From: Methylacidiphilum sp. Yel
Lineage (GTDB): Bacteria; Verrucomicrobiota; Verrucomicrobiia; Methylacidiphilales; Methylacidiphilaceae
Length of the DNA stretch: 45,837 nucleotides
Direction of reading: 5' to 3'
NCBI RefSeq assembly: GCF_004421185.1
Contig: NZ_LXQB01000027.1
Location: 1-45,837, forward strand
Position 1 is the stretch's first letter. Every line of letters begins with the position of its first letter. Shown here piece after piece: positions 1-45,837 of this stretch. A program made the translations under genes and the position numbers. A model generated the notes under the pieces. That model made no database searches, was not told the origin of the DNA, and saw only the letters and a program-made list of their open reading frames with translations.

Positions 1-663
1 TATCGGCCATGGCAACACTCTCAACAAGGAGAAAAGGTACTCGGTCCCAAGCCGCACAGGGCCTTGCTCAAGCGATTGGGGCGACTCTCTAGAAATCTCT
101 TGCGCAAGAAAAAGGAGTCGGCCAATCGGACCAAAGCCAAGGCTTGGATTTGCAAGGCTGCATGCCAGGATTGCCAATATCCGGCAGGAGGGCTTGCACA
201 AGCTCATCTCACGGCTCAGGCGATGATTTCACCGCGTGCTTGTCAAAGAGCTGAAAGTGGGCAGCATGGAGAAGAACCGGTAATCTTGCCTGCTTTCTAT
301 CCGACATGGGTTTCTTCGAGTTTCGGCGACAACTGGAATATAAGGCAGAAAGGGGTGGTGGTTTGGTGCTTGTCGCTGGTCGCTTGTTTCCGTCCAGCAA
401 GAGCTGTTCGGCATGGGGGAGGGTCCAGGAAACACTGCCGCTGGCCATTCGCCAGTGGGTATGCCCGGAGTGTGGAAGCATCCACGACCGGGAGGTGAAT
501 GCGGCAAGGAATATCCTGGCGCATGGTTTGGCCGTCCTAAACGGTCCTATGGCGAGTTCCGCCAAATGTGAAGCCGGTGGAGAAAAAAGCTCTGGCCGCC
601 GTCGCATGACGATGGGAAAAACTGTCCTCTGTGAAGCAGGAAGTTAGCTTTGTTCCTCTCTGA
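1..663 (+). pseudogene. Degenerate IS200/IS605-family TnpB (OrfB), 5' end outside window
   Basis: Fragments of one TnpB-like protein can be read by hopping between frames. Positions from about 28 give a basic helix segment (GEKVLGPKPHRALLKRLGRL). An extra base near 150 moves the match to another frame (ARLHARIANIRQEGLHKL), which is then broken by an in-frame TGA and a TAA. From about 283 a third frame carries SDMGFFEFRRQLEYKAE and the C-terminal zinc-ribbon/RuvC end CPECGSIHDREVNAARNIL. The last residues (SVKQEVSFVPL, stop at 661-663) lie in yet another frame. The first zinc-ribbon pair reads CSAW instead of CSAC, and the last RuvC Asp (usual DRDVNAARN) is Glu. With several frameshifts, a stop and two damaged motifs, it cannot encode an active nuclease. 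The N-terminus is beyond the window edge. Confidence 0.85.
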
Positions 664-825
664 GCAGGAACGAGTAAGTCTGAGGGAACGGTAAGTAAAC
701 CTAATCCAAAGGATTCTTCCTTCAATTCCATTGACATTCACAACTCTAAATTTTATAGACAACATGATTGTTAAAAGAAAAACATCCGTATCAAGCTTTG
801 AAGCAAACCAATGTATCATGGATAG

Positions 826-1254
826 GTGAAAAAATTAATCTTTATTTTCCTCTTAGCTTCGATGCCTCTTTTGATGGCTACCGACAAATGGTTGGATTAC
901 TATCCATTAAAGATAATAAAAGGTCAGGGGGGAGCCTTTTACATAGAACCCAAGACAAAATTTAAAATCTATGTGTATGGGACTCCTGAAAAATACATCC
1001 CACAAGGCATCATCATTCATAAGGGAAGCTTACTAGACGCCTTTCGAAGTAACAATGGCATCCTAAGAGATTTTATCAGGACTGCTAAGCAACACCACAG
1101 CAATGCACTGATTATAATCGACAAAAATAAGCCCATGGTATTTGCCGTTGCCGGATTTTGGCCTGCTTTTGCTTTTCCTGTAGGCGTAGGCAGTCTGATG
1201 TTTCTAGCTATACAGGACTGTTCGACAGGAACAAAGCCCCATCTTGCCAATTAA
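826..1254 (+). CDS. Small secreted hypothetical protein
   Basis: A 142-residue ORF starting at GTG. The N-terminus is a clear export signal: MKK followed by a hydrophobic stretch (LIFIFLLASMPLLMA) ending near residue 19. The remainder has mixed alpha/beta character (ITKFKIYVYG-like strands), with a second hydrophobic patch near the C-terminus (residues about 106-131, FAVAGFWPAFAFPVGVGSLMFLAI) that could be a membrane helix. No catalytic motif is recognised. The upstream GGATAG is only a weak ribosome binding site, so the start is uncertain. It lies between the tnpB wreck and the carbonic anhydrase, on the same strand as both. Function unknown. Confidence 0.6.
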   Translation: MKKLIFIFLLASMPLLMATDKWLDYYPLKIIKGQGGAFYIEPKTKFKIYVYGTPEKYIPQGIIIHKGSLLDAFRSNNGILRDFIRTAKQHHSNALIIIDKNKPMVFAVAGFWPAFAFPVGVGSLMFLAIQDCSTGTKPHLAN

Positions 1255-1392
1255 AAAATCCCAAACACAAAAATTATTAAAAGCATGCGCTAGAAAACTT
1301 TTTAAAAATTTTGCTTTCATTTTTTAATTAAAAGGTGCAATTGATGTTATTACATGAAAAGAGTATGTATAACTAGTTAAAGGAGAGAGGTT

Positions 1393-1977
1393 ATGAGTCA
1401 AATATATCAAGAAGTGTTAAAGGCAAATGAGCACTATGTAGCAACTTTTGGAGATAAAGCACAATTGGCCATGCCGCCTGCGCGGCATTTTGCAATTCTT
1501 ACTTGTATGGATGCAAGATTGGATCCGGCAAAGTTTGCTGGCTTAAAAGAAGGAGACGCCCATGTTATTAGAAATGCTGGAGGCAGAGCCAGTGATGACG
1601 CCATCCGTTCTCTGGTTATTTCTTATAAGCTATTAGGAACCAAAGAATGGTTTATTATTCACCATACAGACTGTGGTATGGAAACATTTTCAGATAGTAT
1701 CATGGAAGATCTTTTGGAAAAAAGCTTGGAAACGGCTGTCCTTGAAAATGGACAATGGAAGGACGTTGGCAAGGAAAAGGGCTCTCCAGAAGGAAAATAT
1801 ATCCGATGGTTGACAATAAAAAACTTATCGCAAAGCGTTATTGAAGATGTGCTTAGGGTGCGGCATCATCCTCTAGTCCCCTCCTCTATTCCAATCTATG
1901 GATTTATTTATGATGTGAAATCTGGAAAGCTTGTCGAAGTTAAAGAAGCAAATGAAGTTGGGAAAGCTAAAAGCTAA
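1393..1977 (+). CDS. Beta-class carbonic anhydrase
   Basis: A 194-residue protein predicted to interconvert CO2 and bicarbonate with a zinc ion. The beta-class signature is intact: C38-M-D40-A-R42 gives the first zinc Cys and the Asp/Arg dyad, and H91-T-D-C94-G gives the His and second Cys ligands. The conserved [11 protein letters not shown] segment (about 60-70) follows the family. Length and the CMDAR/HHTDCG pattern fit the short clade of beta-CAs found in many bacteria. There is no signal peptide, so it should be cytoplasmic. A good Shine-Dalgarno (AAAGGAGAGAGG) precedes the ATG. It stands alone and is followed by a strong hairpin at 2047-2083. In an autotroph it would supply bicarbonate or CO2 for fixation (inference). 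Confidence 0.93.
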
Positions 1978-2046
1978 TTAGAGGTTGCTTTAGAATTTCC
2001 TTACAAAAGAAAAACTCATTGGCATAAAAACTTTCCCTGAAAGCGA

Positions 2047-2083
2047 GCCCGTTCCTGTTTGGATTAACAAATGTGGAACGGGC
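2047..2083 (+). terminator. Strong hairpin downstream of carbonic anhydrase
   Basis: The arms GCCCGTTCC (2047-2055) and GGAACGGGC (2075-2083) pair perfectly over 9 bp. The loop itself can form a second short stem (TTTG/CAAA). It lies 70 bp after the carbonic anhydrase stop. No long T-run follows directly, so it may act as a weak terminator or a 3' RNA-stabilising element. Confidence 0.5.
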
Positions 2084-2300
2084 CCTTCCTCAAATTCAAG
2101 CTTCAAATTTTCAAATTGTACTTGGTTCTTTCAGTTGGCTTCTTTGAAGAAGCTTACTCGATTTTTTTTCATTTCTTTTTTATTTGGTCTTCAACAATCA
2201 ATTAGAGAAAACTAAAGGATTTGCTTCTGGATGGTTAAGGTGATCAGAAAAGTGATTCGATGAACCTTTAAAGAGAAAATGCTACCAGTAGAGTATCTAG
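2084..2300. other. Intergenic stretch with a small hairpin
   Basis: No gene is seen. A short perfect inverted repeat GCTTCT-TTGA-AGAAGC lies at 2138-2153, followed about 8 bases later by a run of eight T. It could be a second terminator for the upstream transcript. The rest is AT-rich and featureless. Confidence 0.35.
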
Positions 2301-2597
2301 CTAATAGGTTAGAAGATCTTCACAATTTTTTGATTTTTTTTCCAACTCGAATGCAAAGCTAACATCTGGAGGAAAACGACAGTTATCTAAAGCATATATT
2401 CTATTCATCCCAGATCCTTGCCAATTATAAAAACAATAAAACCATTCGACCAATTCAGGATTGTTTTTAAAGCTTTCAAACACTTTTCTTAGTAATGAAG
2501 AATAAATAACTAAAGGACTTTGGAAAGCTCTAGCAGAAGAGGAAAGACTAAAGAAAATTGGAAACTCTATGTTTTTAAAACACAAACAGCAAAACAA
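2301..2597 (-). CDS. Possible small hypothetical protein or gene remnant
   Basis: An open frame of 98 residues on the minus strand, in an otherwise empty stretch. The middle and end (RKVFESFKNNPELVEWFYCF, then an F-P-P-D-V-S-F-A-F-E-L-E segment) look protein-like rather than random. The first residues overlap the start of the methyltransferase on the other strand, so if real it probably starts at an internal codon or is the tail of a decayed gene. No family recognised and no clear ribosome binding site. Low certainty. Confidence 0.25.
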   Translation of the reverse strand: MFCCLCFKNIEFPIFFSLSSSARAFQSPLVIYSSLLRKVFESFKNNPELVEWFYCFYNWQGSGMNRIYALDNCRFPPDVSFAFELEKKSKNCEDLLTY

Positions 2598-3513
2598 AGA
2601 AGCACCCTCTTTTCTACTGCTAAAAAAGCAGAAGAAAAAAAGGACAAAAACCTATTTAAAAATAATCTTGTTGATTGCAGCTAGTTTTAATTTTTTTTCT
2701 TTAAAATTATTTGCCTATAATCCTGTAAGGAATGATTCTCTTGAACTTGCTAGGCTTTACGATAAGCTAAGTACGCCTCAATACATTCAAGGAAAAGATC
2801 TCATAAAACTTTTAAAGGTTACAGCAGGAAGTTTTGTTCTTGATTTAGGTTGTGGAACAGGAAGACTTGCTGCCTATTTGAGAGAACTCGTTGGTCCTAA
2901 GGGATGGGTTATTGGAATGGATCCGTCCCCTTATCGAATTGAGATTGCAAAACAAAGAATGAAAAAAGGACTTTCCTTTCAACTTGGCGGGAGTGAGGAT
3001 CTGGGAGTATTTAAAGACAATTTTTTTGATTTTGTATATTTGAACAGTGTTTTTTATTGGATTAGAGACAAAGAAACAGCCTTAGTCGAGATTTACAGGA
3101 TTTTAAAACCAGGAGGGAAATTGGGAATAACTTCTGGTTATAAATTTGAAAATTCTCCTCTACTGAAAATTGTAAATGATGCCATCATGGAAGTAATGGG
3201 TAAAGAATTTGCAAGCGGAGGGATGAATGAAGATTCTTTTGGTAAAGAAGACTTTAAGGAGTTGCTTCAGGAAAGTGGATTTTTAATTATCCATTTTAAG
3301 CAAAAAGAATATACAGACTACTTTCCAAGCCCTAAGGAAGTTGTTCAGTTTTTTAAAGCAAGCAGTAATGGAAATTTACTAGAAGAGATTCCTCAAACAA
3401 AGCGAGCCTTCATTTTATCAAAAATCGAAACACGGCTGGAAAGGCTACGTTCTTCGAAAGGAATTAAAATTATTCATTGGACAATGTTTGCGGTTTGTCA
3501 AAAACCCTTATAA
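2569..3513 (+). CDS. Class I SAM-dependent methyltransferase with hydrophobic N-terminus
   Basis: A 314-residue protein. The SAM-binding motif I is clear (VLDLGCGTGRLAAYL, about residues 92-106), followed by the acidic end of strand 2 (VIGMDPS) and the post-motif region (GSEDLGVFKDNFFDFVYLNSVFYWI), typical of UbiE/COQ5-like Methyltransf_11 proteins. The substrate cannot be told. Unusually, the first 50 residues contain a very basic stretch (KKQKKKR) and then a hydrophobic segment (ILLIAASFNFFSLKLFAY) resembling a signal anchor. Either it is membrane-tethered with the catalytic domain in the cytoplasm, or the true start is further in. It is a single gene, with the tRNA downstream on the other strand. 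Confidence 0.82.
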   Translation: MFLKHKQQNKEAPSFLLLKKQKKKRTKTYLKIILLIAASFNFFSLKLFAYNPVRNDSLELARLYDKLSTPQYIQGKDLIKLLKVTAGSFVLDLGCGTGRLAAYLRELVGPKGWVIGMDPSPYRIEIAKQRMKKGLSFQLGGSEDLGVFKDNFFDFVYLNSVFYWIRDKETALVEIYRILKPGGKLGITSGYKFENSPLLKIVNDAIMEVMGKEFASGGMNEDSFGKEDFKELLQESGFLIIHFKQKEYTDYFPSPKEVVQFFKASSNGNLLEEIPQTKRAFILSKIETRLERLRSSKGIKIIHWTMFAVCQKPL

Positions 3514-3860
3514 GTCAATATTGCTGAGAATGTGGCACCGTTGACTGATGCTCAACAACTCATTAAGAGGCTAAAGTTTTGCACTCTAATGAGAACAGAA
3601 CAGCTCCCAAGGCCCTTCTCGCACTGACTGACTCTCAATCCCCCAAGCTCTTCTTCTATCCAAAGAAGAAAAATCCGGTCCGTATTATCATCGGTCAAAA
3701 AAGGATGATCTGTATAAGCGGCAACTATTCCACCTTTCCGACAGCTTCTCTGTCCTTATTTGATTGATTGGCCAATAGCTTCTAATAGTGTGTGTGTCGG
3801 CAAATACTGGAGAGGGGAGAGGCTTAAAAAAAGTCTTGAAAAAAACCTTTTCAAATCCTG
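3514..3860. other. Intergenic region, no gene seen
   Basis: About 350 bases between the methyltransferase and the tRNA. The short open frames here have no family resemblance, no ribosome binding sites and atypical composition. No convincing promoter, repeat or RNA structure was found. Confidence 0.5.
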
Positions 3861-3933
3861 CTGCCGCGCTAGGATTCGAACCTAGAACACTCAGATCCAG
3901 AGTCTGATGTGCTACCAATTGCACCACGCGGCA
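3861..3933 (-). tRNA. tRNA-Gln (anticodon CTG)
   Basis: A complete cloverleaf reads on the minus strand. Acceptor arms TGCCGCG and CGCGGCA pair fully over 7 bp with discriminator G. The D-loop is GGTGCAATTGGTAGCAC, the anticodon arm is TCAGA-CTCTGGA-TCTGA, and the T arm holds GGTTCGAATCC. The seven-base loop CTCTGGA places CTG at 34-36, reading Gln codon CAG. The U1-A72 pair and G73 are hallmarks of glutamine tRNAs. CCA is not encoded (CAGG follows). No integrase or duplicated tRNA end is nearby. Confidence 0.93.
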
Positions 3934-4046
3934 TAATTTGTCTCTTTTTCCTTATTCAGCTTTTGAAGAATTGCAAGCGTTCCTTTTCATCTTTTTTATT
4001 TTAACTAATTGTTGCCTCCTCTATTGATAAAACTTATTGTTAGTTT

Positions 4047-4892
4047 ATGCGAGCCCTATGGAAAGGGACCATCAGCTTTGGGCTTGTGACGATTCCGGTC
4101 AAGCTGTATCCTGCCATAAAAACGGAACCATTGCATTTTAAATTTCTTCGACGCAGCGATCTTTCACCTATAACGAACAAACGGGTGGCTGTGACAGATC
4201 AAAAAGAAGTGCCTTGGGATCAAGTAGTTCGCGGGTACGAATATGAAAAAGGCAAATTTGTAATTCTGAAAGATGAAGACTTTGATCGAGTCGATGTAGA
4301 AGCCATTCATACTGTTAAAGTTTTAGATTTTGTTGCGCTTTCTGAAATTGATCCCATTTACTTCGAAAAACCCTATTATTTAGTTCCTGATAAAGGCGGA
4401 GAAAAAGCCTACCAATTATTCCATTATGGTTTAACCAAGACCGGAAAAACGGCCATCGCCAAAATTATACTACACAACAAGGAGCACATGGCCGCATTGA
4501 AAGCAAAAAATTCCTTACTGACTCTGGAACTTATGTATTTTCAAAGGGAAATTGTTGATCCCAAAGAACTAGGCACTCCACCAAAAGTCGAATTGGATGA
4601 GCGTGAAAAGAAAATGGCGATAGAATTAATCGAAAAAATGTCTGTACCTTGGGATCCAAGCCGGTATCAAGACGAATATTCGAAAGCTATTGAAAAACTC
4701 ATTAAAGAAAAAATCAAAAAGGGACATACAGAAATATCCAAGGAAAAAAAGCCTCAAACTAGAGGAAAAGAACAAAAAGATCTTGTTTCTCTGCTTGAAG
4801 AAAGTTTGCGAATGGGAAATGGTCGATCAAGGATTTCTACAGGCTATGGGTTAAAGCAAGAGACTAAAAAAGGAAAAAAGAAAAAAGAGTGA
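4047..4892 (+). CDS. ku: Ku protein, NHEJ end binder
   Basis: A 281-residue homologue of bacterial Ku, the ring-shaped homodimer that binds double-strand DNA ends and recruits the ligase in non-homologous end joining. The start MRALWKGTISFGLVTIPVKL is the canonical Ku N-terminus. The DNA-bridge core follows (KEVPWDQVVRGYEYEKGKFV, then DEDF, about 50-80), with YFEKPYYLVPDKGGEKAY near 105-122. After the core comes a very Lys-rich tail (about residues 225-281), usual in bacterial Ku and thought to help DNA binding and ligase recruitment. Its stop overlaps the start of the ligase by 4 bases, so the two are translationally coupled. No Shine-Dalgarno is visible before the ATG. Confidence 0.95.
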   Translation: MRALWKGTISFGLVTIPVKLYPAIKTEPLHFKFLRRSDLSPITNKRVAVTDQKEVPWDQVVRGYEYEKGKFVILKDEDFDRVDVEAIHTVKVLDFVALSEIDPIYFEKPYYLVPDKGGEKAYQLFHYGLTKTGKTAIAKIILHNKEHMAALKAKNSLLTLELMYFQREIVDPKELGTPPKVELDEREKKMAIELIEKMSVPWDPSRYQDEYSKAIEKLIKEKIKKGHTEISKEKKPQTRGKEQKDLVSLLEESLRMGNGRSRISTGYGLKQETKKGKKKKE

Positions 4893-5851
4893 ACTTAGAT
4901 CTCTTCAACTTACCTAAATTGGAACCCATGTTTTTAGAGCCGATGCTGGCCAAAAGCAGTCATTGCCAGATTCCTTATCCGGGCTGGATTTACGAACCTA
5001 AAATTGATGGTATGAGGATTATCGCTGTCAAATTTGACAATCAAAAGACTGTTCTTTTTTCTCGAAGGAAGTTATCAGAAAATGAAAGATTTCCCGCCAT
5101 TCTCAAAACTTTAAATTCAACTGAAGAATCCACGTGGGTTCTAGACGGAGAAATCGCTGCTCTCGACCAACAGGGTAAACCTTCATTTCATCTTCTTCAA
5201 AAAGCAAGAGACAAAGTTTTGACCGTTTTTTATCTCTTCGATCTGCTTTCTTTAAGGAAGCGCGACCTGCGCAGATTGCCTCTTAGCACCAGAAAAGATC
5301 TTCTCTACCACTTCTTTTATCATCTTCCCTCCCCAGTCCGCTTGATCCCCTATTTTTCTGAAGAGCCAGAGAAGGTCGCCGCAAAAATTAATGAGTTAGG
5401 TTTTGAAGGAGTCGTTGCAAAACGTGCTGACTCTGTCTATACATCGGGGAAAAGATCTTCAGCATGGTTGAAATTCAAGTTTTTAAAACGACAGGAGTTT
5501 GTCATTATAGGCTGGACAGAGCCAAAAGGCTCGCTAAGGCCTTTTGGCTCTCTTCTTTTAGGTTATTATCAAAATAATGTTCTCTGCTATGCCGGCAGAG
5601 TAGGCAGCGGGTTCTCAGAACAAACAGCTCTGGAGCTTTATAGGCTACTAAAAAAGCTTGAAATTTCTTCTACCCCACTCAGTCAGTCGCCACCAATTCA
5701 ATTTCCTAGATCTCTTTCTATCCACTGGACAAAACCAATGATTCTTTGCGAAGTTGCATTCAGAGAATGGACAGCAGTTGGTAAAATCCGCCAGCCCGTC
5801 TTTGTAGGAATCCGTACAGACAAAAGTCCTTTAGAAGTCAGTCGCGAATAA
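4889..5851 (+). CDS. ligD: ATP-dependent DNA ligase, LigD ligase-domain type
   Basis: A 320-residue protein starting at a GTG inside the Ku stop region. It is an ATP-dependent ligase: the nucleotidyl Lys lies in the EPKIDGMR motif (K38), with later motifs VLDGEIAAL (III), FEGVVAKR (IV) and AWLKFKF (V). An OB-fold region follows (RQEFVIIGWTEPKGSLRPFG and GYYQNNVLCYAGRVGSGF). It corresponds only to the ligase domain of LigD. The polymerase/primase and phosphoesterase domains of the multidomain enzyme are absent and not encoded elsewhere in the window. Coupling to Ku indicates a role in end joining. Confidence 0.93.
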   Translation: MNLDLFNLPKLEPMFLEPMLAKSSHCQIPYPGWIYEPKIDGMRIIAVKFDNQKTVLFSRRKLSENERFPAILKTLNSTEESTWVLDGEIAALDQQGKPSFHLLQKARDKVLTVFYLFDLLSLRKRDLRRLPLSTRKDLLYHFFYHLPSPVRLIPYFSEEPEKVAAKINELGFEGVVAKRADSVYTSGKRSSAWLKFKFLKRQEFVIIGWTEPKGSLRPFGSLLLGYYQNNVLCYAGRVGSGFSEQTALELYRLLKKLEISSTPLSQSPPIQFPRSLSIHWTKPMILCEVAFREWTAVGKIRQPVFVGIRTDKSPLEVSRE

Positions 5852-5877
5852 GAAGAAAGCCCTTTTCTTTTAACCAA

Positions 5878-6180
5878 CTATTTCTTATGAATCGCCATAG
5901 AGGAAACAAACTCATCCCAGGGAACGGCTGACATCGTTTCAGTGATTTCTTTTCCATATCCCCGGAGTATCATCGCTGCTTTTTCCACCTCAGCTACATC
6001 TTTTGCCTCAACAATGTCCACAATGTCATATTCTCCTAGGGTCGCATAACTTTCTTTCCATTTTATCCCCGGGCATTCCTCTTTGATCTTACTGGAAACA
6101 ACCTTTGATAAATTTTTGATTTCTGATGGCTCCTTCATACTTTCTGGAGTTAAACGGCTGAGGATAATAAAAGTGGGCAT
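5878..6180 (-). CDS. GYD domain protein
   Basis: A 100-residue protein resembling the GYD family (PF08734), small alpha/beta proteins of unknown function named after a Gly-Tyr-Asp motif. Here the motif appears as LGEYDIVDIVEA (about 48-59), preceded by a short helix and followed by AAMILRGYGKEITETMSAVPWDEF. The MPTFIILSRLTPESM start matches the first strand of the fold. It is convergent with the ligase and downstream of the minus-strand OPG/hydrogenase run by 77 bases, so it may be independently transcribed. An AGGAGTGA-like sequence lies just upstream of the ATG. Confidence 0.8.
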   Translation of the reverse strand: MPTFIILSRLTPESMKEPSEIKNLSKVVSSKIKEECPGIKWKESYATLGEYDIVDIVEAKDVAEVEKAAMILRGYGKEITETMSAVPWDEFVSSMAIHKK

Positions 6181-6257
6181 AAGTTCACTCCTTTTTTAAT
6201 AATTGTAACTTTTTTTCTATCAGAAACAACCTGTTCTTCTGAACAAAATACAAGAAT

Positions 6258-6956
6258 CTATGAGCACAGAGCTGAACGCACCAAGCCCGCACGACATAAC
6301 CTAGCTGCTTTTCTAGCAAGTCTTAATGGTTCTGGAGTCCTATATTTTATGGTATAGCTAAGAACAATCTCTATCGCTGTCTCCCAATCAAGTCGGTAGC
6401 CTGGATGCACAACAAGCGGCGCTTTGTTCTCTTGCGTTCTAAGCCAAAAAGCAACAGTTTCGTTCCCGATTCGAAGTTCGGATCTATCTCCTCTGTTCTT
6501 TCCTGGAAGAACGCCTGTGGCTATTAAAGGTTTTCTTGTGATCCCCACCGTAGGAATATCCAGTTTATACCCCAAATGCAGAGCCAGACCCGCTCTGTGA
6601 GGATGATCCCTTGAAGTTGCATTGACAAAAAGAAGCTCAGGGCGAAGATTAAGTCCAACGACAGCTTTTTCTAATAACGGTCCATCTCTTAAAGCAAGCA
6701 ACCCTGGAATATAATCGAAAGAAGCTCTTTCAGAAATAGTGAAAGTCTTTAGTTGTCCATCGGGAAAAAGGGCAATAGCAGCCCCCCATCCTTGATCGAA
6801 CTTTTTACCGGGTCCACTTCTTTGTCGTCCATAACAGATGAAGACGGCAGCACAGACAAATGGTTTGGAAGGTTTTTCCCAATTTGAAACAGAAAGCATA
6901 GCTATTCTTTTTTGTTCCGAAATCAACTCTTCTATGGTTGTAGGCCACCCCTCCAT
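6258..6956 (-). CDS. Endonuclease V-like protein lacking the catalytic residues
   Basis: A 232-residue homologue of endonuclease V, which normally cuts the second phosphodiester 3' of deoxyinosine. The fold markers are clear: the wedge motif DYIPGLLALRDGPL (81-94), LLFVNATSRDHPHRAGLALH (109-128), IPTVGITRKPLIATG (134-148) and the end PEPLRLARKAARL (208-220). Compared from memory with the Thermotoga and E. coli enzymes, each metal or catalytic residue is changed: the AGVD Asp is V38, the FREGP Glu is D91, the VDG/FDG Asp is N112 and the RLAH His is R215. It is therefore probably not a conventional nuclease, though the wedge is retained. It begins 2 bases after the hypA stop, so it sits at the end of the same minus-strand run. 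Confidence 0.8.
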   Translation of the reverse strand: MEGWPTTIEELISEQKRIAMLSVSNWEKPSKPFVCAAVFICYGRQRSGPGKKFDQGWGAAIALFPDGQLKTFTISERASFDYIPGLLALRDGPLLEKAVVGLNLRPELLFVNATSRDHPHRAGLALHLGYKLDIPTVGITRKPLIATGVLPGKNRGDRSELRIGNETVAFWLRTQENKAPLVVHPGYRLDWETAIEIVLSYTIKYRTPEPLRLARKAARLCRAGLVRSALCS

Positions 6957-6958
6957 CT

Positions 6959-7300
6959 TTATTCGACCTCTATACTATCTAGTGTTAATTCTTTGACCTC
7001 TTCGGATAAGATCATGACTCCCTCACAGTTAGGACAGCTCTCACCAATTTTTCCTACAAATCCTTCCTTTTGACAACTTAAGCAGTAGGCTTTGACAAGA
7101 ATTTCTTCAATATGAAGTTCAGCTCCTTCGGCAATTGTTCCTTTAGAAGCAATCGAAAAGGAAAACTTCATCGCTTCTGGTTCAACAAGGGCTAAGGGAG
7201 CTGTCTTTAAGACAATTTTTATGACCTTGTGAAATCCTAATTCCAGCGCCTTTTCTTCAAGCAAAGAAACCAATGATTCGCACAGGGAAAGTTCATGCAT
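6959..7300 (-). CDS. hypA: HypA, hydrogenase nickel incorporation protein
   Basis: A 113-residue HypA, the metallochaperone that with HypB delivers nickel to the large subunit of [NiFe]-hydrogenase. It begins MHELSL; the N-terminal Met-His-Glu binds nickel in HypA proteins. The zinc site is two CxxC pairs, C73/C76 (CLSC) and C89/C92 (CPNC). Length matches the family. The start is unambiguous because the N-terminal MHE is functional. It is 4 bases downstream of the maturation protease gene and 2 bases upstream of the EndoV-like gene. No hypB or other hyp genes are in the window. Confidence 0.95.
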
Positions 7301-7304
7301 AGAT

Positions 7305-7784
7305 TTAGCTAACCTCGGTTTTTTCTGAACTAAACTCTTTTTTGAACATTTCTACAAGTCTCTCAATTGCTTCTTTTACTGGTTCTGAAAGACCGATCCC
7401 ATAGCCCACCTCTTTAACCTCAACCAAGTAGATTTTAATATTTTTAGGGAACCTTTCCTTATAGAGCCATTTAGCCCATTTCAAGGCATCATCCCAGCCG
7501 AAAGAATGCAGATCGACATAGGGATCTGTTTCTAGCAATTTTTCAAGCTGCTCCCCTCCAACCATAAAAATTGTTCCAGGGATAGATCCACTCTTTAGTC
7601 CATCGACCACAATCAATGAATCGTATTCCTCCAGATCATCTAAAAGAGAAAACCCCGATGTTCCATAATCAATGAGTTTTACAGGCAGGGATGGATGCAA
7701 TGAAGCAAGCCTTTGGATCAACTCAGGGCCAAGCCCATCATCTTTTCTAAGCAATTGACCACAACCAATAATAGCAATAGCCAT
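7305..7784 (-). CDS. Hydrogenase maturation protease (M52 family)
   Basis: A protein of the HybD/HyaD/HupD family that removes the C-terminal peptide of the hydrogenase large subunit after nickel insertion. With the ATG at 7784 as start (an upstream GTG is possible), the sequence opens [19 protein letters not shown], the family's G-x-G-N-x-L-x-x-D-[DE]-G-x-G motif with Gln for Asn. D16, D61 (IVVDGL) and H93 (DLHSFG) fall at the positions of the nickel-sensing E16, D62 and H93 of HybD. About 159 residues is the normal length. It lies 38 bases after opgH and 4 bases before hypA. The matching structural hydrogenase genes are not in the window. Confidence 0.92.
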
Positions 7785-7822
7785 TAGGAAGTATTCTAAC
7801 ACCGTTGGTTTTGTTTTTCATT

Positions 7823-9901
7823 CTATCTTTCGGAATCTCCCACCCAGAGCTTCCAGATGGGTGGATCAGCAGTCCATATTTTCTTATGAAGAAGGCTCAA
7901 GCTATAGGGATCCCTTAAGAGCGCTTTTTTTTCGAAAGAGGATAAGGACTCAGGGCCATTTTGAAGCAAACGTTCAATTAATTGTTGTTTCCATTCTTTC
8001 ATCTCCCTAGACTGCTTTTTGCATTTGGATAAACCGATGCAGGCTAGATGGAGTGCATGGATCAACGGATCAACGACTGCAGATCTAAAGCCATAAATTG
8101 AAAGTCCTCTTCTCACATAAGAAGCCTTTTCGTTTAGCGCTTTTCTTAGGGCAACGATCACAGGAGTTGGATCTGACTCGACAGGAACCATAAAGATCCC
8201 TTTTTCTTTTGCCTTCCTTCCTAAAGATATCCTGCTGGAAAGCACAGCTAGAGGAATGGAAAGCAAAAAAGAAAAAATAACAGCTAAAAGCCACCAGAAA
8301 CTCGAAGGATTTAATAGGTAGGTACCAACCCCAAAAGCTATGCCAATAATAGTCACAGGGAAAAACTGATACAATCCCTCTTTCCAAGAAAATTCAGCTC
8401 CTTCCCGTATCTGTTTGCCCCAGCTAACTCTCTTCCCCAAGAAAGCGGATAAAATAAAAAAACCATGGAAAAGTGCTTTGATAGGAGCAATCAAGCTCGA
8501 AAACAGAATTTCTAGGAATACACTTTCTAGTAGATTTTTCAGCCCCCCATATTTTTCCAATTCCCTAGTCCAAATCACAAGAAGCACCCCTAAGAGCTTC
8601 GGCATTAATAATACCAAAAGAGTAAAGAGAAAAAGCAACGCTGCCCAATCAGCATGAAAAACAGGCCAGCTAGGGAAAAGGCTTAACCCTTGAGGAAAGT
8701 AATTTGGAACGATAAAAATATGAAGCAGGCTTTCTAGAGTAGTAAGCAGTAGAAACCCTCCCCAAAGCACCGCTGAACCATAGGCCATCACTCCATTAAG
8801 AAAAAGAAATCGATTAAAGATAAACAAGCCTTTAGAAAAGATGAGTCGAAGATGTTGGAGATTTCCTTGACACCACCTCCTGTCTCTTTTCAATTCGTCA
8901 AGAAGGGTTGGAGGCAGCTCTTCATAGCTATCCTCAAGCTCATAAGCTAACCAAACCGAATAACCTGATTTTCTCATAAGGGCTGATTCGACGAAATCAT
9001 GGCTAAGGATTTCTCCGCCAAATGGCAGCCTATCAGATAGTTTTGGCAAGCCACAATATTTTATGAAAGGCTCGGTCCGGATAATTGCATTATGTCCCCA
9101 ATATTGGCCATCTCCAAGCTGCCAATAATGAATGCCAGCAGCAAAGATGGAACCCAAAAGATGGCTTGAAAACTGTTCTATTCGAGAAAAAAGAGAACTG
9201 GCACCAACCGCTTTAGGAACTGTTTGAACTATTCCAATAGATGGATTGGATTCCATGATTTCCACAAGCCTTATCATTGTTTGCCCTCCCATGAGACTGT
9301 CCGCATCCAGAACGATTAAGTATTTGTAATAAGCAGCCCAGCGCCTACAAAATTCAGCGATGTTCCCACTTTTCTTCTTTAACCGTACCCTTCTTATCCT
9401 ATAAAAAATTTTGCCTATGCCGTTGACTTTTCTGCAAAGATTCGCCCAGCCAATCTCCTCTTCGATCTGGTTATCTGGACTATCCGAATCGCTAAGGATA
9501 AAAAAATCAAAAAAAGAAAGTTTCCCATATTCTTCTATGGACCTATACATGGCTTCAATCCCGGCACAAATCCTTTCAACTTTTTCACAATAAATGGGCA
9601 TTAAGACAGCCACTTTGGTTTCTGTCATCATAGATTTGGATTCAATCGGCATTGCTTTAAACTTCTCTTTATTTCCAACAAGCAGCAGAAACCCTGCAAT
9701 CGCCGTCCATAAACCGATCGATATCCAACCAAAGAGAATTCCAAAAAGAATAATGATGCCTATTTCCAAAGGATTAGACCCCTTATATGGAAGAATTTCG
9801 GCCATGAACTCGCTGGCTATTATGGTGGGAATAATTACTAGGAAAAGCAGTAAAATCCTTCGCCTCAGCGCAATCCTTTCCCAAGAGCTTTGCAGTATCA
9901 T
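7823..9901 (-). CDS. opgH: Glucan biosynthesis glucosyltransferase OpgH
   Basis: A 692-residue GT2-type inner-membrane transferase that builds the beta-1,2-glucan backbone of osmoregulated periplasmic glucans (OPGs) from UDP-glucose and passes it to the periplasm. Two membrane helices lie near residues 15-35 and 45-75. The cytoplasmic catalytic domain has LSDSDSP (136-142), LDADS (198-202), HDFVE (301-305) and KRDRRWCQGN (338-347, the QxxRW-type acceptor motif of this family). Several C-terminal membrane segments follow (about 360-560). It is shorter than E. coli MdoH (847 residues), mainly because it lacks the long N-terminal extension. It sits downstream of two opgG genes and a small unknown gene, and upstream of hydrogenase maturation genes. 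Confidence 0.95.
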   Translation of the reverse strand: MILQSSWERIALRRRILLLFLVIIPTIIASEFMAEILPYKGSNPLEIGIIILFGILFGWISIGLWTAIAGFLLLVGNKEKFKAMPIESKSMMTETKVAVLMPIYCEKVERICAGIEAMYRSIEEYGKLSFFDFFILSDSDSPDNQIEEEIGWANLCRKVNGIGKIFYRIRRVRLKKKSGNIAEFCRRWAAYYKYLIVLDADSLMGGQTMIRLVEIMESNPSIGIVQTVPKAVGASSLFSRIEQFSSHLLGSIFAAGIHYWQLGDGQYWGHNAIIRTEPFIKYCGLPKLSDRLPFGGEILSHDFVESALMRKSGYSVWLAYELEDSYEELPPTLLDELKRDRRWCQGNLQHLRLIFSKGLFIFNRFLFLNGVMAYGSAVLWGGFLLLTTLESLLHIFIVPNYFPQGLSLFPSWPVFHADWAALLFLFTLLVLLMPKLLGVLLVIWTRELEKYGGLKNLLESVFLEILFSSLIAPIKALFHGFFILSAFLGKRVSWGKQIREGAEFSWKEGLYQFFPVTIIGIAFGVGTYLLNPSSFWWLLAVIFSFLLSIPLAVLSSRISLGRKAKEKGIFMVPVESDPTPVIVALRKALNEKASYVRRGLSIYGFRSAVVDPLIHALHLACIGLSKCKKQSREMKEWKQQLIERLLQNGPESLSSFEKKALLRDPYSLSLLHKKIWTADPPIWKLWVGDSER

Positions 9902-9923
9902 CGAGGTTTTTCTTTATAAAAAG

Positions 9924-10319
9924 CTAAGCGGACTTCCTTCGTAACCGTCCAAAAAATGCTACAATCTTCAGAAACTGGTTTGGTTCCAAGAGCACAGAAG
10001 CCGTCATCGATTTTCTTTTAATCGGCAGCATCGCTACTGCTAAGGGCTTAGAAAAGGTTGGATCTAAGCAACAGCTGTTTTCTTTGGAGACAAAGAGCAG
10101 CTGCTGCAGCTCCACCTCCATCCACTGCCTAAGAAAGGCTTCTTTATTTTTGGCGCCAGAACAAAAAAATCTAAATGTATCAAAAACTTCTTCAGGATTA
10201 TCCGCAGAGCTAAAAGCCTCCTCTAGAGCTTCTCTAGCCTCCTTTGCTTCACAAGAGCACAGGCTCGCATAGAAAAGCAGCCTCTCTGTTAGAAAAGATG
10301 CCAGCTGATTATCCTTCAT
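9924..10319 (-). CDS. Unknown small cytoplasmic protein in OPG operon
   Basis: A 131-residue protein if started at the ATG at 10319, which overlaps the stop of the upstream opgG in the classic ATGA arrangement; the open frame extends 7 codons further. The first 85 residues are helical and acidic with many Ala/Glu/Phe (LTERLLFYASLCSCEAKEAR, then EALEEAFSSADNPEEV). The tail is basic (LKIVAFFGRLRRKSA). There are no membrane helices, no signal peptide and no recognised family. Translational coupling to opgG and a 22-base gap to opgH indicate a role tied to glucan synthesis, perhaps as a regulator or adaptor of OpgH (inference). Confidence 0.75.
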   Translation of the reverse strand: MKDNQLASFLTERLLFYASLCSCEAKEAREALEEAFSSADNPEEVFDTFRFFCSGAKNKEAFLRQWMEVELQQLLFVSKENSCCLDPTFSKPLAVAMLPIKRKSMTASVLLEPNQFLKIVAFFGRLRRKSA

Positions 10320-11833
10320 TTGAAAAATTCTTGATACCACCTTTCGGTGAGTTTTTTCCCCTTTTTTTCAAGCCAACCTTCTACGCGCAGTGGTTCTCTA
10401 CCGTTTTCCTGAATTTGCACTTCTAGCAGCGCCGTTTTTTCTTGAGCCTCCCATCCAACCGTAGCGTAAAGGAGCTCGCCTCCCGACAGGACATGAACCA
10501 CTGGATTAAATTCTAAAGCGGCATTCTCTTCTAGCATTTCTCCCTTAAAACTGAGGAGAACAGCTGTTTTTCCCTGAGATATTTTGGTTCGGTCCACTCT
10601 AGCCGAAATGACTTTGCCCAATTTTCCCTCAGCCGGTACCTCTCCTTTGAGCCAACAGATAGAATAACTAAAACTCAGTGACTGACCAGCAAAAGGGGTT
10701 TTAGATGGCGTCCAGAAAAGAAGAATGTTTTTGTTCAAATCATCTTTGAGCGGAACCTCCACCAATTCAACTTTTCCATCTTCTAAAAAACCGCTGTTTA
10801 ACTGTACCCAGGCAGATGGCATATCCTGAAAGCTTCTGTGGATATCCTGGTAATGATCATAAAGTCTGTTCCTTTGAACTAGTCCAAATCCCAACAGTTG
10901 ACCGTTAGCTATTTCCTTTAAAACCAAGCGTGAAGGATTTTCCAAAGGGCTCCATGTCCACTCTCCAGTAGTAGACTCAATGAGTAGTCCGTCAGCCTCA
11001 TGAACCTGAGGTCTATAATCCGATAGGATTTTGGGACCATTTTCTCCATACTCAAACATGGCAGACAGAGGAGCTATCCCAATTTTTTTTGGAGAGGAAC
11101 GAAAAAATAGGTGTGTATCAATTTTACACACAGTAGAGAAGCCCTCAGATAGAATAATAAACCGACAGGCTTGAGTAATACTAGGGGAATCCACAATTGA
11201 GTAGAGTTCGAGCTCAGAATCCTCTTTTTTTGGCTTTACAAGCCAAAACTCCCTAAAAAAAGGAAACTCCTCGCCATCGGCTAAAGCAGTATTGATCGCT
11301 ATTGTTCTAGCTGTTATTCCAGGGATTTGGCCACAAGTGAGTCCCTGGAAAAAACAGGCGCCGAGAAATTTCGCAATCATACAATATTCTTTTTTTTGCC
11401 AGTCTGAACTATAAACGGAAAAACCAGCAAAACCGATGTCCCTTTCTATCGGCTTTTTCTCTATGGAGGGCCCATAAAAAAAAGATTTTTCCAAAAATTC
11501 AATTTTCCTTTCCTGCTCATGTACTACTTCAAAGATAGTAACGGGCACCCTGAAAATGGAACCCAGATGATAAAACTGAATTTCAAAAGGAAGATTTTCT
11601 TCTCTCCAAAGACTGCTATTGGCATCAAATCGGATCGCTTCCCATTGGGCATAGGAGAGTTTTTCCAACCAGCTAGGAATGCGGCTTCGTGGCTCACGAA
11701 AAGGTAGATTCGATAAACCTCTAGCCTTTATTTTGATTTCTTCCCATAAGTTCGTTTGAGACAAACCTTCTTCAGAAAGAAAAAAGAAAGAAAAAGCCAG
11801 ATAAAAAGAAGCGAACAGCATCCAGGCTTTCAT
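10316..11833 (-). CDS. OpgG/OpgD-type periplasmic glucan protein, diverged paralogue
   Basis: About 505 residues. A signal peptide precedes the MdoG domain: from the ATG at 11833 it reads MKAWMLFASFYLAFSFFFLS, and a start at 11854 would overlap the upstream gene by 17 bases. OpgG/OpgD proteins act on the periplasmic beta-1,2-glucan chain, and E. coli members were assigned beta-1,2-glucanase activity. Family blocks are present: ITARTIAINTALADGEEFPF, REFWLVKPKKEDSELELYSI, KKIGIAPLSAMFEYGENG, EWTWSPLENP and FGLVQRNR. Several conserved positions differ from the neighbour: HDSDG reads HEADG, SARA reads TART, and the ETKDNI block reads DLNKNI. It may have changed specificity or a structural role. 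Confidence 0.9.
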   Translation of the reverse strand: MKAWMLFASFYLAFSFFFLSEEGLSQTNLWEEIKIKARGLSNLPFREPRSRIPSWLEKLSYAQWEAIRFDANSSLWREENLPFEIQFYHLGSIFRVPVTIFEVVHEQERKIEFLEKSFFYGPSIEKKPIERDIGFAGFSVYSSDWQKKEYCMIAKFLGACFFQGLTCGQIPGITARTIAINTALADGEEFPFFREFWLVKPKKEDSELELYSIVDSPSITQACRFIILSEGFSTVCKIDTHLFFRSSPKKIGIAPLSAMFEYGENGPKILSDYRPQVHEADGLLIESTTGEWTWSPLENPSRLVLKEIANGQLLGFGLVQRNRLYDHYQDIHRSFQDMPSAWVQLNSGFLEDGKVELVEVPLKDDLNKNILLFWTPSKTPFAGQSLSFSYSICWLKGEVPAEGKLGKVISARVDRTKISQGKTAVLLSFKGEMLEENAALEFNPVVHVLSGGELLYATVGWEAQEKTALLEVQIQENGREPLRVEGWLEKKGKKLTERWYQEFFK

Positions 11834-11837
11834 CTGC

Positions 11838-13370
11838 TTATGGAAAATCGACATAATCCCAAGTCTCAGTCAAAGGAAAGTCTTTTGCTTCAAGATACGC
11901 TTTTAGTGGGATGGGCCCTGCTTCTTGCCTTTGAATCTTAAAAGATAACCGAAATCCATTGACATACGAATTTCTTTCTATTCTAAGTTCAATCAGTTTA
12001 GCACCTTGTCCAACAAGAAGAATAGGCTGTGGATCCAACCCTTCAGAAAATCCTGGAATGAAGAAATCAACAATATACTCTCGGATGGTTTTGTCAAGTT
12101 GTGCGTAGCGAGTGGAAACCACACGGCCAATCTCCGACCCAGCTATCACATCCCTACCCCAAAAAATCGTATAAGCATAGTGAAACTGCCTCTGTGAAAG
12201 GGCAGGGGTATTGGAAACAAAGTAACTGACAATGTTGTCTTTAGTTTCCGTTGTCGTGGGAAGTTCGACAAGTTCTACATGTCCCCCTTCCTCCCATCCT
12301 TGACTAGGAACAATCCAAGCACTTGGCCTAGATTCATAATGAAGGAGGACTGATTTATAATGGTCGAAGTTTCTATCTCTTTGCATCAATCCAAAACCAA
12401 GGAGCTTTCCGCGAATCGGAAAATCAAAGGAAGAAAAGAAGGGTGGATTTTGCAACGGTCTCCAAATCCATTGACCAGTATCCAACTGAATAGAAAGCCC
12501 ATCGGAATCGTGTTCTTCTGGATGCAGAGGATTATAGAGAAGTGGGCTATTTTCACCCTGTAGAAACATGCTTGTTAGGGGGGCAATTCCCAATTTTTCC
12601 ACTGTCTTTCTCAAAAAAATATAATTTTCAATCTCCACTTTGCTCGTTTCTCCTGGAGTAAATAAAAAATGAAAGGCGCCTGTAAGACTTTCTCCATCAA
12701 GTAACGCATAAAAAGAAAGGGACCGATCCTCTTTTTTCGGTTCTTCAATCCAAAATTCCCTATAATACGGAAATTCTTCTTTACTGCTTCCCGTGGTATT
12801 GACAGCTATAGCCCGTGCTGAAAGGCCCCACGTCTGTCCCAGTCCCAAGCTGCGAAAATAGCTGGCCCCAACAATCGAAAAAAGTTCCACCCATCCCCCT
12901 TTTTCTTTCGAATCATAAAATACTCGAAAGCCAGAAAATCCAAGGTTTTTTGGCAATTTCTCCAGCTCCACATTCTTAAAATCAAAAAGGGAAGGTTCAA
13001 AATCATAGTTTTTTTCTTCGTCATTGGCAGTGATCAGATGGAGAAAAACAGGCTGACAGAAAAGATATCCTAAGGGAAAAGGCTTAATCACAAACCGACT
13101 TTCATTGGGAATGATTCCTCTTTGATCTTTAAAGCTAATACCAAACCACTGGTCATAACTGAGATTGGAAAGTTGGCCAGGAACCGGTGCAGGCTGCAAA
13201 TAAGGAGTAAATGAAAGTTCTTTTGCTTTCTTTACAAGCCTAGAGAAAAAAGAAACATTCTCTTTAGCTTTAGCCTGTTTTCCTGTGGTTTTGTATTTAG
13301 AAGCACCAAAGAAAACAAAGAGTAGAAAAAGGCCTAGAGAAAAGGTACAGAGAAAAACTAATTTTTTCAT
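11838..13370 (-). CDS. opgG: Glucan biosynthesis protein OpgG
   Basis: A 510-residue periplasmic protein needed for OPG synthesis. The signal sequence is MKKLVFLCTFSLGLFLLFVF. The MdoG fold follows from about residue 50 (LSYDQWFGISFKDQRG), with the conserved core SYFRSLGLGQTWGLSARAIA, EEFPYYREFWIEEPKKEDRS, KLGIAPLTSMFLQGENS, HDSDGL, WIWRPLQNPP and TKDNIVSYF. The C-terminal Ig-like domain ends LTETWDYVDFP, as in E. coli OpgG. It is the first gene of the tight run opgG-opgG2-orf131-opgH. A 41-base inverted repeat (13400-13440) lies 30 bases upstream of its ATG. Confidence 0.95.
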   Translation of the reverse strand: MKKLVFLCTFSLGLFLLFVFFGASKYKTTGKQAKAKENVSFFSRLVKKAKELSFTPYLQPAPVPGQLSNLSYDQWFGISFKDQRGIIPNESRFVIKPFPLGYLFCQPVFLHLITANDEEKNYDFEPSLFDFKNVELEKLPKNLGFSGFRVFYDSKEKGGWVELFSIVGASYFRSLGLGQTWGLSARAIAVNTTGSSKEEFPYYREFWIEEPKKEDRSLSFYALLDGESLTGAFHFLFTPGETSKVEIENYIFLRKTVEKLGIAPLTSMFLQGENSPLLYNPLHPEEHDSDGLSIQLDTGQWIWRPLQNPPFFSSFDFPIRGKLLGFGLMQRDRNFDHYKSVLLHYESRPSAWIVPSQGWEEGGHVELVELPTTTETKDNIVSYFVSNTPALSQRQFHYAYTIFWGRDVIAGSEIGRVVSTRYAQLDKTIREYIVDFFIPGFSEGLDPQPILLVGQGAKLIELRIERNSYVNGFRLSFKIQRQEAGPIPLKAYLEAKDFPLTETWDYVDFP

Positions 13371-13399
13371 TCAGCTTTAAAGCAGTACAGAGGATTACG

Positions 13400-13440
13400 A
13401 TGCTCTAAAAAAATAAGTTGTGGCTAAGACTTTAGAGCAT
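13400..13440. repeat. Perfect 10-bp inverted repeat in opgG leader
   Basis: The arms ATGCTCTAAA (13400-13409) and TTTAGAGCAT (13431-13440) are perfectly complementary, separated by 21 bases. It occupies the 102-bp gap between the HupH-like gene and opgG. In the minus-strand direction it is not followed by a T-run, so an operator or 5'-leader stem is as likely as a terminator. Confidence 0.5.
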
Positions 13441-13472
13441 AGGAAAGGGAAAAAAAAGAAAATTTCATGAAA

Positions 13473-14279
13473 TTATGGTTTTAGCTGGGCAGCTATTTTT
13501 TCTAGTCTTCTAGCGCTTATTCTAAGTTCTGAGCTAACAGGAAATAATGAATAAGGAATTTCGCAGACAAGCAGGCTTAATTCCCACCTATTTATTTCCA
13601 CATCGGTAAGCTCTTCAATCCACCAGATATTTTTCAATAGAGTCCCAAAAACCCAAGCCTGCTTTCGTTGAGAATAAATTGTAATTTCAGTCTTCGGTAA
13701 CAGGCTAAACAATGTTTTTTTATCCTGAGGAAATAGGGGAAGAAGATTTAATTGAATCTTTTTTTCGGTAGCCAAATGGTTTTCCTTAGTATCCTTCTCT
13801 AAAGAACTGATGAGTGCCTGTAATCCTACACTTGTAGATTTGAGGGATGGTAGCATAGTCTCCACATCCAAGTTTTGCAGACGTTCTTCTTGTTCTGCAG
13901 TTACAAATCGAGGGATTAATCCGATTTCGATACTCAACCTAGAAGGTTTGTCAGGGCCTACTTTGTTTTCTACCCACCAGACTCCGGAAAATAAGGTTTG
14001 CTGCGCAGCAAACACAGCTCCAGATTGGGAATAAAAAATACAGAGCTCACCTAGTCCTAGAATCCTGAAAAATTCTTCAATCTCATTTTGAACTATACCT
14101 GATAAATCATAAACGATATTCTTTTTACTTTCTATTAAGACTGCATAAAGGGCTTTGATAATATCACTTATTAAGTTAAAAGAGCGAAGATTCTTTCTCA
14201 GATATCCAGGACAAAACATACTTTTTAATTGGGATAGAAGATCAAAGATTTTTTTATACTTATCTAGCTTCTTTTTCAT
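13473..14279 (-). CDS. HupH/HyaF-like hydrogenase expression/formation protein
   Basis: A 268-residue protein that appears to contain the HupH/HyaF fold (HupH_C, PF04809) twice. Each half has the pattern of a hydrophobic strand, an Ile-Tyr-Ser motif and an aromatic turn: LCIFYSQSGAVFAAQQTLFS then GVWWVE (79-104), and ITIYSQRKQAWVFGTLLKN then IWWIEE (199-223). The linking stretch has SIEIGLIPRFV (116-126), and LNLLPLFPQDKKTLFSLL (178-194) matches the family's LLPLSPAD-type segment. HyaF/HupH proteins assist [NiFe]-hydrogenase maturation; the precise step is unclear. Assignment is by motif recall rather than strong identity. It lies upstream of opgG on the same strand and agrees with HypA and the maturation protease further down. 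Confidence 0.65.
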   Translation of the reverse strand: MKKKLDKYKKIFDLLSQLKSMFCPGYLRKNLRSFNLISDIIKALYAVLIESKKNIVYDLSGIVQNEIEEFFRILGLGELCIFYSQSGAVFAAQQTLFSGVWWVENKVGPDKPSRLSIEIGLIPRFVTAEQEERLQNLDVETMLPSLKSTSVGLQALISSLEKDTKENHLATEKKIQLNLLPLFPQDKKTLFSLLPKTEITIYSQRKQAWVFGTLLKNIWWIEELTDVEINRWELSLLVCEIPYSLFPVSSELRISARRLEKIAAQLKP

Positions 14280-14313
14280 TGTATCCCTCTATAAACTAGA
14301 GATTTATACTTAT

Positions 14314-14356
14314 AATTCTATTTCCAATTCTATTTCCCCCCCAAAAAAAAAAAAAA
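14314..14356. repeat. 12-bp tandem duplication plus C7 and A14 tracts
   Basis: AATTCTATTTCC occurs twice in direct tandem (14314-14325, 14326-14337), running into a C7 run (14336-14342) and an A14 run (14343-14356). It lies 35-77 bases upstream of the HupH-like ATG, where promoter elements would be expected. Such homopolymers are slippage-prone. Confidence 0.8.
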
Positions 14357-14489
14357 CCATATTTTAGTCTAGAAAAAATATAAGGAAAAATATAGGACTG
14401 TATAAAGGTAATTGAGGGATTGTTAAAAAGGAAAATACCCCATACTTTTAAGGAGATAAGCAAAAAAAATCATGGCATTCCCAAAGAAG

Positions 14490-15287
14490 TTAGTAAGCAT
14501 GGATCTTAAGCCAAAGAACTAGTGCCTTCATCCTATGATAATGGCTCCCCGGCCAATAAATTTTGCCACAATGTTGACATTTTAGAAAAGAACTCTGTGT
14601 TTCACAGACTTTTGGAGGAACAACATTTTTAATTTCTATTTTGTTTACAGATTGAAGTAGGCCATTACAGCGTAGGCACCTTCCAAAAGGACTAAGTTTT
14701 TCTTTTAAATGGAACTCCCTTATGATTTCTATGGCTTGCAATCTGGGCTCAATGGCTCGGACAAAATAGCCTTGCTTGACTTTTTTTCTTTTCAAAAGCC
14801 CAGGATCTCTTGTCAATAAAATTCTTTCCTCTGCATAGGCAATATCTGCCAGCTGCTCATCAGAATAGCTATTGTTGTAGAGAGTATCAAAACCAAGCAG
14901 TCGCAAATATCGAGCTAGGGTCCCTAAATGCACATCAAGAATGAATTTAAATTGTTTTGGCCTTTCAAAAAGAATTGGAGCTAATTTTCCAATGTCGATC
15001 GTTTTAAAATGGGGGAATACGCTCACAAGAGCACCATCTATAACTTTTTGTTCAAAACTAGCAGGAAGGCTATTACAGAGAATGAGTCCAATTTCGGTAT
15101 GGGGCACCCCAAAAGACTCAATGGCATCTTTTAAAGTGGTATGTTTACCAAAGGCTTTTTTTATTTCTTTTTGCCTTTTCCAGACTGGAAGAAAATCATT
15201 CAGCAAAGAATAAAAGCGAAAGGTCAATTCTAATTCCTTGGCCCCATTATCTGCTGCCATTGAGACAGACTGAGAATTTTTCATCAT
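14490..15287 (-). CDS. Mut7-C RNase-domain protein with ubiquitin-like N-terminus
   Basis: About 265 residues. The N-terminal part (ELTFRFYSLLNDFLP, SFGVPHTEIGLILCN and later GALVSVFPHF) is the ThiS/MoaD-like Mut7-C ubiquitin domain. The C-terminal part is the Mut7-C RNase domain: LDVHLGTLARYLRLLGFDTL, DEQLADIAYAEERILLTRDP, then a four-Cys zinc knuckle (CLRC and CQHC) and the closing KIYWPGSHYHRM. This is the common bacterial DUF82 arrangement, with PIN-like acidic residues D and D in LDVHLG and LLTRD. Substrate unknown. The start at 15287 overlaps the stop of the DsbA-like gene as ATGA; the open frame extends further upstream but would overlap that gene much more. Confidence 0.88.
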   Translation of the reverse strand: MMKNSQSVSMAADNGAKELELTFRFYSLLNDFLPVWKRQKEIKKAFGKHTTLKDAIESFGVPHTEIGLILCNSLPASFEQKVIDGALVSVFPHFKTIDIGKLAPILFERPKQFKFILDVHLGTLARYLRLLGFDTLYNNSYSDEQLADIAYAEERILLTRDPGLLKRKKVKQGYFVRAIEPRLQAIEIIREFHLKEKLSPFGRCLRCNGLLQSVNKIEIKNVVPPKVCETQSSFLKCQHCGKIYWPGSHYHRMKALVLWLKIHAY

Positions 15288-16423
15288 TGACAATCCGAAC
15301 CAAGTTGCCCAGTACATTCTTCTTCTGGAGGCATTCCCCGCTGCGGGCATTTTAAAGAATAGATGCAGGCCTCATCACTCACAAGAGCTAATTCCTTAGC
15401 AATCAGTTCCTCTGAGTTTGGTCCAAAATAGAGAAGAATTCTATCAAGATCCTTAGGTTCATAAGCATCCATTAAGGGTTCTTTTCGGCCATTGACAAAA
15501 AGCAGGAGAACTTTATTGCCACTGGGCTCAAATCTCTTGCCTGTATCCAAGGTAAAATGATCTTTGCCAAAATCCATGCCAAGGGTGTTAAAAAAATACC
15601 CGAGGTTGATCCCATTTTTATGTTTATGGAGCACCTTCCCATTGCCATGATGCAAATGGACATAGGGATCTAGCTCCTGACCGTATTTCGACTGAAATTT
15701 AGGCAACGAAAAATCCACTGGCTTTCCATCAAGCACCACTCTAATATCAGCATGCTCATGAACTTGCGTCTTTTTAGATTTAATAAGAGAAGCCTCAATG
15801 AGTATTTTAAAATCTTCGTATGACTGAGGATTTGGAATCCTTTCAGCGTTCAAGAAAAAAGAGGGAATCGTCGTCGCTCCTAAAGCAAGAGAACTCTGGA
15901 TATCCTTATAGATTTTCTTTTGCAGCTGTGGATCTTTCAAGTTCCTTAAAAAGCGTTCGTCGACTATGTTTAAGGATTGGGCATATTGTCTAAAGAATTT
16001 CCATGGATCTTGGGCATTGGCCCATTGATCCTGTTTTTCAAAAAGCAGATCTGTCATTTGCCAAAAACATCCTTCTTTGCCAGCGGCTTCAGCGCTTAAT
16101 GCAGCTATAAAACTGTAAGGATGCGTAGGGGAAGGTTTGTGTCTATAAATGATCAATAGCCTTCCCTGATAATCTTTCAAAAGTTGTTTGTTGATTTCGT
16201 TATATCTTTTACAAACGGGGCATTGAAAGTCGACATATTCGATCAAAAAAGCAGCCGCCCGAATAGGACCCTTCATCCAATCCCCTACTAAGGGAAATAA
16301 GTATTTTCTTGGACCTTCGGCGCTAGCTCTCTCTCCATTAGAAAGAGTTTCGACTGGATGTCCCCAAAGCAATGCTACAATGCTAAAAAAACAAAATAAA
16401 AAAAGGAAAAATATCTTATCCAT
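15284..16423 (-). CDS. Exported DsbA-like thiol oxidoreductase with His-rich C-terminal domain
   Basis: A 379-residue secreted protein. The signal peptide is MDKIFFLFLFCFFSIVALLW. Residues about 52-215 form a thioredoxin/DsbA-like domain with active site C68-P-V-C71 and cis-Pro loop TTIP (184-187), of the kind that forms or isomerises disulfides in the periplasm. A second domain (about 221-345) is rich in paired His residues (H222/H224, H256/H258/H259, H266/H268) within a beta-rich fold ending in LLLFVNGRKEP. This suggests metal binding. The last 35 residues add Cys (ACIYSLKCPQ, CTGQLGSDC). It is translationally coupled to the Mut7-C gene downstream. Confidence 0.85.
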   Translation of the reverse strand: MDKIFFLFLFCFFSIVALLWGHPVETLSNGERASAEGPRKYLFPLVGDWMKGPIRAAAFLIEYVDFQCPVCKRYNEINKQLLKDYQGRLLIIYRHKPSPTHPYSFIAALSAEAAGKEGCFWQMTDLLFEKQDQWANAQDPWKFFRQYAQSLNIVDERFLRNLKDPQLQKKIYKDIQSSLALGATTIPSFFLNAERIPNPQSYEDFKILIEASLIKSKKTQVHEHADIRVVLDGKPVDFSLPKFQSKYGQELDPYVHLHHGNGKVLHKHKNGINLGYFFNTLGMDFGKDHFTLDTGKRFEPSGNKVLLLFVNGRKEPLMDAYEPKDLDRILLYFGPNSEELIAKELALVSDEACIYSLKCPQRGMPPEEECTGQLGSDCQ

Positions 16424-16462
16424 TGCTAAAAAAAAGCTACTGACCCCTCAACAGCTAAAAGC

Positions 16463-17080
16463 TTATTTTTTTCTTTGATGAAATTCCAAAGGAACGCCTC
16501 CTCCCGCCCCTGGACCGAAATTGCCTCCTCTATTGAATAACCGGGCGGCGTTTTCCAGATCGTCATTTAACCCCTCATATTGTGGAGGCCACCAACAACA
16601 AAAAAATTTCCAAAACCCCGATCCAATCTCTTGTTGTAGTTCTTTTGAAGGTGGATCCAAAACCGCCATCTTCACTAAGGCTTCTCTCAAACATTGTTCT
16701 ATCAAATCAGCCATTTCTCCAGAGTCGATAAAAAACACTTTTTCAGTAATCACCCCCAAAGGACTCACATAGAAGCCAAGAGCTACAAAACCATGTAAAG
16801 GAGTAAAGCTAAAAGGCAAAAGATGCATCCTCTTTCTTGCTGCCGACCTTTGCACGTAGGCATCGAACGTGCGGGAGACTTTTTCCATATATCGATCGAC
16901 ATTGTTCTGGAGATTTTCTGGAGGAAGTTTAGGACCATATTCAGCCACTACAAATATTTTTGCTGCAGGAGCAGGAGATTTGGCCTCTTTTTTCTCTTCT
17001 TTGGGCATTGCAAAAGAACTAACAATGAGCCAAAAGTAAAAAAAAGAATAGAGCAAAAAACAACTAATTTTCTTTGCCAT
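16463..17080 (-). CDS. Secreted hypothetical protein
   Basis: A 205-residue protein with a signal peptide (MAKKISCFLLYSFFYFWLIVSSFA) and a Lys/Ala/Pro-rich linker (KEEKKEAKSPAPAAK). The body holds VDRYMEKVSRTFDAYVQR, then a beta segment (GFVALGFYVSPLGVITEKVFF) and helices with an acidic stretch. A cysteine pair with tryptophans (FFCCWWPP) stands near residue 160. The C-terminus is Gly-rich (NRGGNFGPGAGGGVP). The central part faintly recalls TonB-like C-terminal domains (GVITEKVFFIDSG), but this is not secure. It lies 39 bases upstream of the DsbA-like gene on the same strand and could be a substrate of it (inference). Confidence 0.65.
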   Translation of the reverse strand: MAKKISCFLLYSFFYFWLIVSSFAMPKEEKKEAKSPAPAAKIFVVAEYGPKLPPENLQNNVDRYMEKVSRTFDAYVQRSAARKRMHLLPFSFTPLHGFVALGFYVSPLGVITEKVFFIDSGEMADLIEQCLREALVKMAVLDPPSKELQQEIGSGFWKFFCCWWPPQYEGLNDDLENAARLFNRGGNFGPGAGGGVPLEFHQRKK

Positions 17081-17235
17081 CTTTTCTATTTCTAGACCGT
17101 TTTTCCTTTAAGAATTCAGAAAATACACAAATAAATCTATTAATTTATAAGCCATCTTTTTTATTTTTAGTTCGTCCAAATTTATTCTATCATAATTATT
17201 GGTAAAGAAATTGCTTAAAATTCCTTCATAAAAAG

Positions 17236-18534
17236 ATGCTTATCCTTGGGCAAAGTTTTGTTTGGTCGGTCGTTCTTATTGCCAGTGCCGAACTCGCTTG
17301 GGATTACTGGTTGAGCAGCAGACAACTCAAATATCTTTCGAAAAAAAAGACTTCTCAGAACTTTCCCTTCATTAACAATCCTTCTTTTGGCTCTTTAAGT
17401 TCCCCATCCGATTCTTACCTTTATGCCAACCAAAAAATCAAATTGGCGCAACTTCGTTCTGTCTTTTTCTATCTGCTGTTCCTTTTTTGGATCCCTTTTG
17501 GGGGACTAAGAATGTTTGAAGAATTTTGGAAGATTTTTCCTTTTCCAAAGATCTGGTCAGGCTGCTGTTTTTTGATCTCCATCCTCTGGCTGGAAGATAC
17601 CTTAAGAACACTATTTTCTGCCATTAGGACTTTTGGAATTGAATCTCGATTTGGATTCAATCGAACGACTCCAATTTTATTCCTTTTTGATCAGGTTGGC
17701 CATTGGATTCTCTCCCTTTTGTTCTTATGCCCACTTTTTCTATTATTTCTCTGGATAAAAGAATCCTCTTCCTTGTGGTGGTTATATTGTTGGGCCATTT
17801 GGATTATAGTCCTTTTTCTTATAGACTGGATGCTTCCCGTGTGGATTATTCCCCTTTTCTACCGTTTAAAGCCCTTGGATGATAAAGACTTAAAAGATAA
17901 AATAGAAAAAATATTCAAAAAAAATGGTTTTCCCATCCATCAGATCTTTGTTATGGAAGGGAGCAAACGCTCCCTCCACAGCAACGCTTTTTTGACCGGT
18001 TTCGGCAAACACCGCCGCATTATACTCTACGACACGTTGACCAATCAATTAGACCGGGAGGAACTTATCGCAGTACTTTTCCATGAATTGGCCCATTACC
18101 GGCTAGGTCATCTCTGGAAAAGCCGACTTGTAACCCTTTTGGGAGGATTGGTCCTGTTTGTTTTCCTTAACCTCCTTGATACCCATAAAACTTGGATAGC
18201 TGCATTTAGCCTGGATCCAAACTGGTCTCCATCCACTTTTGGACTGGCAATCGTGCTCTTGCCTATTTTACTCTATCCGCTAGAACCTTTAAAAAACTGG
18301 CTTTTGAGAAAGGCTGAAAAAGAATCAGATGCCTTCGCTGCCTTGAAATGGGCCGCGGAACCACTTATCGAGGCACTGAAAAAAATCGTTTCGACTAATT
18401 ACTTACCTTACGATTCGGATCCACTCTATTCCATGTTCTACGAAAGCCATCCATCCGTTTTCGAAAGAATCCGATGGATCGAAAAAATTTCCATTCATCG
18501 CGGAGAGCCTCCAGCCATTCCTAGTCAACACTAA
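17236..18534 (+). CDS. M48 family zinc metalloprotease, Ste24/CAAX protease type
   Basis: A 432-residue integral membrane protease. Hydrophobic helices lie near residues 5-20, 75-90, 110-125, 150-175, 180-205 and 295-320. The zinc site is HELAH (within AVLFHELAHYRLGH, about 281-294) with the downstream Glu in KESDAFAALKW. The preceding segment IFVMEGSKRSLHSNAFLTGF, then RRIILYDTL, is diagnostic of Ste24-type M48A enzymes. In eukaryotes these cut CAAX proteins; bacterial members act in membrane protein quality control, and the substrate here is unknown. Its stop overlaps by 4 bases with the stop of the convergent methyltransferase/MTHFR gene. Confidence 0.93.
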   Translation: MLILGQSFVWSVVLIASAELAWDYWLSSRQLKYLSKKKTSQNFPFINNPSFGSLSSPSDSYLYANQKIKLAQLRSVFFYLLFLFWIPFGGLRMFEEFWKIFPFPKIWSGCCFLISILWLEDTLRTLFSAIRTFGIESRFGFNRTTPILFLFDQVGHWILSLLFLCPLFLLFLWIKESSSLWWLYCWAIWIIVLFLIDWMLPVWIIPLFYRLKPLDDKDLKDKIEKIFKKNGFPIHQIFVMEGSKRSLHSNAFLTGFGKHRRIILYDTLTNQLDREELIAVLFHELAHYRLGHLWKSRLVTLLGGLVLFVFLNLLDTHKTWIAAFSLDPNWSPSTFGLAIVLLPILLYPLEPLKNWLLRKAEKESDAFAALKWAAEPLIEALKKIVSTNYLPYDSDPLYSMFYESHPSVFERIRWIEKISIHRGEPPAIPSQH

Positions 18535-20366
18535 GATTTTTTCCTACTAGAGAGCAATTCCAAAAGCCTGACCGAAATATCATACCGGAGAAAAGGAGTG
18601 ATTAGATAGATGCCTTTGAAAAGCGAAAGAATTTCTTCCCCAAGTACTTGTGCAAATCCCACACCTACCTCCGTAGCCTTTTCCCCATCTAATGCTTTCA
18701 ATTTTTCACGTACCGCTTCAGGGATAGAAATCCCTGGTACCTCATTATGAAGGAACTCAGCATTTCGGTAGTTTAAAAGGGGCATTAACCCAATAAATAC
18801 GGGGATGCCCAGAGGCTTCAGATAATTATAGGTCTTTTTGATAAGCTGGATATCGAATATGGGTTGTGTCATCACAAACTGCGCACCAGCTGCTAGCTTA
18901 GCTTCCAATTTTTTCACCTGAGCTTCAAACTGGGAAGTATTCGGATTAAAAGCACAGCCAATGATAAAATCCGTTTTACCTTTCAGATCTTTTCCAGCAG
19001 CGTTAAATCCCCTATTTAAACTAGCAAGCAGTCGGATTAATCCAACAGAATTAAGATCATAGACTGAAGTAGCTCCTGGGTGATCGCCAGATTTTGCTGG
19101 ATCTCCTGTCAGGGCCAGGATATGTCTGAACCCTAAGGTGCCAAGCCCCATCAACTCCGATTGCAAACCTAAAAGATTCCTATCCCGGCAGGCTATATGG
19201 AGGATAGGAATCATTTTGGAAACTCTTCTAACATGAATGGCTGCAGCAAAGTTACTGATCCTTAAAATCGCCAGTGAGTTATCAGCCAATGTTATCGCAT
19301 CAGCTCCAGCTTTTTCAATTGCCTTGACTCCCTCAAGAAACTTTCCGATTGCTAAAGTCTTAGGAGAATCATACTCGACCATGAAAACAGGCTTTAGAGC
19401 TAAGAGTTCAAGAAGGGAGGGTTCAATCTGTGGCAAAATCTCTTGTTCGGAGAGCTGATAGCGAGGTCTTCTTTTAGGAGGTTTTTCTTTGAGAGGTTTA
19501 ATGGTTGCGGCTCTTTGAGCCATCGCTGCTATATGCGCTGGCTCCGTGCCATAATCTCCCCCTAGCAGACATACCCCCTCTTCAGCAAATCTTTCAACAT
19601 TCTCTCCAAAATACGAAGGACTGGCGGAGTAGGTAAAGGTCCCATCATAAAATTCAGGTTTACCAGCATTCGGATAGGCACCTAGAAAATCTCCGACCTT
19701 TAGCTCAATCTCCTCTAAAAGATGAATCGAAGCTTGGACACCGCAGGCGCCATTGATCCCCACAAGTGTTGCTCCTGCAAGCCTGAGTTTCGAAAAAGCC
19801 TCTCCAAGGGTTTCCCCACTCGATAGTTTTCCTTCTTCAAAGGAGGCGATAAAAGCAAAGAGCTTGTCTGCTCCTTTTTTGCGAGCAATGTCTAGTACAA
19901 GCAAAAGCTCAGAAAGCTCGGTAAAAGTCTCAAAAAAAAGAAGATCCACTCCTTCTTCCATAAGAGAGGCAACCAACTCTTCATAGAGGCTTTGTCTTTT
20001 AGCCATATCGATTGGCGATTCAGTAGGCTTAGTCCAGATAGGACCTACGGTGCCCGCAATCCACCCTTCTCTGGATCCAAGAGCTTTTTTGGCTAGCTGC
20101 ACGGAGCGGCTAACGATTTCTTTGAGTTTCTTTTCCAATTTGAAAAACGATAAGTGATAGGCGTTCGCTTCGGCTGTGTTGGTTCGGATAATTTTTGCCC
20201 CCGCATCGATATAGTCCCTATGAACCTTTTCCAATAAGTCAGGATGGGAAAGACTTAATTCTTCAATACAATAGCCTCTAGGAATGCCAAGAGAATAAAG
20301 ATAGGTCCCCAAAGCCCCATCGCCAATGAGCAGAGATTCATTCAGCCGATCTATTAGAGTTGCCAT
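18531..20366 (-). CDS. Homocysteine methyltransferase-like/methylenetetrahydrofolate reductase fusion
   Basis: A 611-residue two-domain protein like Bacillus YitJ. Residues 1-295 are a homocysteine S-methyltransferase-type barrel (LIGDGALGTYLYSLG, IIRTNTAEAN, GTVGPIWTKP). Residues about 320-605 are a MetF-type barrel that reduces 5,10-methylene-THF (PVFMVEYDSPK, DNSLAILRIS, HIACRDRN, ALTGDPAKSGDHPGA, CAFNPN, TQPIFD). The zinc ligands of the first domain are missing: the usual GxNC reads GIN-G206, and the usual GGCCGTTP reads GG-D271-Y272-GTEP. Without them zinc-activated thiol methylation is unlikely, while the reductase domain looks intact. It diverges from the LOG gene with only 28 bases between starts. 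Confidence 0.9.
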   Translation of the reverse strand: MATLIDRLNESLLIGDGALGTYLYSLGIPRGYCIEELSLSHPDLLEKVHRDYIDAGAKIIRTNTAEANAYHLSFFKLEKKLKEIVSRSVQLAKKALGSREGWIAGTVGPIWTKPTESPIDMAKRQSLYEELVASLMEEGVDLLFFETFTELSELLLVLDIARKKGADKLFAFIASFEEGKLSSGETLGEAFSKLRLAGATLVGINGACGVQASIHLLEEIELKVGDFLGAYPNAGKPEFYDGTFTYSASPSYFGENVERFAEEGVCLLGGDYGTEPAHIAAMAQRAATIKPLKEKPPKRRPRYQLSEQEILPQIEPSLLELLALKPVFMVEYDSPKTLAIGKFLEGVKAIEKAGADAITLADNSLAILRISNFAAAIHVRRVSKMIPILHIACRDRNLLGLQSELMGLGTLGFRHILALTGDPAKSGDHPGATSVYDLNSVGLIRLLASLNRGFNAAGKDLKGKTDFIIGCAFNPNTSQFEAQVKKLEAKLAAGAQFVMTQPIFDIQLIKKTYNYLKPLGIPVFIGLMPLLNYRNAEFLHNEVPGISIPEAVREKLKALDGEKATEVGVGFAQVLGEEILSLFKGIYLITPFLRYDISVRLLELLSSRKKS

Positions 20367-20394
20367 TCTTTTTTAACAAGGCATTATAGATAAA

Positions 20395-21438
20395 GTGACA
20401 GAAAAAAAAAGCTTTGTATACAGTTCAGGTAAACCGGAAATCGACAAAAAAATAGAAGAGTTACTCCAAGCTGCAGGAGTCATAGAAAACCGTCGTGAAT
20501 ACTTCGAAATGATCGCGACTGTGCTTCGCTTTTCATTCCAAAACACTCCTTACGCTGATGTCCGTCTTGTCAATCAATCCTTGAAAGAAATTCGATATGC
20601 GGAGTCGATTTTTCAACCTTACCGCTCCTTTAAAAAAGTCACAATTTTTGGTTCAGCCCGCATCAAACCGCAAACCCCGGAGTGGCTCAGTGCAAAAGAT
20701 TTTTCAAAAATCATGGTGGAGAGCGGCTTTATGGTTATCACTGGAGGCGGAGAAGGGATCATGGAAGCAGCTCAATTTGGAGCCGGTAAGGATAAAAGCT
20801 TTGGGCTAAATATTCGTCTACCCTTTGAGCAAAAACCCAACGAAGTTATCGATGGTGACCCTAAACTCATTAGTTTTAGGTATTTCTTTAACCGAAAGCT
20901 ACATTTTGTCAAAGAATCCCATGCCATTGCCCTTTTCCCCGGCGGGTTTGGAACTATGGATGAATGTTTTGAAACTCTTACCCTCCTGCAAACAGGAAAG
21001 GCTCCTCTTGTCCCTTTTGTTTTTATTGATGTCCCCGGAGGGACCTATTGGAAAAACTTTGTCGAGTTTCTTTCAAACAATCTCTTGAAAAGAGGCCTTA
21101 TATCTGCAGAAGATTTTAATTTATTCTTGGTCACTGAAGACTTACATGAAGCCAAAAAAGAAATCCTCTCCTTTTATCATAACTTTCATTCTTACCGGTT
21201 TGTTGGGGAAAATCTAGTCTTACGTATTTTTAGAATCCCTCCAACAGAGGCTCTTGAATCGATCCAAAAGGATTTTTCTGACATCATTTTAAAACCAAAT
21301 GCTTTTTCTTTGTCTTCTGCTTTACCACAGGAATCGAATGAACCGGAAATAGCCCATCTTCCCAGAATCGTTTTCCCATTTGACAAACGATCCTATGGCA
21401 GATTGAGATTATTGATTAACCGATTGAATTTGTTTTGA
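20395..21438 (+). CDS. LOG family (TIGR00730-type) nucleotide-binding protein
   Basis: A 347-residue protein with a GTG start. The Rossmann-fold core has the two family signatures: GGGEGIMEAAQFGA (about 118-131) and FPGGFGTMDECFE (about 180-192), which bind AMP or cytokinin-riboside 5'-monophosphate in LOG phosphoribohydrolases. The older name is lysine decarboxylase-like. The protein is longer than plant-type LOGs (about 190 residues): it has an N-terminal helical region (residues 1-75) and a C-terminal extension (from about 255), as in the longer bacterial group. It may cleave nucleoside 5'-monophosphates; the substrate is not clear. The HAD gene follows after 34 bases on the same strand. 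Confidence 0.88.
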   Translation: MTEKKSFVYSSGKPEIDKKIEELLQAAGVIENRREYFEMIATVLRFSFQNTPYADVRLVNQSLKEIRYAESIFQPYRSFKKVTIFGSARIKPQTPEWLSAKDFSKIMVESGFMVITGGGEGIMEAAQFGAGKDKSFGLNIRLPFEQKPNEVIDGDPKLISFRYFFNRKLHFVKESHAIALFPGGFGTMDECFETLTLLQTGKAPLVPFVFIDVPGGTYWKNFVEFLSNNLLKRGLISAEDFNLFLVTEDLHEAKKEILSFYHNFHSYRFVGENLVLRIFRIPPTEALESIQKDFSDIILKPNAFSLSSALPQESNEPEIAHLPRIVFPFDKRSYGRLRLLINRLNLF

Positions 21439-21472
21439 TTGTTTAGTCATCTTTTCAAAAAAAACAAAAGCG

Positions 21473-22102
21473 ATGAAAAAAATTCAAACTGTGTTTTTGG
21501 ATTGGTCGGGCACTCTTGCTAATGACTTGCCCTTTGTCTTGAAAGCCTCAAATTTTATATTTGGTTTATACGGAAAGCCTAAACTTTCGATTGAAGAATT
21601 CAAAGAAACATTTTTCTTACCGCTTAAGGAATTCTATAAGAGCTATTTACCAGAAGTTTCTTTCATGGAGATGAACGAACATTACCATGCGATCTTCCGG
21701 CTGTTCCAGGTTAAAATTCCACTATTGCCCTATGCCCTTGAATTTTTAGAGTTTTGTCAAAAGAAGAAATACCAAGTAATTCTTTTAAGCACTATCCATC
21801 AGGGTCATTTTATAAAACAAGCTAAGCGGTTAGGCATTGAACAATACTTTGACCGCATTTATACAGAAATAGAGGACAAAAGAATTGCCATCAAACAGAT
21901 CATCGAAAAAGAAAAGATCGATCCTCAAAGGACGATATTTTTTGGGGACATGGTTCATGATATCGAAGCTGCCCATGCAGGCGGCATTTTCTCTGCCGCA
22001 GTGTTGACGGGTTACAACTCCAAGATAAAACTGTTATCAGCCAATCCTTCTTTTCTGTTTGAAAATCTAAAAGAGGCGATGGATAGCTTAGAAAGCCTCT
22101 AA
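21473..22102 (+). CDS. HAD-superfamily hydrolase with DWSGT motif
   Basis: A 209-residue HAD protein with a C1-type helical cap (residues about 16-85). Motif I reads F-L-D10-W-S12-G-T: the nucleophile Asp is present but the usual second Asp (DxD) is Ser. Motif II is VILLSTIHQGH, the motif III Lys is in the AIKQIIEK region, and motif IV is FFGDMVHDIEAA. Overall it resembles phosphoglycolate phosphatase-like enzymes, but the DWxGT form recalls phosphonoacetaldehyde hydrolase (DWAGT), where the second Asp is also absent. Substrate unknown. Its stop overlaps the znuB-type stop on the opposite strand by 4 bases. Confidence 0.85.
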   Translation: MKKIQTVFLDWSGTLANDLPFVLKASNFIFGLYGKPKLSIEEFKETFFLPLKEFYKSYLPEVSFMEMNEHYHAIFRLFQVKIPLLPYALEFLEFCQKKKYQVILLSTIHQGHFIKQAKRLGIEQYFDRIYTEIEDKRIAIKQIIEKEKIDPQRTIFFGDMVHDIEAAHAGGIFSAAVLTGYNSKIKLLSANPSFLFENLKEAMDSLESL

Positions 22103-22965
22103 CTATTCCGTATAGTTTTTAGGTTTTTTTTCTTAAAGAGATTTTTAAACAATAGAGCCAATAATAACAAAAAAATATCACATCCCACAATGGTTGGACC
22201 TGTCATCGCATCCATATAATAGGATAGAATGACCCCTCCAACAGCTCCCAAAAACCCATTGACAAGGGAAATCAACAAAAGAGAACGGAAATTCCATGCC
22301 CATATTTTTCCCGCTGCTGCGGGAATAACGATCATTGCACTTACTAGGAGTGCCCCAAGCAGTTTAAGGCTCAAAGCAACCACTCCTCCAATTAGCAGCA
22401 CCGTCCAATAGTTAAGTTTTTTGACTTCGACCCCTTCGCTTATCGCCATATTTTCATCGATCATGGTAAGCAAAAGAGCAGGCATATTAAATAGAAGGAA
22501 AGATAAGCTCACCACAGCAACCATTCCCAGTAGAGCAATATCGGTCCAAGAACTTGCATTGATGTCTCCAAAAAGCAGGGATTCAAGCAAAGGATAGCGA
22601 ACAATTTTAGTTAATAGGAGAATGCCTATGGCCACAGTTCCTGTAAAAATGATCGAAAGTAGGGTATCCGACTCCAGTTTGGATTTATTCAAAAAATAGG
22701 CAAAACAAAGAGAGATCCCAAGACAATAGAGAAAAAGAAAAGCGGAAAGGAAAGTCTCAGGGAAGCTCAGGTTGAAGTATCGAAAGGCAAGTAGCTCAAT
22801 AAGTAGCCCCAGACCATAGCCTGCGATGGAAGCATGGGAGAGAGAATCACTGAAAAAGGCTTGTCCGCGAGAAGTTGTGATAATTCCTAAAAGAGCACAA
22901 GTTGGCCCGGCTATAGCCGCCCCTAGTAAAGAACGCCTTAAAAAATCAAAAGAAAGAATTTCCAT
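22099..22965 (-). CDS. znuB: ABC metal transporter permease, ZnuB/MntB type
   Basis: A 288-residue ABC-3 family permease with about eight hydrophobic helices, forming the membrane channel of a zinc or manganese importer. The family blocks DSLSHASIAGYGLGLL (about 36-51, near the conserved DGLSHA-type motif) and AISEGVEVKKLNY (about 171-183) are clear, as is the later VALSLKLLGALLVSAMIVIP AAA-type segment. It is 7 bases downstream of the ATPase gene, giving the order binding protein, ATPase, permease. Which metal is carried cannot be decided from the permease. Confidence 0.92.
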   Translation of the reverse strand: MEILSFDFLRRSLLGAAIAGPTCALLGIITTSRGQAFFSDSLSHASIAGYGLGLLIELLAFRYFNLSFPETFLSAFLFLYCLGISLCFAYFLNKSKLESDTLLSIIFTGTVAIGILLLTKIVRYPLLESLLFGDINASSWTDIALLGMVAVVSLSFLLFNMPALLLTMIDENMAISEGVEVKKLNYWTVLLIGGVVALSLKLLGALLVSAMIVIPAAAGKIWAWNFRSLLLISLVNGFLGAVGGVILSYYMDAMTGPTIVGCDIFLLLLALLFKNLFKKKNLKTIRNS

Positions 22966-22972
22966 CTTTTAT

Positions 22973-23734
22973 CTATTTGCCATGAATAAGATTGTAGACA
23001 GCAGCAAGTTTTTCTTCCTGAAGCACATCGGAAGGTTTTCCTTGAGCAAGAACCCGATGGTTCAAAAAAAAGATCCAATCGGCTATATGTGAGACCAGTT
23101 GTAAATCATGACTCACAAGCACTGTGCCTATTTCTTTTTTTTCTTTAAGCTCATGAAGTAATTGATCAAATTCGATTCCACCAGTTGCATCTATTCCAGT
23201 TAACGGTTCATCTAATAGGAGTAAGTCAGGATTTTTTGCCAGTGTAGAAGCCACCATTACCTTTTGCATTTCTCCTCCCGAAAGCTCTTGCAGTCTTCTT
23301 TCGAGTAAATCTTCAGCCTGAAAGCATTTCAAAAGCTCAGCAATCTTCTCTTTCCTTTCCTTTCGACCAAAAAGTCCATTAAGCAGCTGATATTTTCCAA
23401 GCCTCAGCGATATAAACTCTTCAACCGTTACCGGCAGATACCGTGGAATCGACGGTCTTTGAGGCAAATAACCAATGACGAGCCCAGGCCGTCGCCAAAT
23501 GCTCCCCTTTTTGGGTTGAATGATCCCAGCAAAACATTTCAATAGCGTTGTCTTCCCTGCTCCATTCGGTCCAATGAGAGCCACAATCTTGCCTCTTTCT
23601 ATTTCCATGCTGACATCCTCGACGGCCGTTTCCTCTGTATAAACAATCGTAACGGAGTCAGCCTTTAAAAGAAGCTTTTGTTGGCTGGAGAAGAAAGAAA
23701 CTGGCTCTGGGGCTTTAATTTTGCTCTTTTCCAT
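22973..23734 (-). CDS. znuC: ABC metal transporter ATPase, ZnuC/MntA type
   Basis: About 253 residues when started at the ATG at 23734, which overlaps the end of the binding-protein gene by 20 bases; the open frame extends further upstream. The ATPase elements are intact: Walker A ALIGPNGAGKTTLLK, Q-loop YLPQRPSIPRYLP, signature LSGGEMQKV, Walker B LLLLDEPLTGID and switch His in VLVSHDL. It drives the neighbouring permease. The ZnuC/MntB family assignment rests on the operon and on the KPKKGSIWRRPG-type and YLPVTVEEF segments. Confidence 0.93.
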   Translation of the reverse strand: MEKSKIKAPEPVSFFSSQQKLLLKADSVTIVYTEETAVEDVSMEIERGKIVALIGPNGAGKTTLLKCFAGIIQPKKGSIWRRPGLVIGYLPQRPSIPRYLPVTVEEFISLRLGKYQLLNGLFGRKERKEKIAELLKCFQAEDLLERRLQELSGGEMQKVMVASTLAKNPDLLLLDEPLTGIDATGGIEFDQLLHELKEKKEIGTVLVSHDLQLVSHIADWIFFLNHRVLAQGKPSDVLQEEKLAAVYNLIHGK

Positions 23735-24692
23735 CGGCACAGACCTCAAAGTTGTGGGACCAACAAAGGTTTTTCTTTCCAAAAACTTCTACCAAAACCG
23801 ATAAATTTTTTTTTGCTATAGTTTCATAGAGAGATGGATCAGGATTGGCGCTTTCCATCGAATCGATTTCTCCGCTGCAAGTCTGGCTTTCTTTGATGAT
23901 TTCCATGACAAGGGCTTTCTTTGAAAAAGGAGTATAAAAGAAAGGGATCTTTTCCTTCCTCATGGTTTCAATGGCGGTTGCAAGTTTTCTAGGCGATAGA
24001 CCTTCTCTTTGGCCACATTCTTCAAGAATACCAGCTACAAGGATATCGTAGCGCTTTGTCAGATACATAAAAGAGTCATTAAAGAAATAGGCTTTTTTTT
24101 GTGCGATCTCTTGAAGCTTTTCTCGATACATCCGATCGATTTCTTTTAATTTGAATATATAGGAAGCGGCATTTTTTTCGTAGGCTTCTGTATGGAGTGG
24201 ATCCCGTTGGCATAACGCTTTTTTAATATTCAGCACTTGCTGAATAGCCAAGTTAGGATCAAGCCAAACATGCGGGTTAAAAGAATAAGGGCTATTTGCT
24301 GGAAGTTTATTAAGAGAGCCAATGGAAGGAATAGGTTCTATCCCTACGGTAGAAACAACAATTTTTTTTGCTTTTTCTTTTGAACTGAGCCCCTTTTCCA
24401 GCCAACTTTCCATTCCCAATCCATTAATAACAATCAAATCTGAATCTTGAATCTCTTGCATCTGCCGCATGGATAGGGAAACTTCGTGGGGCTCAGCTCC
24501 AAAGAAGATCAAGTTTTTCACTGTGACATACTCCCCTCCAATGTTGACACAAAAACAATACAGGGGCGCAATAGAAGTAAGAATTTTTAGTCTCTCCAAT
24601 CCATAGGACTTAAAAGACAAAAACCATAAGCCTATTCCTATACCCCACAGACAACACAAAACCCCCAGCCCATTATTTTGCAATGGTCGCAT
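23715..24692 (-). CDS. znuA: Metal-binding periplasmic protein, ZnuA/TroA type
   Basis: A 325-residue cluster A-I solute-binding protein that captures zinc or manganese for the ABC importer. The N-terminal hydrophobic segment (VLCCLWGIGIGLWFLSF) is a signal peptide. Ligand motifs: GAEPHEVSLSMRQ (first His) and NPHVWLDP (second His). The third position, His in the usual HDAFGY, appears as Asn in FFNDSFMYL. A final acidic ligand could be in SANPDPSLYE. There is no His-rich loop of the high-affinity ZnuA type. Metal preference is therefore open. A Fur/Zur-like dyad lies 8 bases upstream of the start codon. Confidence 0.9.
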   Translation of the reverse strand: MRPLQNNGLGVLCCLWGIGIGLWFLSFKSYGLERLKILTSIAPLYCFCVNIGGEYVTVKNLIFFGAEPHEVSLSMRQMQEIQDSDLIVINGLGMESWLEKGLSSKEKAKKIVVSTVGIEPIPSIGSLNKLPANSPYSFNPHVWLDPNLAIQQVLNIKKALCQRDPLHTEAYEKNAASYIFKLKEIDRMYREKLQEIAQKKAYFFNDSFMYLTKRYDILVAGILEECGQREGLSPRKLATAIETMRKEKIPFFYTPFSKKALVMEIIKESQTCSGEIDSMESANPDPSLYETIAKKNLSVLVEVFGKKNLCWSHNFEVCADGKEQN

Positions 24693-24699
24693 GATGCTA

Positions 24700-24717
24700 T
24701 TGATAATGAATTATTAA
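24700..24717 (-). promoter_or_regulatory. Fur/Zur-like inverted repeat before znuA
   Basis: TTGATAAT (24700-24707), two bases, then ATTATTAA (24710-24717) form an 8-2-8 dyad with one mismatch. It resembles the TGATAAT-n-ATTATCA core of Fur-family operators. Its position just before the first gene of a metal importer suggests metal-dependent repression. This is inference from sequence form; the spacing is one base longer than the classical 7-1-7. Confidence 0.45.
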
Positions 24718-24742
24718 TATAAACAATAAAACATAAAAATAA

Positions 24743-24773
24743 AAAGGCTAAGAGAAAAGAGCTCTTAGCCTTT
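24743..24773 (-). terminator. Rho-independent terminator of the DUF5069-like gene
   Basis: A perfect 12-bp stem, AAAGGCTAAGAG (24743-24754) with CTCTTAGCCTTT (24762-24773), closes a 7-base loop. Read on the minus strand it follows the stop at 24805 by about 30 bases and continues into TTTTTATTTTTATG. It separates that gene from the zinc importer operon. Confidence 0.85.
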
Positions 24774-24804
24774 CTAAGCCTCTTAAAGAAGCTTATATTT
24801 TTTT

Positions 24805-25245
24805 TTATTGGCTTTTTAGCCACTTATGGAAACAGGTAAAATCATCGATTGCGTTCAAAGTCACTGCATCAGGCATAGACCCATCATCTTTGAGACCTGC
24901 TTCCTCCAAAATGGCTTTCTTTGTCTCTGCGTCATGATGATACTGCAAAACAGCCCTGTTGTGAGCAGCAACCTTGGCTCCATCAATTTTCCCACCATTT
25001 TTTTCTACGATCCAAGCTTCAAATTCTGTATAGCTTGGTAGATTGGTTCTAATGTAATTTCGCACTTCATCTTCAGTGAGATTTAGGGCATTCATGGTCA
25101 TCGCATCAAACCCTTTACCTAGGTCGGGATAACCATCAGCTAGCATGCCTTTAGCAGCCAGGATACATTTCAGCCACATTCTTGGCAAATGCAGTACACC
25201 AAGTGGACCGGCAACTCCAGATCCAATTAAGGGAACTAGTTTCAT
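24805..25245 (-). CDS. DUF5069-like small protein
   Basis: A 146-residue soluble helical protein. It resembles DUF5069 proteins common in Verrucomicrobia: LHLPRMWLKCILAAKGMLAD, GKGFDAMTMNALNLTEDEV, YTEFEAWIVEKNGG and the end FTCFHKWLKSQ. The N-terminal MKLVPLIGSGVAGPLG is not strongly hydrophobic and is probably not a signal. Function unknown. An ideal Shine-Dalgarno, AAGGAGGT with 3-base spacing, precedes the ATG, and a strong terminator follows, so it is probably a well-expressed single gene. A 9-bp palindrome lies upstream (25279-25299). Confidence 0.75.
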   Translation of the reverse strand: MKLVPLIGSGVAGPLGVLHLPRMWLKCILAAKGMLADGYPDLGKGFDAMTMNALNLTEDEVRNYIRTNLPSYTEFEAWIVEKNGGKIDGAKVAAHNRAVLQYHHDAETKKAILEEAGLKDDGSMPDAVTLNAIDDFTCFHKWLKSQ

Positions 25246-25278
25246 TGTACCTCCTTTTTTAAGTTTATATTCATTATC

Positions 25279-25299
25279 TTTCTTTCCTTAGGAAAGAAA
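25279..25299. repeat. 9-bp palindrome between MBL and DUF5069-like genes
   Basis: TTTCTTTCC (25279-25287) and GGAAAGAAA (25291-25299) are perfectly complementary with a 3-base centre. It may be the terminator of the upstream metallo-beta-lactamase gene or an operator for the gene that follows on the minus strand. A GATAATGAATATAAAC segment lies beside it and resembles the one at the znuA dyad. Confidence 0.4.
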
Positions 25300-25337
25300 A
25301 GCCTTGGATTCAAATGCATCATTTCATAACTTTCTAA

Positions 25338-26153
25338 TCAATTGAAAGCAAAAAAAGGATTATGGACTTTTTCTTCACCTACCGTTGTCAATGGCCCATG
25401 CCCAGGACATATAATCGTATCATCAGGCAGGGTTAAAATTTTTTCCCGGTTGTTCCTTAAGGCCTCCGTATAGGAATAATTTCCCCCTCCCATTGAGCCA
25501 GCAAATAGTGAATCACCCACAATGACTAGATTTCTCTTTCCTCCAGTAACATAGTAAGAAACCCCTCCGGGAGAATGGCCATTAGTAAGAAAAGAGCTAA
25601 TGGACAAATTACCTAATTGAAATGTCTTGCCTGGAGAGAACGGCTCGGCTCCAGGAATAATCTCAAGTTGACAGCAATAAGCAGGAGCCTCTACGGCCCG
25701 TTTAAGCCTTCCTAGCTCTGCGATGTGATCAGCATGCGTATGCGTCAGCAAAATGTATTTTACGCTTAAGCCATTTACTTTAATAGCATCAAGCATTTCG
25801 GTGCAATTGCCTCCCGTATCAAAAGCCGCAGCCTCTTTTGTCATCGTATCCCATAAAAGATAATTGTTAACAGTCATATCTTCCCATCTCGTATTAAAGT
25901 GAAAGAAGCCAGGAATAACCCCTGGATCTTTTGGGTAATATAAACCTTTAGCCAAATCCAAAAGCGCCTTCTTCCCAAGACCAAGCACCGGAGCAATTCT
26001 TGCTAAAACCTCCTCATCCAACTTTCCTTCTTTCAGCCTCTGGAGTTTTTCGAAAGGCACAGCCGCTCTTTTTGCCAGCTCTTCGTCACTGATGTTAAGC
26101 CCTCTCTGCGCTTTCCCAATCACATCGATATAGTTGTCTTCCAGTGGAATCAT
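25338..26153 (-). CDS. HTH-metallo-beta-lactamase fold fusion hydrolase
   Basis: A 271-residue protein (ATG at 26153 with AGGAGA 9 bases upstream; a start two codons earlier is possible). Residues about 8-65 look like an XRE-type helix-turn-helix (IGKAQRGLNISDEELAKRAA, then VPFEKLQRLKEG and EVLARIAPVLGL). From about 85 the MBL fold follows, with HTHADHI, GHSPGG, VIVGDSLFAGS and CPGHGPLT supplying the two-metal ligands as in glyoxalase II-like enzymes. Substrate unknown. No DNA target is evident. It is single, between birA and the DUF5069-like gene. Confidence 0.85.
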   Translation of the reverse strand: MIPLEDNYIDVIGKAQRGLNISDEELAKRAAVPFEKLQRLKEGKLDEEVLARIAPVLGLGKKALLDLAKGLYYPKDPGVIPGFFHFNTRWEDMTVNNYLLWDTMTKEAAAFDTGGNCTEMLDAIKVNGLSVKYILLTHTHADHIAELGRLKRAVEAPAYCCQLEIIPGAEPFSPGKTFQLGNLSISSFLTNGHSPGGVSYYVTGGKRNLVIVGDSLFAGSMGGGNYSYTEALRNNREKILTLPDDTIICPGHGPLTTVGEEKVHNPFFAFN

Positions 26154-26251
26154 AAGCATTTTCTCCTAGTGCTGTTTAGCTTTAAAAAAACTCTGAAAAG
26201 GAATTCAAATAAAGAACATTTGTCTCTCACTAGCCATTTAAAACTCGTATC

Positions 26252-26413
26252 CTACCACCATCCAAACGTTCTCCATATTCGAAAAAATAGCGCCGACATG
26301 TAAAGAATAAACAAAAATAAAAAGATAAAAATTATCGTTTTATTCTCTTTATCCCATCTGCCACCAGGATCTCCTCCACCGGATCCTGGCCACCTTTTGG
26401 GATTTGCAACCAT
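26252..26413 (-). CDS. Small single-pass membrane protein (53 aa), putative
   Basis: A short open frame in the 385-base gap between the MBL gene and birA. It begins MVANPKRWPGSGGGDPGGRW, a Gly/Pro/Trp-rich cytoplasmic head, then DKENKT, a hydrophobic helix (IIFIFLFLFILYMSALFF) and a basic, aromatic tail (RIWRTFGWW). The composition switch from GC-rich head to AT-rich membrane segment looks gene-like. No clear Shine-Dalgarno is visible. No family recognised; it could be a small envelope protein. Confidence 0.5.
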   Translation of the reverse strand: MVANPKRWPGSGGGDPGGRWDKENKTIIFIFLFLFILYMSALFFRIWRTFGWW

Positions 26414-26538
26414 GCTATTATTCTATTTTAATTCTAGAAAATAAAAAAGGGCATTTTTTACTTTTAGATTACCTTTTTTTATTCGTTCCGGATCATTCGC
26501 CCCTATTTCAAGACATATCTTGACCACCATGAACCAGC

Positions 26539-27528
26539 TCAAATGGAAAAAATTTTTTGGATGCTTCCATTTGCACTCTCTATAAGCAAACAACCTGTTT
26601 CATCTATACCTTTCATTCGTCCTACAATTTTTTGACCATTTACTTCAAAAGTAACCTTCTCATTCAACAGCACTATCCTTTTTTCCCACGATGACTTGAT
26701 CGCGCCAAAAGATCGCTGCAAATTCCGATCCAATCGACCGAGGATTTCTATCAACAGCTCCACTCTTCGCACCTTTTTCCCCGTCTCCAAGTAAAAGGAG
26801 GTGGCTTTTCCTTGCAAGGATTCTGAAAAGTGGATTCTTTGTTGATTGAGGTTAATGCCAATGCCTATTGCAGCAAACCACTCTCCACCTTCGTCCCGAT
26901 CTATTTCTATCAGTATTCCTCCAAGCTTTTTAGTAGCAACAACGATATCATTAGGCCATTTAATAGTCACAGTTTTCAAACCCATTTGAAATAAGGCTTC
27001 CGCCGTAGAAAGAGAGCTTAAGATAGCCAATTGTTGAGGATTGGCTACTAGCCATTTTGGTCGCAATAGCACTGTCATATAAAGACCTAAGGGAAGGAAG
27101 GATTCCCATGATCGACCTTGCCTTCCTCTTCCCTGCAATTGCCTATCAGAGACGACCACAAGCCCTTCCTTAGCCCCTCTCTTTGCCTGCTTGATTACTT
27201 CATCATTTGTCGAACCAATTACTTGAAAAATCTCTGATTTCCAACGGATGTGAAAGTCCCCTCTTTCCAACAGAATCTGGAGTTCTCCCGGATGGAGGAT
27301 ATCTGGTAAAGGATCCTCAAGAGATATCCCCACTAGAGGTGAGCAATTAATGACAAACCCTTGTTCCTGCAATCTGCAAAGACTTTCCCACACTTCCTTT
27401 TCATCTGCTTTAACTGCTGCTAATAGATCACGGAACACAAGCTTGCAATTCCTATTGGCAAGCAGCCGTTTTAATAGTTGGAATTCCGTAAAAGAAGCAG
27501 CGCAAGAAGGCAAGATCATTCGACGCAT
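26539..27528 (-). CDS. birA: BirA, biotin-protein ligase (bifunctional type)
   Basis: About 329 residues from the ATG at 27528, which has TAAGG upstream and follows the GT28-PHP stop by 7 bases; the open frame extends 18 codons into that gene. The N-terminal 60 residues form a winged helix (FTEFQLLKRLLANRNCKLVF and LQEQGFVI). The catalytic domain has GSTNDEVIKQA, the biotin-binding GRGRQGRSW, TIKWPNDIVV and KLGGILIEI. The C-terminal SH3-like domain follows (VNGQKIVGRMKGID). It would attach biotin to AccB, encoded at 36.5 kb, and may also repress biotin genes. Confidence 0.93.
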   Translation of the reverse strand: MRRMILPSCAASFTEFQLLKRLLANRNCKLVFRDLLAAVKADEKEVWESLCRLQEQGFVINCSPLVGISLEDPLPDILHPGELQILLERGDFHIRWKSEIFQVIGSTNDEVIKQAKRGAKEGLVVVSDRQLQGRGRQGRSWESFLPLGLYMTVLLRPKWLVANPQQLAILSSLSTAEALFQMGLKTVTIKWPNDIVVATKKLGGILIEIDRDEGGEWFAAIGIGINLNQQRIHFSESLQGKATSFYLETGKKVRRVELLIEILGRLDRNLQRSFGAIKSSWEKRIVLLNEKVTFEVNGQKIVGRMKGIDETGCLLIESANGSIQKIFSI

Positions 27529-27535
27529 CAAAGCC

Positions 27536-29473
27536 TTAGGCAATTTCCAGTTCAAAATCCTTCTTTTGAAATAACGTTCCAAACTTATGATCCCGATAAA
27601 GGGTTATGGCAACATTCCTATTGGAACGAATACATTCTTTGATTTCATTCGCCTCTTTTGCACAATGGAGGATTGTTTTCCAGGAATAGATGTGCTTTGG
27701 CTTATGAAAATCACTGTTAGCAATAAAAGGCAGTTTTTTTAAGCCAACGGGAGAAAATAGATCATACCGATTTGCCACCTCCCAAGCATCAAGCAGAGGA
27801 GCATATTCTTGCTGATTTTCCCATAAAAATAGGGTGTTCGGCCCCCAAACACTTTGGAAAATGTGTGGATGAGAGGCAACAGCTAAGCCATTTTGTTTAT
27901 GGATCTCAGCAATAATCTCCTTTAAAGAAAGGCATGGATCAATTGGGCTTTTAAGATCGATCCCCAGTAGATGCGCAGAGGTTTTTGGGCTATATCCGTC
28001 TTTGTTAAATTCTATTCCACAGAAGAGAATCATTTCATATTTTTTCCATGCTCTTTTTTTTTCTTTCTCTATCGTTTCGAAATACTCACCGACTTTAGTC
28101 GGTGTTAATACAAGGCCAGTCAGTTCGCAGAACTTACCGATCAATCTTTTTCTGTCAACAAGATGATCGGTTACACAGATACAATCAAAACCGCGCTGTC
28201 CATAAAAATCCACGATCTCTCCTACGGATAACCTCCCATCAGAATAAGTCGAATGAATATGAAAATCGCACAGTAATGCTTGAGAGCTTTTCGTTTTGGT
28301 CACTGAAAAATTGACATTCTCAAACCTTTTCCCAGGAAAAGGGAAAACCCTCGAAGGGATGATTTCCAGGACAGATTGTTCTAGAACAAACCGAGCTATT
28401 TTAAGGGAACTGTCTGGCTTACTGATTTTTTTAAGATTGTTCTTTAATTTTTTCCAATGCTTAGCCTCGTTTTCAAATAAAAAGTCCAGAGCGGATCCGA
28501 TATCCGATGGCTTTTCAGCAAAACAAGCCACTTCGTATCTTCGTAAAAGTTCATAATTTCCTTCTTCTTGACCAGGAACAACTTGTGGAATGATCATCGG
28601 ACAACAAGCCGCAATAGCTTCCTGTACTGTAGCACCACCTGCTTTGCTAATAATCACATGATGATTGAGCAAAAGCTCGGGAATTTTATCTGTCCATCCC
28701 AAAACTTTAACCCGTTCTTCAAAGCCTTTCACATGTTCAGCAATATTGTAAAAGAGTTTTTCGTCTTTCCCCACGACGATCGTCGCTTCCCAATTCTTTC
28801 TGGATAAGAGTTGATCAATAATTTTTGATGCTTTTTTTCTTCCCGAATTGATAATATATAAAATCTTGGGCTGTCGTATGGGTTCCAAAGGCATGGAGTT
28901 TTGAGCATACTCCAAAAATTCAAGTTGGACAGGAAAACCAAATTCAAGAATCCTTTCCTCAGCTATGCCTGCTGATTTTAAAATGGTCGCCGTATCTTTA
29001 TTAGGCACTACAAAATAATCGCTCCAACTCCTATACCAAAAAGAATTGACGGTGATCGAATCAGTGATGACGGTTATTTGAACAAAGTTCTTTTCCTTCC
29101 CATCTTTAAAGATCTCTTCTATCAGAAAATTATAGAAAGGATAAGTCGACAGAACGATGTCAGGTTGCATTTCTCTCAGCAACCAATCCAAGGCCTGCTT
29201 CATTTTGGCAAAAGCCACCAGTACGTCTTCTATAAAACTCGTACGATCAAAAATGGAATAAATCCCTCGCCAAATTAATGGTGCACGATTAATGGCTGTT
29301 AGATAGCCTTGCCGCAACAGATCGCTGAACTTGCCATAACAGGTATCAAAAAGATCAATCCGATCAACAATCGCTTCGTCCGGCTCCAGATGTTCAATGG
29401 CTTCCTGTATATTCCGTGCCGCAGTGTTATGACCTTCTCCAAAACCGGCCGTCAAAATAAGTATTCGTTTCAT
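27536..29473 (-). CDS. GT28 glycosyltransferase (MGDG synthase-like) fused to PHP phosphoesterase domain
   Basis: A 645-residue two-domain protein. Residues 1-370 resemble processive diacylglycerol glycosyltransferases and MGDG synthases: LTAGFGEGHNTAARNI (8-22, the first nucleotide-binding loop), PFYNFLIEEI, TDSITVNSFWY, FGFPV and the sugar-nucleotide motif SKAGGATVQEAIA (276-288), then EEGN. Residues about 398-640 form a PHP domain: LCDFHIHSTYSDG (401-413) with H405, H407 and D412, VTDHLV (434-439), GIEFN, ASHPH and NSDFHK. PHP proteins hydrolyse phosphoesters with two or three metals. The pairing suggests transfer and then trimming of a phosphorylated glycolipid or sugar (inference). It is translated just before birA. 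Confidence 0.88.
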   Translation of the reverse strand: MKRILILTAGFGEGHNTAARNIQEAIEHLEPDEAIVDRIDLFDTCYGKFSDLLRQGYLTAINRAPLIWRGIYSIFDRTSFIEDVLVAFAKMKQALDWLLREMQPDIVLSTYPFYNFLIEEIFKDGKEKNFVQITVITDSITVNSFWYRSWSDYFVVPNKDTATILKSAGIAEERILEFGFPVQLEFLEYAQNSMPLEPIRQPKILYIINSGRKKASKIIDQLLSRKNWEATIVVGKDEKLFYNIAEHVKGFEERVKVLGWTDKIPELLLNHHVIISKAGGATVQEAIAACCPMIIPQVVPGQEEGNYELLRRYEVACFAEKPSDIGSALDFLFENEAKHWKKLKNNLKKISKPDSSLKIARFVLEQSVLEIIPSRVFPFPGKRFENVNFSVTKTKSSQALLCDFHIHSTYSDGRLSVGEIVDFYGQRGFDCICVTDHLVDRKRLIGKFCELTGLVLTPTKVGEYFETIEKEKKRAWKKYEMILFCGIEFNKDGYSPKTSAHLLGIDLKSPIDPCLSLKEIIAEIHKQNGLAVASHPHIFQSVWGPNTLFLWENQQEYAPLLDAWEVANRYDLFSPVGLKKLPFIANSDFHKPKHIYSWKTILHCAKEANEIKECIRSNRNVAITLYRDHKFGTLFQKKDFELEIA

Positions 29474-29516
29474 TCCTTTGCGATCCAGATCAATAGACCT
29501 GAATCTCTATCACTTT

Positions 29517-29765
29517 TTAGTTATTCACCAAAAGCGCCATACTACTAATAAATGAAATGCGATCAAAAGACAATGAGAAATCTATATAATCTCCTAATAT
29601 AGAAAATATATTGAAAGATTTTTTAGGAAATAAAGTATTAAAAAAAATTAACAGTTTTACCATATTAATTAGCTTCTGGGTGAGGCTATGAACGACATTT
29701 GCTAACGTTGTTAGAGCATGGCTTGCATTGCTGCTAGTTACAAAATGATTTTCCTCTCCATCCAT
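29517..29765 (-). CDS. Possible small hypothetical protein
   Basis: A minus-strand frame of 82 residues from the ATG at 29765 (the frame also opens further upstream at a TTG). It reads MDGEENHFVTSSNASHALTT then helix-like residues and a hydrophobic segment (MVKLLIFFNTLF). No family and no good ribosome binding site. It lies 43 bases upstream of the GT28-PHP gene. It may be chance in this AT-rich gap. Confidence 0.25.
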   Translation of the reverse strand: MDGEENHFVTSSNASHALTTLANVVHSLTQKLINMVKLLIFFNTLFPKKSFNIFSILGDYIDFSLSFDRISFISSMALLVNN

Positions 29766-29813
29766 TTCCAGTGGTAAACTCTCAGAACTTTTGGACGATT
29801 CGAGCCAGAGCAA

Positions 29814-30202
29814 CTAAACAAACATTTTTCTCATTTTTTATCTTAGCCTAGGCAAGGAATGCATAAGGATAAAAGCTAAAGAACATTAATAAACCAAACC
29901 TGGCGAATTAAAAAATTAAAGTATTTTCTCATTATAAGTGTAGTAGGCTTGCAGGCTATTTCTAAACTAATCTAATATTAGCCCTTCCCCTTCCCTTTCC
30001 TATCCCTGAGAAGATAAATTTCAGAAAATCTTTACCTTCCTCAATAAAACATTTGTCAAGGAAAATCCGCAGCCATGGAGTAGATTCAGATAATTATGAC
30101 TATTAATTGGGCAGTTGAGCTGCTTTTAGGAGAGATTTCCAGTAGAAATAAATGGCCTATGAGTAGAAATGAACGCCCCATTTGAAAGGATGGGGGAAAA
30201 GA
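29814..30202. other. Non-coding region with short direct repeats
   Basis: No convincing gene. AGTAGAAAT occurs at 30141-30149 and 30162-30170, a 21-bp period (two helical turns), upstream of the plus-strand fabI cluster. A 29-codon open frame (30096-30185, MTINWAVELLLGE) spans the repeats but has no strong support. No tRNA-, 6S- or riboswitch-like fold was recognised. Confidence 0.4.
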
Positions 30203-30343
30203 ATGGAAGATCTTCGTTCGGAAATTAGTTCTAGATCTACATCTCAGAAAAAAAATCGAACAACTCGTTTTAAAAAAAAAGATAGGCTTGTGCTTACTGA
30301 TTTAAAATTTGCTCTTTATATTTTCTTTTGTTTTCTTCATTAA
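30203..30343 (+). CDS. Possible 46-aa leader peptide before fabI
   Basis: A short plus-strand frame, MEDLRSEISSRSTSQKKNRT followed by a Lys-rich stretch and a hydrophobic end (FALYIFFCFLH). It begins after a purine-rich GGGGGAAAAGA and stops 10 bases before the fabI ATG, with the fabI Shine-Dalgarno (AAGGA) overlapping its stop. That arrangement would allow coupling. No homologue recognised. Confidence 0.3.
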   Translation: MEDLRSEISSRSTSQKKNRTTRFKKKDRLVLTDLKFALYIFFCFLH

Positions 30344-30353
30344 GGATTTTATT

Positions 30354-31136
30354 ATGAATTATAAGCCACTATTAGGAAAAAATGCCCTTGTCTTTGGTGT
30401 TGCTAATAAATGGAGCATCGCTTGGGCCGTTGCCAAAACCTGGCACGAGGCCGGAGCCAACTTGATCGTTGGATACCAGGGAGAAAGACTAAAGAAACCT
30501 GTGGAAGCTCTCCTTTCTGAACTCCCTCCTAGTCCTCCTTCTTTGGCTTTTCCTTGTGATGTCAGTAATGAACAAGAAATTAAATCTTTCTTTTCGCAGG
30601 CTGTAAAACATTTTCCCAAAATCGATCTTTTACTCCACTCCATTGCTTTTGCTCCAAAAGAAGCATTAGAAAAAAACTTCTATGAGACAACTCGAGAAGA
30701 TTTTATAAAAACTTTTGAAATAAGTGTGTATTCTTTTATAGCCTTAGCAAGGGAAGCCAAAGCCTTGTTCAGAGATGGAGGCAGTATTTTGACGTTATCT
30801 TATTATGGCTCAGAAAAAGTTATATTAAATTACAAAATTATGGGGCCCGCAAAATCAGCCCTTGAATCCTCCGTAAGGTATCTGGCCTATGAGTTTGGCA
30901 AAGATCAGATACGGGTCAATGCTTTAAGTCCTGGGCCAATAAACACATTAGCTGCAAGAGGAATCAGCGGATTTACAAAGTTTTTAAAAGAATGTGAAGC
31001 AAAATCCCCATTGAAAAGAAATGTAGAAGCCAAAGAAGTAGCATCGGTTGCTTTATTTCTCGCATCAGATGAATCCAGAGCCATTACAGGACAAACGATT
31101 TACGTTGACTGTGGATACTCTATCCTTGGATTCTAA
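30354..31136 (+). CDS. fabI: Enoyl-[acyl-carrier-protein] reductase FabI
   Basis: A 260-residue SDR-family enzyme that performs the NAD(P)H-dependent last reduction of each fatty acid elongation cycle. The start at 30354 follows AAGGATTTT. The nucleotide-binding loop is the FabI form, ALVFGVANKWSIAWAVAK. FabI-specific catalytic Tyr and Lys are in SYYGSEKVILNYKIMGPAKS (Y-x6-K). The end has FLASDESRAITGQTIYVDCG, typical of the family. It begins a six-gene plus-strand cluster; the following HAD gene is 33 bases away. Confidence 0.95.
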   Translation: MNYKPLLGKNALVFGVANKWSIAWAVAKTWHEAGANLIVGYQGERLKKPVEALLSELPPSPPSLAFPCDVSNEQEIKSFFSQAVKHFPKIDLLLHSIAFAPKEALEKNFYETTREDFIKTFEISVYSFIALAREAKALFRDGGSILTLSYYGSEKVILNYKIMGPAKSALESSVRYLAYEFGKDQIRVNALSPGPINTLAARGISGFTKFLKECEAKSPLKRNVEAKEVASVALFLASDESRAITGQTIYVDCGYSILGF

Positions 31137-31169
31137 AGCTAAAGGCTGCAATTGTAACATTATCCTTTC

Positions 31170-31862
31170 ATGTCAACAATAAAACATATCATTCTATGGG
31201 ATATCGATGGCACTCTTATCCATTCTACTGGGAGCGGACTAAGAGCTATTTTTCGGACAATCAATGAACTCTATAATCTAGAGATGCATCCCAAAGAATT
31301 AGACTATCGGGGAAGAACAGATCTCATGATCGCAAAACAAATTTTGAATAGATGCCAGGTGCCATGGACCCCTGAAAACCTTTCTATTTACAGAAATCAT
31401 TATTTGAAAGTTCTTCGGGAAGAACTTACAAGTCATGATACAGGGAAGCTTTGTCGAGGAATATTAGATATTTTGCAAACAATAAGTACTATCTCTACTG
31501 TCAAAATGGGGCTTTTGACCGGTAATTTCAGAAAAGCTGCTCAGATCAAACTTTCCTATTATAAGCTATGGACCTATTTTTCTTTTGGGCTGTTTGGTGA
31601 TCAACACGAATCAAGAAATTCTTTAGCCAGTATGGCTGCTGAGCTTGTTATGGCAATGTTCGGTCAGGGTATTGAAAAAAAGAATTTTTGGGTAGTGGGA
31701 GATACTCCTCACGATGTTCTTTGCGCTAAATTTGCAGGTTTTACTTCGATTGCTGTGGCTACTGGAGGCTTCAGCAAGGAAGAACTTAACCAATACCAAC
31801 CCGATTACTCTTTTGAAGACCTTGCTTGCGTAAAAGATTTCTTCTCTCTTTTTGCTGATTAG
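31170..31862 (+). CDS. HAD-superfamily phosphatase (Gph-like)
   Basis: A 230-residue phosphoglycolate phosphatase-like protein with a helical cap. Motif I LWDIDGTLIHSTGSG has both Asp residues; motif II is MGLLTGNFRKAA, motif III Lys lies in the AAQIKLSYYK region and motif IV is WVVGDTPHDVLCAKFAG. The TGN and SGxG pattern fits enzymes that act on small phosphorylated metabolites. Substrate unassigned. It lies between fabI and the disulfide reductase gene in the same transcription direction. Confidence 0.85.
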   Translation: MSTIKHIILWDIDGTLIHSTGSGLRAIFRTINELYNLEMHPKELDYRGRTDLMIAKQILNRCQVPWTPENLSIYRNHYLKVLREELTSHDTGKLCRGILDILQTISTISTVKMGLLTGNFRKAAQIKLSYYKLWTYFSFGLFGDQHESRNSLASMAAELVMAMFGQGIEKKNFWVVGDTPHDVLCAKFAGFTSIAVATGGFSKEELNQYQPDYSFEDLACVKDFFSLFAD

Positions 31863-31903
31863 CCCTGAAGAAAGATTGCAAAAAAAAATTTTGAGGATTT
31901 TCA

Positions 31904-33325
31904 ATGAAGGGACCATACCAGTTGGCCATCATCGGAGCAGGAACCGCGGGTTTTGCTGCTGCTTCATTAGCCGCAAAAAAGGGAATCAAAGTCGCCCTGA
32001 TCGAAGGAGCAGAAAAGATTGGAGGGCTTTGTATACTCAAAGGCTGTATGCCTTCAAAAACATTAATTGAATCCAGTCGCCGATTTTGGGATTTGCAACA
32101 AGCCAAAACTTTTGGATTGAAAGTAGAGGCTATTTCAGTGGATATGCAGCAGATTCAATGGAGAAAAAGAAAACTCGTTGAGAGGTTTGCTAAATATAGA
32201 GAAGAAGAGATTTTTTCATTACCAGTAGACTTCATTCAAGCCCAGGCTTCTTTCAAGAGCCCCAACGAATTGGAAATACGAAGAAGAGATGGGGAAAAGC
32301 AACTCCTCTATGCAAATGTTATCCTCATAACGACTGGCTCTATAATCGATCCACTGCCCATTCCAGGCTTAATGGAGTCTGGATTCCTTACAAGCGATTC
32401 AGCACTTGAACTGGAGCATTTGCCAGAAAGTCTTACCATTCTGGGCGGTGGACCTGTTGCTTGCGAATTTGCCCAATTTTTTTCTCGACTCGGTTGCAAA
32501 ACGACAATCATTCAAAGAAGCCCTAGGCTTTTGAAACAATTTGATCCGGAAGTTTCCCAATGCCTCAAGGATTGTTTTACAGCCGAGGGCATAACTGTTT
32601 TTAGCGATACTCAAATTGAATCCGTCTCGATTGTTAATGGGTTGAAAAAAGTTTCTTTCTTTTTTAAAGGAAAAAGGAAGGACGTTTTATCCAAAGAAAT
32701 TTTCTATGCCCTGGGAAGAAAACCGAACCTAAAACATCTTGGATTAGAAAAGATAGGGATTCATACGGATTTTCAATCGCTAGAGGTCAATGATAAAATG
32801 CAGACTTCCATCCCCCATATTTTTGCCGCGGGAGATGCTACAGGCAACTTTGGAATCGTGCACATTGCCAGAGAAGAAGGAGAAATTGCTGCTAAAAACG
32901 CTCTTGAACTCCTAGCGGGTAAAGAACCTAGCCACGTCATTTCAAGGCGTTTGACAATGGAAGTTGTTTTTACTGATCCAGAAATAGCAATGGTAGGCAT
33001 TTTGCCTCGAAATGGTGGAATGATAAGCGCTAAGTATTTTTTTCAAGATCATGGGAAAGCCATTATCGAAGGAAAAGAACATGGGTTTGTAAAAATCTAT
33101 GCTGAGCCTTCCACTGGAGAAATTCTTTGCGGTTCCATTATTGGTCCTCATGCTTCAGAGTTGATTCATCTGTTGAGTACGTGCATGTATTTTAGAGGAA
33201 AAGTTGAGGATCTTTTGCATATGCCTTTTTATCACCCTACCCTTTCCGAAATCTTGGGATACCCAGCCGAAGAAATCTTTTCTGTGCTCCAGAAGCAAAA
33301 AGAAATGAACCAATCTTTTGTTTAG
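31904..33325 (+). CDS. FAD-dependent pyridine nucleotide-disulfide oxidoreductase
   Basis: A 473-residue class I flavoprotein like dihydrolipoyl dehydrogenase and mercuric reductase. The FAD site is LAIIGAGTAGFAAASLAAKK (7-26), the redox disulfide C43-I-L-K-G-C48 appears in GGLCILKGCMPSK (note an unusual 4-residue spacing as in the family), and the NAD(P) site is LTILGGGPVACEFAQF. FAAGDATG closes the FAD domain and the C-terminal His-Glu pair is in HPTLSEILG. Partner protein unknown: no lipoyl-dependent complex genes are adjacent. It might serve a 2-oxoacid dehydrogenase or act as a general disulfide reductase. Confidence 0.9.
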   Translation: MKGPYQLAIIGAGTAGFAAASLAAKKGIKVALIEGAEKIGGLCILKGCMPSKTLIESSRRFWDLQQAKTFGLKVEAISVDMQQIQWRKRKLVERFAKYREEEIFSLPVDFIQAQASFKSPNELEIRRRDGEKQLLYANVILITTGSIIDPLPIPGLMESGFLTSDSALELEHLPESLTILGGGPVACEFAQFFSRLGCKTTIIQRSPRLLKQFDPEVSQCLKDCFTAEGITVFSDTQIESVSIVNGLKKVSFFFKGKRKDVLSKEIFYALGRKPNLKHLGLEKIGIHTDFQSLEVNDKMQTSIPHIFAAGDATGNFGIVHIAREEGEIAAKNALELLAGKEPSHVISRRLTMEVVFTDPEIAMVGILPRNGGMISAKYFFQDHGKAIIEGKEHGFVKIYAEPSTGEILCGSIIGPHASELIHLLSTCMYFRGKVEDLLHMPFYHPTLSEILGYPAEEIFSVLQKQKEMNQSFV

Positions 33326-33370
33326 TGAGGAACACTATTGAAAAAATAACCTTTTTCAACAACAAAAAAA

Positions 33371-34777
33371 ATGAACTTCTCTTTTCCTCTTCCTCCTTTT
33401 CGTTTGTACAATACAATCTCCCGCAAACTTGAGCCCATTAAGCCGATCAATCCTCCGCATGTTACCATGTATGCTTGCGGACCAACAGTATATAACCTTG
33501 CTCATATCGGCAATTTTAGAACCTTTCTCTGTGTGGATCTTCTCCGAAGAGCTCTTGAACTATTCGGATATAAGGTGATTCACACCATGAACTATACCGA
33601 TATAGATGACAAGACAATTGCAGCTTCTCGTGCCGCTGGCCTTTCTCTAGTCGAATATACTCAAAAATATATCGATGCATTCGAACAAGATATGCAAACT
33701 CTTCATTTGCTTAAGCCGCATTTTCAACCAAAGGCCACTGAACACATTGAGAAGATGATTGAATTTATCCGCCAACTGATAGACAAAAACCATGCCTATA
33801 TTGGAGAGGATGGATCAGTTTATTTCCGCATCGCTTCATTCCCTGACTATGGGAAACTTTCTCATTTAGAAAAAGACAAATTAAAACCTGGATCTCACAT
33901 ATTGGCTGATGAATACATCAAAGAACATTATGGGGATTTTGCCTTATGGAAAGCCAAAAAACCGGAAGACGGAGAGGTCGGTTGGATTTCTCCATGGGAA
34001 ATAGGAAGACCGGGATGGCATATAGAATGCTCCACCATGAGTATCTGTTATTTAGGCAATGAAATAGACATTCACTGCGGGGGTGTCGATCTTATTTTTC
34101 CTCATCATGAAAATGAGATAGCGCAGAGCGAGTCTGTGACTGGACAAAATTTCGTTCGCCACTGGTTTCATGTAGCACATGTACTGGTTGAGGGCGAAAA
34201 GATGTCTAAGTCTTTAGGCAATATCTATACTATCCGAGACATTTTAGAAAGAGGATTTAATGAAAGGACGCTTCGGTATCATCTTTTAACGGCTTCCCAT
34301 TATCGACAGACCCTCAATTTCACATGGCAGGGTATGGAAGCCTCACGTGAAGCTGTCAAAAGAATCGATCAGTGGTTAAGCCGCTTCCAAAGCCTCCCTA
34401 AATCTCAGTTCCAACTACAAGAATATGAAGAAGAGACTCGATTTCTTCGCTGCTTTGTTGAGGCTTTAGCGGATGATCTAAATATTACAGAGGCAATCGG
34501 TCATCTTTTCGATTGGATCAGACACACCAATCGGATGATGGATAAAGGAGAGCCTTTACCCCCACTCCAAAGAAGTTGGCAACTTGTTGATACAATCTTA
34601 GGAATCGGAGAATTCAGTGTGGAAATTCCCCCTGAAATTCAAACTTTGCTTCAGATGCGAGCTGAAGCCAGAAAGAACAAGAACTGGGCGACAAGCGATA
34701 GGATCCGACAGCAGCTCCAAGAAATGGGTTGGATAGTCCAAGATACTCCAGAAGGACAAAAAGCATGGAAAGTATAA
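33371..34777 (+). CDS. cysS: Cysteinyl-tRNA synthetase
   Basis: A 468-residue class I synthetase charging tRNA-Cys. The HIGH-type motif is in YNLAHIGNFRTFLCVD, after CGPTVY, the first zinc Cys. ECSTM, HCGGVDLIFPHHENEIAQSE supplies the rest of the zinc site and Cys selectivity. KMSKSLGN is the KMSKS motif. The C-terminal DALR-type helical domain ends MGWIVQDTPEGQKAW. Full length. It overlaps the tmk start by 13 bases. Confidence 0.97.
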   Translation: MNFSFPLPPFRLYNTISRKLEPIKPINPPHVTMYACGPTVYNLAHIGNFRTFLCVDLLRRALELFGYKVIHTMNYTDIDDKTIAASRAAGLSLVEYTQKYIDAFEQDMQTLHLLKPHFQPKATEHIEKMIEFIRQLIDKNHAYIGEDGSVYFRIASFPDYGKLSHLEKDKLKPGSHILADEYIKEHYGDFALWKAKKPEDGEVGWISPWEIGRPGWHIECSTMSICYLGNEIDIHCGGVDLIFPHHENEIAQSESVTGQNFVRHWFHVAHVLVEGEKMSKSLGNIYTIRDILERGFNERTLRYHLLTASHYRQTLNFTWQGMEASREAVKRIDQWLSRFQSLPKSQFQLQEYEEETRFLRCFVEALADDLNITEAIGHLFDWIRHTNRMMDKGEPLPPLQRSWQLVDTILGIGEFSVEIPPEIQTLLQMRAEARKNKNWATSDRIRQQLQEMGWIVQDTPEGQKAWKV

Positions 34778-35406
34778 AAAGACGCTTTATTAGTTTTGAA
34801 GGAAGTGAAGGCTGTGGGAAAACAACCCAGATTCGCCTGCTAAAAAAACGATTAGAAGAGCGGGGACAGAAGGTTATCCTGGTTAGAGAACCTGGATCCA
34901 CACCACTTGGAGAACGATTACGCAGGCTTTTAAAACATTCGGCTATAGGCTTCTGCCCGCTGGCCGAACTCTTTTTGTTTGAAGCGAGTAGAGCAGAGTT
35001 AATAAAAAAAATCATTGGGCCTGAGATTGCACAGAATACATGGGTTCTTGCTGATCGTTTTACCGATTCGACTCTTGTATACCAGGGAGTAGTACGTGGC
35101 ATTCCTCTAAAAACCATTGAAGAGCTCAACCAACTAGCGACGGCCGGTATAAAGCCAACTTTAACGATTCTACTGGACATCCCAGTGAAAAGTTCTCAGT
35201 TTAGGATTAAAAAAAGGGATGGTAAAAAATCAGGTATTGACAAGCTGCAGGCTGACTTTGAGAGTTCCTTAGATACAGTAAGAAAAGCTTATTTAGAGCT
35301 TGCAAGCAGAGAGCCAGAAAGGTTCTATGTCTTGGAAGCCACAGGAAGCCCTGAGGAAATTGCCACTCTTGTATGGGAGAAGATTAGCCATGTCTTTGAG
35401 CTATGA
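34765..35406 (+). CDS. tmk: Thymidylate kinase
   Basis: About 213 residues. It phosphorylates dTMP to dTDP. The start at the ATG at 34765 (AGAAGGA 7 bases upstream) places FISFEGSEGCGKTTQIRLLK at residues 8-27, the P-loop. VLADRFTDSTLVYQGV holds the DRx motif, and the LID stretch is RIKKRDGKKSGIDK. The larger open frame starts upstream but would add residues without family support. Overlaps cysS before and holB after, so translation is coupled. Confidence 0.95.
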   Translation: MESIKRRFISFEGSEGCGKTTQIRLLKKRLEERGQKVILVREPGSTPLGERLRRLLKHSAIGFCPLAELFLFEASRAELIKKIIGPEIAQNTWVLADRFTDSTLVYQGVVRGIPLKTIEELNQLATAGIKPTLTILLDIPVKSSQFRIKKRDGKKSGIDKLQADFESSLDTVRKAYLELASREPERFYVLEATGSPEEIATLVWEKISHVFEL

Positions 35407-36250
35407 AAGTTGTATTCAACTCTTCAAAAAAGGGATTCTGAACCAAAGGATCGCCTCAGCTTATCTCTTCAGCGGTTCCGATGCTTCATTGTTGTTAAAC
35501 GTAGGGATGGCTCTTTCCAGAGAGCTGCTCGAAGGAGATCCATTGAAGCACCCTGATTTTTACTTCGTCCGCCCCCAAACGAAACTAAAGCGCATCAGCG
35601 TTCAGCAAATAAAGGAAGTCTGTCAGCAGCTTTACTTGAAGGCTTATAAAGAATCCAGAAAAGTTTGCCTCATCTTAGAGGCCGAGTCTATGTGTTTAGG
35701 AGGAGGAGAAGCGGCCAATGCCTTTTTAAAAACCCTTGAAGAGCCTCCTTCGCATACCACCATTCTTTTAACTTCAACAAGGCCTTTGTCTATATTTCCA
35801 ACCATTCTTTCCCGATGCATTCGGGTTTCTGTCTATAGTTCTCCGTTTGAAATTTCCACCGAAGACCAAGAGCTTTTGGCCGAAGTGCAAAAATGGATGC
35901 AAATCGACAATGGAGAACCAATAGCAGGGTTCAAAAAGATGGCATTGCTTAATGAGTTTATCCAAAAAACAAAAGCAGAATTGGAAAAGGAAAATGAAGA
36001 AGAATCACTAGAAGAAACCCAAACCTTAATCCATATCAAGCTCATGGATAAAAGGGAACGGTTTTTGCGCCTTCTTGAACAGGCGTACTGGCAAAAGATC
36101 CAAGAAGAACTAAAGAAAGGCTCTCCCAAGAAAAGTTTCTGGAGATATGTGGAAGCGATAAGAACCATAGAGCAGCTCCACCAAGATCTTAGACATGCGG
36201 TAGATGAATCGCTTGCTATTGAAGCCGCATTCCTTCCTCAAACTTTTTAA
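35390..36250 (+). CDS. holB: DNA polymerase III delta' subunit (HolB), short form
   Basis: About 286 residues from the ATG at 35390, overlapping the tmk stop by 17 bases. The delta' subunit is part of the clamp loader. Recognisable: IASAYLFSGSDASLLLNVGM, KHPDFYFVRPQTKLKRISV, QIKEVCQQLYLKAYKESRKV, NAFLKTLEEPPSHTTILL and LSRCIRV (the SRC sensor). The segment that carries the four-Cys zinc module in E. coli delta' (between the first helix and HPD) is absent, leaving a direct link ELLEGDPLKHPDF. The Walker A loop is not conserved, as expected for delta'. The classic arrangement next to tmk supports the call. Confidence 0.9.
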   Translation: MSLSYESCIQLFKKGILNQRIASAYLFSGSDASLLLNVGMALSRELLEGDPLKHPDFYFVRPQTKLKRISVQQIKEVCQQLYLKAYKESRKVCLILEAESMCLGGGEAANAFLKTLEEPPSHTTILLTSTRPLSIFPTILSRCIRVSVYSSPFEISTEDQELLAEVQKWMQIDNGEPIAGFKKMALLNEFIQKTKAELEKENEEESLEETQTLIHIKLMDKRERFLRLLEQAYWQKIQEELKKGSPKKSFWRYVEAIRTIEQLHQDLRHAVDESLAIEAAFLPQTF

Positions 36251-36544
36251 AAGGAAAAGAAAAAAACAGAGTCTAAAAAGCAAACAAAGCCTAGCAAACG
36301 AATCAGAAGGAATATTATTATTTTCAAACAAGAAACAAGAGTTCAAAAGAAGGAAAGAAATTGACAGAATCGATAAAAAAAGAGAAAAAGAGGGAGGAGG
36401 GAATACCTTTCAGTTGAAATATTTAGTTACCGAACATTTTTTGAGCTAGCTAATAACCCCACGCAACCCTAATATTGAAATGAATTGATTGAAAAGAGAT
36501 TTTGCACAAAATGAGAAACATCAGTTTTAGAAAAAAGGGATGAT
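36251..36544. other. Purine-rich intergenic region
   Basis: A 294-base gap before accB. The plus strand is unusually purine-rich (runs such as GAAAAAGAGGGAGGAGGG). A shadow frame continues through from holB but shows no family features. No terminator or convincing promoter was found; AAAGGGATGAT gives the accB ribosome binding site. Confidence 0.4.
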
Positions 36545-36985
36545 ATGGATATAGCTAAAATTGCTGAACTTATCGAACTGATGGTAAAAAACAATCTAAG
36601 TGAAATAGAGATCGAAGAAGAAAATACCAAACTGAGGCTTCGAAAAGACTTTCCTTCCCATCCCCCATTGGTCTCTGCTCCTCCTTCAAGCGGACATCTT
36701 GTCGAAGTCAAAGACAAAGAACCTTCCTTACTTGCTTCTCCCAAGTTTACAGAAATTCGCTCACCTATGGTAGGAATATTTTATAGATCCCCTTCTCCCA
36801 ATGCCCCGCCCTACGTAGAAGTTGGGCAAGAAATCACAGAAGATACCGTAGTCTGCATCATAGAAGCCATGAAAGTCATGAACGAAATTAAAGCAGAAGT
36901 TCACGGGATCATCACAGAGGTGTTGGCGGAAAATGGTAAGCCTGTAGATTTTAACAAGCCTTTGTTCAAAGTAAAACTGCTTTAA
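36545..36985 (+). CDS. accB: Acetyl-CoA carboxylase biotin carboxyl carrier protein
   Basis: A 146-residue BCCP. Residues 1-35 are the N-terminal helix region (IAELIELMVKNNLSEIEIEE, then NTKLRLRK), joined by a Pro/Ser linker to the biotinyl domain (about 70-146). The biotin lysine is K110 in IIEAMKVMNEI, and the thumb-containing segment (RSPSPNAPPYVEVGQ) is present. It would be biotinylated by BirA (26.5 kb). Usually accC follows directly; here the next gene is on the opposite strand, so accB is separate. Confidence 0.96.
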   Translation: MDIAKIAELIELMVKNNLSEIEIEEENTKLRLRKDFPSHPPLVSAPPSSGHLVEVKDKEPSLLASPKFTEIRSPMVGIFYRSPSPNAPPYVEVGQEITEDTVVCIIEAMKVMNEIKAEVHGIITEVLAENGKPVDFNKPLFKVKLL

Positions 36986-37015
36986 TCTTCCTCGATGATA
37001 AAGCTTATCTAGCTG

Positions 37016-37606
37016 TTAGGCACTGTTTTTCCAGGCTTCAATGATCTCTAAAAGGGCATGCACAGCCCAACAATGCATTTCTTGTATTCTTGAGGGATTT
37101 TCACTCGGGACAATCCAGGACATATCGACCTCTCTGCATAGCTCTCCTCCCCCTTTACCCAGAAAAGCGATAGAAAACATGCCCCTATGCTTGGCTGATT
37201 GCGCAGCCTTAAGGAGATTTCGAGAATTACCGCTTGTAGAAAAAAGGATCAGCAGATCTTCTGGATATCCAAGAGCTTCTATCTGCCTTGAAAAGATTTC
37301 TTCAAATCCAAAATCATTTGCAATACAACTAAGCGTAGATCCATCGGATGCTAAAGAGATGGCCGCTAGAGGAGGTCTTTTGGCTCTAAATTTTCCCAAG
37401 AGTTCTTCTGCAAAATGCATGGCTTGAGCAGCACTTCCTCCATTGCCAGCACAAAGGAGCTTTCCATTTTTTTTGAAACAATCGAGCAGTTTATCAGCAA
37501 TTCTAGAGAGAATATCCACAGAATCTAGCATATTGGAAGCTAAGTGGAGTAACTGCTCTAGCTCTCTTTCAATAATTTGGGTTGAATTGACCGACATTTT
37601 TTCCAT
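37016..37606 (-). CDS. gmhA: Phosphoheptose isomerase (GmhA-type SIS protein)
   Basis: About 196 residues from the ATG at 37606; an ATG at 37648 would add 14 residues. The SIS fold is clear: LLCAGNGGSAAQAMHFAEEL (the phosphosugar loop with substrate His), RPPLAAISLASDGSTLSCIA, DLLILFSTSGNSRNLLKA and the C-terminal IQEMHCWAVHALLEIIE, matching GmhA rather than GutQ/KdsD. It would turn sedoheptulose 7-phosphate into heptose 7-phosphate for LPS core. Divergent from the LptG/F-type gene, which fits the LPS theme. Confidence 0.88.
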   Translation of the reverse strand: MEKMSVNSTQIIERELEQLLHLASNMLDSVDILSRIADKLLDCFKKNGKLLCAGNGGSAAQAMHFAEELLGKFRAKRPPLAAISLASDGSTLSCIANDFGFEEIFSRQIEALGYPEDLLILFSTSGNSRNLLKAAQSAKHRGMFSIAFLGKGGGELCREVDMSWIVPSENPSRIQEMHCWAVHALLEIIEAWKNSA

Positions 37607-37630
37607 ATTCTTGTAAAAAAAAAGGTTAGC

Positions 37631-37650
37631 TTGTACATCTTTGTACATCT
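37631..37650. repeat. TTGTACATCT tandem duplication
   Basis: Ten bases, TTGTACATCT, repeated twice head to tail in the short divergent gap between gmhA and the lptG/F-type gene. Each copy contains the palindrome TGTACA. If gmhA starts at the downstream ATG, the repeat lies in the divergent promoter region. Confidence 0.7.
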
Positions 37651-37670
37651 TAGCTCAAGTGGTTTAAATA

Positions 37671-38780
37671 ATGAAAAAAATTTTGTTCCGCTATCTTTTT
37701 AAAGGTTTCCTTTATCCCTTACTCTTTACGATCCTTGCCTTTTGTTCGCTTGTGATCATTGCTGATCTTTTCGGATCATTGGAAGATTTCATTCAAAACA
37801 AAGCCACAGCGCGTCAGATTTTCAACTATTATGTAGCTTATCTTCCAGCCGTGGTGATCATGATTGCTCCTCCTGCTTCCCTTTTTGCTTCTCTTTATTT
37901 TCTCATGCAGCTTCATAGACATGGTGAATTTGTCGCCATGCAAGCCTGCGGGGTTCCCTTGCAAAAAATCTTTGCTCCTTTTTTGATCATAGGTTTTATT
38001 ATGACGGTCTTTCTTATTGCCCTACAGCTTGGTCCAGGTGGCAATTCACAGGCAAAAAGAGATCAAATCATGGAGGATATCAAAGGAAACAAAGGATCGG
38101 TTCATGCTGTAGGCGGCATCATTTACAGGGAAAAGGCAGAAAAAAGAATATGGTATTTCCGCCAGCTCGATTTTGTCAAAAATCAGGGAGAAGATGTTGA
38201 AGTCGTTGTTCAAGAAGATTCTGGAAAAGACCTGAAAAAATACTTCGCTCGTAGAGCCATCTGGAAAGATGGCCATTGGATTCTTAACGATGTCAATCGC
38301 ATCGACTATGACAGTTCGAGTAATTTTCTTCAAAGCACCTATTTTGAGTCTCTCTCCCTTATTTCTTGGACAACACCTCCAAGACAAATGGTGGCGCTTG
38401 AAAAAAAACCGCGCGATCTAAATGCCTCAGAATTATGGAAACTGATCGACAATCCAGGAAATATCCAAAAAACGCTCCTTGCTCCCTATCAAGTCCAATT
38501 CTATACTCTCATTGCCGAACCTCTATCTGTCCTTGTCCTTCTTCTTATTGGGTTAGCAGAAGGAGGAAGACTTAGTAGCAGACATCCGGCTGCAGGAGTT
38601 TTTAATGCGCTTTTTATTCTTATCGCCTTTTATTTGATCTTCCACTTTTTCCAGATTTTAGGTCAAGGCATGAGAATTCCCCCAGCTATTGCAATTTTTA
38701 CCCCCTTATGTGTTTTTGCTACCATCTCTCTTTTTAGAATTGCTCCTCTTTTTGGGATCGGGCTATTAGAGAAAAGCTAA
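37671..38780 (+). CDS. LPS export permease LptG/LptF family
   Basis: A 369-residue YjgP/YjgQ family permease of the Lpt bridge that extracts LPS from the inner membrane. The opening MKKILFRYLFKGFLYPLLFT and LVIIADLFGSLEDFIQ form TM1 and the first gating segment. TM2 and TM3 lie near residues 60-80 and 100-120, followed by the periplasmic jellyroll (about 130-265) and three helices (about 280-360). GEFVAMQACGVPLQKIFAPF is the conserved coupling helix that contacts LptB. F and G cannot be separated with confidence. The gene overlaps nothing; the convergent PpiD-like gene ends 6 bases away. Confidence 0.92.
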   Translation: MKKILFRYLFKGFLYPLLFTILAFCSLVIIADLFGSLEDFIQNKATARQIFNYYVAYLPAVVIMIAPPASLFASLYFLMQLHRHGEFVAMQACGVPLQKIFAPFLIIGFIMTVFLIALQLGPGGNSQAKRDQIMEDIKGNKGSVHAVGGIIYREKAEKRIWYFRQLDFVKNQGEDVEVVVQEDSGKDLKKYFARRAIWKDGHWILNDVNRIDYDSSSNFLQSTYFESLSLISWTTPPRQMVALEKKPRDLNASELWKLIDNPGNIQKTLLAPYQVQFYTLIAEPLSVLVLLLIGLAEGGRLSSRHPAAGVFNALFILIAFYLIFHFFQILGQGMRIPPAIAIFTPLCVFATISLFRIAPLFGIGLLEKS

Positions 38781-38786
38781 AACAAA

Positions 38787-40313
38787 TTATTTATCTTGTA
38801 TACCGGCAGTTTGCAACAAGGAAGTAGGAGGCATATAACCTGGCTGTTTGCTTCTCCACAGTACCCATTCCTCTAGGAATGCTTGTCTTCTGCTCATAAG
38901 CAGATCTTTTTCAAGCTTGTTTTTAATTTCCATCTCATTGGGCAATGCGGGAGCGAAGCGGTTCTGTAGATAAATAAAAACTCCACCTTCAGGTGTAGGC
39001 AGAAAACGACTTAACCGCGATGGTTCCAATAGCTGACAAGCAAAACCTATTTCAGCAGCCGCGTTTAAGTCTTTTGGAGGATCAACAGGAACAAAAGATG
39101 GAGGCTTTTCTATCAAAAGGCCTTGAGCCCTGGCTACTTGTTCGATGTCCTTCCCTTCTTTCAGCGCCTTATTTAGCTCTTTTTCAATAGCAGTCGATTT
39201 TTCGAAAAGAGCTTCAAAGGCCTTCTTTCGCTTGAGTTTTTCTTCAATGATAGATTTTACTTGCTCAAAAGGACGTAACACCCCTTTTTCTACCCCAAGG
39301 AGAACGATGACATAATATCCTTTAGAAGTTTCAATCGGATCACTAACAGGCTTTTCTTGAGAGAGTTCAAAAACGGCTTTGGCAAATTTTTCAGGTTCCT
39401 CTAGCTCTGTAGGAGGATGATCCAAAGAAAAAAACGGGGTAAGGCGGTAAGAAAGATTTTTTTCTCTAGCGATCTTTTCAATCTCCGCAGTTTGAGAAGA
39501 TTCCATGAGTCTTTGAGTATCTACTGAAAAATCTTCGGCTTTTTCTAAAAGCTTCCTTTTGGCCTCTTCAAGTTCTTTTCCTTTTAGAGATTGCCATTCT
39601 GGAGGAAAAGAAAAAAACACATAGCCTGCTTTTCTTTTTTCGGCCGTATAATAGTCCGGATCCTTGGAATGGCTTTTATATTCTTTTTCAATTTCTTCGG
39701 GTTTCACTTGAAGACCTTGCATAAAAGGATCGATCTTGAGCCTGAATAGAACGACCTGCACAGCACCAAAGGTCATGTTATAAATTTCATCTAATTCCCC
39801 TGAAACAACTTCTACGGGAGCAACCAAAACTTTTTTAACCTCCCCAATTACAAGCTCTTCATGCATCACCTGCAAAAATCTTTCTTCGGTTATCCCTTGT
39901 GGAACTAAGAAGGAAGAAACAAAACGTTGATAAATTGCAGGATCATATTTTCCCTCCTTCTGAAGAAAGGGAAGCTGCTGAATGAATTGAACAACTTCTT
40001 CTTCAGGAACCAAGCAATGCAACTCTTTTGCGGCTTGTAGGAAAAGCAATCTCGTCCAGGCCATTTGATCGAGTATTTGCTGGAGATTCTCCCCATAAGG
40101 TTGATTCCCAGAGCTCAAGGCAATCTCTATCGAGCTGGCTTGTCTAGCTAATCTGAACGTTTCCAATGAAATGCTCTTGCCAGCAATTTTGGCAACAGAG
40201 GGATTTTTTAATCCGCTCATAGCGGGTATGTTAAAAAACAGCAGGAAGGAGACGCCAATGACGGCAAGCACAACTACAAGCAACCACGAATGCGTACGCA
40301 ATATTTTCAACAT
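38787..40313 (-). CDS. PpiD/SurA-like membrane-anchored peptidyl-prolyl isomerase
   Basis: A 508-residue periplasmic folding factor. A single N-terminal membrane anchor (WLLVVVLAVIGVSFLLFF, about 9-26) is followed by a SurA-N-like helical region (AGKSISLETFRLARQ; FLVPQGITEERFLQVMHEEL) and a parvulin-like domain (about 270-370: LSQEKPVSDPIETSKGYYVI). The parvulin core is divergent, without the usual GG-x-LG-x motif, so isomerase activity is uncertain. A C-terminal region has a second helical domain. The N-terminal anchor plus SurA_N matches PpiD. Divergent with lnt across 119 bases. Confidence 0.8.
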   Translation of the reverse strand: MLKILRTHSWLLVVVLAVIGVSFLLFFNIPAMSGLKNPSVAKIAGKSISLETFRLARQASSIEIALSSGNQPYGENLQQILDQMAWTRLLFLQAAKELHCLVPEEEVVQFIQQLPFLQKEGKYDPAIYQRFVSSFLVPQGITEERFLQVMHEELVIGEVKKVLVAPVEVVSGELDEIYNMTFGAVQVVLFRLKIDPFMQGLQVKPEEIEKEYKSHSKDPDYYTAEKRKAGYVFFSFPPEWQSLKGKELEEAKRKLLEKAEDFSVDTQRLMESSQTAEIEKIAREKNLSYRLTPFFSLDHPPTELEEPEKFAKAVFELSQEKPVSDPIETSKGYYVIVLLGVEKGVLRPFEQVKSIIEEKLKRKKAFEALFEKSTAIEKELNKALKEGKDIEQVARAQGLLIEKPPSFVPVDPPKDLNAAAEIGFACQLLEPSRLSRFLPTPEGGVFIYLQNRFAPALPNEMEIKNKLEKDLLMSRRQAFLEEWVLWRSKQPGYMPPTSLLQTAGIQDK

Positions 40314-40432
40314 ATTTCGTTCTTATCCTTATTAGCTATATTTCTTTGGAATACGCATAAAAGAGAAAAAGGAGAAGAAAAGAAAATTCCTTTTTTCATT
40401 CCCTTTAATTTTCATAAGTTTTAAAACCATCC

Positions 40433-42034
40433 ATGGAAAATCTTAAAATAAAAGAAAAAAAAACAAAACAGATCTTCTCTGCCAGAATTTTCTTCTTGTT
40501 TATTCTTCCCTCTTTATCTGGGGTTGGGATGGCCTTTTCTTTCAGTCCTCTAGCTTCCTTTCTTTTCAGCTGGATTAGCCTTATTCCGCTTTTTGCCGCA
40601 GCTGATTACTATAAGGAAAATCCCTGGAGAAGATTTTGGAGTGGCTATCTTAGTGGCATGCTCTTTTTTTCTCTCTCTTTCTGGTGGATTGGTTATGTCA
40701 CCATTTTAGGAACGGCTGCTTTGGTTGCTTATCTCTCTTTATATCCAGCCCTCTGGCTGCTGGCCTTAGGAAGACCGATTGTTCAATTTTCTTCCTACTC
40801 TTCAAAAACCAATCTGCTCAATGCTATAAACGGTGCTAATCTATGGATTCTGTTGGAATGGGTCAGAAGCTGGATATTCAGCGGTTTTTCATGGAATGAA
40901 CTAGGAGTGAGTGCTTATAAAAGTCCCCTTCTTCTCCAAATTTGTAGCTTGGGCGGCGTCTTGAGCCTTTCCTGGCTTCTAGCTACCATTAATGGACTTA
41001 TCTTTTTTTTGTTCCGTTCGCTGTATCGACAGCTTATTGCCCATTCTTTTTATTTTCCAAAACTAGAGTTACTGTTGCTACTGCTACTTTTAGCTCTTTG
41101 TATTTTTTATGGCGAACATCGCCTCCATACTCCTTCAGGACAGCCAGCTTTTAAGCTCCGTTATGCAGCCATCCAACCGAACATTCCTCAGGATTTAAAT
41201 ATTACGATCGACCCCGAAGCGGGTTTTTTGGAAGAAATCACTTTAAGTAGACAATCTTTAGGCTATTTTCCAGATCTTATATGCTGGCCAGAAAGCCCCT
41301 TTGGCTTGGATTTTTTTTCATCTCCAAAACTTCTAGAACCAATTCGCAAGCTGCAGCAAGCACAGCCCTTTTCTTTTCTCTCTGGATCCTTTAAAGCCAC
41401 AGGAGAAGAACTTTTCAATGTAGCGGTCCTACTCAAATATCCTCAAGAAGAGCTAGAACTCTACGCAAAAAATCGTCTTGTTCCTTTCGGGGAATTCATC
41501 CCCTTTGCTAACATTTTTCCATTTCTGCGTAAACTCGTTCCTTTCCAGGTTGATCTTACTCCAGGGAAAACATCCAATCTCTTTTTCCTGGATAATCCTA
41601 AACTCAAAATTGCTCCTCTTATCTGCTTTGAGGATACAATCGCCAGTTATGTACGAAAAATGGCCGTTCAAAAACCTGATCTATTGATTGATATCACAAA
41701 TGATGGATGGTTTAAGGATTCCCCAGGTGCCTTTCTCCACATGATTAACGCACTATTTCGAACAGTAGAACTGGATATTCCCTTGCTCCGATGTACAAAC
41801 ACCGGGGTATCGGTATGGATAGATCAACGAGGAAGAATAATTAATATTCTTAAAAAAGATGGGAAACTGGTCGGATGTAAAGGGATAATGGTAGGAGAAG
41901 CTCACTGGCATCAGCCCGACGAAACTCTATATAAAAAGTTTGGAGACTGGATCGTCGCTTTGGCGTTCTTAACTTTGAGTTTTTCTTCTTTTTCTAAAAG
42001 AAGAAAGGTTTCTTTAAGTCCAAACAACCTTTGA
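40433..42034 (+). CDS. lnt: Apolipoprotein N-acyltransferase
   Basis: A 533-residue membrane enzyme that adds the third acyl chain to lipoproteins. Six or so hydrophobic helices occupy about residues 15-240 (SLSGVGMAFSFSPLASFLFS, FFSLSFWWIGYVTILG, LLEWVRSWIFSGFSWNELGV). The nitrilase-like domain carries the triad E287 (WPESPFG), K346 (AKNRLVPFGEF) and C398 (ICFED). A last helix near residue 510 (DWIVALAFLTLSF) precedes the C-terminus. The start has no strong Shine-Dalgarno and several Lys residues follow. It indicates triacylated outer-membrane lipoproteins. Confidence 0.95.
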   Translation: MENLKIKEKKTKQIFSARIFFLFILPSLSGVGMAFSFSPLASFLFSWISLIPLFAAADYYKENPWRRFWSGYLSGMLFFSLSFWWIGYVTILGTAALVAYLSLYPALWLLALGRPIVQFSSYSSKTNLLNAINGANLWILLEWVRSWIFSGFSWNELGVSAYKSPLLLQICSLGGVLSLSWLLATINGLIFFLFRSLYRQLIAHSFYFPKLELLLLLLLLALCIFYGEHRLHTPSGQPAFKLRYAAIQPNIPQDLNITIDPEAGFLEEITLSRQSLGYFPDLICWPESPFGLDFFSSPKLLEPIRKLQQAQPFSFLSGSFKATGEELFNVAVLLKYPQEELELYAKNRLVPFGEFIPFANIFPFLRKLVPFQVDLTPGKTSNLFFLDNPKLKIAPLICFEDTIASYVRKMAVQKPDLLIDITNDGWFKDSPGAFLHMINALFRTVELDIPLLRCTNTGVSVWIDQRGRIINILKKDGKLVGCKGIMVGEAHWHQPDETLYKKFGDWIVALAFLTLSFSSFSKRRKVSLSPNNL

Positions 42035-42140
42035 ACTTTTGGTATTTTATTTGACAGATATTCCTACTCAGCTTATTAGTACAATTTCTTATAGATCTTC
42101 CATAGTTTGTTTCCCAAATTAAGAACAGGAACTTACTGGA

Positions 42141-42620
42141 ATGCAAAAAGTCCTGCTCCACTTTTTTAGGATTTCGGTCGCAATTGCCTTTAATATCATC
42201 ATTTTTTTGCTTCTTATTGGATTGGCTGTTGAGATCGTACGCAGCGTATGGGAATTAGCTCCAGGTTTGGTAAAAAACAGGACAAATTTAAATTTTCGCG
42301 ATCTTGTCGAACGGACTCTTTCTCTAGTTGTTATCCTCGAGCTATTGCGCGCTTTCGTCGAATATTTCCAATTTGACCGTATTCGACTTCATGTGCTTTT
42401 GGAAGCGGGAGCGGCCTTTGTACTTCGGGAGCTTATGCTCCTACTATTCGATGAAAAGATCTCGGGAATCCATATTTTGATATGGAGTCTAGCGGTTCTT
42501 ATCCTTGTCTTAGCACGAACCGTCGCCCTTTTATTCCCCCCTTTGCTCTTCTCCTCAACTAAGCGAATGCTTTCTAACACCGAACAAAAAGAGCCAAAAG
42601 AAGACCAAACCAGCTCTTAA
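42141..42620 (+). CDS. PsiE-like membrane protein
   Basis: A 159-residue protein with four predicted membrane helices (about 7-30, 57-75, 85-103, 112-135), resembling the phosphate-starvation-inducible PsiE family (PF06146): DLVERTLSLVVILELLRAFV, then EYFQFDRIRLHVLLEAGAAF and LRELMLLLF. The C-terminus is hydrophilic (EQKEPKEDQTSS). The biochemical function of PsiE is not known. GGAACTTACTGGA upstream of the ATG gives a weak ribosome binding site. It stands alone, 106 bases after lnt. Confidence 0.8.
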   Translation: MQKVLLHFFRISVAIAFNIIIFLLLIGLAVEIVRSVWELAPGLVKNRTNLNFRDLVERTLSLVVILELLRAFVEYFQFDRIRLHVLLEAGAAFVLRELMLLLFDEKISGIHILIWSLAVLILVLARTVALLFPPLLFSSTKRMLSNTEQKEPKEDQTSS

Positions 42621-42721
42621 GCCTAAATCATTCCAGTGTTGTATTGATTCGATGCTATCCTATCCTACCTAGGGGCCTTGTAGTCGGCACCTCAAACAGG
42701 AATAGAATTTCTAGAGCCACG

Positions 42722-42747
42722 CATAGAACAAGAACATTCATTCTATG
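42722..42747 (+). terminator. Possible terminator of the psiE-like gene
   Basis: CATAGAA (42722-42728) and TTCTATG (42741-42747) form a 7-bp stem with a 12-base loop, followed by TCTATTTTTG on the plus strand. It lies 101 bases after the psiE-like stop and abuts the convergent hpt gene. Stem is weak in GC, so moderate confidence. Confidence 0.4.
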
Positions 42748-42748
42748 T

Positions 42749-43312
42749 CTATTTTTGAATTAGAGAAAAGGACCGAATCGATTTGAGCCCCCTATACATC
42801 CCCTCATAATCTAGGCCATATCCTACGACAAAAACATCCGGTATTTCGAATCCTACCCATTTTGGTTGAATCGGCTTTTGCTCTTTTTTTAGCTTTTTTA
42901 AAAGCACACAAAACTCGACATTCAATGCTCCTGAATCATAAAGTATTTCTTTAACCGCACTTAATGTCTGGCCTGAATCAAGGATATCGTCTATGACAAG
43001 AATATTTTTAGCTTCAAATTTTTTTTTCTCTATCCATTCTAGTCCTTGAATAGATCCAGTGGAAGCTGTTCCAGCATAGCTTTTAAGCTGTACAAACTCG
43101 ACTTCTGTCCGCAACGGTAAATTTTTAAGGAGATCTGTAACAAAAAAGAGTGAACCATTCAAAAGCCCTAAAATCATAAAAGGCCTTTTTCGATACGCTT
43201 CTCGAATTTCTGCGGAGAGTTCGAGGATTCTCTTTTGAATTTTTTCCTCTGAAAGTAACACCCGCCCAATTTTATAGGATAACCTAGCGTTTGGCTTATT
43301 AACTCTATTCAT
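42749..43312 (-). CDS. hpt: Hypoxanthine phosphoribosyltransferase
   Basis: A 187-residue purine-salvage enzyme that makes IMP or GMP from hypoxanthine or guanine and PRPP. FMILGLLNGSLFFVTDLLKN (about 46-65), the flexible loop LKSYAGTASTG, the PRPP motif ILVIDDILDSGQTL (105-118) and DVFVVGYGLDYEGMYRGL are all present. The start overlaps the ribD stop in an ATGA arrangement. The N-terminal 15 residues (MNRVNKPNARLSYKIGR) are slightly longer than usual; a later start is possible but the coupling supports this one. Confidence 0.93.
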   Translation of the reverse strand: MNRVNKPNARLSYKIGRVLLSEEKIQKRILELSAEIREAYRKRPFMILGLLNGSLFFVTDLLKNLPLRTEVEFVQLKSYAGTASTGSIQGLEWIEKKKFEAKNILVIDDILDSGQTLSAVKEILYDSGALNVEFCVLLKKLKKEQKPIQPKWVGFEIPDVFVVGYGLDYEGMYRGLKSIRSFSLIQK

Positions 43313-44406
43313 ACATTAGCAAGACTAATAACTTGATTTCGAATCTCTTCAAGGAACTGAGCGCCCTTTAATAAAAGTCCATGACAATAAATATCCCCTT
43401 TTAAATTTTCCCAAGATGGATAGATCAAAGGAATAGGACTAGACAAAGCCTTTGATTCAATCAAAGAATTGCCCCATTCGGTGTGATGGCCTTTGCCTAT
43501 AATCAGTGGAGAAAGGAAAAACGCCACCTCATGAATGAGTCCTTTAGAAAGAAAAGTCTGAAAAATCGTTTTTCCTCCTTCCACAAGTAAAGTGGCAACG
43601 GCCCTTGAACCCAATTCTTCTAAAACCATCTCTAAAGGAACTCTAACAAAGAGTAATGTTCTTTCTTTAAAAGAGTCAGTAAAAAGAAAAAGTTCTTTCG
43701 GCAGCCTTCCCGAAAGGCTCACAATAGCTCTCCAAGGTTGGACTTTATATTTTTTATCTACATGCCGGATAGTCAACAGAGGGTTATCATGTCTGGCTGT
43801 CTGGGCTCCAATTAAAATGCCGTCGGAAATCATCCTTAGTTTATGAGCAACAGTTCGTGCCGGAAGCCCAGAAATCCATTTCTCATCCCCAATCCCAGCA
43901 GAAAAGCTTCCATCAATAGCCATAGCCATCTTGCCTATCACCCAGGGTTTTCCAGTTACAATCCAATGATAAAATCCTCGATTAAGAAAAATTGCCTCTG
44001 GAAGGATCTCCCATGAAAAATCGATCCCCTGAGCACGAAAAAGCTCCATGGCTCTCGGCTTATTTTTAGGATTAGGATCCGGAGAACCAGCCACCACCCG
44101 ACTTATTTTCTCTTCAATAATTCGCAAACTGCAGGGAGGGGTTTTTCCCCAGCATGTACAAGGCTCCAGGGTTACATACAAAGTAGAGCCGCTGACTGAG
44201 TAACCATGCCTTTTGGCTTCTTCTATAGCTTCAATTTCTGCATGGGGAGCTCCAGCTTTTTTATGATAACCCTTGCCAATGATTACCCCATTTTTTACAA
44301 TCACAGCACCCACAGAGGGATTAGGGCTAGTCAAACCTTCCCCTAAAAGAGCCAGTTTAAAGGCCTCTTGCATCCAGTAACGATCATCGAGAGAAAAACT
44401 CTTCAA
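43309..44406 (-). CDS. ribD: Riboflavin biosynthesis deaminase/reductase RibD
   Basis: A 365-residue bifunctional enzyme. Residues 1-145 are the deaminase: GYHKKAGAPHAEIEAI has the zinc His and catalytic Glu, and LEPCTCWGKTPPC the zinc Cys pair (the usual SHHGRT reads TCWGKT). Residues from about 150 are the reductase: KPWVIGKMAMAIDGSFS, ILIGAQTARHDNPLLTIR, LLVEGGKTIFQTFL and LSPLIIGKG. The start overlaps the ftsY stop by 23 bases. An internal Met at residue 12 would remove the overlap but lose a conserved DxxxM lead. No other rib genes are nearby. Confidence 0.94.
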   Translation of the reverse strand: MKSFSLDDRYWMQEAFKLALLGEGLTSPNPSVGAVIVKNGVIIGKGYHKKAGAPHAEIEAIEEAKRHGYSVSGSTLYVTLEPCTCWGKTPPCSLRIIEEKISRVVAGSPDPNPKNKPRAMELFRAQGIDFSWEILPEAIFLNRGFYHWIVTGKPWVIGKMAMAIDGSFSAGIGDEKWISGLPARTVAHKLRMISDGILIGAQTARHDNPLLTIRHVDKKYKVQPWRAIVSLSGRLPKELFLFTDSFKERTLLFVRVPLEMVLEELGSRAVATLLVEGGKTIFQTFLSKGLIHEVAFFLSPLIIGKGHHTEWGNSLIESKALSSPIPLIYPSWENLKGDIYCHGLLLKGAQFLEEIRNQVISLANV

Positions 44407-45232
44407 TAAAACCCTCCGGACTAAATGCTTCCAAAGCCTCTAGATTTTCTCCACGACCAATAAACAAGGTTGGAATACCTAGTTCATATTTAACAGCAGC
44501 GATCATTCCCCCTTTAGCGGAACTATCGAGTTTGGTTACAACCATTGCGCTTAGTCCTAAAGCCTGGTGAAATTCTTTGGCTTGAACTAAAACATTAGAT
44601 CCAGAAGTCCCATCGACTACCAATAAAACAAAAAGTGGGACCTGGCCTGATGCTTTTTCTAATGTCTTTTTAATTTTCTCTAATTCCAACATGAGGTTTT
44701 TCTTGTTCGCTTGTCTGCCAGCCGTATCAACAATCAAATAATCAGCCTGAGATTGGGATGCTTGGCTAAAAGCTCTAAAAGCAACACTGGCAGCATCTGC
44801 TCCCTCTTTTGCTGAGATGACTGGTAGCTCAAGCTTGTCAGCCCAAATTTTCAGTTGTTCGGTGGCTGCAGCTCTAAAGGTATCACAGGCAGCCAAATAA
44901 ACTTTTTTCCCTTCGCTCTTGAACTTATAGGCGAGTTTTGCCGCTGTAGTCGTTTTACCCCCTCCATTAACCCCTACAAGAAGAATGACTCCTGGCTGGC
45001 CAATAGGAAAAGAAAGCCTATCGTTACCAAGAATAGCGATAAGCTCCTTGCGGATTCTTTTTTCAGCTAGATCAGTTCTAGTCAATAATTTTTCTTTTTC
45101 AAGCAAGCTATAAAGCTTTTGAGATAGATTTATCCCCAAGTCTGATTCGATCAGTATAGCTTCCCAATCTACCTGTTCTTTTTGACCAATAAGTGTTGTA
45201 AATTTTCCTACTAAGTTTTTCCAAAATGACAT
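44384..45232 (-). CDS. ftsY: FtsY, signal recognition particle receptor
   Basis: About 282 residues, the NG domain of the SRP receptor that docks ribosome-SRP complexes at the membrane. G1 is LLVGVNGGGKTTTAAKLA, the insertion box region DTFRAAATEQLKIWADKLE, G3 DTAGRQANKKNLM and G4 TKLDSSAKGG, with GRGENLEALEAFSPEGFI at the end. The acidic A domain of E. coli FtsY is missing, as in many bacteria. The start at the ATG at 45232 is preferred over an upstream TTG. Between nusB (25 bases upstream) and ribD. Confidence 0.95.
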   Translation of the reverse strand: MSFWKNLVGKFTTLIGQKEQVDWEAILIESDLGINLSQKLYSLLEKEKLLTRTDLAEKRIRKELIAILGNDRLSFPIGQPGVILLVGVNGGGKTTTAAKLAYKFKSEGKKVYLAACDTFRAAATEQLKIWADKLELPVISAKEGADAASVAFRAFSQASQSQADYLIVDTAGRQANKKNLMLELEKIKKTLEKASGQVPLFVLLVVDGTSGSNVLVQAKEFHQALGLSAMVVTKLDSSAKGGMIAAVKYELGIPTLFIGRGENLEALEAFSPEGFIEEFFSR

Positions 45233-45257
45233 AACTTCAACCAATTCTCCATATCTT

Positions 45258-45689
45258 CTAGCTACTTGTTACCCAAGCTTGTCTACCAGATTCCTTTCGG
45301 ATAGCATCAAGTACACCATTGACAAATTTTCCAGATGCCTCAGTACTATACTTTTTGGCAATTTCAACCGATTCGTTAATAGTTACTGCTGGAGGAATAT
45401 CTTTTCTGTAAAGAATCTCATAGATGCCTAGCAAGAGGATACACTTATCCACAATAGCTAGCCGGTCGAGACTCCAGTTTTTGATATAACTGTTGATCTT
45501 TTCTTCAATCGTTTTTTTCTTTTTTATAATATCTCTAATCCATTCTTCTACAACTTTTTTATCCTCCTCCTTTATCTCTACAACATCCCAAAAAAGGCTA
45601 AGTGTCTGCTCAAAAGGACTCTCTTTGTTCATTTCCCACTGATAAAGAAATTGAATAATAAGTTCTCGAATTTTACGCCTGCTTGTCAT
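45258..45689 (-). CDS. nusB: Transcription antitermination factor NusB
   Basis: About 143 residues from the ATG at 45689. NusB binds boxA RNA with NusE (S10) to promote rRNA antitermination. The helical fold is clear: SRRKIRELIIQFLYQWEMNK, LSLFWDVVEIKEEDKKVVEE, SLDRLAIVDKCILLLGIYEI and AVTINESVEIAKKYSTEASG then KFVNGVLDAI. The open frame continues 14 codons further upstream into the right end of the neighbouring IS605-type element, so those codons are not family sequence. Upstream start signals are weak (AAGGGA at 12 bases), so the initiation site is not certain. Confidence 0.9.
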   Translation of the reverse strand: MTSRRKIRELIIQFLYQWEMNKESPFEQTLSLFWDVVEIKEEDKKVVEEWIRDIIKKKKTIEEKINSYIKNWSLDRLAIVDKCILLLGIYEILYRKDIPPAVTINESVEIAKKYSTEASGKFVNGVLDAIRKESGRQAWVTSS

Positions 45690-45726
45690 TTGAAGAACCA
45701 TTCCCTTAAAGTTTATTGACATCCTC

Positions 45727-45747
45727 CCCATGCCTAAAGGCAGGGGA
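45727..45747 (-). mobile_element. IS200/IS605-type right-end hairpin
   Basis: The minus strand reads CCCCTGCC-TTTA-GGCATGGGG followed by AGGATG. This imperfect palindrome (one bulged A) at the 3' end of a tnpB gene is the form of the right-end stem-loop recognised by the TnpA transposase of IS605-family elements. The tnpB stop lies inside it. Coordinates are for the paired region. Confidence 0.7.
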
Positions 45748-45837
45748 TTCCTGGAGATAACTGACCAGATTTAGCCAGGGCAAGCTCTCCGATGAGGGTG
45801 TTGAGGTTTTGATAGACCCTGACACTCTCATCGGCCT
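45735..45837 (-). CDS. tnpB: TnpB-family protein of IS605-type element, 3' end only
   Basis: The final 33 codons of a minus-strand gene whose body lies beyond the window. They read ADESVRVYQNLNTLIGELAL then AKSGQLSPGIPCL and a TAG. The tail fits a C-terminal extension after the zinc ribbon of a TnpB/OrfB protein, and the stop falls inside a right-end hairpin. It is unlike the tail of the broken copy at the left end of the window. The element is oriented toward nusB, so read-through into nusB-ftsY-ribD-hpt is possible. Whether the gene is intact cannot be seen. Confidence 0.6.

Follow-up and report, generated by a model that had tools for sequence, protein, structure and literature searches.

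The DNA analyzed here (the window) is a 45,837-nucleotide contig of Methylacidiphilum sp. Yel. An endonuclease V (EndoV)-like gene lies at positions 6258..6956 on the minus strand, where an intact reading frame runs from an ATG to a stop codon and encodes 232 amino acids, and the coordinates, strand, length and clean frame given for it in the initial annotation were all reproduced. Its upstream neighbors, at 6959..7802 on the same strand, are hydrogenase maturation genes of the hypA and hycI types (PF01155 and PF01750). At 5878-6180 the window encodes a GYD-domain protein that is 100% identical in two related genomes (G003 and G004) and 93-94% identical in two others (G001 and G002), and is far more conserved than the EndoV-like protein, whose identity to its relatives is 93%, 75% and 62%. 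Positions 4047-5851 encode Ku and, after it, a LigD-type ligase domain of 320 aa that stands alone, with neither polymerase nor nuclease domains, and the two form a minimal pair for NHEJ; in the G003 flank that was examined, only the final part of the ligase was detected. An additional reading frame at 306-647 contains a CPECGSIHDREVNAARNI segment, which we take to be typical of the C-termini of IS200/IS605-type TnpB proteins, and this frame is probably a transposon remnant.

The identification of the 232-residue protein as an EndoV homologue, already made in the initial annotation, is supported by profile, sequence and fold comparisons, and the homology is far above chance level. The protein matched PF04493 (Endonuclease_5) with 124.4 bits against a gathering cut-off of 23.4 (E = 6e-36), and this was its only Pfam match at E values of 0.001 or less. 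When EndoVs of known structure were searched with phmmer, the best match was the Thermotoga enzyme (E = 3e-28). An AlphaFold2 model, built from an input alignment of 76 related sequences, had a mean pLDDT of 95 and a pTM of 0.92, and superposed on Thermotoga EndoV (6ozf) with a Z score of 29.5 and an rmsd of 2.0 over 217 residues, so that the fold resembles that of canonical EndoV (nfi, PF04493; 2w35, 2w36, 6ozf, E. coli 4xpu and S. avermitilis 3goc) over its full length. Unlike canonical EndoV, however, the window protein falls below the cut-offs of both NCBIfam EndoV equivalogs, scoring 121 bits for NF008629 (cut-off 230) and 113 bits for NF041102 (cut-off 300). It is the only EndoV encoded in the source genome.

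In the Thermotoga enzyme (TmEndoV), D43, E89 and D110 hold the metal, and K139, which contacts the phosphate, locks the cut phosphate together with H214 (PMC4650699). For residue comparison, we aligned 92 sequences related to the window protein (termed variants below) with 41 canonical EndoVs, the latter drawn from Verrucomicrobiota and Actinomycetota only and numbered as in Thermotoga (Tm). The canonical proteins carried D43, E89, D110, K139 and His or Asp at 214 with one-off exceptions only, such as a Glu in place of Asp110 in one mid-scoring protein, and all 41 had the three metal carboxylates, the Lys, and His or Asp at the last site. At the same five positions the window protein reads F39, D91, N112, R141 and R215. 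F39 (6840..6842, minus strand, as are all residue coordinates below) replaces D43; in the profile alignment it stands opposite Tm position 43 (Asp in 2w35, Ala in 2w36), where Asp is absent from the whole clade and Phe and Trp predominate. D91 (6684..6686) takes the place of E89, a conservative change at a site where most relatives keep Glu and others have Leu, Ile, Met, Val, Ala or Ser. N112 (6621..6623) replaces D110, a change identical to the D110N mutant crystallized with inosine DNA (title of 6ozf), and the clade has Asp or Asn here, rarely Ala or Pro. T140-R141 (6534..6539) replace the canonical Ala/Gly-Lys139, with Thr invariant at 140 and His, Asp, Arg or Asn, also Ala, at 141. Finally, R215 (6312..6314) replaces H214 and is Arg in 85/85 clade members. 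Only one of the three potential metal ligands, the carboxylate of D91, is therefore left in the window protein.

These assignments refine the claim, made initially, that all four catalytic positions are replaced. All four do differ in the window protein and in its closest Methylacidiphilum relatives, but the first site is F39 rather than V38, the Glu position carries a conservative Asp, and across the clade, of the four, replacement is universal for the first Asp and the C-terminal His/Asp alone; the change of K139 to R141 adds a fifth replaced catalytic residue to the four listed earlier. Among 85 scorable variants, two metal-site carboxylates were present in 32, one in 51 and none in two, and no variant had all three. 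Scoring below both equivalog cut-offs, and lacking the three-carboxylate site, K139 and the His/Asp at 214, the window protein lies outside canonical endonuclease V (nfi), a DNA- and RNA-repair enzyme that cuts the second phosphodiester 3' of (deoxy)inosine.

The regions that contact the lesion have changed much less. TmEndoV recognizes hypoxanthine through backbone atoms of a pocket, and its pocket and wedge positions are G83, L85, G111, G113, G121, L142 and Y80 (PMC4650699). The wedge tyrosine, which separates the strands and is Y82 in the window protein (6711..6713), is present in 86/86 clade members, the pocket positions G83, L85, G113, G121 and L142 are retained in 74-86 of 86 variants, and G111 is Ala in most. 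The window protein itself has Y82, G85, L87, G123 and L144, with A113 and S115 where canonical proteins have Gly, and judged from these aligned residues it retains the canonical wedge tyrosine and most of the lesion pocket despite the two substitutions. Like canonical EndoV, the variants also keep the R-x-P-E-P C-terminal segment and the histidine at Tm H116 (H118 in the window, 6603..6605; 86/86 in the clade). In place of the wedge residue Tm I81, on the other hand, clade members often have Glu or Arg, which suggests that the base-separating step may differ from that of TmEndoV.

Beside these retained residues, the variants have acquired a conserved set of their own. D117 (6606..6608) is a new invariant acidic residue, found in 86/86 variants where 39/41 canonical proteins have Ala, and H184 (6405..6407) is nearly invariant (84/86), replacing a Ser present in 41/41 canonical proteins. 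The conserved switches from canonical to variant are Ala to Leu at 11, Ala to Asp at 117, Ala to Thr at 140, Gly to Ala at 146, Ser to His at 184, Leu to Thr at 207 and His to Arg at 215. Clade features without a canonical counterpart also include Trp57, Trp or Tyr at 187, Arg219 and, following strand 1, a loop rich in Gly.

To determine the extent of the clade, GTDB species genomes were scanned with a family profile. The scan gave 80 loci, most with 38-51% identity, in Actinomycetota, Chloroflexota, Acidobacteriota, Armatimonadota, Fidelibacterota, Deinococcota, Myxococcota and Dormiibacterota, together with one Bacillota MAG and the Methylacidiphilaceae, so that the branch with the altered site is present in at least nine bacterial phyla. 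The catalytic replacements are common to practically all of these loci, and in a quick maximum-likelihood tree a single branch with an SH-aLRT of 100 separated 87 variant from 41 canonical rows; the possibility, raised in the initial annotation, that the replacements are shared by a clade is thus borne out. Most variants scored ∼94-147 bits against the Pfam profile, versus at least 165 bits for canonical proteins. When intermediates were sought among mid- and low-scoring sequences, the low scorers being an actinobacterial sample, the four mid-scoring proteins were canonical, five low-scoring ones were fully variant and none was mixed, and one further low-scoring sequence was partial and carried variant residues. 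In 23/24 variant-bearing genomes of other groups, many of them draft assemblies, a canonical EndoV was not found, and a Kribbella genome contained both forms. No domain fusions were obvious by length among clade members, no solved structure of the subfamily was found (3goc aligns as canonical), and a search of the open-licence literature did not find a description of the clade. The EndoV subfamily defined by this new set of conserved residues appears to be new. Its general kind, the RNase H-fold protein whose catalytic site has degenerated, is already known: Majorek et al. note RNase H-like families that have incomplete sites and that are frequently inactive (PMC3985635). A third type of EndoV-like protein, marked by a PGxFYxRELP segment, is encoded at three loci, each in a different genome; it keeps the Glu, the Asp110-type Asp and Lys139 and has Asp as its last residue. 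One actinomycete MAG carries a second, frame-split variant copy alongside an intact one.

Within the Methylacidiphilaceae, the EndoV-like gene is common to relatives in Methylacidimicrobium and in genomes taken to be Methylacidiphilum. Pairwise dN/dS values within Methylacidiphilum (Nei-Gojobori, unsaturated dS) were 0.13-0.22, showing that the gene is under purifying selection; this excludes a pseudogene in the window and, together with the clade-wide sharing of the replacements, agrees with the earlier view that the gene is maintained rather than decaying. Its history in Methylacidimicrobium is less uniform, in that the gene is split between two reading frames in one complete genome (G006) and gave no match in another genome (G008), suggesting that it is dispensable in some lineages. 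In G002, two near-identical EndoV-like copies lie 3.4 kb apart (1500839-1504956), each with a neighboring gene for a HypA-like protein (identity to HypA of the window, 66% and 37%), and this pair is a local duplication.

The initial annotation had regarded the position of the gene at the end of a hydrogenase/OPG gene run as unexpected, but this setting proved to be incidental. In G001, the EndoV-like gene is kept and neither HypA nor HycI was detected beside it, the Methylacidimicrobium copies have flanks that differ from the hypA/hycI setting of Methylacidiphilum, across ∼70 loci of the clade the orientation of neighbors was near random, and in other phyla the commonest neighbor family accounted for 5/128 neighbors. 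On these results a hydrogenase partnership was rejected, and the EndoV-like gene works by itself or together with partners encoded elsewhere. A role as a defense gene was also rejected, since there was no PADLOC match among the three members tested and no recurrent neighbor family, as was a phage or plasmid origin, since no clade member occurred in IMG/VR; among the matches listed, those from phages and most from plasmids were annotated as ordinary nfi/EndoV or were partial, with identities of at most 43%. A DUF72 gene was seen within ∼6 kb of the variant at seven loci, which come from at least two phyla; where strands were checked, the two genes mostly lay on opposite ones, and the association may be chance.

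We propose that the window protein is a reader of flipped-out or modified bases, one that binds them without cutting through the metal mechanism of EndoV; to this reading we assign a probability of roughly 50%. Nucleic-acid binding, base preference, the absence of cutting and the biological role are all properties that we infer for it. Having lost both the metal site of three carboxylates and the Lys/His phosphate lock, but kept its RNase H-like fold, wedge Tyr and the greater part of the pocket, the protein would bind nucleic acid where a base is deaminated or modified in some other way, without EndoV-type cutting. Once bound, it could serve as a lesion or modification reader, either shielding the site or recruiting other repair, and D117, T140, H184, W/Y187, R215 and the Gly-rich loop probably retuned its choice of base or nucleic acid. 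Consistent with this proposal, none of the variants has the three carboxylates found throughout the canonical proteins, the wedge and most pocket positions are retained, and the variants form one clade that has no intermediates and is under purifying selection. TmEndoV altered at each metal position was still crystallized with DNA, as 2w36 (Ala at 43, a lesion-recognition complex; PMC4650699), 6ozf (D110N) and 6ozg (E89Q), making recognition without an intact metal site physically plausible by analogy. Moreover, another repair route for hypoxanthine is present in the source genome, because it encodes a glycosylase of the AAG type (PF02245). This family excises hypoxanthine, and its member here could remove the base instead.

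Several observations run counter to a non-cutting reader. More invariant polar residues have been gained around the former site than a pure binder would need, the presence of a variant as the sole EndoV in most of the genomes searched could mean that it performs the task of EndoV, and the base-separating step, as noted above, may not be that of TmEndoV. DUF99/Endo_dU (PF01949, 2qh9) is also relevant by analogy. It has an incomplete DEDD set with no conserved first Asp and His, Arg or Lys at the last position, and yet it cleaves deoxyuridine DNA by a mechanism that is unexplained (PMC11585767). The window protein resembles it in having an RNase H-like fold, an incomplete DEDD set and, at the final catalytic site, a basic residue, but has no Pfam DUF99 match, gives a structural Z of only 13.7 over 146 residues and is the longer of the two proteins. 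A further comparison is provided by inactive PIWI lineages, which have lost the RNase H residues and kept nucleic-acid binding (PMC3702460); PIWI/Argonaute and pPIWI-RE proteins belong to the same broad fold clade as the variant, but the 232-residue protein has no guide-binding MID-like domain and shares about 10-17% identity with them.

A serious rival, in view of the cleavage by DUF99/Endo_dU despite its incomplete DEDD set, and one to which we give less weight than to the reader, is that the variant is a working enzyme in which D117, H118, T140, H184 and R215, together with His, Asp or Arg at 141, form a new catalytic or metal center that cuts, or acts in some other way on, another modified base or type of nucleic acid. 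That one conserved set gave way to another in concert (D117, T140, H184, T207 and R215) and that the variant is usually the only EndoV both fit such an enzyme, and from the alignment D117, H118 and H184 would be the natural candidates for the rebuilt center, but the flanking position 141 is variable (H/D/R/N/A) and the closeness of D117, H118 and H184 is deduced from topology only. An EndoV fold whose catalytic or recognition center (D117/H118/T140/H184/R215) has been wholly rebuilt, and whose target is not inosine but a different base or nucleic acid, is a somewhat more doubtful proposition. These considerations also bear on the description of the protein as catalytically dead in the initial annotation: the canonical metal site is indeed absent, but death itself does not follow, given the new D117, T140, H184 and R215 and the cleavage by Endo_dU. 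Similarly, of the compensating acidic residues that were said to argue against a dead enzyme, the invariant D117 may be one, as a candidate metal ligand.

It is unlikely that the variant is simply a weakened EndoV, in which the remaining carboxylate or carboxylates and D117 bind metal and nick inosine sites. Most members do keep E91, about half keep D112 and the lesion pocket is preserved, but Asp never occurs at the first site, two members lack metal-site carboxylates altogether, Lys139 and His214 are replaced throughout, and the window protein has D91 only. A decaying gene without function, suggested by the frame-broken copy in G006 and the missing match in G008, is very improbable in view of the low dN/dS values in Methylacidiphilum and of intact copies with invariant residues in many phyla.

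The reader that we favor, or a new active site in its place, would represent a new activity in DNA or RNA quality control, and if the center has been rebuilt, a new nucleic-acid processing activity would be hidden under the name endonuclease V. The subfamily is represented by a small single-domain protein, with natural members that have zero, one or two metal carboxylates. Its members pass the Pfam EndoV cut-off and would be labeled as deaminated-base endonucleases, and none has the required residues. Since the variant is the sole EndoV in 23/24 of the genomes described above, EndoV inosine repair has probably been wrongly assigned to many bacteria of several phyla.
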